Source: Clostridia bacterium | GTDB lineage: Bacteria > Bacillota > Clostridia > UBA1212 > UBA1255 | Direction of reading: 5' to 3' | Length of the DNA stretch: 46,657 nucleotides | NCBI GenBank assembly: GCA_016287565.1 | Contig: JAEFAM010000012.1 | Span: 1-46,657 of the forward strand | Shown: positions 1 to 46,657 of the stretch, piece by piece | Position numbering within the stretch: the stretch's first letter is position 1 | How the letters are laid out: the number at the start of each line of letters is the position of its first letter | Notes under the pieces: model-generated | The model's database searches: none | Seen by the model: the letters and a program-made list of their open reading frames with translations, nothing else | What the model was told of the DNA's origin: nothing | Translations under genes and position numbers: made by a program

Positions 1-1
1 G

Positions 2-1333
2 CGTGCCGTGCTGGCGGGAATGACCCCTGAAAAAGCCGTGGTGAGGGGCCCCGACGAAGCATTCCTCGACGAGCTGGCCGAACTGGCCCGGACCGCCGGG
101 GCAACTGTTGTCGACCGCGTCACCCAGCGCAGGGACGCTCCCGATTCCAGGTATTATCTCGGCAGCGGCACGGTGGACAATATCAAAAACAGCGTGCGCC
201 GGGAGAACGCCTCTCTCGTGATCTTCGACGACGAACTTTCTCCCACCCAGATCCGAAACCTTGAAGACGCGCTGGACGTGAGAGTCATCGACCGCACCGC
301 GCTGATACTCGACATTTTCGCCTCCAGGGCCAGATCCTCCGAGGGCAAGCTGCAGGTGGAACTTGCCCAGCAGAAATACAGGCTGCCGCGGCTTACGGGC
401 CGTGGAATAGAACTTTCCAGGCTGGGCGGCGGCATAGGCACCAGAGGCCCCGGCGAGAGCAAACTGGAGACGGACAGGCGCCACATAAACAGGAAAATAC
501 ACGCTCTTGAGGCGAAGCTGAAAGAGATGTCCGACCGGCGGGAAGTGCTGCGGAAAGAAAGGCGGCGCAAGAACCTTCCCGTTATCGCGGTGGTAGGTTA
601 CACGAACGCGGGCAAATCCACGCTGGTGAACGCCCTTTGTGACGCCGACGTGTTCGTAAAAGACGAGCTGTTCGCCACGCTGGACACTTCAGTGCGCAGG
701 CTGAGCTTCGGCTCCGGCAGGAGCGTGGGGAAGGACGGCGCGGAAGGCGATGGCGGCGGCAACGGTACCGGGCGCCTCAGGCCGGACCAGGATTTCCTGC
801 TGGTTGACACGGTCGGATTCATCCGGAAGCTGCCTCACGACCTCATCGAGAGCTTTAAAGCCACGCTGGAAGAGACGGTATACGCAGACCTGCTGCTCCA
901 CGTGGTTGACGCGTCGGACCCGGATTGCGACGACTGCATTGACGCGGTGGAAAACATACTCGACGAGATCGGCGCGGGAGGAAGGCCCAGGTACCTGGTG
1001 CTCAACAAGTGCGACAAGCTTGGTCCCGGAGATGAGATATACGTTTCGGACAGGTCGAGGCACACCTACGGCCGGGTGCTGAAGATATCCGCGGCAACGG
1101 GCGACGGGCTCGGGGAACTGACGGATCAGATAGTTCGGTTTTTTACAGGCGTTATGAGGCGGTTCGACGTGGTGATCCCTTATTCCGAAGGGGCGTTGGC
1201 CGCGGAGATAAGGCGTCTTGGAAATATAGAATCAGAACAATATTCGGAGGACGGGATCCGGTTCAAGGGCACCGTTTCCGCCGATTTTTACGACAGGTCA
1301 ATGCGCCGTTTCGCCTTCGCTTCCGGCCGTTGA
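2..1333 (+). CDS. hflX: Ribosome-associated GTPase HflX, 5' end cut by window edge
   Basis: This is an HflX-family GTPase, which binds the 50S subunit and splits or rescues stalled ribosomes. Numbering from the GTG at position 8, the N-terminal HflX domain (1-185) contains the conserved LQVELAQ and GTRGPGESKLE segments. The GTPase domain has P-loop GYTNAGKST (197-205), G3 DTVGF (267-271) and G4 NKCD (333-336). The frame stays open to the window edge, and the first residues (RAVLAGM) align with the internal first strand of HflX proteins (as in EKVLLVG). The true start is therefore probably upstream, and the GTG at 8 is not a convincing start. Between switch I (TLDTSVR) and G3 there is a Gly-rich insertion of about 20 residues (235-258) not usual in the family. 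The 3' end overlaps the convergent transporter gene by 36 bp. Confidence 0.95.
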   Translation, partial: RAVLAGMTPEKAVVRGPDEAFLDELAELARTAGATVVDRVTQRRDAPDSRYYLGSGTVDNIKNSVRRENASLVIFDDELSPTQIRNLEDALDVRVIDRTALILDIFASRARSSEGKLQVELAQQKYRLPRLTGRGIELSRLGGGIGTRGPGESKLETDRRHINRKIHALEAKLKEMSDRREVLRKERRRKNLPVIAVVGYTNAGKSTLVNALCDADVFVKDELFATLDTSVRRLSFGSGRSVGKDGAEGDGGGNGTGRLRPDQDFLLVDTVGFIRKLPHDLIESFKATLEETVYADLLLHVVDASDPDCDDCIDAVENILDEIGAGGRPRYLVLNKCDKLGPGDEIYVSDRSRHTYGRVLKISAATGDGLGELTDQIVRFFTGVMRRFDVVIPYSEGALAAEIRRLGNIESEQYSEDGIRFKGTVSADFYDRSMRRFAFASGR

Positions 1334-2578
1334 CGCGCCTCCGGACGAGGTCTTTGGCCTGAAGCCCCGCAACAGGAAACAGACGGTCCCGGCAATTGCC
1401 GCGGCTCCGGCGAGTATGGCGAATATGGCGGTCCAGCTCATTTTTTCAGACATTGCCGCCAGCACGTATGCGGAGGCGGAACTGCCTACGTAGGTGGTGA
1501 AATTCAGCAGCCCGGCGGCGAAACCTACGTTGCTGCTCTCCTTAAAGTAGGGCGGTATCATGCATATCAGCATCAGATTCACGCCGTGCACCGTGCCGAC
1601 GAGCACCGCGGAGAAGAGCACCGCCAGGGCCGCGACTTTTCCGCCCACGAGGAATAGGATCAGTGCGGCAACGGCTCCGATGCCGAACAGGGCTGCGGCG
1701 CAGACCAGAGGGTTGGTCAGCTTTTTGCTGTACAGCAGGCTGGTGAGTTTCAGACAGATTATGGCGAACACGGGCAACAGTACTCCGGTGAGTATGGAGA
1801 TGCCGGAATCCAGCTTGAACATTTCGGATATGTAGGTGGGCATCCAGGTGGTGGTGCCGTCTTTTATGAAGCCCTGGATCATTATGCAGAACATTATGAG
1901 GAGCAGGGTGGGAGTGATGATCGACAGGGAGGCGAGGCGCCTCTTTTTTTGCGGCGCAGGCTCGGGCTGAACGGTGCCGGCGGTGTCGGCCGATGCGCGC
2001 TGCGGTTTCGGGGTACCCGGGAATTTGAGCGCGAACACTGCGGCGATCAGCAGCGCGGCGGAAGCGCTGAATATGAACAGCGCCTTCCAGGACCAGATTC
2101 TGATCATCACCGGTGCCAGCAGATAAAGCGAGATCGTGCCGATATACCCGCCGTTGCTGACCCAAACGCTGCCCCGGGTGTATTCCGGACCGGACAGCAG
2201 CCTTGACATCACGGCGACGATGGGAGGCCAGAAAAATGCCTGGGCAAATCCGTTCAGGCACCACAATATCCTGACTGCCCAGAGAGAATCCGTAAACGGA
2301 ACGGCAAGATTGAACGCGCAGCTGGCCAGCATTCCCGCCAGGATCAGCGTTTTCGGAGGCAGCCGGTCAACAAGAAATCCGCTGACCAATTGTCCGATCC
2401 CGTAGCACACGAACAGGCCGGTCACCGCCACGGACAATTCCGTCTTGGTGCGCCCGGTGGATTCCACCATTGCCGGCAGCACCGCTGCGTAGCTGTAGCG
2501 GCAGAGATAGCTGGCCGTGTACACGGCGGTAAGCATCAGCATAATGAACAGATTGGTTTTCTTATCGCTTTTTACCAT
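1298..2578 (-). CDS. MFS transporter, organophosphate/phosphate antiporter-like
   Basis: This 426-residue protein has about 12 hydrophobic segments and is a major facilitator superfamily transporter. The first helix region (TASYLCRYSYAAVLPAM) and the loop after helix 2 (GFLVDRLPPKTLI) resemble the GlpT/UhpT-like organophosphate:phosphate antiporter group. The substrate cannot be read from the sequence. A charged, Pro/Ala-rich cytoplasmic loop (about residues 190-215) separates the two six-helix halves. The ATG at 2578 is preceded by GGGAG at a normal distance. A TATAAT box lies on the minus strand at 2688-2683, without a convincing -35. The last 36 bp overlap the end of hflX on the opposite strand. 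No neighbouring gene suggests a substrate. Confidence 0.85.
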   Translation of the reverse strand: MVKSDKKTNLFIMLMLTAVYTASYLCRYSYAAVLPAMVESTGRTKTELSVAVTGLFVCYGIGQLVSGFLVDRLPPKTLILAGMLASCAFNLAVPFTDSLWAVRILWCLNGFAQAFFWPPIVAVMSRLLSGPEYTRGSVWVSNGGYIGTISLYLLAPVMIRIWSWKALFIFSASAALLIAAVFALKFPGTPKPQRASADTAGTVQPEPAPQKKRRLASLSIITPTLLLIMFCIMIQGFIKDGTTTWMPTYISEMFKLDSGISILTGVLLPVFAIICLKLTSLLYSKKLTNPLVCAAALFGIGAVAALILFLVGGKVAALAVLFSAVLVGTVHGVNLMLICMIPPYFKESSNVGFAAGLLNFTTYVGSSASAYVLAAMSEKMSWTAIFAILAGAAAIAGTVCFLLRGFRPKTSSGGASTAGSEGETAH

Positions 2579-2738
2579 ACGATCTCCCGGATCAGGCGGT
2601 TTTGCTCAGAAAGGAATTTTGCCACAAGCACGCCGCAGGTGTCAACATCGATGGCTGTCCATTTGTGTGACCCGCAGAGATAATTATATGGTCCGGCTTC
2701 TTCATGGCCTCGTCTTGAAACTGTTCTTTCGATAAAAA

Positions 2739-3042
2739 TCGAGGATATTAATAGTTTTTGCAGATTTCCTCGAACTAACGACCGAGCCGCGCTGTCTCGA
2801 AAATGATAGTTTTATAAAAGTCGAGGATTTACGCGGTTTTATAATTGATCCTCGAAAACAGCGACGCTGCGCGCCTTCTAAAGGATGTTATTGCCATGGA
2901 CGTGTCAGAAAATGAACATAAATATCAGGGGTTTTCGCGTCTTTCGTTATTTCCCTCGAAAAACGCAGAGGCAACCATAACTCGAGCGGATCAAATGGGC
3001 ATTAACGTCGAGGATTTTAAGCAAATAGTTGTTTTCCCTCGA
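2739..3042. repeat. Array of TCGAGGA/TCCTCGA half-sites at about 28-bp pitch
   Basis: Copies of the heptamer TCGAGGA or its complement TCCTCGA, some one base off, begin near 2739, 2767, 2795, 2821, 2849, 2954, 2981, 3008 and 3037. Spacing is 25-29 bp, apart from one longer interval. In that interval (2855-2950) degenerate versions can be seen near 2877, 2904 and 2928. Two pairs form perfect 7-bp stems with exactly 21-nt loops: 2739-2745 with 2767-2773, and 2821-2827 with 2849-2855. The open frame running through it (2845-3096) has no ribosome binding site and looks accidental. The array lies in the divergent region between the MFS gene and sufC. Its function is unknown; an array of protein-binding sites or a row of hairpins are both possible. 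Confidence 0.6.
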
Positions 3043-3118
3043 AATTCTCCCTCGGGGAAACGAATCGGGTTCGATAATGAGCGAGAGCAGTTCTAACTCC
3101 ATCGCTCTACAGGCACCA

Positions 3119-3685
3119 TGAACCCTGACAATATAGTCTAAAGCAGTCAGGGCTCAATTTAGCTGCTCGCAACGCGGCAATTTAGCTCGCCCGTAAGGGC
3201 GAATTTAGCTGACCGAAGGTCAATTTAGCTCGTCCGAAGGACGAATTTAGCTCGGCGTAGCCGAATATCCCTCGCCGCCAGGCGAATATCACTCGACGAA
3301 GTCGAATATCACTCCGCGCAGCGGAATATCCCTCGCCGCCAGGCGAATATCACTCGACGAAGTCGAATATCACTCCGCGCAGCGGAATATCACTCGACGA
3401 AGTCGAATATCACTCCGCGAAGCGCAATATCACTCCGCGCAGCGGAATATCCCTCGCCGCCAGGCGAATATCACTGCGCGCAGCACAATATCACTCGTGC
3501 GCAGCACGAATATCACTGCGCGAAGCGCAATATCACTCGCCGCCAGGCGAATATCACTGCGCGAAGCGCAATATCACTCCGCGCAGCGGAATTTCGCTCG
3601 CGCGCCAGCGCGAATTTAGCTCGGCGCAGCCGAATTTAGCTGAACCCGGACAATAGAGTCTAAACAGCAGGGGTTCAATTTAGCT
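3119..3685 (+). repeat. Array of 23 covarying mini-hairpins with 9-nt constant linkers
   Basis: From 3165 to 3632 there are 23 palindromic units of 11-14 nt, each followed by a 9-nt linker: AATTTAGCT (outer units) or AATATCACT, AATATCCCT or AATTTCGCT (inner units). Examples are CGCCC-GTAA-GGGCG (3188-3201), GACC-GAA-GGTC (3211-3221), CGTCC-GAA-GGACG (3231-3243), CGGC-GTA-GCCG (3253-3263), CGAC-GAA-GTCG (3294-3304), CCGC-GCA-GCGG (3314-3324) and CGTGC-GCA-GCACG (3496-3508). Twenty units have perfect stems. Those at 3165, 3415 and 3476 carry mismatches. The T ending each linker and the A starting the next add one more pair. The array is framed by two related larger hairpins, 3119-3163 and 3641-3685, each containing an ACAATA-AGTCTAAA core. 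It ends 35 bp before the sufC promoter. It is not CRISPR, because the variable parts are themselves palindromes. Confidence 0.9.
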
Positions 3686-3720
3686 CTTCATCGCTTCTCT
3701 CATCTACATTTTGCGTCGCT

Positions 3721-3749
3721 TTGCTTTATCCCACAATATATGCTATAAT
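3721..3749 (+). promoter_or_regulatory. Predicted promoter of sufC-sufB
   Basis: TTGCTT (3721-3726) is followed after 17 nt by TATAAT (3744-3749). A TG one base before the -10 makes it an extended -10 type. The predicted transcript starts near 3756, so the upstream hairpin array is not in the leader. A small stem GGTCC-GGAA-GGGCC (3757-3770) would sit at the very 5' end of the mRNA. Confidence 0.75.
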
Positions 3750-3802
3750 GCAGACCGGTCCGGAAGGGCCACAAAAACGAAAAAACAGACAGGAAGAAAG
3801 AG

Positions 3803-4525
3803 ATGCTCAAACTTGTTGACGTATCCTTCTCCGCCGATACGGAGAGAGGGAAAAAAGATATATTGAAGAACATTGACCTGGAGAGCGGCGACGGCTTCAC
3901 CGTTGTCACGGGACCCAACGGAGGCGGCAAATCCTCCCTGGCTAAGGTCATTTCAGGCCTCTACCGTCCCACGTCGGGGCGCATTTTCTGGAAAGGGCAG
4001 GACGTAACGGACCTGAACATTACCGAAAGAGCGAAGGCAGGCATCAGCTACGCGTTCCAGCAGCCCGTGCGCTTCAAGGGGATAACCGTGAAGGACCTCA
4101 TCAAAGTGGCTTCGGGCAAGGAGCTCAACGTTTCCGAGGCGTGCGAGTACCTCTCGGCGGTGGGACTCTGCGCCAGGGACTATATTGACCGGGAAGTGAA
4201 CGCCAGCCTGTCGGGAGGAGAACTGAAGCGCATCGAGATCGCCACCGTGCTTGCCCGAAACACGGATTTCGCGGTGTTCGACGAGCCGGAAGCGGGCATT
4301 GACCTGTGGAGCTTCAACAGCCTCATCAAAGTGTTCGAGCAGATGCGGGAGAGGACCCACGGCGCCATTATGATAATCTCGCACCAGGAGCGCATCCTGG
4401 AGATCGCCGACAGGATCGTGGTCATCAGCGGCGGCAAGGTGGAGAAGCAGGGGACGAAGGACGAGATCCTTCCCGGGCTCATGTATGACAGGACGTGCCC
4501 CAGGCTTGACGGCATCAATTCGTGA
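3803..4525 (+). CDS. sufC: Fe-S cluster assembly ATPase SufC
   Basis: SufC is the cytoplasmic ABC-type ATPase of SUF iron-sulfur cluster assembly; it binds SufB/SufD and drives their conformational change. The 240 residues are normal for the family. Walker A GPNGGGKSS (37-45), Q-loop FQQP, signature LSGGELKR, Walker B AVFDEPEAGID and the switch histidine in ISHQERI are all present. The ATG at 3803 follows AGGAAG. The sufB-like gene begins 15 bp downstream, and no sufS, sufU or second sufB/D paralogue is in the window. This two-gene arrangement matches the minimal SUF-like systems of many anaerobic Clostridia and archaea. It is transcribed from the extended -10 promoter at 3721-3749. Confidence 0.93.
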   Translation: MLKLVDVSFSADTERGKKDILKNIDLESGDGFTVVTGPNGGGKSSLAKVISGLYRPTSGRIFWKGQDVTDLNITERAKAGISYAFQQPVRFKGITVKDLIKVASGKELNVSEACEYLSAVGLCARDYIDREVNASLSGGELKRIEIATVLARNTDFAVFDEPEAGIDLWSFNSLIKVFEQMRERTHGAIMIISHQERILEIADRIVVISGGKVEKQGTKDEILPGLMYDRTCPRLDGINS

Positions 4526-4540
4526 GAGGAGGCTGACAAC

Positions 4541-5512
4541 GTGGCTGAACAGGATATCAAAAGCATCGTCAATATCGATTTCGACATAAAAGAACTGGCC
4601 GGAGTCGGACGCGGTCTGCTGGACTCTATTGCCGGACTCACCGACGTTCCTTCGGGGGCGTTCAACATCCGCGCGGACGGCACTTCCATCGGCCGTGCCA
4701 GCACCAAAGCGGTGGAGATAGTGACCAAAAAGGACAAGCCCGGCATCGATATATACATCGCTCCCGGCACCACCGGCGAGACCGTGTACATCCCGGTGAT
4801 CCTCACCAAACCGGGCCTTCAGGACCTGGTGTACAACGACTTCTACGTAGGCGAGGCGGCCACGGTGGAGATCGTGGCAGGCTGCGGCATACACAACGAC
4901 AGTTGCACCGAGTCCAGGCACGACGGCATCCACGCCTTCCACGTGGGAAAGAACGCCCACGTAAAATATATCGAGCGCCATTACGGCGAAGGCAGCGGCG
5001 ATGGCACCAACGTGATGAATCCCACCACCGTGGTGGAACTCGGCAAGAACAGCTACATGGAGATGGAGACCACCCAGATAAAAGGCGTGGATTCCACCGA
5101 GCGCATCACCCGCGCAGATCTGGCAGACGGCGCCCAGCTGGTGATCAGCGAAAAGATCATGACGCACGGAAAGCAGCACGCCACCACCGATTTCAAGGTT
5201 GAACTGAACGGAGACGGATCCAGCGCAAACGTAGTGTCCAGGAGCGTTGCCAGGGACGATTCCCGCCAGCGCTTCAACGCGGACCTCAGGGGCAACAACC
5301 GCTGCCACGGCCACAGCGAGTGCGACGCCATCGTTATGGACAACGCCGTCGTTTCCTCTCTGCCGCAGATCACGGCCAATTCCGTGGAGGCGGAGCTGAT
5401 CCACGAGGCGGCCATAGGCAAGATCGCCGGAGAGCAGCTGGAAAAGCTGATGACCCTTGGCCTCACCGAGCGGGAAGCGGAAGAAAAAATAATCGACGGT
5501 TTCCTGAAATAA
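4541..5512 (+). CDS. sufB: Minimal SufB/SufD-type Fe-S scaffold protein
   Basis: This 323-residue protein is the beta-helical scaffold partner of SufC in iron-sulfur assembly, shorter than the roughly 480-residue E. coli SufB. The C-terminal core is recognisable: an NRCHGHSECDA segment (253-263), the LIHEA motif (286-290, with His288 and Glu289) and the helix LTEREAEEKIIDGF. By eye, the position equivalent to the E. coli SufB assembly cysteine (GANCGAH) has no cysteine here (VMDNAVVSS). Instead Cys255, His256, His258 and Cys261 cluster slightly upstream. The start is GTG 4541, preceded by GAGAGGAGG; an ATG alternative is not needed. It is the second gene of the operon with sufC and is followed by a terminator. 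Confidence 0.9.
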   Translation: MAEQDIKSIVNIDFDIKELAGVGRGLLDSIAGLTDVPSGAFNIRADGTSIGRASTKAVEIVTKKDKPGIDIYIAPGTTGETVYIPVILTKPGLQDLVYNDFYVGEAATVEIVAGCGIHNDSCTESRHDGIHAFHVGKNAHVKYIERHYGEGSGDGTNVMNPTTVVELGKNSYMEMETTQIKGVDSTERITRADLADGAQLVISEKIMTHGKQHATTDFKVELNGDGSSANVVSRSVARDDSRQRFNADLRGNNRCHGHSECDAIVMDNAVVSSLPQITANSVEAELIHEAAIGKIAGEQLEKLMTLGLTEREAEEKIIDGFLK

Positions 5513-5540
5513 CGGTCCCGGAAAAACCGGCCCGTTTTTT
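5513..5540 (+). terminator. Rho-independent terminator after sufCB
   Basis: A GC-rich stem (CGG outer pairs at 5513-5515 with 5532-5534, CCGG-AAAAA-CCGG inner pairs) with a small internal bulge is followed by six T residues (5535-5540), right after the sufB stop codon. Confidence 0.7.
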
Positions 5541-5561
5541 CGGATCCCTGCGCGCCCGCGC

Positions 5562-5590
5562 TTGATTTTATAAATAAAATATAATAAAAT
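5562..5590 (+). promoter_or_regulatory. Predicted promoter for the 5709 gene cluster
   Basis: TTGATT (5562-5567), 17-nt spacer, then TAAAAT (5585-5590), in an AT-rich stretch between the sufB terminator and the next ORF. The transcript would start near 5597, leaving a leader of about 110 nt. A second TATAAT-like box at 5580-5585 has no spaced -35. Confidence 0.6.
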
Positions 5591-5708
5591 AAACTTGTAT
5601 ATCCGGGACCCGCTTTCGAGGCGGGAAAAGGGCTTTGCAAAACGGATCGAAATCGGCACAAACAGCCGTGTCGCGGGAGACGCGGCAGGATCATCGGAGA
5701 TATTCACA

Positions 5709-6521
5709 ATGTCGTACGCAGACGAAAACAACAGAAACAGCAACAACGGCGGAAGCGCCCGGAACGGCGCGGCAAGGAGTTCTCATCAGAACGCGCTTGC
5801 CCAGAACAGGCAGGACGCCTACAGGTCCGGAAACGGAGCCGCGAGGACGTCCTCTTCGGGATCCACCTCCGGGACCAGGAACTCCTCGGGAGCCGGAAGC
5901 TCCTCCGGATCTTCCAAAAAGACCGAGAAAAAATACGTGATCCGCAGGATCGTATTCGCCGCCATCGTATTGCTGATATTCGTCCTCCTCATCGTAGGGA
6001 TCGCGAAGCTGATCAAGAGCATATCCTCTCCAAAGAAAAAGACCGAAGCGCCTCTTATGACGGAAGTCAGGTTCGAGGCCGGGGACGTGGGGCCCGCCGC
6101 GGAGCAGCTCCTCACCGATTCCGGCAGGACGGCGGTGGCGGAAGGCGCTTTCGTCAGGTACGAGACAGACATAACCCAGATCAATTTCCACGTGCTGGGG
6201 AATTACAAGATAAACGTGCTGTTCACCGACGCCCAGGGAGCGGAAAGCAAATATTCCGTGACCGTGAGAGTCGTTGACACGGTGCCCCCCGAAGGCGTTG
6301 CCCGGGACCAGGTGACCGCGAAAGGCGTTGCTCTCGACGTGGGAGCGTTCATCGTGCCCGGCTCGGTGGTAGACCAGACCGACGTGGCGGTATCGCTGCT
6401 GAAAGAGCCGGACTACAACAAAGTGGGAGTCCAGACCGTTGACATTCTCCTGGAAGACAGGGGAGGAAACCAGACGAGGCTTACGGCTTCGCTTACCGTG
6501 ACCGAAGACGACGCGGAATGA
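5709..6521 (+). CDS. Single-pass membrane protein with extracellular Ig-like domain
   Basis: The protein of 270 residues has a long Ser/Asn/Gly-rich cytoplasmic N-terminus (about 1-92, many SSGSS runs) and then one hydrophobic helix (IVFAAIVLLIFVLLIVGIA). The outside region ends in an Ig-like beta domain of the DUF5011 type, marked by the VRVVDTVPP turn. The frame is open upstream to 5595, but ATG 5709 has GGAGA at a suitable distance and a sensible N-terminus, so I chose it. The gene lies 38 bp before the polysaccharide deacetylase and probably shares its transcript, suggesting a role at the cell wall. No catalytic motif is visible and the function is unknown. Confidence 0.75.
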   Translation: MSYADENNRNSNNGGSARNGAARSSHQNALAQNRQDAYRSGNGAARTSSSGSTSGTRNSSGAGSSSGSSKKTEKKYVIRRIVFAAIVLLIFVLLIVGIAKLIKSISSPKKKTEAPLMTEVRFEAGDVGPAAEQLLTDSGRTAVAEGAFVRYETDITQINFHVLGNYKINVLFTDAQGAESKYSVTVRVVDTVPPEGVARDQVTAKGVALDVGAFIVPGSVVDQTDVAVSLLKEPDYNKVGVQTVDILLEDRGGNQTRLTASLTVTEDDAE

Positions 6522-6559
6522 CCGGAAGGTCTTAACAAAAGAAAAGGCAGGAAGATCTT

Positions 6560-7975
6560 ATGAGCAATCAGCAGAAAGCAAAAAGCGGCAGCGGCATCAA
6601 AGTCGCGATCATAGTGATGCTGGCGATAATCGTTGCCCTTATAGTAATAATCGCGAAGATAAGCACGGACAAACCTTCTTCCGGAGATAAAGTGCTGGTC
6701 AACACCCTGCCTCCCGACGGCACGCCCGGCGTGCTTACGGCGTATCCCGTAAACCCCACGGAGGTACCCGCCGATCCCACGGATGACAACGGAGATCCCG
6801 CCGGTCCTACGGGCGCGGCTCCCACTGAAGCGGCGTCGACCCAGACAGCGCAGCCCACGGCAACGGCCACCAAGGCCCCTTCCGGAGAACTTAAACTTGT
6901 AGACTACTCCGGCCGCGTGGAGCATCTGTTCACGCACTCCCTCATAGCGTTCCCCGAACTGGCATATCCCACCGACATCTCCAACGTGGAAAAAGTCCAG
7001 AACACGTATTTCATCGACTGCATCACCGTAAAAGAATTCAAACGCATAATCCAGGCGCTCTACGACGACGACTATATGCTGGTCAACCTCAACTACGTCT
7101 ACGAGGTGGTAGACGGAGTGCCGCGCCTTAAAAAAACCTTCAAATTCCCCGAGGGCAAGAAGCCTCTGGTGTTCTCCTTCGACGATACCAACTACTACAG
7201 CAAGAAAATGGGCAGAGGCATGATCGACAAGCTCATCCTCATCGACGGCAAGGTGGGAACGTATACCAAGCATGCCGACGGCACCGTGGTCCAGGGCTTC
7301 GACGAGGAATACATACCGATACTCGACAGGTTCGTGGAAGAGCATCCCGACTTCTCCTTCAACGGCGCCAAGGGCATGATCTGCGTTACCGGTTTCGACG
7401 GCATACTCGGCTACCGCACCCAGAGAGTTTCCGAGGGCGACGGACGCACCGAGGCCGACAGGCAGAGAGAGATCGAGGCGGTGAAGCCCATCGTCCAGGC
7501 CCTGAAGGACACCGGATGGTATTTCGCCAGCCATTCCTACAAGCACGGCGTGATGGAAAATTACGGCAGAGACAGCATGCTGGACTGCGCCACCAAATTC
7601 GAGAACGAGGTCAAGCCGCTGATCGGAGACACCAAGATATACGTTTACCCCTACGGCAGCTGGAAGCGCTCCTCCGACGGCACCACCTGCCCGGCGCCCC
7701 AGAAGGTGCTCAACGATCTGGGCTTCGAATACTTCTGCTCCGTTGGCGTCACCTACTACGCCAAGACCCGGTCGGATCTGGGCAATATAATCCTGTCCGA
7801 CAGGGCAAACGTTGACGGCGCCGCTTTCGTGTGGTTCCAGGATCTGTTCTCCAAAGACGAGTGGGAAGGGACGCCCAGGTTCAACACGATCAATTTCCGC
7901 GAATTCTACGACGACGCCAGGAATATAAGCTACGACGACGCCGTTGCCGCGTACAAAGAGTGGAAGGGCAAATAA
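6560..7975 (+). CDS. Membrane-anchored polysaccharide deacetylase-like protein
   Basis: The protein has 471 residues. A short basic N-terminus is followed by a signal-anchor helix (VAIIVMLAIIVALIVIIA), then a Pro/Thr/Ala-rich spacer to about residue 110. The rest is a NodB-homology domain, the fold that removes N-acetyl groups from peptidoglycan or other glycans. The metal-binding motifs are recognisable but variant: FSFDDT in place of TFDDG, and SHSYKH matching the HSxxH motif. YPYGSW probably corresponds to the third motif. The loop around GRTEADRQREIEAVKPIVQALKD precedes the HSxxH strand. The ATG at 6560 follows GGCAGGAAG. The neighbours (membrane Ig-like protein upstream; ribF, lgt and rodA downstream) fit a cell-envelope role. 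Confidence 0.85.
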   Translation: MSNQQKAKSGSGIKVAIIVMLAIIVALIVIIAKISTDKPSSGDKVLVNTLPPDGTPGVLTAYPVNPTEVPADPTDDNGDPAGPTGAAPTEAASTQTAQPTATATKAPSGELKLVDYSGRVEHLFTHSLIAFPELAYPTDISNVEKVQNTYFIDCITVKEFKRIIQALYDDDYMLVNLNYVYEVVDGVPRLKKTFKFPEGKKPLVFSFDDTNYYSKKMGRGMIDKLILIDGKVGTYTKHADGTVVQGFDEEYIPILDRFVEEHPDFSFNGAKGMICVTGFDGILGYRTQRVSEGDGRTEADRQREIEAVKPIVQALKDTGWYFASHSYKHGVMENYGRDSMLDCATKFENEVKPLIGDTKIYVYPYGSWKRSSDGTTCPAPQKVLNDLGFEYFCSVGVTYYAKTRSDLGNIILSDRANVDGAAFVWFQDLFSKDEWEGTPRFNTINFREFYDDARNISYDDAVAAYKEWKGK

Positions 7976-7999
7976 GTTTCGATGATCATCACCTACGGA

Positions 8000-8019
8000 C
8001 CCGGGCGTCAAGGCCCGGG
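8000..8019 (+). other. Perfect GC-rich hairpin upstream of ribF
   Basis: CCCGGGC (8000-8006) and GCCCGGG (8013-8019) form a perfect 7-bp stem with a 6-nt loop. It sits directly before the sequence GAGAAGGAA-ATG (ATG 8028). No T-run follows, so it is not a standard terminator. It suggests that the stretch 7976-8027 is leader rather than coding sequence. Confidence 0.5.
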
Positions 8020-8065
8020 AGAAGGAAATGATAGATACCGCGCCGCGGCTGCCGGGAGGGCTGCC

Positions 8066-8968
8066 GTGGCGCTGGGTTTCTTCGACGGAGTCCATAAAGG
8101 GCACCGGGCGCTGCTGGAAGAGACCAGAAGGATATCCGTGCTTCGGGGCATCAGAAGCGTGGTATACACTTTCGTGAACCATCCTTTGACCGTGCTGGGA
8201 GCGGACGTAAAGCTTCTGTGTTCCAACCGGCTGAGGGCGGCTTATATTGCCGAAAGCGGCGTCGACGAGCTCAGGTTCGTGTGGTTCGACAGGGAGATGA
8301 GCCGCATGGCTCCCGAGGATTTCGCGAGGGAAGTGCTGGCCGGAGAACTGAACGCGGAATACGTGCTGACTGGCGAAAATTACACCTTCGGCGCCGGAGG
8401 CAGCGGCAACGCGGAACTCCTCTCACAGCTGGGGCGCAGGTACGGATTCGAGTCCGCGGCGGTGCCTTCCGTGAAGTGCGAGCTTGACGGAAAGCGGGAG
8501 ACCGTGTCCAGTTCGCTGTTGCGAAAGCTGGCGTCGACGGGCAGGATGGGAAAGTACGAAACGGTTGCCGGACACCGGTTCAGGCTGGAAGGAGTCGTTG
8601 CCCACGGCCGGGAAGTGGGAAGGTCTATGGATTTCCCCACCGCGAATATGGTCCCTGACCGCCGCTCTGTATTGCCCGCATCAGGAGTATACGCCACCGC
8701 CGTCAGGATCTCCGGCGATCCGGACAACGTATATCTCGGCATCACCAACGTGGGGAAAAATCCCACATTTAAGGATACCGACGGGCGCACAAGCATCGAG
8801 ACCAATCTGCTGGATTTCGAAGGAGATCTGTACGGCAGGCCGATAACGGTGGAATTTATAGAAAAGACGCGGGACGAAAAACGCTTTTCGTCTCAGGAGG
8901 AGCTGAGGGACCGGCTGGTCCGGGACGCTTCGGAAAGAAAGAAATTATTTGAGGCCCGGGGCATCTGA
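8066..8968 (+). CDS. ribF: Riboflavin kinase / FAD synthetase RibF
   Basis: RibF converts riboflavin to FMN and FMN to FAD in the cytoplasm. The adenylyltransferase domain opens with ALGFFDGVHKGH. The C-terminal flavokinase domain shows GREVGRSMDFPTAN, GITNVGKNPTF and the LDFEGDLYG segment. The start is uncertain. GTG 8066 has GGGAGGG five bases upstream but begins right at the first strand. The frame is open back to an ATG at 7982 that lacks a ribosome binding site and gives an unnatural N-terminus. ATG 8028 has a good GAGAAGGAA site but lies in another frame, encoding MIDTAPRLPGG; one extra G in the G-run at 8058-8060 would fuse it perfectly to the RibF frame. A one-base deletion, real or from assembly, is possible. 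Confidence 0.88.
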   Translation: MALGFFDGVHKGHRALLEETRRISVLRGIRSVVYTFVNHPLTVLGADVKLLCSNRLRAAYIAESGVDELRFVWFDREMSRMAPEDFAREVLAGELNAEYVLTGENYTFGAGGSGNAELLSQLGRRYGFESAAVPSVKCELDGKRETVSSSLLRKLASTGRMGKYETVAGHRFRLEGVVAHGREVGRSMDFPTANMVPDRRSVLPASGVYATAVRISGDPDNVYLGITNVGKNPTFKDTDGRTSIETNLLDFEGDLYGRPITVEFIEKTRDEKRFSSQEELRDRLVRDASERKKLFEARGI

Positions 8969-8990
8969 ACGGGCCGTCGGAGGTTAAAAA

Positions 8991-10154
8991 ATGACCGGTA
9001 TTATTGATTCGCTGAGACTGCTGGCCGAGACGGGATACGTGGAATTTCCCAACATATTCAAGGATCACGGCATAAAACTCAATATCAACGACGTGGCTTT
9101 CAAGATCGGCAGCTTCGAGATACGCTGGTACGGACTTCTGATCAGCGGCGTGGTGCTGCTTAGCATATTCCTTGCCCTCAGGTCCTGCAAAAAGTACGGC
9201 ATCGATCCCAACGACCTGCTGGACTATTTGATATTCGCGCTGCCCGCCGCCATAATAGGCCTCCGCGTCTATTACGTGGCGTTCAATTTCGAGCAGTACC
9301 GGGACAATCTCGCCTCCATCTTCTATTTCTGGGAAGGCGGCCTGGCAATATACGGCGGCATCATAGGAGGCGCGCTGGCGCTGTTCATCGTTTCCCGGGT
9401 CAAGAAGCAGAAGATGCTCAAAATAATCGACTTCGTCATAGGGTACATCGCCCTGGGCCAGGCCGTGGGACGCTGGGGCAATTTCTTCAACCAGGAGGCG
9501 TTCGGCGGTCCGACCACGCTGCCCTGGGGAATGACCGGCGACAAGATCGATATTTTCGTCAGGAGCCAGGGCTGGGACGTGGGCACGCTGGTGCATCCCA
9601 CTTTCCTGTACGAATCCATCTGGTGCCTCATAATTTTCATAACCATAATGCTCTACCGCGCGAGCCGGTTCAAGAAACGCGACGGCGAGTGCCTTGCCAT
9701 CTACATGATGATGTACGGCCTCGAGCGCATGCTGGTAGAAGGGCTCCGCACCGACAGCCTGTACATCGGCAGCACCGGCATCCGGGTGTCCCAGCTGCTT
9801 TCCGGCATCATCCTGATCGTGGGCATCGCGCTGTTTATCGACCTTAAAGTGCGCTACAGGAAAGCGGTGTACGAAGGGGAAGAGGCCGCTCCGGAAGAAG
9901 GCGTGGAGACCGGATTCGACAAGGCGAAAGCCATAATGGACGGAGAAGAATTCGTTGCCGGAGCCGCCGCAGCTGAAGCCGGAGCAGAAGCAGGAGCCGA
10001 GGCAGCAGCCGAAGCCAAAGCGGAAGCCGAGGCTGCGGCAGAAGGGGCCGTTGACGACGCCGTAAAAGCGACGGACGAGGTCGAGGCCTCGCTCGAGTCC
10101 GAAGATGTTGCCGGAGCAGCCGCATCCGGCGGCGCCGAGGATCCCGCCGAATAA
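8991..10154 (+). CDS. lgt: Prolipoprotein diacylglyceryl transferase Lgt with long acidic tail
   Basis: Lgt is an integral membrane enzyme that transfers diacylglycerol from phosphatidylglycerol to the lipobox cysteine of prolipoproteins. The Lgt signature GRWGNFFNQEAFG is present, with WEGGLAIYGG, HPTFLYES and GLERMLVEGLRTDSL, among about seven membrane segments. The catalytic part ends near residue 295. It is followed by about 90 residues that are almost entirely Ala, Glu, Gly and Asp, a low-complexity cytoplasmic tail not needed in typical Lgt. The ATG at 8991 follows GGAGG. The gene lies 22 bp after ribF and 50 bp before rodA. Several predicted lipoproteins in this window would be its substrates. 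Confidence 0.93.
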   Translation: MTGIIDSLRLLAETGYVEFPNIFKDHGIKLNINDVAFKIGSFEIRWYGLLISGVVLLSIFLALRSCKKYGIDPNDLLDYLIFALPAAIIGLRVYYVAFNFEQYRDNLASIFYFWEGGLAIYGGIIGGALALFIVSRVKKQKMLKIIDFVIGYIALGQAVGRWGNFFNQEAFGGPTTLPWGMTGDKIDIFVRSQGWDVGTLVHPTFLYESIWCLIIFITIMLYRASRFKKRDGECLAIYMMMYGLERMLVEGLRTDSLYIGSTGIRVSQLLSGIILIVGIALFIDLKVRYRKAVYEGEEAAPEEGVETGFDKAKAIMDGEEFVAGAAAAEAGAEAGAEAAAEAKAEAEAAAEGAVDDAVKATDEVEASLESEDVAGAAASGGAEDPAE

Positions 10155-10204
10155 ACTTTTTTCCGTTTCAATCAAGATCCGGTAAAGGCCGGACCGTACC
10201 GACA

Positions 10205-11389
10205 ATGATCAGACTGGGCAAAAGATCGTCAGATATAATAAAGAGGGACGAAGGCCGCCTTTTCAGAGAGGTATCCGCCAGCCGGACAACGGACTTCCTG
10301 GTGGAGTTCGACTATTTCCTGCTGGCCGTCGTCCTGGCCATAACCGTGATCGGGCTCATTTTCCTGGGCAGCGCCATGAGCAACATGTACGACGACGGAG
10401 GCAGCTCCGCCATGCGCTCCCAGATAGTCGGGCTGGTCATCGGAGTCATTGCCGCCCTCATACTCGCATTTTTCGACTACAACCTGCTGAAAAAAATAAC
10501 CTGGCCCTTCTACGCCGTCAACGTCCTTCTTATGCTCAGCGTTTTCACGCCCCTGGGCATAGAGGATTACGGCAGCCGCGCCTGGATAGGCATCGGAAGT
10601 TTCACCTACCAGCCTTCGGAACTGATGAAGCTGGCGATGGTGCTGGTGATAGCGATCCAGCTGGAAAAAGCGGCTGAAGAAGGCTTCGGCCTCAAGGAAG
10701 TATTGATCGTCACTTTCTCGTTCCTGGTGCCTCTGGGCCTCATAGTGCTGCAGAAAGACATAGGCCAGGCGATGGTATTGACCTTCGCCTTCTTTATGGT
10801 GCTGTTCGTGGGCAAGGCTAAATTCTGGTATATATCGTCCGCGCTGGCGCTTGGCGCGGCCACCGTGCCTTTCCTGTGGAAATTTTATTTCAACGACACA
10901 CGCCGGGCAAGGCTGTTTTCCTTCCTTTACCCGGACAAATATCCCGACTATTCTCTCCAGCTGACCCGCTCCCAGACGGCCATCGGCTCCGGCGGCCTCA
11001 CGGGCCAGGGCCTGGGCCAGGGGGCAATGAACGGCGGCAAAAAGATATTCGTCAAGATGTCCGACTCCATCTTCGCGGTGATCGGCGAAGAAGGCGGATT
11101 CATTGTGGCGGCGCTGCTGGTGATCCTTTTCGCGGTGCTGTTGATCCGGATGTGCTACATCTCGTCCAGGGCCCGGGATATGTTCGGAAAATGCGTTGCC
11201 GCCGGGATCCTGGCAATGTTTCTGTTCAACATTTTCGAGAATATTGGCATGAACCTGGGCATAATGCCCATAACCGGACTGCCGCTTCCTTTCGTCAGCA
11301 AGGGAGGCAGCGCCATGATCACGAACTACATCTGCATCGGGGTCCTGCTGAGCGTCTCTTTGAGGCGGCGGCGAGGCTTTTTCGAATAA
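10205..11389 (+). CDS. rodA: SEDS peptidoglycan polymerase RodA/FtsW family
   Basis: This 394-residue polytopic membrane protein belongs to the SEDS family of glycosyltransferases, which polymerise lipid II into glycan strands during elongation or division. Characteristic segments are GSRAWIGIGSFTYQPSELMK, the loop with QLTRSQTAIGSGGLTGQGLGQG, SDSIFAVIGEEGG, and the C-terminal MPITGLPLPFVSKGGSA. RodA seems more likely than FtsW or SpoVE, because no division genes are nearby and no C-terminal extension is present. That assignment is inference. The ribosome binding site before ATG 10205 is weak. The gene ends the run starting near 5709 and is followed by a strong terminator. Confidence 0.88.
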   Translation: MIRLGKRSSDIIKRDEGRLFREVSASRTTDFLVEFDYFLLAVVLAITVIGLIFLGSAMSNMYDDGGSSAMRSQIVGLVIGVIAALILAFFDYNLLKKITWPFYAVNVLLMLSVFTPLGIEDYGSRAWIGIGSFTYQPSELMKLAMVLVIAIQLEKAAEEGFGLKEVLIVTFSFLVPLGLIVLQKDIGQAMVLTFAFFMVLFVGKAKFWYISSALALGAATVPFLWKFYFNDTRRARLFSFLYPDKYPDYSLQLTRSQTAIGSGGLTGQGLGQGAMNGGKKIFVKMSDSIFAVIGEEGGFIVAALLVILFAVLLIRMCYISSRARDMFGKCVAAGILAMFLFNIFENIGMNLGIMPITGLPLPFVSKGGSAMITNYICIGVLLSVSLRRRRGFFE

Positions 11390-11398
11390 TAATTTTGA

Positions 11399-11425
11399 GG
11401 GGCTCCGGGAAAGCGGAGCCCCTTT
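11399..11425 (+). terminator. Rho-independent terminator after rodA
   Basis: A perfect 9-bp stem, GGGGCTCCG (11399-11407) with CGGAGCCCC (11414-11422), has a 6-nt loop and is followed by TTT and an AT-rich stretch. Confidence 0.85.
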
Positions 11426-11428
11426 AAA

Positions 11429-11475
11429 CGTCTTTTGCGTCTTTTGCGATTTCGCGTTGTTTGCGTCTTTTGCGT
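11429..11475. repeat. Short tandem repeat of CGTCTTTTG
   Basis: The 9-mer CGTCTTTTG occurs three times, with related CGTTGTTTG and CGATTTCG variants between copies. It lies between the rodA terminator and the end of the minus-strand amidohydrolase gene. The T-rich side faces away from rodA. On the other strand it is an A/C/G tract. No function is evident. Confidence 0.5.
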
Positions 11476-11479
11476 CCCG

Positions 11480-12295
11480 TTAAATTTCCATTCCGAAAGA
11501 CTTAAAGAAATCCGCTGCGTTTTTGTAAAGTATCATCGACCGCTCTTCCGCGGTGAGTTCCAGCGCGTTGAAACGGGCGAACTCGTCGGTGTGGTTCCAC
11601 ATAGGAGAGTCTGTGCCGAAAAACGTGTGAGAGACGCCGTGGGCGCGGATGATATTGACCGCTTCCTCAGGGGGAACGAACATCAGCGAACTGGAAGTGT
11701 CGATATACACTCGCGGGTGGCCGTAATTGACCCGGGCCGCCTCCCAGTCCCTGTACCCGCCGAGATGGGCGGCAATGGCCACCAGTTTAGGGAACTTTTC
11801 CAGCACCCGGTTCAGACGCCGCGGATCGGAAAAATCGTACCTGTCGTCGCCGGTGTGGAACAGTATGGGAAGCCTGCCTTCCGCGGCTTCGTAGATAGGG
11901 AATGCGCTCTCGTCGTCGATGTTGAACTTCTGAAAATCCGGGTGCAGTTTGATGCCTTTCAGCCCCAGCGAGACCATCCGGTCTATTTCCGCGGCAATAT
12001 TTTCATAGTCGGGATGGATGGAGCCGAAGCCGATGAATTCCGGATGGGCCAGGACTTCCCTCGACACGAAATTATTGATGGATTCCACCTGATGGGCGGT
12101 GGTGGCGGTGGAGCAGACGAGATATTTGGTGACCCCGATCTTCGCCCCGTCCGAAAGCAGATATTCTGAAGTGCCTTTATTCTGCATGGGTATGCCGTAG
12201 AACTGACCGATGGCATCCACGGCTTTTTCCTCGATCTTGCCGGGAAAGATATGGGTGTGCATATTGATGACAGTATTTTTTTGCAGCTTTTTCAT
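11480..12295 (-). CDS. Amidohydrolase-family metal-dependent hydrolase (Amidohydro_2)
   Basis: The protein has 271 residues and a TIM-barrel amidohydrolase fold. The metal ligands expected for the family are visible in order: HTH near the N-terminus (NMHTHIF), a lysine/histidine strand (KGIKLHPDFQ), FHTG, AHLGG and the aspartate in FGTDSPMW. This group includes decarboxylases and lactone hydrolases; the substrate here cannot be told. The ATG at 12295 overlaps the stop of the upstream metallo-beta-lactamase gene in the form ATGA, so the two are translationally coupled and probably act on related substrates. It is the second gene of a two-gene minus-strand operon. Confidence 0.85.
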   Translation of the reverse strand: MKKLQKNTVINMHTHIFPGKIEEKAVDAIGQFYGIPMQNKGTSEYLLSDGAKIGVTKYLVCSTATTAHQVESINNFVSREVLAHPEFIGFGSIHPDYENIAAEIDRMVSLGLKGIKLHPDFQKFNIDDESAFPIYEAAEGRLPILFHTGDDRYDFSDPRRLNRVLEKFPKLVAIAAHLGGYRDWEAARVNYGHPRVYIDTSSSLMFVPPEEAVNIIRAHGVSHTFFGTDSPMWNHTDEFARFNALELTAEERSMILYKNAADFFKSFGMEI

Positions 12296-13104
12296 ATATC
12301 GATCACCATCCCGTCGTACGCCGGAGTCACGCCAAGTCCCTCCAGCGTCTTCGCCAGTTCCGCGTGGCCCGTGTGCAGCGTTCTGGCCATATGGGAAGTA
12401 TAATATTTAACGTCTTTAGAGAAATAACCGTACTTTCTGAAGGTCTTCAGCATCAGTTCCAGCATTTCCAGCGTGTTGTGCTCGAAAATGCGCCAGTCGT
12501 TGGGAGCGGCAGTGCCGCAGGTCAGTTCAAGGACCATGGCGTCGACCGGTTTGTCTTTGATCACGTTCCAGCTCTCCGTGGGGATCCAGGCGCTGTCGCA
12601 GCCGTAATAGAGCATACGCCCGGTACCGCCGGATCCGCATGTCTCCCGGATGAGATACAGCCTGGTGGTTTCGCTTATATCTTCCGTCTGGTGGTTGGAC
12701 CTCAGGGACCAGATCTCGTATCCGCCTATATCCGCCGGGCCGTTCAGGGACAACGCCGTTTCCCTGAAATCCACTTTCGCGGCAATATCTTTTCCCAGCA
12801 CTCTTTCGAGTTTGTGAATGCATGCCCGGTCGCCCCAGAGCGCCGCGTCTCCGTCAACGCACAGTTTCCTGACGGTCTCTTCGCAGAAATGGTCCGCGTG
12901 GGTGTGGGTGACGATGATATTCTTTACGTTTTTGAGGAGCTCCGGCTGTCCGGAACGGTCTGCGAAATGGAAGATATGGGGTCCCGGATCGATCAGCAGA
13001 TCGTCGTTGACCAGCGCCGATGAAAAGCGGCGGAATTCTTCTCCCTGCCTGTATGCGTTTATATCCCAGTCGGCCGCGCCGGTGCCTAAGAAAGTCAGTT
13101 TCAT
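12292..13104 (-). CDS. Metallo-beta-lactamase-fold hydrolase, PhnP-like
   Basis: This cytoplasmic protein has 270 residues and a metallo-beta-lactamase fold. The metal-binding HxHxDH motif appears as THTHADHF. Further ligands are likely in YGCDSAW and the C-terminal TSHMARTLHTGH region. It resembles the PhnP and RNase Z-like branch (phosphodiesterase activity) more than true beta-lactamases. I chose ATG 13104 (MKLTFLGTG), which has GAGGGG upstream and starts on the first beta strand typical of the family; an in-frame GTG at 13125 is possible. The amidohydrolase gene follows with a 4-bp overlap. No phosphonate genes are nearby, so a role in phosphonate metabolism is not supported. Confidence 0.82.
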   Translation of the reverse strand: MKLTFLGTGAADWDINAYRQGEEFRRFSSALVNDDLLIDPGPHIFHFADRSGQPELLKNVKNIIVTHTHADHFCEETVRKLCVDGDAALWGDRACIHKLERVLGKDIAAKVDFRETALSLNGPADIGGYEIWSLRSNHQTEDISETTRLYLIRETCGSGGTGRMLYYGCDSAWIPTESWNVIKDKPVDAMVLELTCGTAAPNDWRIFEHNTLEMLELMLKTFRKYGYFSKDVKYYTSHMARTLHTGHAELAKTLEGLGVTPAYDGMVIDI

Positions 13105-13525
13105 TGCCGCAAACCCCTCGTTCACATAATTTGTTTCCGCTTTTTTGCGCCGTTTCGTCCGCCGCAGAAAACAAGTGCAATATTAACACCCGCGGCCCGG
13201 TTTTTCAAGACCGCCGGGAGGCAGGAAGCTGGCACAGGGACGAAGGGATCTGCCGGGAAAGTGCATGCCGGGTCCAGGATCCTTCGGGCCTGGAGCCGCT
13301 TGTTTTCAGAAGTTTTTGAGAGCTTTACGCAATCAGACAGTAAAAACGGCAAAGAAGACTATAATGATGCGACTGTTTTCCCATTTTAGGTTGTAGATTT
13401 TAATAAAACAATCAGTTATAATTTTAAATGGCGGTTTGGTTTTTACAATTTTTAATAGATTTTTAAAGCGAAATACGTCAGCGTGCCCAACGCAGTAGTC
13501 GCAACGTTGGAGAAAGGGCCATATT
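13105..13525. other. Divergent intergenic region with a strong hairpin
   Basis: This 421-bp gap separates the MBL-fold gene (minus) from the TetR gene (plus). A hairpin at 13270-13297 pairs eight of nine bases (GGGTCCAGG with CCTGGAGCC, 10-nt loop) and is followed on the plus strand by GCTTGTTTT. It could end a transcript antisense to the minus operon, but I see no gene there. Composition changes abruptly from GC-rich to AT-rich near 13350. A TATAAT at 13417-13422 could be the TetR gene's -10; the nearest -35-like TTGTAG (13391) is spaced 20 nt, too far for a confident call. Confidence 0.5.
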
Positions 13526-14143
13526 ATGTCTGTTGGAAAAAAAGATCCTCGTTCAATGCATATGATAGAGAATATATGTAAAGCGTACGTTGAATTGCTC
13601 TCAGAAAAGGAAGGCGCTCCTTTTTTTATGAAAGATCTATTCGAAAAAGCGAATATTCATAAATCGACTTTTTATAGGCACTTTAAAAACGTTGAAGCTG
13701 TACAAGATGCTATTGAAGAGGACGTTTTATCAAAACTTAAAAATATTATACGACAAAGCGACTTAAGCGATAATCTGCACGGGCGCAGAAGGCTTCTTGA
13801 ATTGCTGAATTCCGAGATCAAAAGGGACATAGATTATTATACAAAATTAGCCGGCATCAATCAAAGAATGTCTTTTTTGATTAAAATTAAGAATGAGATA
13901 TGCGCTGAACTAATAGAAACAGCGGACAAGAACAATTTGCTTACCCCCTTTCAGGCAAAAGTCTATTATACGTATACGGTTGCAGGAAGGATCTCAGTAT
14001 ACAGAGAATGGATACAAGGCGGGTGCCGTGAATCAGTTGATGAAATACTGAAGGCACTTGAGATTATTTCTTCATCTGGGATCAACGGTCTTGCTAATTT
14101 TGATACGGGAACGCCAAATGGTGTTGATAACAAGATTGGGTAA
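13526..14143 (+). CDS. TetR/AcrR-family transcriptional regulator
   Basis: The protein has 205 residues. The N-terminal helix-turn-helix is of TetR type, about residues 29-60, with KDLFEKANIHKSTFYRHFKN as the recognition core (STFYRHF matches the usual xTxYxHF). The C-terminal ligand domain is not recognisable, as usual for TetR proteins, and the effector is unknown. The start ATG 13526 has GGAGAAAGG upstream. The gene ends 28 bp before the secreted C39-like protein gene, so it probably regulates that operon. It is AT-rich compared with the flanking genome. Confidence 0.85.
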   Translation: MSVGKKDPRSMHMIENICKAYVELLSEKEGAPFFMKDLFEKANIHKSTFYRHFKNVEAVQDAIEEDVLSKLKNIIRQSDLSDNLHGRRRLLELLNSEIKRDIDYYTKLAGINQRMSFLIKIKNEICAELIETADKNNLLTPFQAKVYYTYTVAGRISVYREWIQGGCRESVDEILKALEIISSSGINGLANFDTGTPNGVDNKIG

Positions 14144-14171
14144 AGGCAATGTGGGACAAGGAGGTATTTAA

Positions 14172-16703
14172 ATGAAAAAAACAACATTATTAATTGCGCT
14201 TTTTTTTGTTTTGACGACATGTTTATTAATTACAATAATAGCGAACAAAACACACATTAAGGCGGATAGTAACAATTGCCTTGCGCTTATCCCTGAAGTT
14301 AATCTAAGTATGGATGGAACAGTATTGGAAAAACGATTGGATGGAGCGGACGATCCTAAAAATTTTATATTGTATAAAAAGACAGACGGTGAACTACTTG
14401 GAATTCTGTATCCGGTTGATGTTAAGTATATTGACATTGAAGGAAATCTAAGAGACAAAAGCAACAAGATCTATGACAGCAAATCTTCAGATTTCAAATA
14501 TGAGACTGTTTACAACGACATATTGTCATTTTTCCCAGAAGACATAAAAAAAGGCGTAACTACAACGTATGATGATTATAAACTTACAATAACGCCTGAA
14601 TTTATTAAAAATGCTGTTGCGGAACTAAAAGATAACAAAGTAATTTATAACGAAATCGGCAGGGACATATCTATAGAATACGAGGCAACATTCAATGGTG
14701 TAAAAGACGTTGTTGTTTTAAATGAACCAGGTACAGATTATATTTTTGAGTATAAAATAAACGCATATGGATTAACGATAGATGGGGAAGGTACTATTAC
14801 TTCTGGCAATAGTGTTGTGGGGAATATAGGATCTGTATTGATCGAAGACAGCAGAGGTTTAAATACAACCGGGACAATCAAATGCAGCGAGACTGAAAGG
14901 CCTTCAGAATATGTTCTATCAGTTATTCTACCAACAGTGTTTATGGATGACCCGGAAACAACATATCCTGTTTCGATTGACCCAGTTCTTTTCCTTTTTG
15001 GAGGATCTGATTATTATAACAACTCTTTTTATTCTGCCTCGACGTTATATTTCTCAAATTGCTCCAGCGGAGGGACTTTAACTCAGAATTCGACTTTATC
15101 TGTTGGGAAGTATAACCAAACGAGTTTTCGAAGAACCGTAATCAAGTTTCCGGGATTGAATGATATTTTTGAGGAATTAGCTCCTCATTGTTCAAGTATT
15201 ACTTTAGACCTTTGCAGATATCAGGCATATACAGGCGGTTCGGGTATTTATTTAGAGGCATATCCCGAGATGTATGAATGGACGCAGGGTGTTGCATATA
15301 CCGCTACGCAGTACAGTAATATCTACAGTCAGTATTATAATAATCAGTACTACTATAATGGAAATACCTATTACAGCAACGGAAAGACTTTGCTTTATAA
15401 TGGAGCTACAGCAAACGGATTTACTTCCATTCCAATTCGTGATGTTTTAAGATACACAAATTATTCCCAGAATAAAGGAATCCTTTTAAAACTTTCAACC
15501 GAAACCGCGTCAATAACTTTTTATGGAGCAAATACAGCAAACGCTTCACATATGCCGAGAATAACGCTTTCATATACTGATGATGAGGCAGAAGGAATTA
15601 TATCGGGCGGGATTTATAGGCTTTCTTCATGTACTGCCGGGCCAAATACTGTATCTGATTTTTCGTTGACTTCGTCGAACGGTGTATCTATGTCTTTGAC
15701 AAACGAAAGTGTTTCTGAAGTTCTTAATTATCCAGTAAGCATATACAACTATAAATCATATATGCAAAATCCGAGTCAACTCTTCAAATTGACCTATACC
15801 GGATATGGTTATACTATTCAAAGAATAAGCGACAACTATTATTTAAAATGTGCAAATGCAACTACACTTCAGTTCGTCGCAAATGATGATACCATTGATT
15901 ATACCACAAGATGGTTTATTATAAAAACTGGTGAAAAATACCTGATAACACATTACTTTTTTAATCATTTGAGCGTAATTGAAAATGACAACCATACAGC
16001 ACAGTACGTAACTATGCAATCATATACATCCGGAACAGGAGTATTATGGAATTTATCTTTGTATTGTCTTGGAATACCATATCACGAGCAGGAATCTGGT
16101 AACACTTGCGGCGCAGCCGCTTCTGTGATGTTGCTAAATTGGCTTGGCATTGATACATCTGGGTATGGCGAATCTGGTATATATGCTTCAGCGGGTGCTT
16201 TGCTGGGGCCCGGCGAAGGACCAAACCCAGAAACCGATCAATATCAACGAGTTATTTATGGGCTTCTTGGCTTTGTTCAGTATTATTATGGAGTTGGTGA
16301 AGGACATGAAATAAGTAACTATAGTTATAGATATTGGATCTATGAAGGCGGCCCAACTGTTAGCAATACGCCTGAAGACCTATTCAACATCATTGAAGCT
16401 AATATTGATATCGGAAAACCGCTTATAATAGATATACTCATTGACAATAACCATTATCCTGCAAGTTCTTTTGTATACAAAGCTGCAGAAGGTCACTATC
16501 TTCTTATTGCCGGGGCATACAGAGATGCTCAAGGTGATGGTAGAATCGTTGTGTTTGATCCGCATTATAATGCTTCGTCTGAATTAGAGCCAACTCCCAA
16601 TGGCTATGGTCAATCGCCAGCTGTTCTTGATTTACCTGTATCTGATCTTTTTGAAGTGTGGCATTATTCTATACTGATCAGGACAGTTACATACCAATCA
16701 TGA
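14172..16703 (+). CDS. Secreted multidomain protein with C39-type cysteine peptidase domain
   Basis: An 843-residue protein with an N-terminal signal peptide (KKTTLLIALFFVLTTCLLI). Residues 35-260 are unrecognised beta-rich sequence. About 260-470 resembles a DNRLRE domain (STLSVGK and RRTVIKF blocks, many Tyr/Asn). About 475-630 resembles a ricin-like beta-trefoil (GGIYRLSSCTAG, NYYLKCAN). The C-terminal 200 residues look like a C39-type papain fold, with catalytic Cys646 in SGNTCGAAAS, His775 in EGHYLLIAGA and Asp796 in VFDPH. No membrane anchor is visible, so it is probably released or held by sugar binding. A perfect AAGGAGGT precedes ATG 14172. It lies between the TetR gene and the LRR gene; it could cleave peptides or be a surface toxin, which is not known. 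Confidence 0.78.
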   Translation: MKKTTLLIALFFVLTTCLLITIIANKTHIKADSNNCLALIPEVNLSMDGTVLEKRLDGADDPKNFILYKKTDGELLGILYPVDVKYIDIEGNLRDKSNKIYDSKSSDFKYETVYNDILSFFPEDIKKGVTTTYDDYKLTITPEFIKNAVAELKDNKVIYNEIGRDISIEYEATFNGVKDVVVLNEPGTDYIFEYKINAYGLTIDGEGTITSGNSVVGNIGSVLIEDSRGLNTTGTIKCSETERPSEYVLSVILPTVFMDDPETTYPVSIDPVLFLFGGSDYYNNSFYSASTLYFSNCSSGGTLTQNSTLSVGKYNQTSFRRTVIKFPGLNDIFEELAPHCSSITLDLCRYQAYTGGSGIYLEAYPEMYEWTQGVAYTATQYSNIYSQYYNNQYYYNGNTYYSNGKTLLYNGATANGFTSIPIRDVLRYTNYSQNKGILLKLSTETASITFYGANTANASHMPRITLSYTDDEAEGIISGGIYRLSSCTAGPNTVSDFSLTSSNGVSMSLTNESVSEVLNYPVSIYNYKSYMQNPSQLFKLTYTGYGYTIQRISDNYYLKCANATTLQFVANDDTIDYTTRWFIIKTGEKYLITHYFFNHLSVIENDNHTAQYVTMQSYTSGTGVLWNLSLYCLGIPYHEQESGNTCGAAASVMLLNWLGIDTSGYGESGIYASAGALLGPGEGPNPETDQYQRVIYGLLGFVQYYYGVGEGHEISNYSYRYWIYEGGPTVSNTPEDLFNIIEANIDIGKPLIIDILIDNNHYPASSFVYKAAEGHYLLIAGAYRDAQGDGRIVVFDPHYNASSELEPTPNGYGQSPAVLDLPVSDLFEVWHYSILIRTVTYQS

Positions 16704-16722
16704 CTTTTGGAGGGACGACATA

Positions 16723-19017
16723 ATGAAACGGTTTATCTTTGCGTTGCTTATTCTAATCGTTTTTCTCTACTCCTCTCTTAACGTTTGTGCTGTAGAGGAG
16801 GTGTCCTTGACAGAAGAGTCGTTTTTAGTAGAGCTTGATAAAGCGCAGGCGGCAGCTATTTTGTTCACCAGACCGGAACATAATTTTGGGGCAGACCGGT
16901 CTCCTCTAAGCGTGTTTACCGATTATCTTGTGGCTCCATATATCGTTCCTGAGGGGAAGAAGATCAGAATGACCGGCGGGCTCAGCAGAGCGACGGCGTT
17001 CTATCATTTCCTGGAACAGTATTTTACCGAAGAAGTTATTGGATCCCTTCAAAACGGCGCGGTGGAATTTAACTGGGACGAGGATCAGGTATACTGGATT
17101 TATAGTTCCGGCAGGCAGTATGACTATCGTGCCTGGGAGACCGATTACTCTTTCCCGCTTTTTTCAGAAGATAAAATAATATGTCATATGGAAATCGATT
17201 TTGAAGATTATGGACATAATTCATTCGATTACGTTTATGAAAAAAAAGAAGGGAAATGGCTGTTTACTTCTTTTGAAACAAAAATCGCCCTTTTCGAGCG
17301 ACTGGTTCCTGCACTGATAAATGCCGATGAACCAACGGGCGAGACCAGCCTTAATGAAGGATATTCAGAAGCTTCCGGTAGCGAAGATACAAGGACAGAA
17401 GAATACACTTTGAACTCATTCCGGATCGGCGGCAATATCACGTTGCTTGTCGGTTTTCTTTTGCTTTTCTCATATACGGTATGGCAATCAAAGCGAAAAA
17501 AGCCTAACCGTTTCTTTGCGCTTCTCATCGTGACGATCCTTTTGATCAATATAACCGGATTGACCGCCTGCCATAAACACTCAGAGGATAACGCTTCGAC
17601 GGAAGGAGCCTTTTTGCCCACTTATTGTCCGGAAATAACAGGCGAAAAGCCAGAAAGTACAAACGTAATTGAGCCGTCGGATGATCAAACGGTTTCCGAG
17701 TGGCAATATACAAAAAATGAACACGGTATGGAAATCACCGGTTACCTTGGCGACAGTACGTCGATCACCGTACCGGATGTTATAGACGGAGTAGAAGTTA
17801 TCCAGATAAACAAGAACGCGTTCAAAAAACATCCTGCGGCAGGAAACGTCATATCTGTCGCTGTGAGCGGAGATGCTTATTTACAAAAAGGAAGTTTAAG
17901 CGGTCTGACAGGGCTTAAGGAACTATCTATGCCTCATTGCCAGGAGGTTGCGGTTTTAGGAGCAAATTCTGTTGAAGGCCAGCAACTGACAAATGGAATA
18001 TCTAAAATCACCATAACGTTGGATATGGACGTGCCTGACGGCTGTTTTAAAGATATGTCAGGACTTGAAGAGGTCGTTTTCACAAACGGAGTCAATATTA
18101 TAGGAAATGAAAGTTTTAGCGGCTGCATTTCTTTAAAAGATTTCAGTTCCTTCTCTTCCGCGGTCGATATTGGAGAGAAAGCCTTTTACGGTTGCTCGGG
18201 CATAGAAAGCATTTCCGTTTCAGAAAAGACTGAGCATATTGGTCAAAGCGCATTTTATGGCTGCAGTTCGGTGTCAAAGATAGAATATAATGCTCTGTAC
18301 TGCGTTGTTGACCCTGTTCCTTCTATGCCTTTGGACAGTGGATCTATCTGCTTAGGTATGAAAAATATAAAAGAAATAGTGATCGGAAACAGCGTCGTTG
18401 AATTGCCGCCGTATCTGTTTTACGGATTAGAGGGGCAAAACATTAAGATCACATTTTCGGACAGTATTAAAAAGCTGGGTAAAGGGCTTTTCCGGGAAGG
18501 TCGTTTTTCTGCAGACATCGTTATACCCGACAACGTTGAAGAGATCGGCGATCTTTGCTTCGCAGGATGTGACAAGATCAGTTCGGTGACAATGTCAAAG
18601 AACATAAAAAAAATAGGGGAATATGCGTTTGCTTCGTGCATGGGAATAATAGAGATCGATCTGCCGGAAGGGCTGGAAATAATTGGTGACAGTGCTTTCA
18701 GAAGTTGTTGTTCTCTGACAAACGTTACGATACCTTCTACGGTTTCGGTTCTCGGAGAACGCGCGTTTATGAATTGCGACCGCATAAAAAGCATCGATAT
18801 CAAAGGGCAGCCAAGATCGATCCCGGCAGAATGTTTTTTGGGCTGCGCCGATCTGGACAACGTACGGCTTGAGGCAACTGCAGTCGGGGACAGAGCGTTT
18901 TACCTTTGCACCGGGCTCGAGGAGATCGTGCTTACCGACAGCGTGACGATGGGAGAAGAAGTGTTTGGCTTCTGCTTTAAACTGTACCCTGACAAAGTGT
19001 TTGACATACCAGGTTAA
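16723..19017 (+). CDS. BspA-like leucine-rich-repeat surface protein, two-part architecture
   Basis: A 764-residue protein. An N-terminal signal peptide (FIFALLILIVFLYSSLNVCA) leads an unrecognised extracellular domain (25-235). Then comes a hydrophobic helix (about 238-255), a basic loop (KRKKPNR) and a second hydrophobic stretch ending in the lipobox-like LTAC (280-283). From about 330 to the end are LRR_5/BspA-type repeats with recurrent I-F/Y-GC-S and SIxIPxxVxxIGxxAF patterns. The middle looks exactly like the start of a separate lipoprotein, as if a membrane protein gene and a lipoprotein gene had fused. If read through, the chain crosses the membrane twice and displays both parts outside. 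GGAGGG precedes ATG 16723; the gene starts 19 bp after the C39-like gene. BspA-type repeats usually mediate adhesion. Confidence 0.8.
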   Translation: MKRFIFALLILIVFLYSSLNVCAVEEVSLTEESFLVELDKAQAAAILFTRPEHNFGADRSPLSVFTDYLVAPYIVPEGKKIRMTGGLSRATAFYHFLEQYFTEEVIGSLQNGAVEFNWDEDQVYWIYSSGRQYDYRAWETDYSFPLFSEDKIICHMEIDFEDYGHNSFDYVYEKKEGKWLFTSFETKIALFERLVPALINADEPTGETSLNEGYSEASGSEDTRTEEYTLNSFRIGGNITLLVGFLLLFSYTVWQSKRKKPNRFFALLIVTILLINITGLTACHKHSEDNASTEGAFLPTYCPEITGEKPESTNVIEPSDDQTVSEWQYTKNEHGMEITGYLGDSTSITVPDVIDGVEVIQINKNAFKKHPAAGNVISVAVSGDAYLQKGSLSGLTGLKELSMPHCQEVAVLGANSVEGQQLTNGISKITITLDMDVPDGCFKDMSGLEEVVFTNGVNIIGNESFSGCISLKDFSSFSSAVDIGEKAFYGCSGIESISVSEKTEHIGQSAFYGCSSVSKIEYNALYCVVDPVPSMPLDSGSICLGMKNIKEIVIGNSVVELPPYLFYGLEGQNIKITFSDSIKKLGKGLFREGRFSADIVIPDNVEEIGDLCFAGCDKISSVTMSKNIKKIGEYAFASCMGIIEIDLPEGLEIIGDSAFRSCCSLTNVTIPSTVSVLGERAFMNCDRIKSIDIKGQPRSIPAECFLGCADLDNVRLEATAVGDRAFYLCTGLEEIVLTDSVTMGEEVFGFCFKLYPDKVFDIPG

Positions 19018-19169
19018 AGGTTATTTTACCCGAAGGGTAGACGTCATGGGTGAAGCAAGCACCCTTGCCGTTGACTGCATCATATGAAACGCACGCGTTG
19101 TTCAACTTCAGCGCCGCTCGCCGTGATGTGAAATACTGTTTTATCAAGCTCGCGCTTTCCCGGCCGGGC

Positions 19170-19198
19170 TTGAGTTTTTCCCCGGAATGATGTATAAT
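19170..19198 (+). promoter_or_regulatory. Predicted promoter of metG
   Basis: TTGAGT (19170-19175), 17-nt spacer, TATAAT (19193-19198). The transcript would begin near 19205, giving a leader of about 65 nt. That is too short for a T-box, and I see no T-box sequence. Confidence 0.75.
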
Positions 19199-19270
19199 CC
19201 GCCACGCCGGGACAGCTCGTTTTCGCCTGCTTCGCGGCAATATTTCCAAGGCCGGGAGGCGGCTTGACCC

Positions 19271-21310
19271 ATGAACGAAAAAGCATTAAAAAACGAAGAA
19301 AAAAAGACGTACTACATCACCACGCCCATATATTATCCCAGCGGCAACATGCATATCGGTCACTCCTACACCACCGTTGCCGCAGACGCCGAAGCGCGCT
19401 ACCGCCGCCTTAAAGGCTACGACGTCATGTTCCTCACCGGCACCGACGAGCACGGCCAGAAGATCCAGCGCAAAGCCGCCGAAAAAGGCGTGACGCCTAA
19501 AGAGTACGTTGACGAGATCGTGGCCAATACCAAGGACCTCTGGAAGCTGATGAACGTCACCAACGATCAGTTCATCCGCACCACCGACGATTTCCACGTA
19601 AAGGCCGTTCAGAAGATATTCAAGCAGCTTTACGACCAGGGCGACATATACAAGAGCGAATACGAAGGATGGTACTGCACTCCCTGCGAATCATTCTGGA
19701 CCGAGACCCAGCTGGTCGACGGAAAATGTCCGGACTGCGGCAGGGCCGTGGAGCGCACCCGCGAAGAAAGCTATTTCTTCCGGCTTTCCAAGTACCAGCA
19801 GCGCATCATCGACTACATCGAGAGCCATCCCGACTTTATCCAGCCCGTATCCAGAAAGAACGAGATGCTGAACAACTTCCTGCGTCCCGGCCTTGAAGAT
19901 CTGTGCGTCTCCAGGACCTCCTTCGACTGGGGCATTCCAGTCACCTTCGACAAAAAACACGTGGTCTACGTATGGGTAGACGCGTTGTCCAACTATATCA
20001 CCGCCCTCGGTTACGGCAGCGGCGACGACAGCCGGTTCAAAAAATACTGGCCCGCGCAGGTACATCTTGTGGGCAAGGAGATCGTCCGCTTCCACACCAT
20101 AATCTGGCCCGCCATCCTGATGGCCCTGGATCTGCCTCTTCCCGAGCAGGTGTACGGCCACGGCTGGCTGCTCATCGACGGCGGCAAGATGTCCAAATCC
20201 AAGGGCAACGTAGTCGATCCGCGCATCCTCTGCGCCAAATACGGCTGCGATGCCATCAGGTATTTCCTGCTCAGGGAAGTGCCCTTCGGTTCCGACGGCA
20301 TATTCACCAACGAGGCGCTGATCGGCAGGATCAATTCCGACCTGGCCAACGACCTGGGCAACCTGGTGTCCCGCACCGTTTCGATGCAACTTAAATATTT
20401 CGGCGGCGTCCAGCCCGAAGCCAAACGCTTCGAGGACGGGGACAACGAGATCAAAGCCCTTTTCAAAGAGATCTACGACAACGTTCAGGTCCAGATGGAC
20501 GCCCTTCAGTTCCCCTCCGCGCTGGTGGAGATCTGGCGCGGCGTGTCGAGGCTGAACAAGTTTATCGACGAAACGGCCCCCTGGGTGCTGGCCAAAACGA
20601 TCGACACCGACGCGGCCTCCAAAGAGCGGCTCGCCGGCGTGATGTATACGCTGCTGGAAGGCATCAGGGCAATATCCATATTGATCGAGCCGTTTATGCC
20701 CGAGACACCGGCCAAGATCAGGCAGCAGCTGGGCATAGCCGGAAAGCCCGAACTGACCCGGTGGGAGACCGCCGCTGAATGGGGCGTGTATCCGGACGGC
20801 ACCGCGGTAGAGAAGGGCAACGCGCTGTTCCCCAGGATCGACGCCGCAAAAGAGCTTGAAGAACTGGAAAAGCTCAACGCCGGGGCCAGGGCCGAGGCCG
20901 GGGCTGCCGCCGCGAAAGCCGGCGACAATAAAGCCGGAAACGCTGCGAACGCAGGAAAAGCCGCCGAAGCCGAAGGCGAAGGGGCGAATCTCATCACCAT
21001 AGACGATTTTGCAAAAGTCGAGATGAAGGTGGCCTGCGTGCTGGAAGCCGAAAAAGTCGCCGACAGCGACAAATTGCTGAAACTCATTCTCGACACGGGA
21101 ACGGAAAAGAGGCAGGTCGTATCCGGCATCGCGAAGCAGTACGCTCCCGAAGAAATGAAAGGCAAAAAAGTGATACTAATAACGAACCTGCAGCCCGCGG
21201 TCCTTCGGGGCATCGAGTCCCAGGGCATGATCCTGGCCGCGACCAAGGGCAAGAAACTTGTCCTGGTTACGGTGGACGGAGACATTCCCGCAGGAGCGAA
21301 GATCAGCTGA
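19271..21310 (+). CDS. metG: Methionyl-tRNA synthetase with C-terminal tRNA-binding domain
   Basis: MetRS charges tRNA-Met with methionine in the cytoplasm. The class I signatures are HIGH (28-31) and KMSKS (306-310). A zinc-knuckle type insertion carries CTPC and CPDC pairs. The anticodon-binding helical domain follows to about 535. An Ala/Gly/Glu-rich linker of about 45 residues then leads to a C-terminal OB-fold (Trbp111/EMAP type, DDFAKVEMKVACVLEAEKV) that helps bind tRNA. At 679 residues it is slightly longer than usual because of the linker. GGGAGG lies 13 bp before ATG 19271, which is somewhat long. The gene follows the AT-rich island and returns to the genome's normal GC-rich codon use. 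Confidence 0.96.
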   Translation: MNEKALKNEEKKTYYITTPIYYPSGNMHIGHSYTTVAADAEARYRRLKGYDVMFLTGTDEHGQKIQRKAAEKGVTPKEYVDEIVANTKDLWKLMNVTNDQFIRTTDDFHVKAVQKIFKQLYDQGDIYKSEYEGWYCTPCESFWTETQLVDGKCPDCGRAVERTREESYFFRLSKYQQRIIDYIESHPDFIQPVSRKNEMLNNFLRPGLEDLCVSRTSFDWGIPVTFDKKHVVYVWVDALSNYITALGYGSGDDSRFKKYWPAQVHLVGKEIVRFHTIIWPAILMALDLPLPEQVYGHGWLLIDGGKMSKSKGNVVDPRILCAKYGCDAIRYFLLREVPFGSDGIFTNEALIGRINSDLANDLGNLVSRTVSMQLKYFGGVQPEAKRFEDGDNEIKALFKEIYDNVQVQMDALQFPSALVEIWRGVSRLNKFIDETAPWVLAKTIDTDAASKERLAGVMYTLLEGIRAISILIEPFMPETPAKIRQQLGIAGKPELTRWETAAEWGVYPDGTAVEKGNALFPRIDAAKELEELEKLNAGARAEAGAAAAKAGDNKAGNAANAGKAAEAEGEGANLITIDDFAKVEMKVACVLEAEKVADSDKLLKLILDTGTEKRQVVSGIAKQYAPEEMKGKKVILITNLQPAVLRGIESQGMILAATKGKKLVLVTVDGDIPAGAKIS

Positions 21311-21360
21311 AGACGAAGGGGACGCCAGGAACGGTCAATGGCTTAAACAGGGAAGCTTTG

Positions 21361-22821
21361 ATGAAACACCCGGGGACAAGAAAGGAAATATACGCCGCGA
21401 TCTCGTTGACGGTTCTCGCTCTGCTTTTTGCGGCGCTGTCCTGGGGCTGCGGCGTTTTTCCGTCCGTTCCCGCCTCAGAAACGCCGTCGCCCGGATCGCT
21501 CTCAAGTTCTACCGAGGGGCCGGAAGCCACTCTCGATGTACCGGAGACCGCCGGGACGGAACCGGCAGCCACCGCGACCTTAGAACCTTTATTGACGCCA
21601 GAAACCACCCCTTCACCGGAGGCTGCCGTGACTCCCGTATGGCCTGAAAACGAATATAATATAGGCACCGGCAACGAGCGCGCGGCCGCGGTGATCGGCG
21701 CGCTGGCGGCGCCGGAAGCAGAGATATTGACCGCGCCTCAGATCGAGGACGCCAACCGCAGAATGGCGGCTGAGAGCGATGCCATTACAGACGTGCTGAT
21801 CTTCCCGGATACGTTTGCAGGCGAAACATTGGCTGAAATGCTGGCAGCGGCGAAACTGCCTTCGAAGCCCCTTTATGACGCCGGGGGAAGAGAATATACC
21901 GACGAAGAACTGGAAGCCATCCTGGCCAACCGGAACCTGGAGGGGATACCGGCTTCCCAGCCTGTGAAACCCGGAATCGTGGTGAACAGGACCGATCTGA
22001 AGCGGTTTCCTACGGACGGAGAGTTCCATTCCGGCCCCGGTACCCACGTAGACCTGATACAGGATACGGAACTGTACCTGGGAATGCCCGTGTGGATAAT
22101 GCGGGAAAGTTCCGACGGGGCGTTCCTGTTCGTGCAGTCCTACTGGTATTCCGGATGGGTGAAAGCGGAGGACGTTGCCGTATCGGAGAGCAGGGAAGCG
22201 TGGCTGGCGTTCGCGGATCCCGCAGAGTTCGCGGTGGTAACGGAAGCAAGGCTGGATATTGACGGCGTGCAGGCGGATATGGGCGTGAAGCTGCCGCTGG
22301 CGGGGATCTCCGCAGACGGGACGGCATATGAAATTGACGTTCCCGCAAGAGGTGAAAACGGGGCTCTGGAAGCCGTCAGAAAGACTCTGCCGGCCAACTG
22401 CGTACACAAAGGATATCTGGCGTACACCTACGCCAATTTCGTGGCTCAGGCGTTCAAATACCTGGGCACTGACTACGCCTGGGGAGGCATTAAGGGAGGC
22501 GTCGACTGCTCCTCCTATGTGGCTTCCGTGATGCGGTCCTTCGGATTTTTGCTGCCCAGGGACACGAAGGACCAGCAGAATACCGTGGGAACTGGAATCG
22601 ACCTGACGGGCAGAACTGAAGCGGAGATAGCCGAATCGATACGTTCACAGGGGCAGAGCGTCCCCGTGGCAATATATAACAAGGGACATGTAAAATTCTA
22701 TCTTCCGGGACCCGACGGCTCCGACCGGGTCATACAGGCTCCCGGCAGCGGAAAACAGGTCTCCGAAAGCGCGCTGGACAATATTGGCGCCATCGTCAGC
22801 GTCCGCGTCCTGAACGGATGA
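21361..22821 (+). CDS. Secreted SH3b - NlpC/P60 cell-wall hydrolase
   Basis: The protein has 486 residues. An N-terminal signal (AISLTVLALLFAALSWGC) ends in a lipobox-like but imperfect SWGC. A Thr/Pro-rich spacer follows to about residue 100. The middle carries SH3b-like regions (around GMPVWIMRESSDGAFLFVQS and SGWVKAEDV) with the layout of YkfC-type gamma-D-glutamyl peptidases. The C-terminal NlpC/P60 domain has Cys383 in GVDCSSYV and His443 in NKGHVKFYLP. The family cleaves peptide stems of peptidoglycan or recycled muropeptides. I chose ATG 21361 over the adjacent TTG. It starts 50 bp after metG and may be co-transcribed with it. Confidence 0.88.
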   Translation: MKHPGTRKEIYAAISLTVLALLFAALSWGCGVFPSVPASETPSPGSLSSSTEGPEATLDVPETAGTEPAATATLEPLLTPETTPSPEAAVTPVWPENEYNIGTGNERAAAVIGALAAPEAEILTAPQIEDANRRMAAESDAITDVLIFPDTFAGETLAEMLAAAKLPSKPLYDAGGREYTDEELEAILANRNLEGIPASQPVKPGIVVNRTDLKRFPTDGEFHSGPGTHVDLIQDTELYLGMPVWIMRESSDGAFLFVQSYWYSGWVKAEDVAVSESREAWLAFADPAEFAVVTEARLDIDGVQADMGVKLPLAGISADGTAYEIDVPARGENGALEAVRKTLPANCVHKGYLAYTYANFVAQAFKYLGTDYAWGGIKGGVDCSSYVASVMRSFGFLLPRDTKDQQNTVGTGIDLTGRTEAEIAESIRSQGQSVPVAIYNKGHVKFYLPGPDGSDRVIQAPGSGKQVSESALDNIGAIVSVRVLNG

Positions 22822-22885
22822 GCGGGCGGACTGACCGGAGAACAAAGGAACAGGGATATAAGATATTTAGCTGAGGTGATCTGTC

Positions 22886-25846
22886 TTGAAAGGTTCTGTG
22901 AGAACGTTTTTGATCGTCCTGGCAGCCGCGCTGGCGCTGGGGCTTTTCGCCGCGTTCGGCGGCGCCGGAAGTAAAGTAGAAGCGGGAAGTGAACTTAAGA
23001 TGGTAAGAGCTGCGTTGGAACTGTACGTAGGAGAAACGGACAAGCTGGTATTGTCCGGCACCGGAAAGGACGACGCTTCGTTCAGCTCCTCCGACGATAA
23101 AGTCGTGACGGTGGATAAAGAAGGCGGCGTGAAAGGCATTGCCCCCGGAACGGCTGAGATCACGGCTAAATACGGCGGCTCCACCGCGGTGTGCAAGGTC
23201 TACGTGGTGGAAAAGGAATACAGTTTCGACGACGAGATCATGATCTCCGTCTTCTGGCCTCCCACGCAGGGATATATCAACGACGAGCAGTATAAATATA
23301 TGGCGGACGCGGGGATCACCTACGTGATGGGTTCCGGCGACAATCTCGGCGCGAAAGAGGTCCAGCTCCAGATGCTGGAACTGTGCTACAAATATGGCAT
23401 CAGGATGACCGTGGGAGACGGCAGGCTGGGAGGCAGCCTGCTCAACATGAGCGAGAAGAGTATCAAAAAGGTGGTGGAGGAGTACAGGAACGTGCCCGCC
23501 GCCAACGGCTATTACATGCTTGACGAACCCTACAATCCCAACGTTTTCATCAACGCCTACAGGATCCTCAAGACCGCGGATCCCAACTCGTATATGCACC
23601 TGAATTTCCTCCCTTACGGCTCCTACGGCTCCGTCGAGACGTATAAAGCCCAGATGAACGACTGGGTCAAGCTCTGCGAGCAGACGGGCTACAAGCAGGA
23701 CTACCTGATGTACGACCTCTATCCCTTCGGCCTGGAAAAAGGATCCATGAACCGCACCGGCTTCCTGACCAACCTCAACGCGGTTAGAGAAGTGGGCCTG
23801 GCCAACGACGTGAAGACCGGCACCTACATCCAGTCCGTCACCCAGAGCGTGGCGTTCCGTTCTCCCACCGAATCCGAGACGCGCTACGAGATCAATATGG
23901 CGCTGGCCTTCGGCATAAAGCAGCTTTCGTATTTCACCTGGTTCACGCCCTACAACCGCTCCGAGCCCTTCGAAGACGGTATTATCAGCTACGACGGGAT
24001 ACCTAATCCCAAATACGAATTCATCTGCCGCCTGAACAAAGAAGTAAAGATGCTGGGGACCACGCTGGTGAAATGTGACAGCCTGGAAGTATACCAGAGC
24101 GCCAACGGCCAGAACGCCATGGAAAAGATCCCGGAAGACTTTTTCGTGCAGCGCGCGGACAAATCAGACTTTACGGTGGCATATCTCAAGCATAAGGAGA
24201 CGGGCCGCAACTACTGTATGGTTGTCAACAACAACTTCTCCGCCGCCAGGACGTTCAAGATCAAATTCGACGACGAGATAAAAACGCTGGAATACATTTC
24301 AGAGAAAGACGGGAAGGTGTACGGCCAGGAGATAGGCGACGGCAACGTTGTCACGCTGGAACTGGACGCGGGTGCGGCGCGGCTGTTCATATTGCCCGAG
24401 GGGTACGATTTCAGCGCGAAGAGAGTGTGGAATCCCGCGGTCAACGAAAACATTGCCCTTCACGCCCAGATCTATTGCGACACTTCCCGGGGCTCCGACG
24501 GCTGGTATATGAGCTATCTGAACGACGGCAAGCGGTTTTCTGCAGGCGTCTCCAACGGCTGGCAGGCTGCGGACAATGCCGAGACCGCCGTTATCAAGAT
24601 CGACCTGGGACAGTCGGTGGCATTCAACCGCATCGACCTCTATCCCGCAGGCGACAGGTTCGATTACGGCGAATATATGCCTTCCGACTTCGTGATCTCC
24701 ATCTCCGAAGACGGCGAAAACTGGTATAAACTGGCCACCGCCACCGGCTTCAAGACCGAAGGCTGCGCAGTGCCCTCCATCCGTTTCGACATGGTCAGGG
24801 CCAGGTACGTCCGGGTCATCATCAGCAAGTTCAACGGCAAAAAAGTCCAGCTGGCAGAGATCGAAGTGTACAACGACGACGGAGGCGTGGGAGAACCCGG
24901 CTCTGTGGCGGATTTCGGCAGCGTGGAGAGAGGCTCCGAAGTGGTGACCTACAAGGCCGATTCCAATATTGCCAAGAACAGGAAAGTCCAGGTCTCTACT
25001 TATCCCGCAGACGGCAGCTACAAGAGCTGGGGCTGGTGGCCCGATTTCCTGGTTGACGGCAGATACGACAGGGGCTGGACGTCCAACGTTAAGATACATA
25101 TGGATTCGGCGGACTGCACCGAATATGCCATAATCGACCTTGGCGACGTATTCAACATAAGCAACATCGAAGTGACGCCCCTCGGATGCTGGCCGAAAGA
25201 TTTCGAGATAAGGCTGTCCGTTGACCAGAGTTCCTGGACCGTGGTGGATTCCCAGAAGAACAGCAAAAAGCCTTCCGATTCATACGTCGTGACGCCGGAA
25301 ACGCCCGTTTTGGGACGGTATCTGATGTTTATCGCCACAAAACTTACACGCACGGAGGCGGACGGATACATGCTCCAGCTGTCGGAGATCGGCGTAAAGG
25401 GAACACCTTATAAAGACGAAGCGGAAGCGCAGAAACTGATGGACGATTATATCGCCGCGGGAGGCAGCAGCGAAAGCGAACTTTACAAGGACGTCCGGAC
25501 AATGCTTTCCAACGAACTTGCCACCCAGTCTCAGTTGGACGCGGCAATGAAAAAGATGCTGGAGAGCGTGGGGCTGAAACTTCCTCAGAAGGAGACTTCC
25601 GCGCAGACAACTGCGGATTACAAGTTCGAGATCGAAGATAATCCTTTGTCCGGGTTCGACGACACGCCGGTACCCACGGTGGCTCCGTCGGATGTGCCTG
25701 ACCATAACGACGACACGGAATACGTATCCGGTGACAGGTCGAAAGGAGCGATCAAATCAGCAGTGATCGCGGGTATAGCCATAGCTGCCGCAGCCGGCGC
25801 AGCCGCTGCCGCGATAATAGTGGCGAAAAAGAAGAAAAAAGACTGA
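22886..25846 (+). CDS. Surface-anchored glycoside-hydrolase-like protein with two discoidin domains
   Basis: A 986-residue protein. It begins with a signal peptide (1-32), then a Big_2-type Ig domain (about 36-112, ending with PGTAEITAKYGG). A TIM-barrel-like region of about 400 residues follows, in which YYMLDEPYNPN (Glu214) and SYFTWFTPYNRSEPF look like active-site strands of a retaining glycosidase. Two F5/8 type C (discoidin) carbohydrate-binding domains come next, about 525-680 and 695-850, each with the usual NRIDLYP or NISNIEVTP and DFEIRLS strands. A final helix (IKSAVIAGIAIAAAAGAAAA) with a KKKKKD tail anchors it in the membrane. The start is TTG 22886 with GAGGTGAT upstream. I cannot place the catalytic region in a named glycosidase family. 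Confidence 0.75.
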   Translation: MKGSVRTFLIVLAAALALGLFAAFGGAGSKVEAGSELKMVRAALELYVGETDKLVLSGTGKDDASFSSSDDKVVTVDKEGGVKGIAPGTAEITAKYGGSTAVCKVYVVEKEYSFDDEIMISVFWPPTQGYINDEQYKYMADAGITYVMGSGDNLGAKEVQLQMLELCYKYGIRMTVGDGRLGGSLLNMSEKSIKKVVEEYRNVPAANGYYMLDEPYNPNVFINAYRILKTADPNSYMHLNFLPYGSYGSVETYKAQMNDWVKLCEQTGYKQDYLMYDLYPFGLEKGSMNRTGFLTNLNAVREVGLANDVKTGTYIQSVTQSVAFRSPTESETRYEINMALAFGIKQLSYFTWFTPYNRSEPFEDGIISYDGIPNPKYEFICRLNKEVKMLGTTLVKCDSLEVYQSANGQNAMEKIPEDFFVQRADKSDFTVAYLKHKETGRNYCMVVNNNFSAARTFKIKFDDEIKTLEYISEKDGKVYGQEIGDGNVVTLELDAGAARLFILPEGYDFSAKRVWNPAVNENIALHAQIYCDTSRGSDGWYMSYLNDGKRFSAGVSNGWQAADNAETAVIKIDLGQSVAFNRIDLYPAGDRFDYGEYMPSDFVISISEDGENWYKLATATGFKTEGCAVPSIRFDMVRARYVRVIISKFNGKKVQLAEIEVYNDDGGVGEPGSVADFGSVERGSEVVTYKADSNIAKNRKVQVSTYPADGSYKSWGWWPDFLVDGRYDRGWTSNVKIHMDSADCTEYAIIDLGDVFNISNIEVTPLGCWPKDFEIRLSVDQSSWTVVDSQKNSKKPSDSYVVTPETPVLGRYLMFIATKLTRTEADGYMLQLSEIGVKGTPYKDEAEAQKLMDDYIAAGGSSESELYKDVRTMLSNELATQSQLDAAMKKMLESVGLKLPQKETSAQTTADYKFEIEDNPLSGFDDTPVPTVAPSDVPDHNDDTEYVSGDRSKGAIKSAVIAGIAIAAAAGAAAAAIIVAKKKKKD

Positions 25847-25859
25847 ACGGAGAAAAAAT

Positions 25860-27890
25860 ATGGGCAAGATAATCGTACTTGACGAACTTACCGCTTCGCA
25901 GATAGCGGCGGGAGAGGTCATAGAGAGACCGGCTTCGGTGGTTAAAGAAACGGTAGAGAACTCCATTGACGCGGGGGCGACTTCCGTGGTGGTGGAGATC
26001 AGGAACGGCGGCATTAAATATATCCGGGTGACGGACAACGGCTCCGGCTTTGACCCGGACGACGCCGTTATCGCTTTCGACAAGCACGCCACCAGCAAGA
26101 TCCACTCCGGCGACGATCTTGCCACCGTTTCTACGCTGGGGTTCAGGGGAGAGGCGCTGGCCTCCATTGCCTCGGTAGCGGACGTGGAACTGTTGTCCCG
26201 GACCGAAAAGGAAGACCAGGGTGTGTACGTCAGGATCAGGGGAGGAGATCTGCTGGAATGCTCCCGCAGAGGCAGCCCCAAAGGAACCGTGCTCACTGTA
26301 AAAGACCTGTTCTTCAACGTGCCGGCCAGGTATAAATTCCTGAAAAAAGACCAGACCGAGGCAGGATACGTGGCGGAAACGCTGGAGAAGCTTGCCCTGG
26401 CGAATCCGGACGTGGCGTTCAGGCTCATCTCCAACGGCCAGGAGATCTTGAGGACTCCCGGAAGCGGCCTGGAAGCGGCGCTGTACAGCATTTTCGGCAA
26501 GGAAGGATCCAAGGACCTTCTTAAGGTTTATTACACGGACGGGGAGAATACGGTCACCGGCTTTACCGGCGTCAGAGGCAATATTTTCGGCACCCGCGCC
26601 CGTCAATACTTTTTCGTCAACGGCCGTGCTGTGAAGAGCCGCGTGATCTCTTCCGCCGTGGACGAGGCGTACAAAACGGTGACGATGAAGCACCAGTTCC
26701 CTATGTGCGTACTGTCCGTCAACGTGCCCGTATCGAAGCTGGACGTCAACGTTCATCCCGCCAAGACTGAGGTGCGTTTCGCATCTGAGCGATCCGTTTT
26801 CAGCACCGTCTATTCGGCCCTTTCCAACGCGCTGCTTTCCGAAAACAGGACCGCTCAGGAACCGGCAAAAGCTCCGGCGCAGAATCTTCCTCCGAGAAGT
26901 TACGATTTTCCATCCGGCGGTGTTTCAACTGTGGAAAAACCTGTGGAAAACTCCAGAAATATGTGGAAATCCCCGGCTGAAAAGGCGGAAAATCAGGTTT
27001 TGACCCTCGATCTTGCCTCTGAAAATCCGCCCCGGCCTGCTCTGCAGCCCGAAAACCGGACCGCTTTTGAACAAACGAAAAAAACGGATATGCCTGCGGT
27101 GGCGGAGGAGAAGACCGCGCCTTTCCTGGGGCCCGAAAAGGCGGAGCAGGGAACGCCTGAGACCAAGCCTTCCGAGCATGAAATGACGAAGCCGGTTGCG
27201 GCGGATCCGTTCGTCGCGCAGAGTATCGCAGACGCGCATGTGACTACGTCAACTCCTGTTGAGCCTTCGGAGCAGATCGGCGGCACCTATAACGAAAAAG
27301 ACGTTTTTCTCAACAGCAGGATAATCGGCCAATACCTGAAGACGTACATATTGCTGGAGTACGACGGGGAGCTCGTCATAATTGACCAGCACGCCGCCCA
27401 CGAACGGATCAAATACGAATCTATATGCGAAGCACTTGACAGGGCAGACGCGAAATTGCCCGTGAGCCCGCTGCTGATACCTGTCACCGTGCGCATGAGC
27501 GCCGCCGAAAAGCTCTGGCTGGACGGCAATATCGACGCCTTTACCTCTATAGGCTTCGAGATAGACGATTTCGGGCCGGACACGGTGGCCGTCAGGGCGA
27601 TCCCTTCCTCCCTGTCCGAGGCAGATCCCGAAGACCTGCTGCTCAGCGGCATCCGGGCGGCAATGTCTTCCAAAGGCAGCCCGAAAGACGTGTTCAGGAC
27701 CGAGGCCGTCGACACCATGGCATGCAAAGCGGCGGTCAAGGCCAACCAGGCGCTTTCGACGCAGGAGATCAAAGGGCTGCTGGCATCTTTAGCGACGCTG
27801 AAGAATTCCGCCACCTGTCCCCACGGCAGGCCCATCGTGGTAAGGATCACAAGCCACGAACTTGAAAAGAGGTTCCGCAGATGCCTTTGA
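25860..27890 (+). CDS. mutL: DNA mismatch repair endonuclease MutL
   Basis: MutL links MutS mismatch recognition to strand incision. The GHKL ATPase domain (1-330) has IAAGEVIERPASVVKE, DNGSGF, KHATSKI and TLGFRGEALASI. A variable Pro/Glu/Thr-rich linker spans about 330-470. The C-terminal domain carries the endonuclease motif DQHAAHERIKYE (from residue 509) and CPHGRP near the end, so this is a nicking MutL like that of Bacillus rather than E. coli. The length of 676 is normal. GGAGA precedes ATG 25860. miaA follows with a 10-bp overlap, the common mutL-miaA order; mutS is not in the window. Confidence 0.96.
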   Translation: MGKIIVLDELTASQIAAGEVIERPASVVKETVENSIDAGATSVVVEIRNGGIKYIRVTDNGSGFDPDDAVIAFDKHATSKIHSGDDLATVSTLGFRGEALASIASVADVELLSRTEKEDQGVYVRIRGGDLLECSRRGSPKGTVLTVKDLFFNVPARYKFLKKDQTEAGYVAETLEKLALANPDVAFRLISNGQEILRTPGSGLEAALYSIFGKEGSKDLLKVYYTDGENTVTGFTGVRGNIFGTRARQYFFVNGRAVKSRVISSAVDEAYKTVTMKHQFPMCVLSVNVPVSKLDVNVHPAKTEVRFASERSVFSTVYSALSNALLSENRTAQEPAKAPAQNLPPRSYDFPSGGVSTVEKPVENSRNMWKSPAEKAENQVLTLDLASENPPRPALQPENRTAFEQTKKTDMPAVAEEKTAPFLGPEKAEQGTPETKPSEHEMTKPVAADPFVAQSIADAHVTTSTPVEPSEQIGGTYNEKDVFLNSRIIGQYLKTYILLEYDGELVIIDQHAAHERIKYESICEALDRADAKLPVSPLLIPVTVRMSAAEKLWLDGNIDAFTSIGFEIDDFGPDTVAVRAIPSSLSEADPEDLLLSGIRAAMSSKGSPKDVFRTEAVDTMACKAAVKANQALSTQEIKGLLASLATLKNSATCPHGRPIVVRITSHELEKRFRRCL

Positions 27891-28828
27891 CCCACGCCGC
27901 TCCAACTGAAGAACGCGCGTTGCCGGAAGTGGTCTGCATCGTCGGTCCCACTGCCTCCGGCAAGACTTCTCTCGGGGTCGAGCTGGCAGAGAAACTGGGC
28001 GGAGAAGTGATATCCGCCGATTCCATGCAGATATATAAGCATATGGACGTCGGCACCGCCAAACCCACCGCCGAAGAGACCAGGGGGATACCACATCACT
28101 TAATAGATCTTCTTGAACCTTCCGAAGAATACAGCGTAGTGCAGTACGCCGAAGACGCAAAAAAGTGGATCACCGATATCTCCTCCCGAAGCAAAATTCC
28201 CGTGATCGTGGGAGGCACCGGTCAATACGTCAGCGCCCTTGTCAACAACATCTCTTTCGACGAGACGGAGTCGGATCCTGAACTGACCGCGCAGCTCACA
28301 AATATCGCGAAGGAGCGGGGCAATCATTTTCTTCATTCCATGCTGGCGGAGGAGGATCCGGAAGCCGCGGCCCAGATCCACGAAAACAATTTAAAGCGCG
28401 TTGTGAGGGCTTTAGAGATGAAGCGGCTCACGGGGTTAACTTTATCCGCCCGGAACGAGAGATCGCGTTTAAGGCCCGTTTTCGCGCGTTACAGGGTATA
28501 CGGAATAAGTGTCGACCGGAAAGAACTGTACGAACGCATCGACCGCAGGGTGGACGCCATGATCTCGGCGGGTCTTGAGGACGAGGTGAGGAGAGTTTTC
28601 TCCATGGATCCCGGCAGGACCGCATACCAGGCAATAGGCTACAAGGAGTTCCGGCCGTATTTCAACGGCAGCGCCTCTTTAGAGGAAACGACGGAGCTGA
28701 TAAAGAAGAACACCCGCAATTACGCCAAGCGCCAGCTCACCTGGTTCAGAAGGGAACCGTGGGTGGAATGGGACTCCCTCGAAGGGCTGAGATCTAAGTT
28801 CGGCTTGCAAACTGCGGCGCCGAAATGA
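27881..28828 (+). CDS. miaA: tRNA dimethylallyltransferase MiaA
   Basis: MiaA adds a dimethylallyl group to N6 of A37 in tRNAs that read codons starting with U. This includes tRNA-Ser(UGA) of the kind encoded at 46478. Motifs present are the P-loop GPTASGKTS, DSMQIYKHMDVGTAKP, GGTGQYVSALV, the YQAIGYKEF helix and RNYAKRQLTWFR. The length of 315 residues is typical. ATG 27881 lies inside the last codons of mutL with an AGAGG site, so translation is coupled to mutL. A long inverted repeat that may terminate transcription follows the stop codon. Confidence 0.95.
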   Translation: MPLTHAAPTEERALPEVVCIVGPTASGKTSLGVELAEKLGGEVISADSMQIYKHMDVGTAKPTAEETRGIPHHLIDLLEPSEEYSVVQYAEDAKKWITDISSRSKIPVIVGGTGQYVSALVNNISFDETESDPELTAQLTNIAKERGNHFLHSMLAEEDPEAAAQIHENNLKRVVRALEMKRLTGLTLSARNERSRLRPVFARYRVYGISVDRKELYERIDRRVDAMISAGLEDEVRRVFSMDPGRTAYQAIGYKEFRPYFNGSASLEETTELIKKNTRNYAKRQLTWFRREPWVEWDSLEGLRSKFGLQTAAPK

Positions 28829-28843
28829 GGGCGCTTCGCTAAT

Positions 28844-28896
28844 AAAGAAACGATGCCGCCTTACTTCATTGCTGAGTAAAGCGACATCATTTCTTT
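28844..28896. terminator. Long inverted repeat, likely bidirectional terminator of miaA and htrA
   Basis: The 22-nt arm at 28844-28865 pairs with 28875-28896 around a 9-nt loop. The only three imperfections are C/T differences, which become G-U wobbles in RNA. It lies between convergent miaA and htrA. T-rich sequence follows on both strands (TTTCTTTG on plus, TTTCTTTATT on minus), so it could stop transcription from both sides. Confidence 0.6.
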
Positions 28897-28948
28897 GTAG
28901 TAAGGGAATCTATGAAAAAGTGTTTTTGTCTGATCTGTCACCGCTGCC

Positions 28949-28996
28949 GTCCCTGCGGGACTAATGATGACGCTGCGCTAATGACGCCGCTGCGGC
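28949..28996 (-). repeat. Small hairpin cluster with TCATCATTA-like linkers
   Basis: Read on the minus strand, GTCCC-GCA-GGGAC (28961-28949) and GCCG-CAG-CGGC (28996-28986) flank a weaker GC-GCA-GC motif, separated by TCATCATTA and TCATTAG linkers. The first hairpin has the same C-GCA-G loop as the big array at 3119-3685, but the linkers differ. It sits at the 3' end of htrA, between convergent genes. Confidence 0.4.
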
Positions 28997-28999
28997 ACG

Positions 29000-30604
29000 T
29001 CACCCCAGCGTAACTTCTACGTCGTAATATTCGCCGGTCCATCTGCCGAACCTGGAGCTGGTCAACCGGTAGATCCGGATCGTGACTTTGTCCCCGGCGC
29101 TGCACTGATTTTTCAGCGCGACCAGTTCCTCCGCAGTCGTAACTTCCGTGCCGTTAAAGGAAACTATGATGTCTTCCTCCTCGATCCCTGCTTTTTCAGC
29201 GGGGCTGCCTGCGGCAACCGATTTTACCAGCAGACCTCCGGGGTAGCCCAGGCGCTGGAGGTATTCGGCGCTGTACTGGGTGTTCAGCTCGATGCCCAGG
29301 TAAGCCATCTTGGTGTTGCCGTTCTTGATGATGTCAGTGCAGATGTCCACTACGTCGTTGACGGGTATCGCGAAGCCCATGCCCTCGAAACCTTCCACGG
29401 AGATCTTGACGCTGTTGATGCCGATGAGCTTGCCGTTGATATCCGTAAGAGCGCCTCCGGAGTTTCCGGGATTGATGGCGGCGTCGGTCTGGATGAGCTT
29501 AAGGGACTTGTAGGAAGATTCCACCTGGATGGAACGGTTGAGGCCGCTGATGATGCCCTGGCTCACGGAACCCATAAACTGGAGGCCGCCGGGATTGCCG
29601 ATGGCAATGGCAGTGTCGCCTACGGAAACGGCGTCGGAATCGCCTATCTCGATGGCCGTAAGCCCCGTCTTGTCGATCTTGATCACCGCCAGGTCGGAGG
29701 CCTGGTCGTAACCGATCACAGTGGCTTTGATGGGCGTCTCGGGATCGGAGTAGAGATATACGCTTATGGAGGCGTTGGGGTTGGGTTCTCCGGTGGTGGT
29801 CACCGCGTTGCTGACAACGTGGAAGTTGGTTATGATATATCCGTCTGCAGTGAATATGACTCCCGATCCTTCTCCCGCGGAAACGCTGGTGCCGTACCAG
29901 GAAGAGGTGGAAGTGACCTCGGTCCTGATGCCTACTATGGAGGGCAATACTTTTTTAGCTACCGCCGTGGCAGGGGAGGTCACGGTGCTGTCAACGGTGA
30001 TGTTGACCTGCTGCCCGTCGCCGGATGTTTCGGACAACGACGTGGTCTTGCCGCTGGATCCTGCCGTGGCTTCCGTGTTGTTGAGCACCGTGCCGGAGGA
30101 TCCGTTGTTTTTGTTTACCAGCCTGTATCCCATCAGGCAGACGGCGGCGCCCAGAACGCTGCAGATGATGCAGACCAGTATGAGCGTAGGTACCTTCATG
30201 CGGAAACCGGACTCTTTCGACTTGCCGCTGTCAGCGGAAGATGAGGAAGCTGCGGAAGCGGTGGAAACGGAGGACGCGGCGCCGGTTCTGGTGATGTCCT
30301 GGGCCGGATACCGGTACCTGTCTCCGCCGCCCGTATATGTGTCTGTGTGGTTGTATCTGGTTTCGGTGACGACGTAGGTGCCGGGAATGACGCTTTGCGC
30401 AGGAGCTCCTTCCGCAGGCCTCTCAGCAGCGGGTCCGGCAGCGGCTTCCGCAGCAGATCCCTGAGCAGATTCCGTTGGAGGCATGTACTGCCTGTAATTC
30501 TCTTCGTTAATGCTGTCAATGCCGTTGACGACGCCGTTCCCGTTATCGCCGCCGATTATATTTCCGGTATAGTTCATATCGCCGGTATCGTTGTTAGTAT
30601 CCAT
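29000..30604 (-). CDS. htrA: HtrA/DegP-family membrane serine protease with PDZ domain
   Basis: This 534-residue protein is an envelope quality-control protease. An unusually long, Ser/Ala/Asn-rich cytoplasmic N-terminus (1-136) is followed by one membrane helix (139-160) and an extracytoplasmic trypsin-like domain. The catalytic triad is His262 (TNFHVV), Asp304 (SDLAVIKI) and Ser382 (GNSGGAL). One PDZ domain occupies about 430-525. The ATG at 30604 has AAAGGAGA upstream. A TATAAT box on the minus strand (30691-30686) could be its -10. It diverges from the SSB-like gene, and a one-unit copy of the mini-hairpin repeat lies between their promoters. Confidence 0.92.
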   Translation of the reverse strand: MDTNNDTGDMNYTGNIIGGDNGNGVVNGIDSINEENYRQYMPPTESAQGSAAEAAAGPAAERPAEGAPAQSVIPGTYVVTETRYNHTDTYTGGGDRYRYPAQDITRTGAASSVSTASAASSSSADSGKSKESGFRMKVPTLILVCIICSVLGAAVCLMGYRLVNKNNGSSGTVLNNTEATAGSSGKTTSLSETSGDGQQVNITVDSTVTSPATAVAKKVLPSIVGIRTEVTSTSSWYGTSVSAGEGSGVIFTADGYIITNFHVVSNAVTTTGEPNPNASISVYLYSDPETPIKATVIGYDQASDLAVIKIDKTGLTAIEIGDSDAVSVGDTAIAIGNPGGLQFMGSVSQGIISGLNRSIQVESSYKSLKLIQTDAAINPGNSGGALTDINGKLIGINSVKISVEGFEGMGFAIPVNDVVDICTDIIKNGNTKMAYLGIELNTQYSAEYLQRLGYPGGLLVKSVAAGSPAEKAGIEEEDIIVSFNGTEVTTAEELVALKNQCSAGDKVTIRIYRLTSSRFGRWTGEYYDVEVTLG

Positions 30605-30760
30605 AATGACAGTCTCCTTTTATTGTGGTCAATGTAATGTTTATTTTGATTCGAAGCGGCCCGGTTTCCTCCCGGCCACGATCGTATTATAAAAGGACTT
30701 TGTGACAAATTTCGGGCAATAACTGGCAATAATTTTGGAGTTTTGCAGTTAAAAGCGGGG

Positions 30761-30789
30761 AATATCACTCCGCAAAGCGGAATATCACC
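30761..30789 (+). repeat. Solitary copy of the mini-hairpin/linker repeat
   Basis: AATATCACT (30761-30769), the hairpin CCGC-AAA-GCGG (30770-30780) and AATATCACC (30781-30789) reproduce one unit and its two linkers from the array at 3119-3685. The loop AAA breaks the GNA rule. The copy is 22 bp upstream of the promoter of the SSB-like gene. Confidence 0.8.
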
Positions 30790-30811
30790 GGCGCCGCTCC
30801 GATTTCCAAAC

Positions 30812-30841
30812 TTGAAAACGTGCCTTTTATTGTAGTATAAT
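30812..30841 (+). promoter_or_regulatory. Predicted promoter of the SSB-like gene
   Basis: TTGAAA (30812-30817), 18-nt spacer, TATAAT (30836-30841). The leader to ATG 30903 would be about 55 nt, with AAGGGAG ahead of the start. Confidence 0.7.
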
Positions 30842-30902
30842 ATAAAATGCTGTTTTCTGCACAGGTTTCCTGAGCGGGAAAATACCGAAGGGAGTATAAT
30901 AT

Positions 30903-31604
30903 ATGACCGGCAACCAAAGTGAAAATAATATCGCGAAATTGACCGGCTGTATAGACAGTATACCGGTGTTCAGCCACGAGGTGTACGGAGAAGGATTCTA
31001 CGTATTCATTGTCCGCACCCGCAGGCTCAGCAACAGTTCTGACCTGATACCGGTGACCGTCTCAGACCGCCTCGTTGATATTAAAGAATTACAAAAGGGA
31101 CGTTTCGTAAGCCTTGAAGGGCAGTTCCGCTCCTACAATTCAGTGCTGGGAGAAGGACAGGTCAAACTCACGCTTACGCTCTTTGTACAAGATATAACTT
31201 TCCCCGTATCCATACCCGAGACCGACGTTGACACCGTTGAGATGAACGGTTTCATATGCAAGCCTCCGGTCTACCGCACCACGCCGTTCAACCGTGAAAT
31301 ATCCGATTTTCTGCTGGCCGTGAACAGGTCTTACAATAAATCCGACTATCTGCCCTGCATCTGCTGGGGCAGGAACGCCCGCTTCTGCGGGAAGCGCAAG
31401 GTGGGAGATCACGTTAAGGTGATAGGCAGGATGCAGAGCAGAGCGTACCAGAAAAAGATGCCTGACGGGACCATATCCGAACGCACGGCTTACGAAGTTT
31501 CCGTTTCCAAGATCGAGCTGATCGAGGACAAGAACGAAACTGAGCAGAGCGTGTCGGACAATCTCGCCCAGGAAGCCGCAAGAGCGGTCTCCGGCGTCAA
31601 CTGA
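30903..31604 (+). CDS. SSB-like protein with two OB-fold domains
   Basis: The protein has 233 residues and resembles two tandem single-stranded-DNA-binding (OB-fold) modules. The first spans about 10-95 (AKLTGCIDSIPVFSHEV, LIPVTVSDRL). The second spans about 108-210 and is the clearer one: NGFICKPPVYRTTPFNREI, SDYLPCICWGRNARFC, GDHVKVIGRMQSR and AYEVSVSKIEL follow the SSB strand order. The short C-terminal tail lacks the acidic DDDIPF tip of housekeeping SSB, so it is likely a paralogue with a special role. AAGGGAG precedes ATG 30903. It is followed 79 bp later by popT. Confidence 0.78.
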   Translation: MTGNQSENNIAKLTGCIDSIPVFSHEVYGEGFYVFIVRTRRLSNSSDLIPVTVSDRLVDIKELQKGRFVSLEGQFRSYNSVLGEGQVKLTLTLFVQDITFPVSIPETDVDTVEMNGFICKPPVYRTTPFNREISDFLLAVNRSYNKSDYLPCICWGRNARFCGKRKVGDHVKVIGRMQSRAYQKKMPDGTISERTAYEVSVSKIELIEDKNETEQSVSDNLAQEAARAVSGVN

Positions 31605-31664
31605 TCACTCCCGCAGGACCGTTTGTTTATCTTTCAATTCTTGATCCACAACGCTCGGCGCTCG

Positions 31665-31683
31665 ACACGAAAGGCGTGTTTTT
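31665..31683 (+). other. Hairpin with T-run directly before popT start
   Basis: ACACG (31665-31669) and CGTGT (31675-31679) form a 5-bp stem with an AAAGG loop, followed by five Ts that run into ATG 31684. It could be a weak terminator of the SSB-like gene. Alternatively it could hide or present the GAAAGG ribosome binding site in its loop. Confidence 0.4.
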
Positions 31684-32754
31684 ATGGACCGTACGGACAA
31701 CAACAATGAAATGACGGAAGCGCAGGGCGCCCTCGACTCGAATGGACCGGCTCAGGAGGCCGGAAAAAAGAGATCGGGATTTATCGGCGTCCTGATCCTG
31801 TTTATAAAAGGCATCGTGGTCGGAGTGGCCAACATAATCCCCGGAGTCAGCGGCGGTACCATCGCCGTGGTCACCGGCATATTCGACCCCCTGATCGAGG
31901 CCATCAACACCTTATTCAAAAAGTTTCTCAAAAACCTGAAATTCCTTGTTCCCGTGGGACTGGGCCTGGTGGTGGGCATCATTGCCTTCAGCAAGATAAT
32001 CAAGGCGGCGCTGGTGAATTTCCCGCTCCAGACGGGCCTTTTCTTTGCGGGCCTGGTGCTGGGCTCCGTGCCGCTCATCCTGAAAAAAGCCTACGACAGC
32101 AGCCGCAAGGGCAGGAGCGAAGCAGGGACGGCCGAGACCGGTATTGACGCGGAAAAGGCGAGAAACACTGCGGGCAAAGGCTTCCGGATGATATATCTGG
32201 TGCCCTTCGCGCTTTGCGCCGTTGCCGTCGTCACGCTGGCGGTGGTACAGACCTTCTTTATGGGGGACACCGGATCGGTCGCAGCGGCGGAATTGCCCGA
32301 ACTCAATATCGGAAACATTATGAAACTGTTCTTCGGAGGCGTCATAAGCGCCGGGGCAATGGTGGTCCCGGGTGTCAGCGGCTCCCTGGTCATGATGCTC
32401 ATCGGCATCTACGACGACGTGCTGGCGATAATTTCCGGGCTGGTATCCTTCGGCAATATGCACACGGTACTGAGCGCCGCGCTCTGCGCACTGCCGCTGG
32501 CCCTGGGCATCGTGGCAGGTATCTTCACCATCGCCAAGATAATCAGCTTCCTGTTCAAAAAGTTCACCACGGGCACGTATTACGGCATACTGGGGCTGCT
32601 CTGCGGCTCGGTGCTTGCGCTGCTCATAAATTTGTGGCAATATAATATCAAGTTTTCGGTTTTGGGCATAATAATAGCGGTACTGTGCGCCGCCGCCGGC
32701 ACCGCGGTTTCGTATTTTTCATCGAGGCTTGATCTGAATGAACAAAAAAGTTAA
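31684..32754 (+). CDS. popT: DUF368 (PopT-type) undecaprenyl-phosphate transporter
   Basis: The protein has 356 residues and about eight membrane helices. The DUF368 signature is KGIVVGVANIIPGVSGGT near the N-terminus, and a second, pseudo-repeated GAMVVPGVSGSLVMMLIGIYD lies in the other half. DUF368 proteins recycle the lipid carrier undecaprenyl phosphate across the membrane for cell-wall synthesis. A cytoplasmic N-terminus of about 28 polar residues precedes the first helix, and a charged loop (about 138-165) divides the halves. The ribosome binding site is weak and lies in a hairpin loop. The CPBP protease gene starts inside it (17-bp overlap), so the two are coupled. Confidence 0.88.
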   Translation: MDRTDNNNEMTEAQGALDSNGPAQEAGKKRSGFIGVLILFIKGIVVGVANIIPGVSGGTIAVVTGIFDPLIEAINTLFKKFLKNLKFLVPVGLGLVVGIIAFSKIIKAALVNFPLQTGLFFAGLVLGSVPLILKKAYDSSRKGRSEAGTAETGIDAEKARNTAGKGFRMIYLVPFALCAVAVVTLAVVQTFFMGDTGSVAAAELPELNIGNIMKLFFGGVISAGAMVVPGVSGSLVMMLIGIYDDVLAIISGLVSFGNMHTVLSAALCALPLALGIVAGIFTIAKIISFLFKKFTTGTYYGILGLLCGSVLALLINLWQYNIKFSVLGIIIAVLCAAAGTAVSYFSSRLDLNEQKS

Positions 32755-33682
32755 GAAACTTCTCATAGCCATCGGCGTGTCCGCGGCCTTTATGGTGGCC
32801 TACCTGCTTTTCCAGCTGGCCTTCGGTTTCGTATTCCAGTTTTTCATCTCCATATACGTATCGGCGGTGAACAGCGCCTCCGGGACGCCTCTCGAGTATC
32901 AGGACCTGGTCAACAAGACCGTAGAGATATATATGCAGAACGCGGCGCTGATAATGGTTGTCAGCGGCCTGGTATTCATACTGCTCTCGTTCATCATCAT
33001 ACTTGCGGTCAACAAAAAGGGTAAGTGGGATCTGGCAAAGATATTCGAAGTGCCTCAGCCAACGTCCAGAGCCGTGCCCATGATACTGTTCTGCTACCTC
33101 AGCGGCCTCTGCTTCAACATCGCGATGGTCAATCTCATTGCCGTCCTCCCGCTGCCGGAGTCCTGGATCGAATCCAACAACGAGAGCGTGCAGACCGTGC
33201 TGGGAGGCAGCGTTATTGCCGCGTATCTGGCCACTTTCGTGATCGCCCCACTGGCGGAAGAACTGATATTCAGGGGAGTCGCGTACAATCTTTTAAGAGA
33301 CGCCATACCGCTGAAAAGGCGCTGGGCAATGCTCATCTCCTGCATCGTGGTGTCGTTGCTCTTCGGCCTTTACCACGGCAATTTCCTGCAGGGCATCTAC
33401 ACTTTCATCCTTTCGATAGTCCTTGTCATAGTACACGAAAGGACCGGCACCTTGTGGAGCGCGGTCCTGGTCCATGCGGGGTTCAACAGCATCCTGGTCC
33501 AGTCGCTGCTGGCCAAGGTCGTTTACGCCCCGGGCTGGGAGATACTGAACGCCACCATATTCTTTTACGCGGGTCTGTTATTTGTTTTCCTTGTTTTTTG
33601 CCTTACCAAAAATTGCAAGCAGAACGCAGCAGATCGCGATAACGGCGCCGCTGACGATGCATATTACGGCAACGGGGCCTGA
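32738..33682 (+). CDS. CPBP-family intramembrane metalloprotease
   Basis: A 314-residue membrane protein of the CPBP (Abi, CaaX-processing-like) family. The three motifs are EELIFRG (glutamate pair), FGLYHGN (histidine) and VHAGFN (histidine), all in membrane helices of the C-terminal half. Members cleave prenylated or other membrane substrates or act in self-immunity; the substrate here is unknown. The ATG at 32738 overlaps the end of popT. The last 105 bp overlap the 3' end of the convergent GDPD gene. The polar tail from about residue 285 on looks non-conserved, as if reading simply runs on into the opposing gene. Confidence 0.88.
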   Translation: MNKKVKKLLIAIGVSAAFMVAYLLFQLAFGFVFQFFISIYVSAVNSASGTPLEYQDLVNKTVEIYMQNAALIMVVSGLVFILLSFIIILAVNKKGKWDLAKIFEVPQPTSRAVPMILFCYLSGLCFNIAMVNLIAVLPLPESWIESNNESVQTVLGGSVIAAYLATFVIAPLAEELIFRGVAYNLLRDAIPLKRRWAMLISCIVVSLLFGLYHGNFLQGIYTFILSIVLVIVHERTGTLWSAVLVHAGFNSILVQSLLAKVVYAPGWEILNATIFFYAGLLFVFLVFCLTKNCKQNAADRDNGAADDAYYGNGA

Positions 33683-36280
33683 CCGCTTCGTCTCGTCCTC
33701 TTCTTCGCTGTTGTCGTAGCCCGGGCCGTTTTTCTCGTCGGCTTCGGGATCTTCGGAAGTGACTATATTCAGCGTCACCACCTGGGTGTAGAGGGCGAAG
33801 GTGTTGTCGGAGAAATAGTCCGGCACGGCGTCCGGATCGGTGGACGCCAGCAGCCTGTACATAAGCCGCACTGTTCCGTCGGACAGGGCGGTTATTTTAT
33901 TGCCCTCGACTATTACGTGCTCGGCACCCTCGATGATGAGGGGCTCGGGAACGTTGACGGGCGTGCCGTCCTTGTATTTACCTTTAAGGTCCATCTCTCC
34001 CATCCGGGTCAATACTTTCGGTCTGAACGTGATGGCGGTCTTGCCGTTTACATTGGTGAAGAGCTTGTACTCGTACACGCCGCCGATGTCAATGGCGGTG
34101 GGAACGTATGACACGGCGTTGCAGAAGTCGGTGGTGATGCCGCCCGCGCCCAGCAGGTACGCGGAACGGGTGTTGCCGTTGTTGTATGTCCAGGGCCAGG
34201 CGGTGATGCCCCTGTACATAAGGGCACGGATCATTTTAGTATCGTTCACGCCGCTGGCGTTGAAAGTGGCATTCTCTCCGCCTATGGTGCCGATGATGCT
34301 GTTGACCTTCTCTTCATAATGGCTGGCAGTGGGTGTGCCCATAAGCTGGCCTGTCGACATGCCGGGCTCGTCTTTCTGGAACCTGGTGACCTGGGCGTTC
34401 AGGAAGGTGATCATACAGCAGCGGTTCTTCAGACCGTATTTTTCCACCAGTTCCGCCACTTTCGCGGAGATGTCGCCCTCTTCCTTGATCTCGATAAAGA
34501 ACATCACGTCGTCGTCCTTGAGCGCCTGGAAAAATTCCTCCAGGGAAGGAAGCTTGACCTTGGGATAGTTTTTGAAAGTGCCGTAGGAGCTTGATTTAAC
34601 GATCTTGTACGTGTCGAGTTCCTGCGCGGTGTGGCTGTTCACGGTGCCGCTGCCGGTGGTCATAGAAGAAAGGTCGTTGTCGTGGTAGATGTAGACTACT
34701 CCGTCTTTTGAAAGGCGCACGTCCAGCTCGATGCAGTCTACGCCTGCTTTTACGGCTTCTTTCGCGCTTTCGATGCTGTTTTCGGGGGCGGAGGAGGGCA
34801 ATCCCCTGTGGCCTATCACCATGGGCGTCCTCACCAGCACGGAGGGATCGTACCTGTACAGAGAATAGGCGTCGATCAATTTTTCCGGCGTGTCGGTGAC
34901 GATGCCGTTGGCGCCGCTCTGGATGGCGTTGTGAAGCATTGCCGCGTCCTCAGGCTGGGACTCTTCGGCCACCCACACGGTGATCAGCCTGTGCTGCATA
35001 TATTCCACGTTTTCTTTCGTGGCAATGGATTCGGGTATGACCGCGGTCTTGGCGCTGCTCATATTGGTGGTGTAAATGATATCGTCCAGCACGTCCTGCA
35101 TGGTTTGGCCTTCCTGCGGGACAAGTTCTTTCTCTCTGAAGTCGATGACGCCTCCGGTCCGCTTCCTGGCTTTTCTCACGGTCTTCACGGCCTCGGAGCT
35201 CCCCGAGACCACCATACAGTCCTGAAGCTTCGTTTCCTTGAGGTATGAGACCAGCGCGTCCGCCGCGGCATCCGTTTTTACGTAGAACACGGGGATCATC
35301 TTGCGGTAGACCTTGTCCATCATCTCGGAGAGGGAGCATATTCTGCCGCTGCCGTCGGGCTTCGCTGCGTCGCCGTTTTCGTCTGCGTAGATGATGATGT
35401 TCTCGGGCCTCTGGGCAAGCGCGGCCAGCCTCTCCACGGTCTCCATAGAATCAGCCACCGCCACGGTTGCCGCCGCCGAGATCACGGGGGTGATGAGGAA
35501 GTTGTGCGAGATGTACGAATCGTCGATCACAACGCCGGGATCTTCCGTGTAGCTGCATTCCGACACCACTACGTTGTCAACGGTGATGACCGAATAGTTT
35601 GCCTGTATCCCGATGCCGCCGGTGGCCGCCACGTTTCTCATGCCGGACAACGCGCCCGTGACCAGCACTTCTTCGCCGTCAACGTATTCGTATACCATTC
35701 CGTCGGCGATGGACATTTTGATATGCACTTCGTTATTGAGCCCCAGCGACGTGTTCGCCGAAGTTTTGTCAACCACGTTCCATTCTCCCGGCGTGCGGAT
35801 GGCGAACTCTACGCCGTTGGACGCGGTGGTGGTGCGCCTCACGCACATATGGTAGTAATTTTCGTCGTTTTCCTGCTGCCGCACCACGAGGGACATCCAT
35901 CTGTTGGCGTCGGTGGAGGACTTAAAAGACACGTCCGCTTCCACGGAGTAGTTGCCGTATTGAGAAAGGGAAGCAGGCAGCAATACCTTGCCCAGGTTCA
36001 CGGAGGTGGCGTTGATGACCAGCTTTCCGTCTCTGACCTCCGCGCTGCCGCCGTTTTTAAGGTCGTTGTTCATGGTCCAGCCGTCGGGCAGCGTGCCGCT
36101 CTTCACGTCGTCGAAATTTTCCGAAAAGATCACGTTTCCGGTGATCATTCCGTATTGCGTTTCGCCGCGTACGACGCCTGCCGTTCCGCCTATAGAAGAT
36201 ACCAGCGCCAGCGCCATCACCGCGGTCAACGCCAGCGCCAAAACTCTTACCGTTTTTATTCCGCCGCTTTTTTTGCTCAT
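33578..36280 (-). CDS. Surface glycerophosphodiester phosphodiesterase-domain protein
   Basis: A 900-residue protein. The order is signal peptide (1-30), a LamG/DUF1080-like jelly-roll domain (about 45-240, with FSENFDDVKSGTLPDGW), and a degenerate GDPD-like barrel (about 255-470) lacking the HRG and ExD motifs. A second, catalytic-looking GDPD domain follows (about 487-735), with HRG (His491), APENS, the ELDVRLSKDG metal site and HDNDL. Then come a beta-rich region, an acidic stretch and a C-terminal membrane helix (VAVICIVSGAVIAICCVLLAIF) with a basic tail. GDPD enzymes hydrolyse glycerophosphodiesters from lipids or teichoic acids. GGGAGGT precedes ATG 36280. It lies 42 bp after the transglutaminase-like lipoprotein gene, in the same operon. 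Confidence 0.85.
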   Translation of the reverse strand: MSKKSGGIKTVRVLALALTAVMALALVSSIGGTAGVVRGETQYGMITGNVIFSENFDDVKSGTLPDGWTMNNDLKNGGSAEVRDGKLVINATSVNLGKVLLPASLSQYGNYSVEADVSFKSSTDANRWMSLVVRQQENDENYYHMCVRRTTTASNGVEFAIRTPGEWNVVDKTSANTSLGLNNEVHIKMSIADGMVYEYVDGEEVLVTGALSGMRNVAATGGIGIQANYSVITVDNVVVSECSYTEDPGVVIDDSYISHNFLITPVISAAATVAVADSMETVERLAALAQRPENIIIYADENGDAAKPDGSGRICSLSEMMDKVYRKMIPVFYVKTDAAADALVSYLKETKLQDCMVVSGSSEAVKTVRKARKRTGGVIDFREKELVPQEGQTMQDVLDDIIYTTNMSSAKTAVIPESIATKENVEYMQHRLITVWVAEESQPEDAAMLHNAIQSGANGIVTDTPEKLIDAYSLYRYDPSVLVRTPMVIGHRGLPSSAPENSIESAKEAVKAGVDCIELDVRLSKDGVVYIYHDNDLSSMTTGSGTVNSHTAQELDTYKIVKSSSYGTFKNYPKVKLPSLEEFFQALKDDDVMFFIEIKEEGDISAKVAELVEKYGLKNRCCMITFLNAQVTRFQKDEPGMSTGQLMGTPTASHYEEKVNSIIGTIGGENATFNASGVNDTKMIRALMYRGITAWPWTYNNGNTRSAYLLGAGGITTDFCNAVSYVPTAIDIGGVYEYKLFTNVNGKTAITFRPKVLTRMGEMDLKGKYKDGTPVNVPEPLIIEGAEHVIVEGNKITALSDGTVRLMYRLLASTDPDAVPDYFSDNTFALYTQVVTLNIVTSEDPEADEKNGPGYDNSEEEDETKRSGPVAVICIVSGAVIAICCVLLAIFGKAKNKENK

Positions 36281-36322
36281 ATCTGTGACCTCCCGTATCT
36301 CCCGGTCTTAAGCGCCTGCGCG

Positions 36323-38083
36323 TCAGGAATGCTTGGAGACCGTGCCTGAAACGGTATAGTAGTAAACGTTCCTCACCGGTCCGTCTTCGTTGTAATAGCC
36401 TGATTTCGAATAGCTCGTACTGACGCCGGTCTTATATACTTTCGCAGCTTCTTTAACGGCGTCGTTCACTATTTCCCCTATAAGTGCGCTGCCCGGATCG
36501 ATGACGTCCGGCCGGATAAACACGTAGAAACTGTAGCCTTCCGAAGCGGTGGTGGTATGTATGTCGTAAAGCATCGCGGCCCTGACGCGCTCGATATCCG
36601 TCTCGGAGCTGATGATGTACGCGAACCGGAGCCCCTCGTCCTCGATCTTCTTTATGAGACCGGCTTTCAGATCCGCGTAACGCATTTCCGCCGCCTGGTC
36701 GTGGTAGGTGAGGGAGGTGCCCAGGGGAGAAAGGCCTGTGCTGCCGCTGGTGAAGTGATTGACCGAGATCGCTTCGTTCGTGATCATAAAATAGTTCATT
36801 GACATATTCGAACCGTCCGGATAATTCGAGTGGCCGTTGATCATTGGATCGTCCCAGGTCACGTCAACGAAATACCATTTTCCGTCGTCCATCTTTACCG
36901 CGTTCCAGGCGTGGCTTTCCGCTCCGGATGACGAAGAATTCTGAGCCGTTCCCGTAACGACCCTGGCCTGCATCCCCATCTCGGAAAGGGCAACTGCGTA
37001 AAATTCCGCGTATCCCTGACATACTGCGCTGCGTGTGGCCAGCAGCGAATCGATATGGTACGAGGAATACGAAGTATCGTATCTGATGTTTTTGACCAGC
37101 CAGTCGTGCACCGCCCGGGCCTTTTCCAGATTGCTCATGCCGCTGCGGGTGACTTCCCATATGATGTGGTCGATCTCGTACAATTCTCTTTCCGTTTTGA
37201 GGAGCGGGTAGTCCGTGTAGGATTTTCCCGTGAGACCTTTGTAGCTGCCGGCAACGTACACCGGCTCAGGGTTGGTCTGGGGCGCGGAGGTGGCCGCAGG
37301 CGGCTGGGTGGGAGCGAAGGTGGCCGGCATGGTGGACGCGGGCGTAGGCGTGGGCGTCGCTGTGGGCGCGGGAGTTTTGGTCGGAGTGGGTTTAGGCGTG
37401 GGCGTCTTGGTAGGCGCGGGAGTTTTGGTAGGTTTGGGCGTAGGCGTTGCCGTGGGTGCCGGAGTTTTTGTAGGTTTGGGCGTAGGCGTCGCTGTGGGTG
37501 CCGGAGTTTTGGTGGGAGTGGGTTTAGGTGTAGGCGTCTCGGTTGGCGCAGGAGTTTTGGTAGGCGTAGGCGTTGACATGGGCGCGGGAGTTATTTTGGC
37601 AGGTGTAGGCGTGGGTGTCGCCGTGGGCGCGGGAGTACCGGTGATCTCAGCCGTTGTGGTGATCTCAGGCGTTGCCGTAGCGGTAGGCGCGGGTTCGCCG
37701 GTGATTTCAGGCGTTGCGGTAGCAGTTGGAGCCGGTTCGCCGGTGACCTCAGGCGCAGCGGTAGCAGTAGGCGCCGGAGTTTCGGTAGGCGACGGTCCGT
37801 CGGTGACCTCGGGCGTGGCGGTAGCGGTTGGCGCAGGAGTTTCGGCAGGCACCGATCCGTCAGTGATCTCGGGCGATACGGTTGCCGTGGGCGCAGTGGT
37901 TTCCGCAGGGCCAGGCAATTCAGTTGCCTTTGTACCCGGCTCGGCTGTGGCAATAAAATTAGGCACCGGCTTCCCTGTATTGACCACCACCGTGCTGTTG
38001 TCCCCGGTGATGCCGCAGGAAGTCAGCGTCAATATCAAAGTGACGGACAATATAGCAATGAACGGTCCTGATCTTCTTTTCAT
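36323..38083 (-). CDS. Lipoprotein with Pro/Thr-rich stalk and transglutaminase-like domain
   Basis: A 586-residue protein. A signal peptide ends in the lipobox LTSC. A very long Pro/Thr/Ala stalk of the PTATPTPKPTKTPAP type (about 40-270) then leads to a transglutaminase/papain-like domain. Its triad is Cys355 in SAVCQGYA, His in SHAWNAV and Asp in VDVTWDDP. Such domains act as proteases or cross-linkers at the cell surface. The frame is open to 38164, but ATG 38083 (MKRRSGPF) has AGGTGAG upstream and places the signal peptide at the start. A TATAAT on the minus strand (38179-38174) probably drives it. The GDPD gene follows. Confidence 0.85.
   Translation of the reverse strand: MKRRSGPFIAILSVTLILTLTSCGITGDNSTVVVNTGKPVPNFIATAEPGTKATELPGPAETTAPTATVSPEITDGSVPAETPAPTATATPEVTDGPSPTETPAPTATAAPEVTGEPAPTATATPEITGEPAPTATATPEITTTAEITGTPAPTATPTPTPAKITPAPMSTPTPTKTPAPTETPTPKPTPTKTPAPTATPTPKPTKTPAPTATPTPKPTKTPAPTKTPTPKPTPTKTPAPTATPTPTPASTMPATFAPTQPPAATSAPQTNPEPVYVAGSYKGLTGKSYTDYPLLKTERELYEIDHIIWEVTRSGMSNLEKARAVHDWLVKNIRYDTSYSSYHIDSLLATRSAVCQGYAEFYAVALSEMGMQARVVTGTAQNSSSSGAESHAWNAVKMDDGKWYFVDVTWDDPMINGHSNYPDGSNMSMNYFMITNEAISVNHFTSGSTGLSPLGTSLTYHDQAAEMRYADLKAGLIKKIEDEGLRFAYIISSETDIERVRAAMLYDIHTTTASEGYSFYVFIRPDVIDPGSALIGEIVNDAVKEAAKVYKTGVSTSYSKSGYYNEDGPVRNVYYYTVSGTVSKHS
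37350..37600 (-). repeat. Imperfect coding repeats of the Pro/Thr stalk
   Basis: Tandem imperfect copies of short codon blocks for TPAPTATPTPKP and related units occur inside the transglutaminase-like lipoprotein gene. The opposite strand shows the matching GTAGGCGTGGGCGTT-type periodicity. Such tracts easily gain or lose units. Confidence 0.7.
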
Positions 38084-38212
38084 TATCTCACCTGATCGTC
38101 GTAATTCTGTGCGGCCGCCTGGCGCCGCGGTCGATCTCCCCGCGATGGGGAAGATCGCCGTCAACTGCCCCTCATTATAGCATAAAAGTTAAATATAATA
38201 AACCAGAAGGCG

Positions 38213-38261
38213 AATATCACTGCGCGCAGCGCAATATCACTCAGCGAAGCTGAACATCGCT
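38213..38261 (+). repeat. Two-unit copy of the mini-hairpin/linker repeat
   Basis: AATATCACT (38213-38221), GCGC-GCA-GCGC (38222-38232), AATATCACT (38233-38241), CAGC-GAA-GCTG (38242-38252) and AACATCGCT (38253-38261). Both hairpins follow the C-GNA-G loop rule, and the CAGC/GCTG stem is not found in the main array. The copy ends 15 bp before the iunH promoter, between divergent genes. Confidence 0.85.
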
Positions 38262-38276
38262 CCGCTCTCTTTTCAG

Positions 38277-38305
38277 TTGCCCCCGACCCGAATTTATGGT
38301 ATCAT
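38277..38305 (+). promoter_or_regulatory. Predicted promoter of iunH
   Basis: TTGCCC (38277-38282), 17-nt spacer, TATCAT (38300-38305) with an extended TGG before the -10. The leader would be about 40 nt. Confidence 0.65.
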
Positions 38306-38350
38306 AGCCGCGGAAACAGAAAAACCCGAAAATAGGAGGAAAAATGCAAA

Positions 38351-39301
38351 ATGTCAGAAAAACACCGCATCATTATTGACACGGATACAGGCGGAGACGA
38401 CGCCGCGGCATTGATACTGGCAGCTAAGAGCCCGGACGTAGAAGTGCTGGGAGTCACGGTTGCCGCCGGCAACGTATCGCTGGAACAGGCCGTAAAAAAC
38501 GCGTTGTCCGCTATCGAAATAGTGGGGCTTAAAGCGAAAGTCTACGCGGGCGCCACCAGGCCCGTTTCCGGCGAGGAGCGCGAAACGTTCAGCGTGTACG
38601 GCAACGACGGCATGGGCGACGCGGGGATCGTGAATCCGAAAGGGAAGGCACAGAAGACCCACGCCGTTGACTATATCCTGAAGACCGTGCGGGAGAACCC
38701 CGGCGAGATAGAACTCGTTGCCCTGGGACCCGCCACCAATATTGCCCTGGCCATCCAGAAAGACCGGGAGACGATGAAAAAGGTCAAAAGGATCCTGTCC
38801 ATGGGTACCGCCGGATTCGGCCCGGGCAACGCTACCCCCGTGGCTGAGTTCAACGTCTATAAAGACGCGGAGGCCTACAAGATCATGCTGGAGCTGGGAG
38901 TGCCGGTAACGGTGCTGGGCCTGGACATGGACGACGAACCCACCTGGACCTCCGAAAGGACCTGGAAAAAGATGCTCAAAGGCAGCCCGCTGCAGGTGTT
39001 CATCGCCAAGGCCACCGGAAAGCTGCTGGAATTCAAGAAGGGCAACGGCATCAACGCCATCGACCTGCCTGACGCAGTGGCAATGGCAACGCTGGTCTGG
39101 CCGGATTTCGTAGAAGAGACCGTCCAGTGCTACGGCAGCTGCATCACCGCTCCCGGCGAGACCCACGGCATGGTCATCTTCTATAAAGAAGGATTCACCT
39201 ACGACTCCATGCCCGCCATCGGCAAGGCCAACGTTTCCGTGGTCACGAAGGCGAAGAAGAAGACTTTCGTGAAGCGGCTGAACGAAGTGCTGGCGGAATA
39301 A
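38351..39301 (+). CDS. iunH: Inosine/uridine-preferring nucleoside hydrolase
   Basis: The protein has 316 residues. Nucleoside hydrolases split the N-glycosidic bond of ribonucleosides for salvage, using a calcium ion. The N-terminal DTDTGGDDAAAL is the DxDxxxDD calcium site; further conserved parts are AGATRP, VALGPATNIALA, MGTAGFGPGN and FNVYKDAEA. The C-terminal HDPxAVA motif of inosine/uridine enzymes appears as DLPDAVA, so the base preference may differ. Two ATGs share one AGGAGG. ATG 38344 opens an 11-codon frame only; ATG 38351 starts this gene. The 5'-nucleotidase gene follows after 78 bp, consistent with nucleotide salvage. Confidence 0.9.
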   Translation: MSEKHRIIIDTDTGGDDAAALILAAKSPDVEVLGVTVAAGNVSLEQAVKNALSAIEIVGLKAKVYAGATRPVSGEERETFSVYGNDGMGDAGIVNPKGKAQKTHAVDYILKTVRENPGEIELVALGPATNIALAIQKDRETMKKVKRILSMGTAGFGPGNATPVAEFNVYKDAEAYKIMLELGVPVTVLGLDMDDEPTWTSERTWKKMLKGSPLQVFIAKATGKLLEFKKGNGINAIDLPDAVAMATLVWPDFVEETVQCYGSCITAPGETHGMVIFYKEGFTYDSMPAIGKANVSVVTKAKKKTFVKRLNEVLAE

Positions 39302-39379
39302 GCACGCCCGGCCGGATCATACACACTGCGCACGTTATTGAAAACACGCAATTTGCCACTTTATCATTGGAGGTAGAAA

Positions 39380-40882
39380 ATGTCAGACACCAATTCGAAC
39401 AACAACATCCAGGTCGACGGCGAGCACTACAGAAAGCTGGTGCTGCTCCACTCGAACGACATGCACGGAGACTTCCTGGCAGAAAACGTTGACCGGAACC
39501 TTGTAGGCGGCGTTGCCATGCTGTCCGGATACATCAACAAAGTCAAAGAGGAAGAGAAAAACACGCTGTACTGCATTGCCGGCGATATGTTCCGCGGCTC
39601 CGTTATCGACTCGGAGTACAAGGGTATCTCCACCATCGAGATAATGAATATGCTGTCGCCCGACGTGGTGACCCTGGGCAACCACGAGGTTGACTACGGC
39701 GTTTCCCACCTGCTTTTCCTGGAAAAATGCGCCAAATTCCCCATCATCAACGCGAATCTGCACATCAGGACCAACAACGCCCGCCTGTTTAAGCCGTATA
39801 TGGTCAAAGAGATCGGCGGCATGAAGATACTGTTCATCGGCATCATCACCGAGCTGGTCATCAATCAGGCCAAGAACGACGGCCTGGTGGGTACCTTCGT
39901 CAACATCAGCGAAGCCGCCGAGGAGATCGGAAAGATCTGCAACGCGCACAACTCCCTTGACATCGATTTCACCGTGCTCCTGACCCACATCGGGTTCGAG
40001 GAGGACAAGAAACTGGCGGCGCTGCTCGATCCCGCCTGGGGCGTCGACGTCATCATTGGCGGCCACTCCCACACTTTCCTGAAAGAGGCGGAAGAGGTCA
40101 ACAACATCCTGATCGTCCAGGCGGGCACGGGCACCGACCAGATCGGGCGGTTCGACCTGATCGTTGACACGGACAACAACTGCGTGGCGGATTACAAGTG
40201 GCAGAGCGTGCCCATCGACTCGGAGCATTGCCCCGTTGACGAAGACATCGCGCGCCTGATCGACAGCTACAAGAACAAGACCGACGCCAAGTACGGCCGC
40301 GTCGTCACTCGCTTTAACAGGAAACTCACCCATCCATCCAGGACCCAGGAAACTTCTCTGGGCGACCTGATCGCGGACGCGCTGAAGAACAGCCTGGGCC
40401 TCGACATAATGCTTCTGGGCTCCGGCAGCGTGCGCACCGAGGAAATGGGCCCCATAGTGATGCTGGGCAATCTCACGGAATCTTTCCCCTACGACGACGA
40501 AGTGTTCATGGTCAAGATCAGCGGCAAACAGCTTAAGCATATGATCAAATACACGCTGCGCGACGAGGTCTGGGAAGGCGCCCATTCGGAGTTCTATCAA
40601 TATTCCGAAGGCCTTCACATGGTCTATTCCAGGAAGGATCACGAGTTTAAGGAATTCAAGTTCGAGGGAGAGGACGTGGCGGACGACCGCATGTTCACCG
40701 TGGGTCTTCAGCTGTTCCACTACAACAATATGCAGAGCTCCTTCGATATCACCCAGGAAGAGATACTGGCCAACGCCCCCAGGCGCACGGTCACCACTTC
40801 CTGCCGGGAAGTCATCGAGGAATATCTTTCGGAGCATCAGCATCTGGACGTTACCGAAGGAGACAGGCTGATAATCGAATAA
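39380..40882 (+). CDS. Cytoplasmic UshA-type 5'-nucleotidase/metallophosphatase
   Basis: A 500-residue, two-domain metallophosphoesterase. The N-terminal calcineurin-like domain has the metal motifs HSNDMHG, GDMFRGS, GNHEVDYG, LTHIG and GGHSHT. The C-terminal 5'-nucleotidase domain (about 310-490) holds ETSLGDLIADALKNS and the substrate-binding ESFPYDDEV. UshA and its relatives are usually secreted, but no signal peptide is present, so the protein probably works in the cytoplasm on nucleoside monophosphates or related esters. GGAGGT precedes ATG 39380. It stands downstream of iunH; together they would convert nucleotides to free bases. Confidence 0.9.
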   Translation: MSDTNSNNNIQVDGEHYRKLVLLHSNDMHGDFLAENVDRNLVGGVAMLSGYINKVKEEEKNTLYCIAGDMFRGSVIDSEYKGISTIEIMNMLSPDVVTLGNHEVDYGVSHLLFLEKCAKFPIINANLHIRTNNARLFKPYMVKEIGGMKILFIGIITELVINQAKNDGLVGTFVNISEAAEEIGKICNAHNSLDIDFTVLLTHIGFEEDKKLAALLDPAWGVDVIIGGHSHTFLKEAEEVNNILIVQAGTGTDQIGRFDLIVDTDNNCVADYKWQSVPIDSEHCPVDEDIARLIDSYKNKTDAKYGRVVTRFNRKLTHPSRTQETSLGDLIADALKNSLGLDIMLLGSGSVRTEEMGPIVMLGNLTESFPYDDEVFMVKISGKQLKHMIKYTLRDEVWEGAHSEFYQYSEGLHMVYSRKDHEFKEFKFEGEDVADDRMFTVGLQLFHYNNMQSSFDITQEEILANAPRRTVTTSCREVIEEYLSEHQHLDVTEGDRLIIE

Positions 40883-40966
40883 AAAAGCGAATAAAAAACG
40901 CCTGTGCGCCGTGATCTTCCGGGCGTCAATTTCGCCAGGACGCAGGATCATCGGGGCGCCGGTTCA

Positions 40967-42733
40967 TCAGGAGCGGTGCGGGTCGTTGTCCGTCAACAGG
41001 GACAGATATGATCCGGCCGCTCTTATTCCGTCTATTCCTGAGGACGTGATGCCGCCTGAATACCCGGCGCCTTCTCCCACGGGATAAAGGCCTTTCATCG
41101 ACACGCTCTGGAAAGATACGGGGTCGCGGTCGATCCTGACGGGGCTGGAGGAGCGGGTCTCGGGGGCGGTGAGGATCGCGTCCGGGTCGCCGAAACCGGT
41201 CATGCGGCCGTCAAATTCCGAAATGCCGTTTAATATTGACAACGTTATGAACGGCGGATACAGGCCGGCAATATCTGCTTCGGCCGCGGCTCCGCAGGTC
41301 TGATTGGTAAAATTATCGTAAAACCGGCCGGAACTTTCACGGCGGCAGGGGAGTTCCAAGGACAAGTCTCCGGACTTTTTCAATTCCGAAATTTCCCGGC
41401 CGTATCGTTTGAAAACCGATTCGCCGAAATCTTTAAGTCTCTGCATCGGAAGCTTCCCCGTGGACCGTGTAAGTTCGAAAGCATTTCTCTCAAAATGTTG
41501 CTGAAACGCCAGGCCTGCAAGCGGGTCGTTGTCGCCGGAGCAGTAGGGAAGGTAGTCGTCCGGACCCACGCCCACCAGAAGGGCGCTGTTGGCGTTGACG
41601 CCGTCACGGGCGCTGTAGCTCATGCCGTTGGTGACAAGGCCTCCCGGTTCGGAGGAGGCGTTGACAACGTATCCTCCGGGGCACATGCAGAACGTGAATG
41701 CGCTGCGCAGACCGCCGCCGAAACCGCTGCCTCTGCTGCCGTTGCCGGGACCGGGCGCCGTTTTTGCCAGCCGAGATGAAAGCTTGTATATGGCAGGGAA
41801 CTTTTTCGACAGCAGGGGAGCGTATTCTCCGTACTGTATGCGGTCGATCAGCGCCTGCGGGTGCTCGATCCTGAGACCCACCGCCATAGGCTTGAGGGAG
41901 AGGGAAACGCCGTTGTCCCGGAGCATCCTGAACGTGTCTCTGGCGCCGTGGCCGATGGCCAGGAACACAGCTTCCGCATTGACGGAAGCCCGTCCGTCGA
42001 CGGTCTCGTAAACGACGCCGGAGACCCTGCCGCCGGACCCCGGAAAACCTGTAACTTTTGCTCCGAAAATAACGGTCCCGCCCAGCCGCACAATCTCGTT
42101 TCTGATATTTTTAATAACTTTTTTCAGCAGATCCGTGCCGATATGAGGATGTGGATCGATCAAAATGTCGCCGGGCGCCCCGAATTCCACGAGCGTCTCC
42201 AGCACTTCCCGGCCCAGCCGGTGCTTCTCTTTAACCAGCGTGGTCAGTTTGCCGTCAGAATACGCGCCGGCGCCGCCTTCTCCGAAATGCACGTTGGTAT
42301 CCGGGTCAAGCCTGCCCGTGTCCCAGAAGTTTTTCACCTTCTCGGTGCGGCGGTCGATATCGTCGCCTCTCTCCAGGATCACCGGCCTGAGCCCGGCCCT
42401 GGCCAGCGTCAATCCGCAAAATATCCCCGCGGGGCCGAAACCCACCACTACGGGCGGCTCTGCGCTGCTGTATGACGGTACGCAGGACGACGTCTTGTCC
42501 GCAGCTTCCGGAACTTCGCCGATCCTGATTCTCAGCTCCAGCGCCGGTTCTCTGCCAGGCCTGAAATCGAAAGAACGCTTCAGAACGGCGAGTTCCCCGG
42601 CCTTCCACTGCCTCGCTCCCGCCTTCCTCAGCGCCCTTTTCAACGCGCCGAAAAACACCGGATCCTCCAGCCGGAAGCTCCCGTCCGACGCGGCAAGTTC
42701 TTTAAACTTTATCCTGATCTCGTACTCTGCCAT
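40967..42733 (-). CDS. FAD-dependent dehydrogenase of the COG2509 group
   Basis: This 588-residue protein has a small N-terminal alpha/beta domain (1-85), followed by a Rossmann FAD-binding fold with the dinucleotide motif VVVGFGPAGIFCG (about 95-107) and LERGDDIDRRTEKV. Other typical blocks are NVHFGEGGAGAYSDGKL, HPHIGTDLL, AIGHGARDTF, the CMCPGGYVVNAS segment and the C-terminal GEGAGYSGGITSSGIDGI. These mark a widespread but uncharacterised flavoprotein family; the substrate is unknown. The ATG at 42733 is three bases after the stop of the PHP gene and has no clear ribosome binding site, so translation probably depends on re-initiation. Confidence 0.9.
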   Translation of the reverse strand: MAEYEIRIKFKELAASDGSFRLEDPVFFGALKRALRKAGARQWKAGELAVLKRSFDFRPGREPALELRIRIGEVPEAADKTSSCVPSYSSAEPPVVVGFGPAGIFCGLTLARAGLRPVILERGDDIDRRTEKVKNFWDTGRLDPDTNVHFGEGGAGAYSDGKLTTLVKEKHRLGREVLETLVEFGAPGDILIDPHPHIGTDLLKKVIKNIRNEIVRLGGTVIFGAKVTGFPGSGGRVSGVVYETVDGRASVNAEAVFLAIGHGARDTFRMLRDNGVSLSLKPMAVGLRIEHPQALIDRIQYGEYAPLLSKKFPAIYKLSSRLAKTAPGPGNGSRGSGFGGGLRSAFTFCMCPGGYVVNASSEPGGLVTNGMSYSARDGVNANSALLVGVGPDDYLPYCSGDNDPLAGLAFQQHFERNAFELTRSTGKLPMQRLKDFGESVFKRYGREISELKKSGDLSLELPCRRESSGRFYDNFTNQTCGAAAEADIAGLYPPFITLSILNGISEFDGRMTGFGDPDAILTAPETRSSSPVRIDRDPVSFQSVSMKGLYPVGEGAGYSGGITSSGIDGIRAAGSYLSLLTDNDPHRS

Positions 42734-42736
42734 CTG

Positions 42737-43513
42737 TTAAAAAACCGGCTTCTTCAGCACGGGACGTTCCAGGGCAACGATCCCGAACCCGGCAAGGTTT
42801 GCCGCAGCCTGAGCGTAGGAATCCTGGTTGCCCGCACGGTCCGGCTGATGAGCGTCCGAACCGATCACGGTCTTCGCGCCGGTCGTTGCCACGGCCTGCC
42901 AGAACCGGTCCGCGGGATAGCTCCGCCTGCCTTCCATGCCCAGGCAGTTGTATTCCAGAGGAATGTCGTATTTGACCGACGATTCGCACAGCCTAAGGAC
43001 CTCCTCCCGGTACAGCCCCTCGTCCCCGGTAAAATTCAGCAGGTCAGGATGGCAGATATACGTGTACGCCCCGGAAGCCATTGCCTCCGAAAGCTGGTCC
43101 ACGTACTCTTTCAGCACCGCGGGATCGTCCGTGGGACTGCCGCTGTACCTGCCGTCGTATTCGTTCCTGGTAAAGTGCTGCCCGCAGATCAGATAATCCA
43201 GAGGGAATCGCGACACGTTTTTCATCATCGCTTCGAACTCTTTCGGATAATATTCCGCCTCGTACCCCACGAATATTTTGATCTGCCCCTTGTACTTTTC
43301 CCGCATTTCAAGGATCTCGTTAACGTACGTTTCCGTCTCCTCCGTATCCATCCTGAAACCGGACCTGTGGCCGTTGGAAAAAGGGTAGGGGACGTGGTCG
43401 GAAAAGCCCAGCTCCTCCAGACCGTTCCGGATGGCCGTGACAACGTAGTCCTCCGGCTTTCCGGCGGCGTGGCGGCAATGATACGAATGCGTGTGATAAT
43501 TAACTTTCATCAT
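42737..43513 (-). CDS. PHP-family phosphatase, histidinol-phosphatase (HisK)-like
   Basis: The protein has 258 residues and a PHP metal-dependent phosphoesterase fold. The ligands in order are HTHSYHCRH at the N-terminus, the GFSDH strand, GYEAEYYP, CGQHF, YICHPDLL and IGSDAHQP. The length and motifs match HisK-type histidinol-phosphatases, but no histidine-biosynthesis gene is near, so another phosphate ester may be the substrate. ATG 43513 or 43510 is the natural start (MMKVNYHTH); the frame is open further upstream to 43591, into the preceding gene, without a good site. It lies between the unknown lipoprotein and the FAD dehydrogenase in one operon. Confidence 0.88.
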   Translation of the reverse strand: MMKVNYHTHSYHCRHAAGKPEDYVVTAIRNGLEELGFSDHVPYPFSNGHRSGFRMDTEETETYVNEILEMREKYKGQIKIFVGYEAEYYPKEFEAMMKNVSRFPLDYLICGQHFTRNEYDGRYSGSPTDDPAVLKEYVDQLSEAMASGAYTYICHPDLLNFTGDEGLYREEVLRLCESSVKYDIPLEYNCLGMEGRRSYPADRFWQAVATTGAKTVIGSDAHQPDRAGNQDSYAQAAANLAGFGIVALERPVLKKPVF

Positions 43514-43539
43514 AACAGATTCACCGAGACGGGCTCCCG

Positions 43540-45561
43540 TCAATTTTCGAACCGGAAGGATTTCACCATCAGGATGTCTCCGGAAGTGCACTCGTCGAAA
43601 AAGTCGAACCGGATCAAATTGAGCTTCCCGGACCAGAAAGAAAGCCCGGCCAGATCCACCGTCAACGTATGGTACTCTCCGTCGCAGATCAGTTCTTCCC
43701 GCACCCGCTCGCTGCCATCGGGAGAAAGCTTGTCACCGGTGCAGAAGAACAGGTCGCACACGTAATCCGTCCTGGTGTTGGACGTGGGCACCATATATTC
43801 TATCGTCAGCGTCTTGTATTTGCTGTTGGTGATCTCGCCGGGATAATCCGAAACGTAGATCGCCACCTGAGGATCTCCTCCGGCCTTCGTGCGGATCTTA
43901 AGCGCCTTACCCGCGGAATTGTAGCCCAGCGAGCAGTTGTTCAGCGCCGTGAAAGCCGCGGCGTTGTTCTTGTCGGAAAAGTCGATGTTCGTATAGTCTA
44001 TAAACGCCTCGCGCTCTGCGGTGTAGCTGTTGTGGAGAGATTCGTTGGAGGCGAAATCTTTGTTGGCCGTGAAAGTAGCCCGGATGTTCTCCAGGGAACC
44101 GGTGGTCAGCAGGTAGCTGTACTCCAGCGCCTTATATGACTGAAGCTGTATGGTCAAAAGCGGCGCGACGTAGTTGGTGGCGTCGTTGCCGGAATTCTTC
44201 GATTTGTTGTAGTTGTATCTTCCGGCGTAGAAAAGGTCGATGTTGGGTACGAAGAGGCCGATGCCGAAATCGTCCTTCGTGTTGGTCCAGGCGCACCAGG
44301 TCTCCGTATTGTCGCCCTTCATATGGAAGCGGCAGTCGTCCGCGTATTTCTGGTCGCCCCAGAAGTTGAGGGAGTCTCTGTAGGAGAGGTTCTCGCCGGT
44401 CCAGGAATTGACCCCGTTGTACCACCAGAAGCAGTCAAGGTAACTCACGGTATAGAAGGCGGGAAGCTCCTGGTTCGAAAAGCCGTGGGGGTAGCCGGAG
44501 TAGTCGACGAACCGGTTGTCCACCCGGATGTGGTCGCTCTCGAGCACGTATTTATTCTCCATATAGGAGGGAGTGATCAGGTTGTTCTGGGACCAGTCCT
44601 GAGGCTGGGATTTGATGTAGATGTAATTGGCGCCGATCTCCAGGTCGATGAGCCGGGAACTGTTGCCGTACTGGTCGCCGCCCTGCACCGGGTTGTAGGG
44701 CCAGGTGGATCCGTTGAACGTGCCGGGAGTGTACGAACTGTCGTATCCTCCGTAGTACGACTGCTGAACGAGGCGGCCGGTGTCGTGGCTGTTTACCAGG
44801 TTGGTGAGCCCTTCTACCGGGCACTGCTTGTCCTGCACGTAATTGATCCCGCCGCCCCAGCTGAGCCTCACGCCTATCTTGTAGCGGTCGTTCTCGATAT
44901 AATACGTTTTATCGTTGTGCACTTCCGCGTACTCGGTGGAAAGTTCGTGTACCGTCAGTTCCGAACTGCCCTTCCTGCTGTCAACGGTGAGCTCCCTGAT
45001 CTCGGTGGCGGTGTCCCCGTCAAGGTATCCCAGGATCAGCCCCTTGAACGTCACGTTTTCGCCCGATTCAAGATAGAACGTGTCAACCACTTCTTCGCCT
45101 TCAACCACGTACGTAACGTTCAGTTTCAGCGCTTTCGTGGAAGTGTAGCGCAGCACCAGCTTGTTGAAATATTTCTTAGTGTAATCCAGGGGCAGTATGT
45201 TCAGCCCCTTCTTGAAAGTGAAAGTCTGGTCATTCATATCGGTGAAGCCTCCCGCGGAATAAATGACTCCGTTTTCCATCATATACTGGTCCGGGCCCGG
45301 CGTCCGGGCAATGGTAGGTTCCGGTGTGGCCGTCGGTTCGGGCGTGGCTGTTTCGATCACGCCGCCTGTGTCAACGGCGTCCGGGTCCGTGGCTTTTCCG
45401 CCTTCGCCCGTGCCGGGTCCCGCGCAGCCGCACAAAATCGCTACAGCGAGCGTCAGAAGCGTTACTGTCACGAAGCTTCCGCGCTTCATCCGGCTGCCGC
45501 TCCGTTCTGCTTTTCTTCCGTCTTTTCTTCCGCCTGTTTCGTTAATTCCGGTCGTTCTCAT
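43540..45561 (-). CDS. Large lipoprotein of unknown function, carbohydrate-active-like
   Basis: A 673-residue protein. A basic N-terminus is followed by a signal helix ending in the lipobox ILCGC, then a TPEPTATPEPT linker. Beyond residue 90 it is rich in aromatic residues, Asn and Gly, in long beta-strand patterns (YYIENDRYKIGVRLSWGGG, YNPVQGGDQYGNSS, QELPAFYTVSYLDCFWW). These are reminiscent of large beta-sandwich carbohydrate-binding or carbohydrate-degrading proteins. The last 150 residues look like a separate jelly-roll (KYKTLTIEYMVP, LIRFDFFDE). I do not recognise a family and see no certain catalytic motif. ATG 45561 has GGAGG upstream; ATG 45489 (MKRGSF) would give a shorter signal peptide. 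It heads the operon with the PHP and FAD genes, from a promoter at 45635-45607. Confidence 0.8.
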   Translation of the reverse strand: MRTTGINETGGRKDGRKAERSGSRMKRGSFVTVTLLTLAVAILCGCAGPGTGEGGKATDPDAVDTGGVIETATPEPTATPEPTIARTPGPDQYMMENGVIYSAGGFTDMNDQTFTFKKGLNILPLDYTKKYFNKLVLRYTSTKALKLNVTYVVEGEEVVDTFYLESGENVTFKGLILGYLDGDTATEIRELTVDSRKGSSELTVHELSTEYAEVHNDKTYYIENDRYKIGVRLSWGGGINYVQDKQCPVEGLTNLVNSHDTGRLVQQSYYGGYDSSYTPGTFNGSTWPYNPVQGGDQYGNSSRLIDLEIGANYIYIKSQPQDWSQNNLITPSYMENKYVLESDHIRVDNRFVDYSGYPHGFSNQELPAFYTVSYLDCFWWYNGVNSWTGENLSYRDSLNFWGDQKYADDCRFHMKGDNTETWCAWTNTKDDFGIGLFVPNIDLFYAGRYNYNKSKNSGNDATNYVAPLLTIQLQSYKALEYSYLLTTGSLENIRATFTANKDFASNESLHNSYTAEREAFIDYTNIDFSDKNNAAAFTALNNCSLGYNSAGKALKIRTKAGGDPQVAIYVSDYPGEITNSKYKTLTIEYMVPTSNTRTDYVCDLFFCTGDKLSPDGSERVREELICDGEYHTLTVDLAGLSFWSGKLNLIRFDFFDECTSGDILMVKSFRFEN

Positions 45562-45606
45562 CGTACCTGCCTCCGGTATCTGATGTCGGTTTGGTGATGC
45601 GGCTGT

Positions 45607-45635
45607 ATTTTATCATTTTTATGGCGTTCAGGCAA
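45607..45635 (-). promoter_or_regulatory. Predicted promoter of the lipoprotein-PHP-FAD operon
   Basis: On the minus strand TTGCCT (45635-45630), 17-nt spacer, TAAAAT (45612-45607). The leader to ATG 45561 would be about 40 nt. Confidence 0.6.
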
Positions 45636-45701
45636 CCGCGTAATCCGGACGTTGACGCCCCCCTGACAACGCTCCCTTTCGCCGGCCTCGGTCGCTACGT
45701 A

Positions 45702-45730
45702 TTGAATTTTGACCTCCCCGATGGTATAAT
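45702..45730 (+). promoter_or_regulatory. Predicted promoter of the DtxR-like regulator
   Basis: TTGAAT (45702-45707), 17-nt spacer, TATAAT (45725-45730) with an extended TGG before the -10. The same ATGGTAT-AT context occurs in the iunH promoter. Confidence 0.75.
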
Positions 45731-45761
45731 CGAACCATAAAACAAAGCAGAGGTGACGCAG

Positions 45762-46121
45762 ATGGCTATCCAGGAATCCGGCCAGATGTACTTAGAGACC
45801 ATTTTGATATTGACCGCAAGATCCGACAACGTCCGCGCTATAGACGTCGCCGAACATATGAACTATTCCAAGCCCTCCGTCAGCCGCGCCCTTCACATCC
45901 TGCGCGACGAAGGTCTCATCAATATCGACGCCGGCGGCAACATTACTCTCCGCCCCTCAGGCCGCACCATCGCCGAAGACGTATACGACCGCCACAAGAC
46001 CATCACCAAGCTGCTCATCTCCATCGGCGTCAGCGAGGAGACCGCCTCCGAAGACGCCTGCCGCGTCGAGCATTACATCAGCGACGAGACTTTCGCGGCC
46101 ATCAAGCGCGTCTGCGGCTGA
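45762..46121 (+). CDS. Short DtxR/MntR-family metal-dependent regulator
   Basis: The protein has 119 residues. The N-terminal winged helix-turn-helix is of DtxR/MntR type (QMYLETILILTAR, VRAIDVAEHMNYSKPSVSRALHILRDEGLI, wing DAGGNITLRPSG). A dimerisation helix follows with putative metal ligands in EDACRVEHYISDETF. The C-terminal SH3-like domain of DtxR is absent, and the protein is shorter even than MntR (about 140), so metal binding may be reduced. I chose ATG 45762 with GAGGTGA seven bases upstream; the GTG nine bases earlier overlaps that site. No metal transporter is in the window. It diverges from the large lipoprotein operon. Confidence 0.85.
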   Translation: MAIQESGQMYLETILILTARSDNVRAIDVAEHMNYSKPSVSRALHILRDEGLINIDAGGNITLRPSGRTIAEDVYDRHKTITKLLISIGVSEETASEDACRVEHYISDETFAAIKRVCG

Positions 46122-46211
46122 TCACGGTCAACGCTGCTGTTGCCCGCTGCGCCTGCCGCTCCGCCGCCAAGTCCAGGCCGCCGCACCGCCGCCCTGCCCC
46201 GGTCAACACGC

Positions 46212-46240
46212 TTGACAACGCACCCCGACTATAGTAGAAT
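46212..46240 (+). promoter_or_regulatory. Strong promoter of the tRNA-Ser locus
   Basis: TTGACA (46212-46217), 17-nt spacer, TAGAAT (46235-46240). It lies 15 bp before the truncated tRNA copy and 237 bp before the complete tRNA. No promoter of similar quality is visible directly upstream of the complete tRNA. Confidence 0.75.
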
Positions 46241-46254
46241 CCGCATTGCTCCGC

Positions 46255-46301
46255 GGAGAGGTATCGAAGCGGTCATAACGAGGCGGTCTTGAAATCCGTT
46301 C
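46255..46301 (+). pseudogene. Truncated 5' half of tRNA-Ser
   Basis: These 47 bases match the first 47 bases of the complete tRNA-Ser at 46478 except for two changes, one of which (T instead of A next to the anticodon loop) breaks the last anticodon-stem pair. The variable arm, T arm and 3' acceptor strand are missing; unrelated A-rich sequence follows. It lies directly behind the strong promoter. Confidence 0.8.
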
Positions 46302-46477
46302 ATTTGAGTGGAAGTGCCTCTTGTGAAAAACGGCGAAAAACGGCGAAAAACGCCGAAAACGCGAGGAAAACGGAGATTTGAAAAGCTCGCAAATCTTCTA
46401 AAAAAGCTCAATTCTAATGAGTTATCTAATGAGCTGACAAAAACTTTTCGAGCCAAAACAGGCTTGAAAACACATAC
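46302..46477. mobile_element. 176-bp A-rich segment between the two tRNA-Ser copies
   Basis: The segment is clearly richer in A and lower in GC than its surroundings. It starts where the tRNA copies stop matching and ends at the first base of the complete tRNA. It contains three near-identical CGGCGAAAAA decamers in tandem (46331-46359) and a pair of CTAATGAG repeats. A Lys/Arg-rich frame runs through it but continues into the tRNA and has no ribosome binding site. It may be the remnant of an element integrated in the tRNA gene. That is inference; there is no integrase. Confidence 0.4.
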
Positions 46478-46561
46478 GGAGAGGTATCGAAGGGGTCATA
46501 ACGAGGCGGTCTTGAAAACCGTTTGGCGTAAGCCACATGGGTTCGAATCCCATCCTCTCCG
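46478..46561 (+). tRNA. tRNA-Ser(UGA)
   Basis: An 84-nt class II tRNA. The acceptor stem GGAGAGG (46478-46484) pairs with CCTCTCC (46554-46560). The D arm is TCG/CGA, the anticodon loop CTTGAAA gives anticodon TGA, and the long variable arm is TGGC-GTAA-GCCA. The T arm ATGGG-TTCGAAT-CCCAT is complete and the discriminator is G. CCA is not encoded. A hairpin terminator follows. Confidence 0.95.
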
Positions 46562-46570
46562 CTAAAAATG

Positions 46571-46602
46571 ACCGCTTCGGATGGTAATCCGGGGCGGTTT
46601 TT
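46571..46602 (+). terminator. Terminator of tRNA-Ser
   Basis: ACCGC (46571-46575) pairs with GCGGT (46594-46598) and CGGAT (46578-46582) with ATCCG (46587-46591) around a GGTA loop, followed by a run of Ts. Beyond it only 55 bases remain, with ATG triplets at 46641, 46644 and 46651 that cannot be judged. Confidence 0.8.
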
Positions 46603-46657
46603 CTATAGTAAAAGAGCTCGACAAACTGGGATTTGTGAGGATGATGCAAAATGAATT

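Follow-up and report, generated by a model that had tools for sequence, protein, structure and literature searches.

The array of short palindromes at positions 3156 to 3685 of the window (the whole 46,657-nt stretch of Clostridia bacterium contig JAEFAM010000012.1 analyzed here) is, judging from comparison with related loci, the right arm of a miniature, dispersed repeat in which two inverted combs of mini-hairpins surround a core. By the same comparison, copies of the element are scattered through many gut Clostridia, the stems vary in sequence while remaining paired, and what stays constant, on the outward strand on both sides of the core, is the linker together with a C(GNA)G or C(GNNA)G loop. 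A gene of PF05635, the 23S rRNA intervening-sequence protein family (IVP, S23p; an Avd-like four-helix bundle), co-occurs with the elements and is often found next to them or between their arms. We are probably dealing with a miniature element of the REPIN-like kind, with DNA hairpin combs at its ends that the IVP protein probably recognizes. An earlier, sequence-only reading of the array missed that the array belongs, as one of two arms, to a dispersed inverted element, as well as the one-strand loop constraint and the PF05635 association.

Anatomy of the array in the window

The right-hand comb (3156 to 3685, plus strand, the outward direction for linker and loops) contains 25 copies of a 9-nt linker, with starts from 3156 to 3677 and the forms AATATCACT, AATTTAGCT, AATATCCCT or AATTTCGCT. 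The linkers are spaced by 20 to 23 nt, except for the last one, which comes after the right cap hairpin. Alternating with them are the 23 mini-palindromes proper, of 11 to 14 nt each (3165 to 3632, plus strand), 20 of which are perfect hairpins with a stem of 4 to 5 bp and a loop of 3 to 4 nt, the three imperfect ones being those at 3165, 3415 and 3476. The 23 palindromes, the constant linker and the 20- to 23-nt period that the sequence-only reading had described are therefore found again, apart from the off-period last linker, and all ten of the stems it named are present. All 20 perfect hairpins have a C-G closing pair and either a GNA (14) or a GNNA (6) loop, making the loop as constant as the linker. 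The array comprises 14 distinct units with 10 distinct 5' arm tetramers, and since a 61-bp block of three units is duplicated several times within it, the units are not all independent. Watson-Crick pairs occupy 95.7% of the outer four positions, versus 55.8 ± 5.0% after random exchange of 3' arms between units, and the array has fold z-scores of about −6 to −7.5 on either strand, with no shuffle folding equally well.

The comb is bounded by two cap hairpins to which no strand is assigned: the left one, GAACCCTGAC..GTCAGGGCTC (3120 to 3155), has one A-C mismatch and a loop of about 16 nt, and the right one, GAACCC..GGGTTC (3642 to 3676), directly precedes the last linker. Other arrays in the genome that contains the window also have a GAACCCTGAC..GTCAGGGTTC hairpin, as in the left cap. 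To the left of the comb lies the putative core (2720 to 3107, likewise without strand), whose assignment relies on its resemblance to other loci and is less certain than that of any other part of the element. It contains larger, imperfect palindromes of the form TCGAGGA..TCCTCGA (2739-2773, 2821-2855 and 3008-3042), the motif GCGCTGTCTC from 2789, which also occurs in cores at other loci, and, at the junction of core and arm, a strandless terminal hairpin GAGCGA..TCGCTC (3079 to 3107) common to the window and the loci L035, L061 and L074. The left arm is absent at the window locus, where only core and right arm are present. An ORF within the putative core (2845-3096) has no Pfam match, no recognizable protein is found in the core, and a coding role of array or core was rejected.

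The array is intergenic, lying between divergent MFS (1298-2578, minus) and sufC (3803-4525, plus) genes. Elsewhere in the window we observe, on the plus strand, a short satellite array of the same family with two hairpins and AATATCACT linkers (38211 to 38264) and a solitary unit AATATCACT-CCGCAAAGCGG-AATATCACC (30761 to 30789). The window also encodes, at 37272-38164, a proline/threonine-rich tandem-repeat linker (42- and 60-bp repeats) in a secreted protein, followed by a C-terminal part that looks transglutaminase-like by eye only.

Dispersal and inverted layout

Across the window's genome (2.65 Mb in 143 contigs), 83 blastn matches and 95 matches to the Rfam family Gut-1 are distributed over many contigs, forming about 30 or more array loci that are usually inverted pairs around a core. 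Most well-resolved loci have a minus comb to the left of the core and a plus comb to the right. When neighboring runs less than 800 bp apart are counted, all 26 opposite-facing pairs (14 from the window's genome, 12 from other Clostridia) have the order '-+', with none in the order '+-' (binomial, 3e-8). The cores in the window's genome are often 400 to 570 bp long and are built of ~82-nt units with a larger stem. All units of a locus have the same stem, but some loci use different ones (AAACGCCCAG, AAATACATA; probably TCGAGGA at the window locus). The cores share the GCGCTGTCTC motif and a terminal hairpin GAGCG..CGCTC.

Two-linker matches number 104 in the window's genome versus 0 in each of six congeners, and the regions upstream of five congeneric sufC orthologues are array-free, with different neighbors, indicating that the copies are lineage-specific. 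Among the matches listed, which fall only among the repeats themselves, there is no clean empty site or target duplication, so that movement is inferred from the distribution of copies. The three-linker pattern occurs in at least 113 stretches of the genome collection, nearly all from Clostridia MAGs and mostly from ruminant guts; 76 of these 113 pass a strict palindrome test, the remainder having shorter or imperfect stems or being chance tandem repeats (probably those in Nitrosopumilus and Borreliella). A viral origin was rejected, as none of 13 pattern matches in IMG/VR is palindromic.

In other Clostridia we observe a small form of the element, about 200 to 230 bp long, often ordered as terminator hairpin, four left hairpins, core and three right hairpins, with either a PF05635 ORF with start signals or nothing on the 3' side. 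In one genome, G154, many sites carry near-identical copies, most of which immediately follow tRNA genes, and the tail of the element frequently has GCCA as its end, ahead of the next copy or terminator. Most of the loci L321-L334, L339, L297, L303, L310, L050, L137 and L097 also lie directly 3' of tRNA genes (tmRNA in L097). These elements carry a terminator hairpin of the GAAAAAA..TTTTTTC type, whose stem varies between copies as well. Such an arrangement would suit a gene-end device, i.e., a terminator and 3'-end protection comb for neighboring transcripts, and the A/T-flanked terminator hairpin placed directly after tRNA or tmRNA genes speaks for it in several other genomes. We regard this explanation as most improbable for the family, since the arrays of the window's genome have no tRNA nearby, and neither of the divergent genes on the two sides of the window array reads into it. 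As a general rule, tRNA adjacency holds in several other genomes and fails in the window's genome.

The layout resembles that of REPINs and BIMEs, with which the elements share inverted hairpin modules that form one dispersed unit ('-+' in 26/26), an extragenic location, compensatory stem changes and a probable mobilization in trans. They differ in that each arm has many hairpins where REPINs and BIMEs have one or two, and in that stems are free while linker and G(N)NA loop are fixed. The view that they are REPIN/BIME-type elements moved by a RAYT (Y1 transposase) can point to features shared with REPINs (PMC3116915), namely, dispersed intergenic doublets of inverted hairpins whose stems change in a compensatory way, and to Y1_Tnp genes in 17 of 23 carriers, but is very unlikely to be correct. 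The three Y1_Tnp genes of the window's genome are flanked by another repeat (GGGGACAG..) and not by mini-hairpin arrays, six carriers have no Y1_Tnp gene, including the array-rich G110 (24 Gut-1 matches, 98% complete), and no GTAG-type foot is seen. RAYT was therefore rejected as the mobilizer, PF05635 taking the partner's place. The repeat around at least two of these Y1_Tnp loci (L079, L080 and L081, on contigs C131, C96 and C22 of the window's genome, G000) is of the GGGGACAG(A/G)CCCC type and probably a REP family of its own. REP elements are built on one conserved palindrome, whereas we count 38 distinct 5' arms in the window's genome and 97 in others, in agreement with the earlier exclusion of REP elements. 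A CRISPR array had been excluded as well, and the variable segments are indeed not unique, non-palindromic spacers but recurring palindromes with a constant loop.

DNA or RNA structure

The statement that no named family resembles the array has to be revised. An Rfam search of the window matched only Gut-1 (RF01706) and one tRNA, with four minus-strand Gut-1 matches in the array (3281-3355, 3362-3435, 3442-3518 and 3546-3622) that score 66.9, 61.8, 59.9 and 57.1 bits, above the gathering threshold of 50 bits. The original publication presented Gut-1 as a probable noncoding RNA that was known from no source other than human-gut sequences (PMC2864571), and Rfam files it as an sRNA; beyond that paper, we found no mention of the family in the literature. 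In the alignment, its 77-nt consensus consists of three mini-hairpins joined by GUGAAAU. Going by this alignment, Gut-1 is a slice of longer mini-hairpin combs that occur in inverted pairs, and the window array comes from the same family, although Gut-1 has been described as a 77-nt noncoding RNA and the loop and mismatch evidence given below favors DNA, on the opposite (outward) strand.

Pairing is kept well beyond the window: over all 295 units of the window's genome it reaches 92%, versus 43% with arms shuffled, and over 290 distinct units from other genomes 87% versus 28%, with 38 and 97 distinct 4-nt 5' arms, respectively. This agrees with the earlier claim that both arms change together and that structure, not stem sequence, is kept, in the window's genome as well as across other Clostridia. 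On the outward strand, C(GNA)G or C(GNNA)G loops are found in 180 of 245 hairpins in the window's genome and in 192 of 308 in other genomes (62-73%), and T..C loops in at most 3; background hairpins elsewhere on the same contigs show G(N)NA-type loops and their complement symmetrically (2.8% and 2.4%). GNA and GNNA loops on GC stems form extraordinarily stable, nuclease-resistant DNA mini-hairpins (PMC4686876), and all 20 perfect hairpins of the window belong to this d(cGNAg)/d(cGNNAg) class. The likeness to d(GCGAAGC)-type mini-hairpins extends to the loops and to the short GC stems; the difference is that the latter are known as chemistry, from synthetic oligonucleotides and not from natural arrays in the literature that we found. 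ViennaRNA energies are identical for both strands of triloop units, and energy models with DNA parameters reproduce no GNA triloop bonus, so that strand-specific stability rests on the published chemistry.

These counts bear on the possibility that the arrays are structured RNA, either transcribed as noncoding RNA, in keeping with the filing of Gut-1 as an sRNA, or serving as an mRNA leader before the IVP gene that folds in two ways. The leader version draws on the small elements, in which the outer-left linker and the 5' arm of the first hairpin (HP1) are complementary to the core, forming a long-range helix (P0) that competes with HP1. P0 is 9 to 13 bp long in 21 of 22 small elements and 6 bp in one, and the left half that it spans has a constant length of 72 to 85 nt, with an ORF with start signals directly 3' where one is present. 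Its mean length is 10.7 bp versus 6.2 ± 0.5 bp when cores are swapped between elements, with P0 anchors picked by eye and the same strings used in the swap control. The competition of P0 and HP1 could thus also reflect a regulated mRNA leader. We nevertheless consider structured RNA unlikely. Mismatches among distinct units are G-T in 48 and A-C in 47 cases, without a G-U bias on either strand, which fits DNA structure better because selection on one RNA strand should favor G-U. GNYA tetraloops (54 in the window's genome, 39 elsewhere) are overall not rarer than the RNA-favored GNRA (8 and 47), and in the window's genome they are commoner; no UUCG loop occurs among the array hairpins counted. 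Furthermore, loop polarity flips at the core, so that no single transcript could carry the favored loop in both arms, and many copies have no downstream ORF.

Loop class, the GNYA/GNRA and UUCG counts and the symmetry of mismatches all point to DNA. The sequence-only reading had left the choice between ssDNA or RNA structure and a protein-binding comb; the ssDNA or protein-binding half is the better supported one, and the RNA half is disfavored by loops and mismatches. A family catalogued in Rfam as a metagenomic sRNA would in this way belong to a dispersed repeat element that acts at the DNA level, and the same loop and mismatch counts offer a simple criterion for whether hairpins of other repeat families are conserved as DNA or as RNA.

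Association with PF05635 and proposed mobility

Among 147 genomes of the class, PF05635 is found in 20 of the 23 Gut-1 carriers versus 29 of the 124 non-carriers (Fisher, P = 1e-8, a statistic that ignores phylogeny), the remaining three carriers having no detectable IVP. The window's genome has two PF05635 genes, one of which lies between two inverted mini-hairpin arrays in a sister element on contig C140 (93.9 bits); this is the single IVP-bearing locus among about 30 array loci, and the window element has no PF05635 ORF. The IVP gene is also situated between the arms at L189 and L098, and at other loci it lies just downstream of a complete element. Array loci of other genomes, 0.99 Mb in total, contain five PF05635 genes, four of them within ~150 bp of an array. 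Of 77 PF05635 genes, 27 are preceded within 430 bp by two or more G(N)NA hairpins, and this label is clustered on the IVP protein tree (12 changes versus 24.1 when shuffled). Inverted-similar flanks are more frequent at PF05635 ORFs than at control ORFs. One copy, at L330, carries a truncated PF05635 gene and looks like a step from parent to passenger.

Two known systems resemble this association. The 23S rRNA intervening sequence that encodes IVP/S23p likewise has a PF05635 ORF framed by inverted sequence; here, however, the elements lie outside rRNA genes (the window element is not within a 23S rRNA gene), the frame is a mini-hairpin comb, and most copies have no ORF. In diversity-generating retroelements (DGRs), the accessory protein Avd resembles IVP (PMC10053308), and the target is a DNA hairpin with a free stem sequence and a GRNA loop on one strand (PMC3240598). 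The likeness lies in the variable, GC-rich stem and the one-strand loop; the difference is that a DGR has a single hairpin next to its variable repeat, and has a reverse transcriptase. We found no DGR reverse transcriptase with TR/VR in the window's genome, whose only RVT_1 match is RT_UG26 (L341, G000:C72:37003-38205, minus; PADLOC, 562 bits). This enzyme does not track the arrays: of the 6 genomes out of 147 that have it, only one is among the 23 carriers and five are among the 124 non-carriers, and it was rejected as a partner. This UG26-group enzyme is a candidate defense-type reverse transcriptase.

PF05635 is the best candidate for the recognizer of linker and loop. We lean towards a hairpin-comb element in which the outward strand would work as DNA, IVP would recognize linker and loop, and IVP-less copies would be mobilized in trans. 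When the outward strand is single-stranded, the combs would extrude very stable, nuclease-resistant hairpins; the IVP protein would read the linker and the G(N)NA loop and not the stem, a recognizer of this kind leaving the stems free to drift, and slippage would lengthen the combs. IVP-bearing copies would be the parents, and IVP-less copies, including that of the window, internally deleted passengers mobilized in trans, as REPINs are by RAYTs. To our knowledge, IVP has not been described as a nuclease or recombinase; candidates for the catalytic step are a host nuclease, replication or reverse transcription.

A neutral origin, with slippage and template-switch repair making and perfecting palindromes, a mutational bias in loops and pairing, and stable hairpins duplicating more, would account for the duplicated 61-bp higher-order blocks in the window and for near-perfect complementarity without wobble bias, as expected from template switching. 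We give this explanation little credence, as it leaves unexplained the fixed linker across genera, the strict inverted polarity (26/26) with dispersal to many loci, and the fixed anatomy of the small element with its IVP association.

The hairpin-comb element recognized by IVP may, as a tentative extension that we hold to be possible rather than probable, represent a mobile-element class not described before, spread by an Avd-like IVP that reads G(N)NA-loop mini-hairpins by loop and linker; that such a class is built on PF05635 is plausible but unproven. If true, it would unite three orphans, namely, Rfam Gut-1, the PF05635/S23p proteins and DGR Avd with its GRNA-loop target hairpin. The association itself ties the dispersed elements to PF05635, a widespread family for which we know of no assigned function, and the DNA mini-hairpin with free stem and fixed G(N)NA loop is a concrete candidate target of Avd-type proteins.

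Other repeats surround PF05635 genes as well. The second PF05635 gene of the window's genome (L077, G000:C49:45800-46600) is flanked by inverted tandem arrays of another repeat, AAATGGCAAATTG and its complement. The right part of this locus (G000:C49, about 47000-47700) contains ~82-nt tandem units with the stem TTTCGAGGGA..TCCTCGAA, which resemble the core palindromes of the window and have no mini-hairpin arms adjoining. In other Clostridia, several PF05635 genes have inverted flanks of further short repeats, at L082, L085, L087, L089, L109 and L110.
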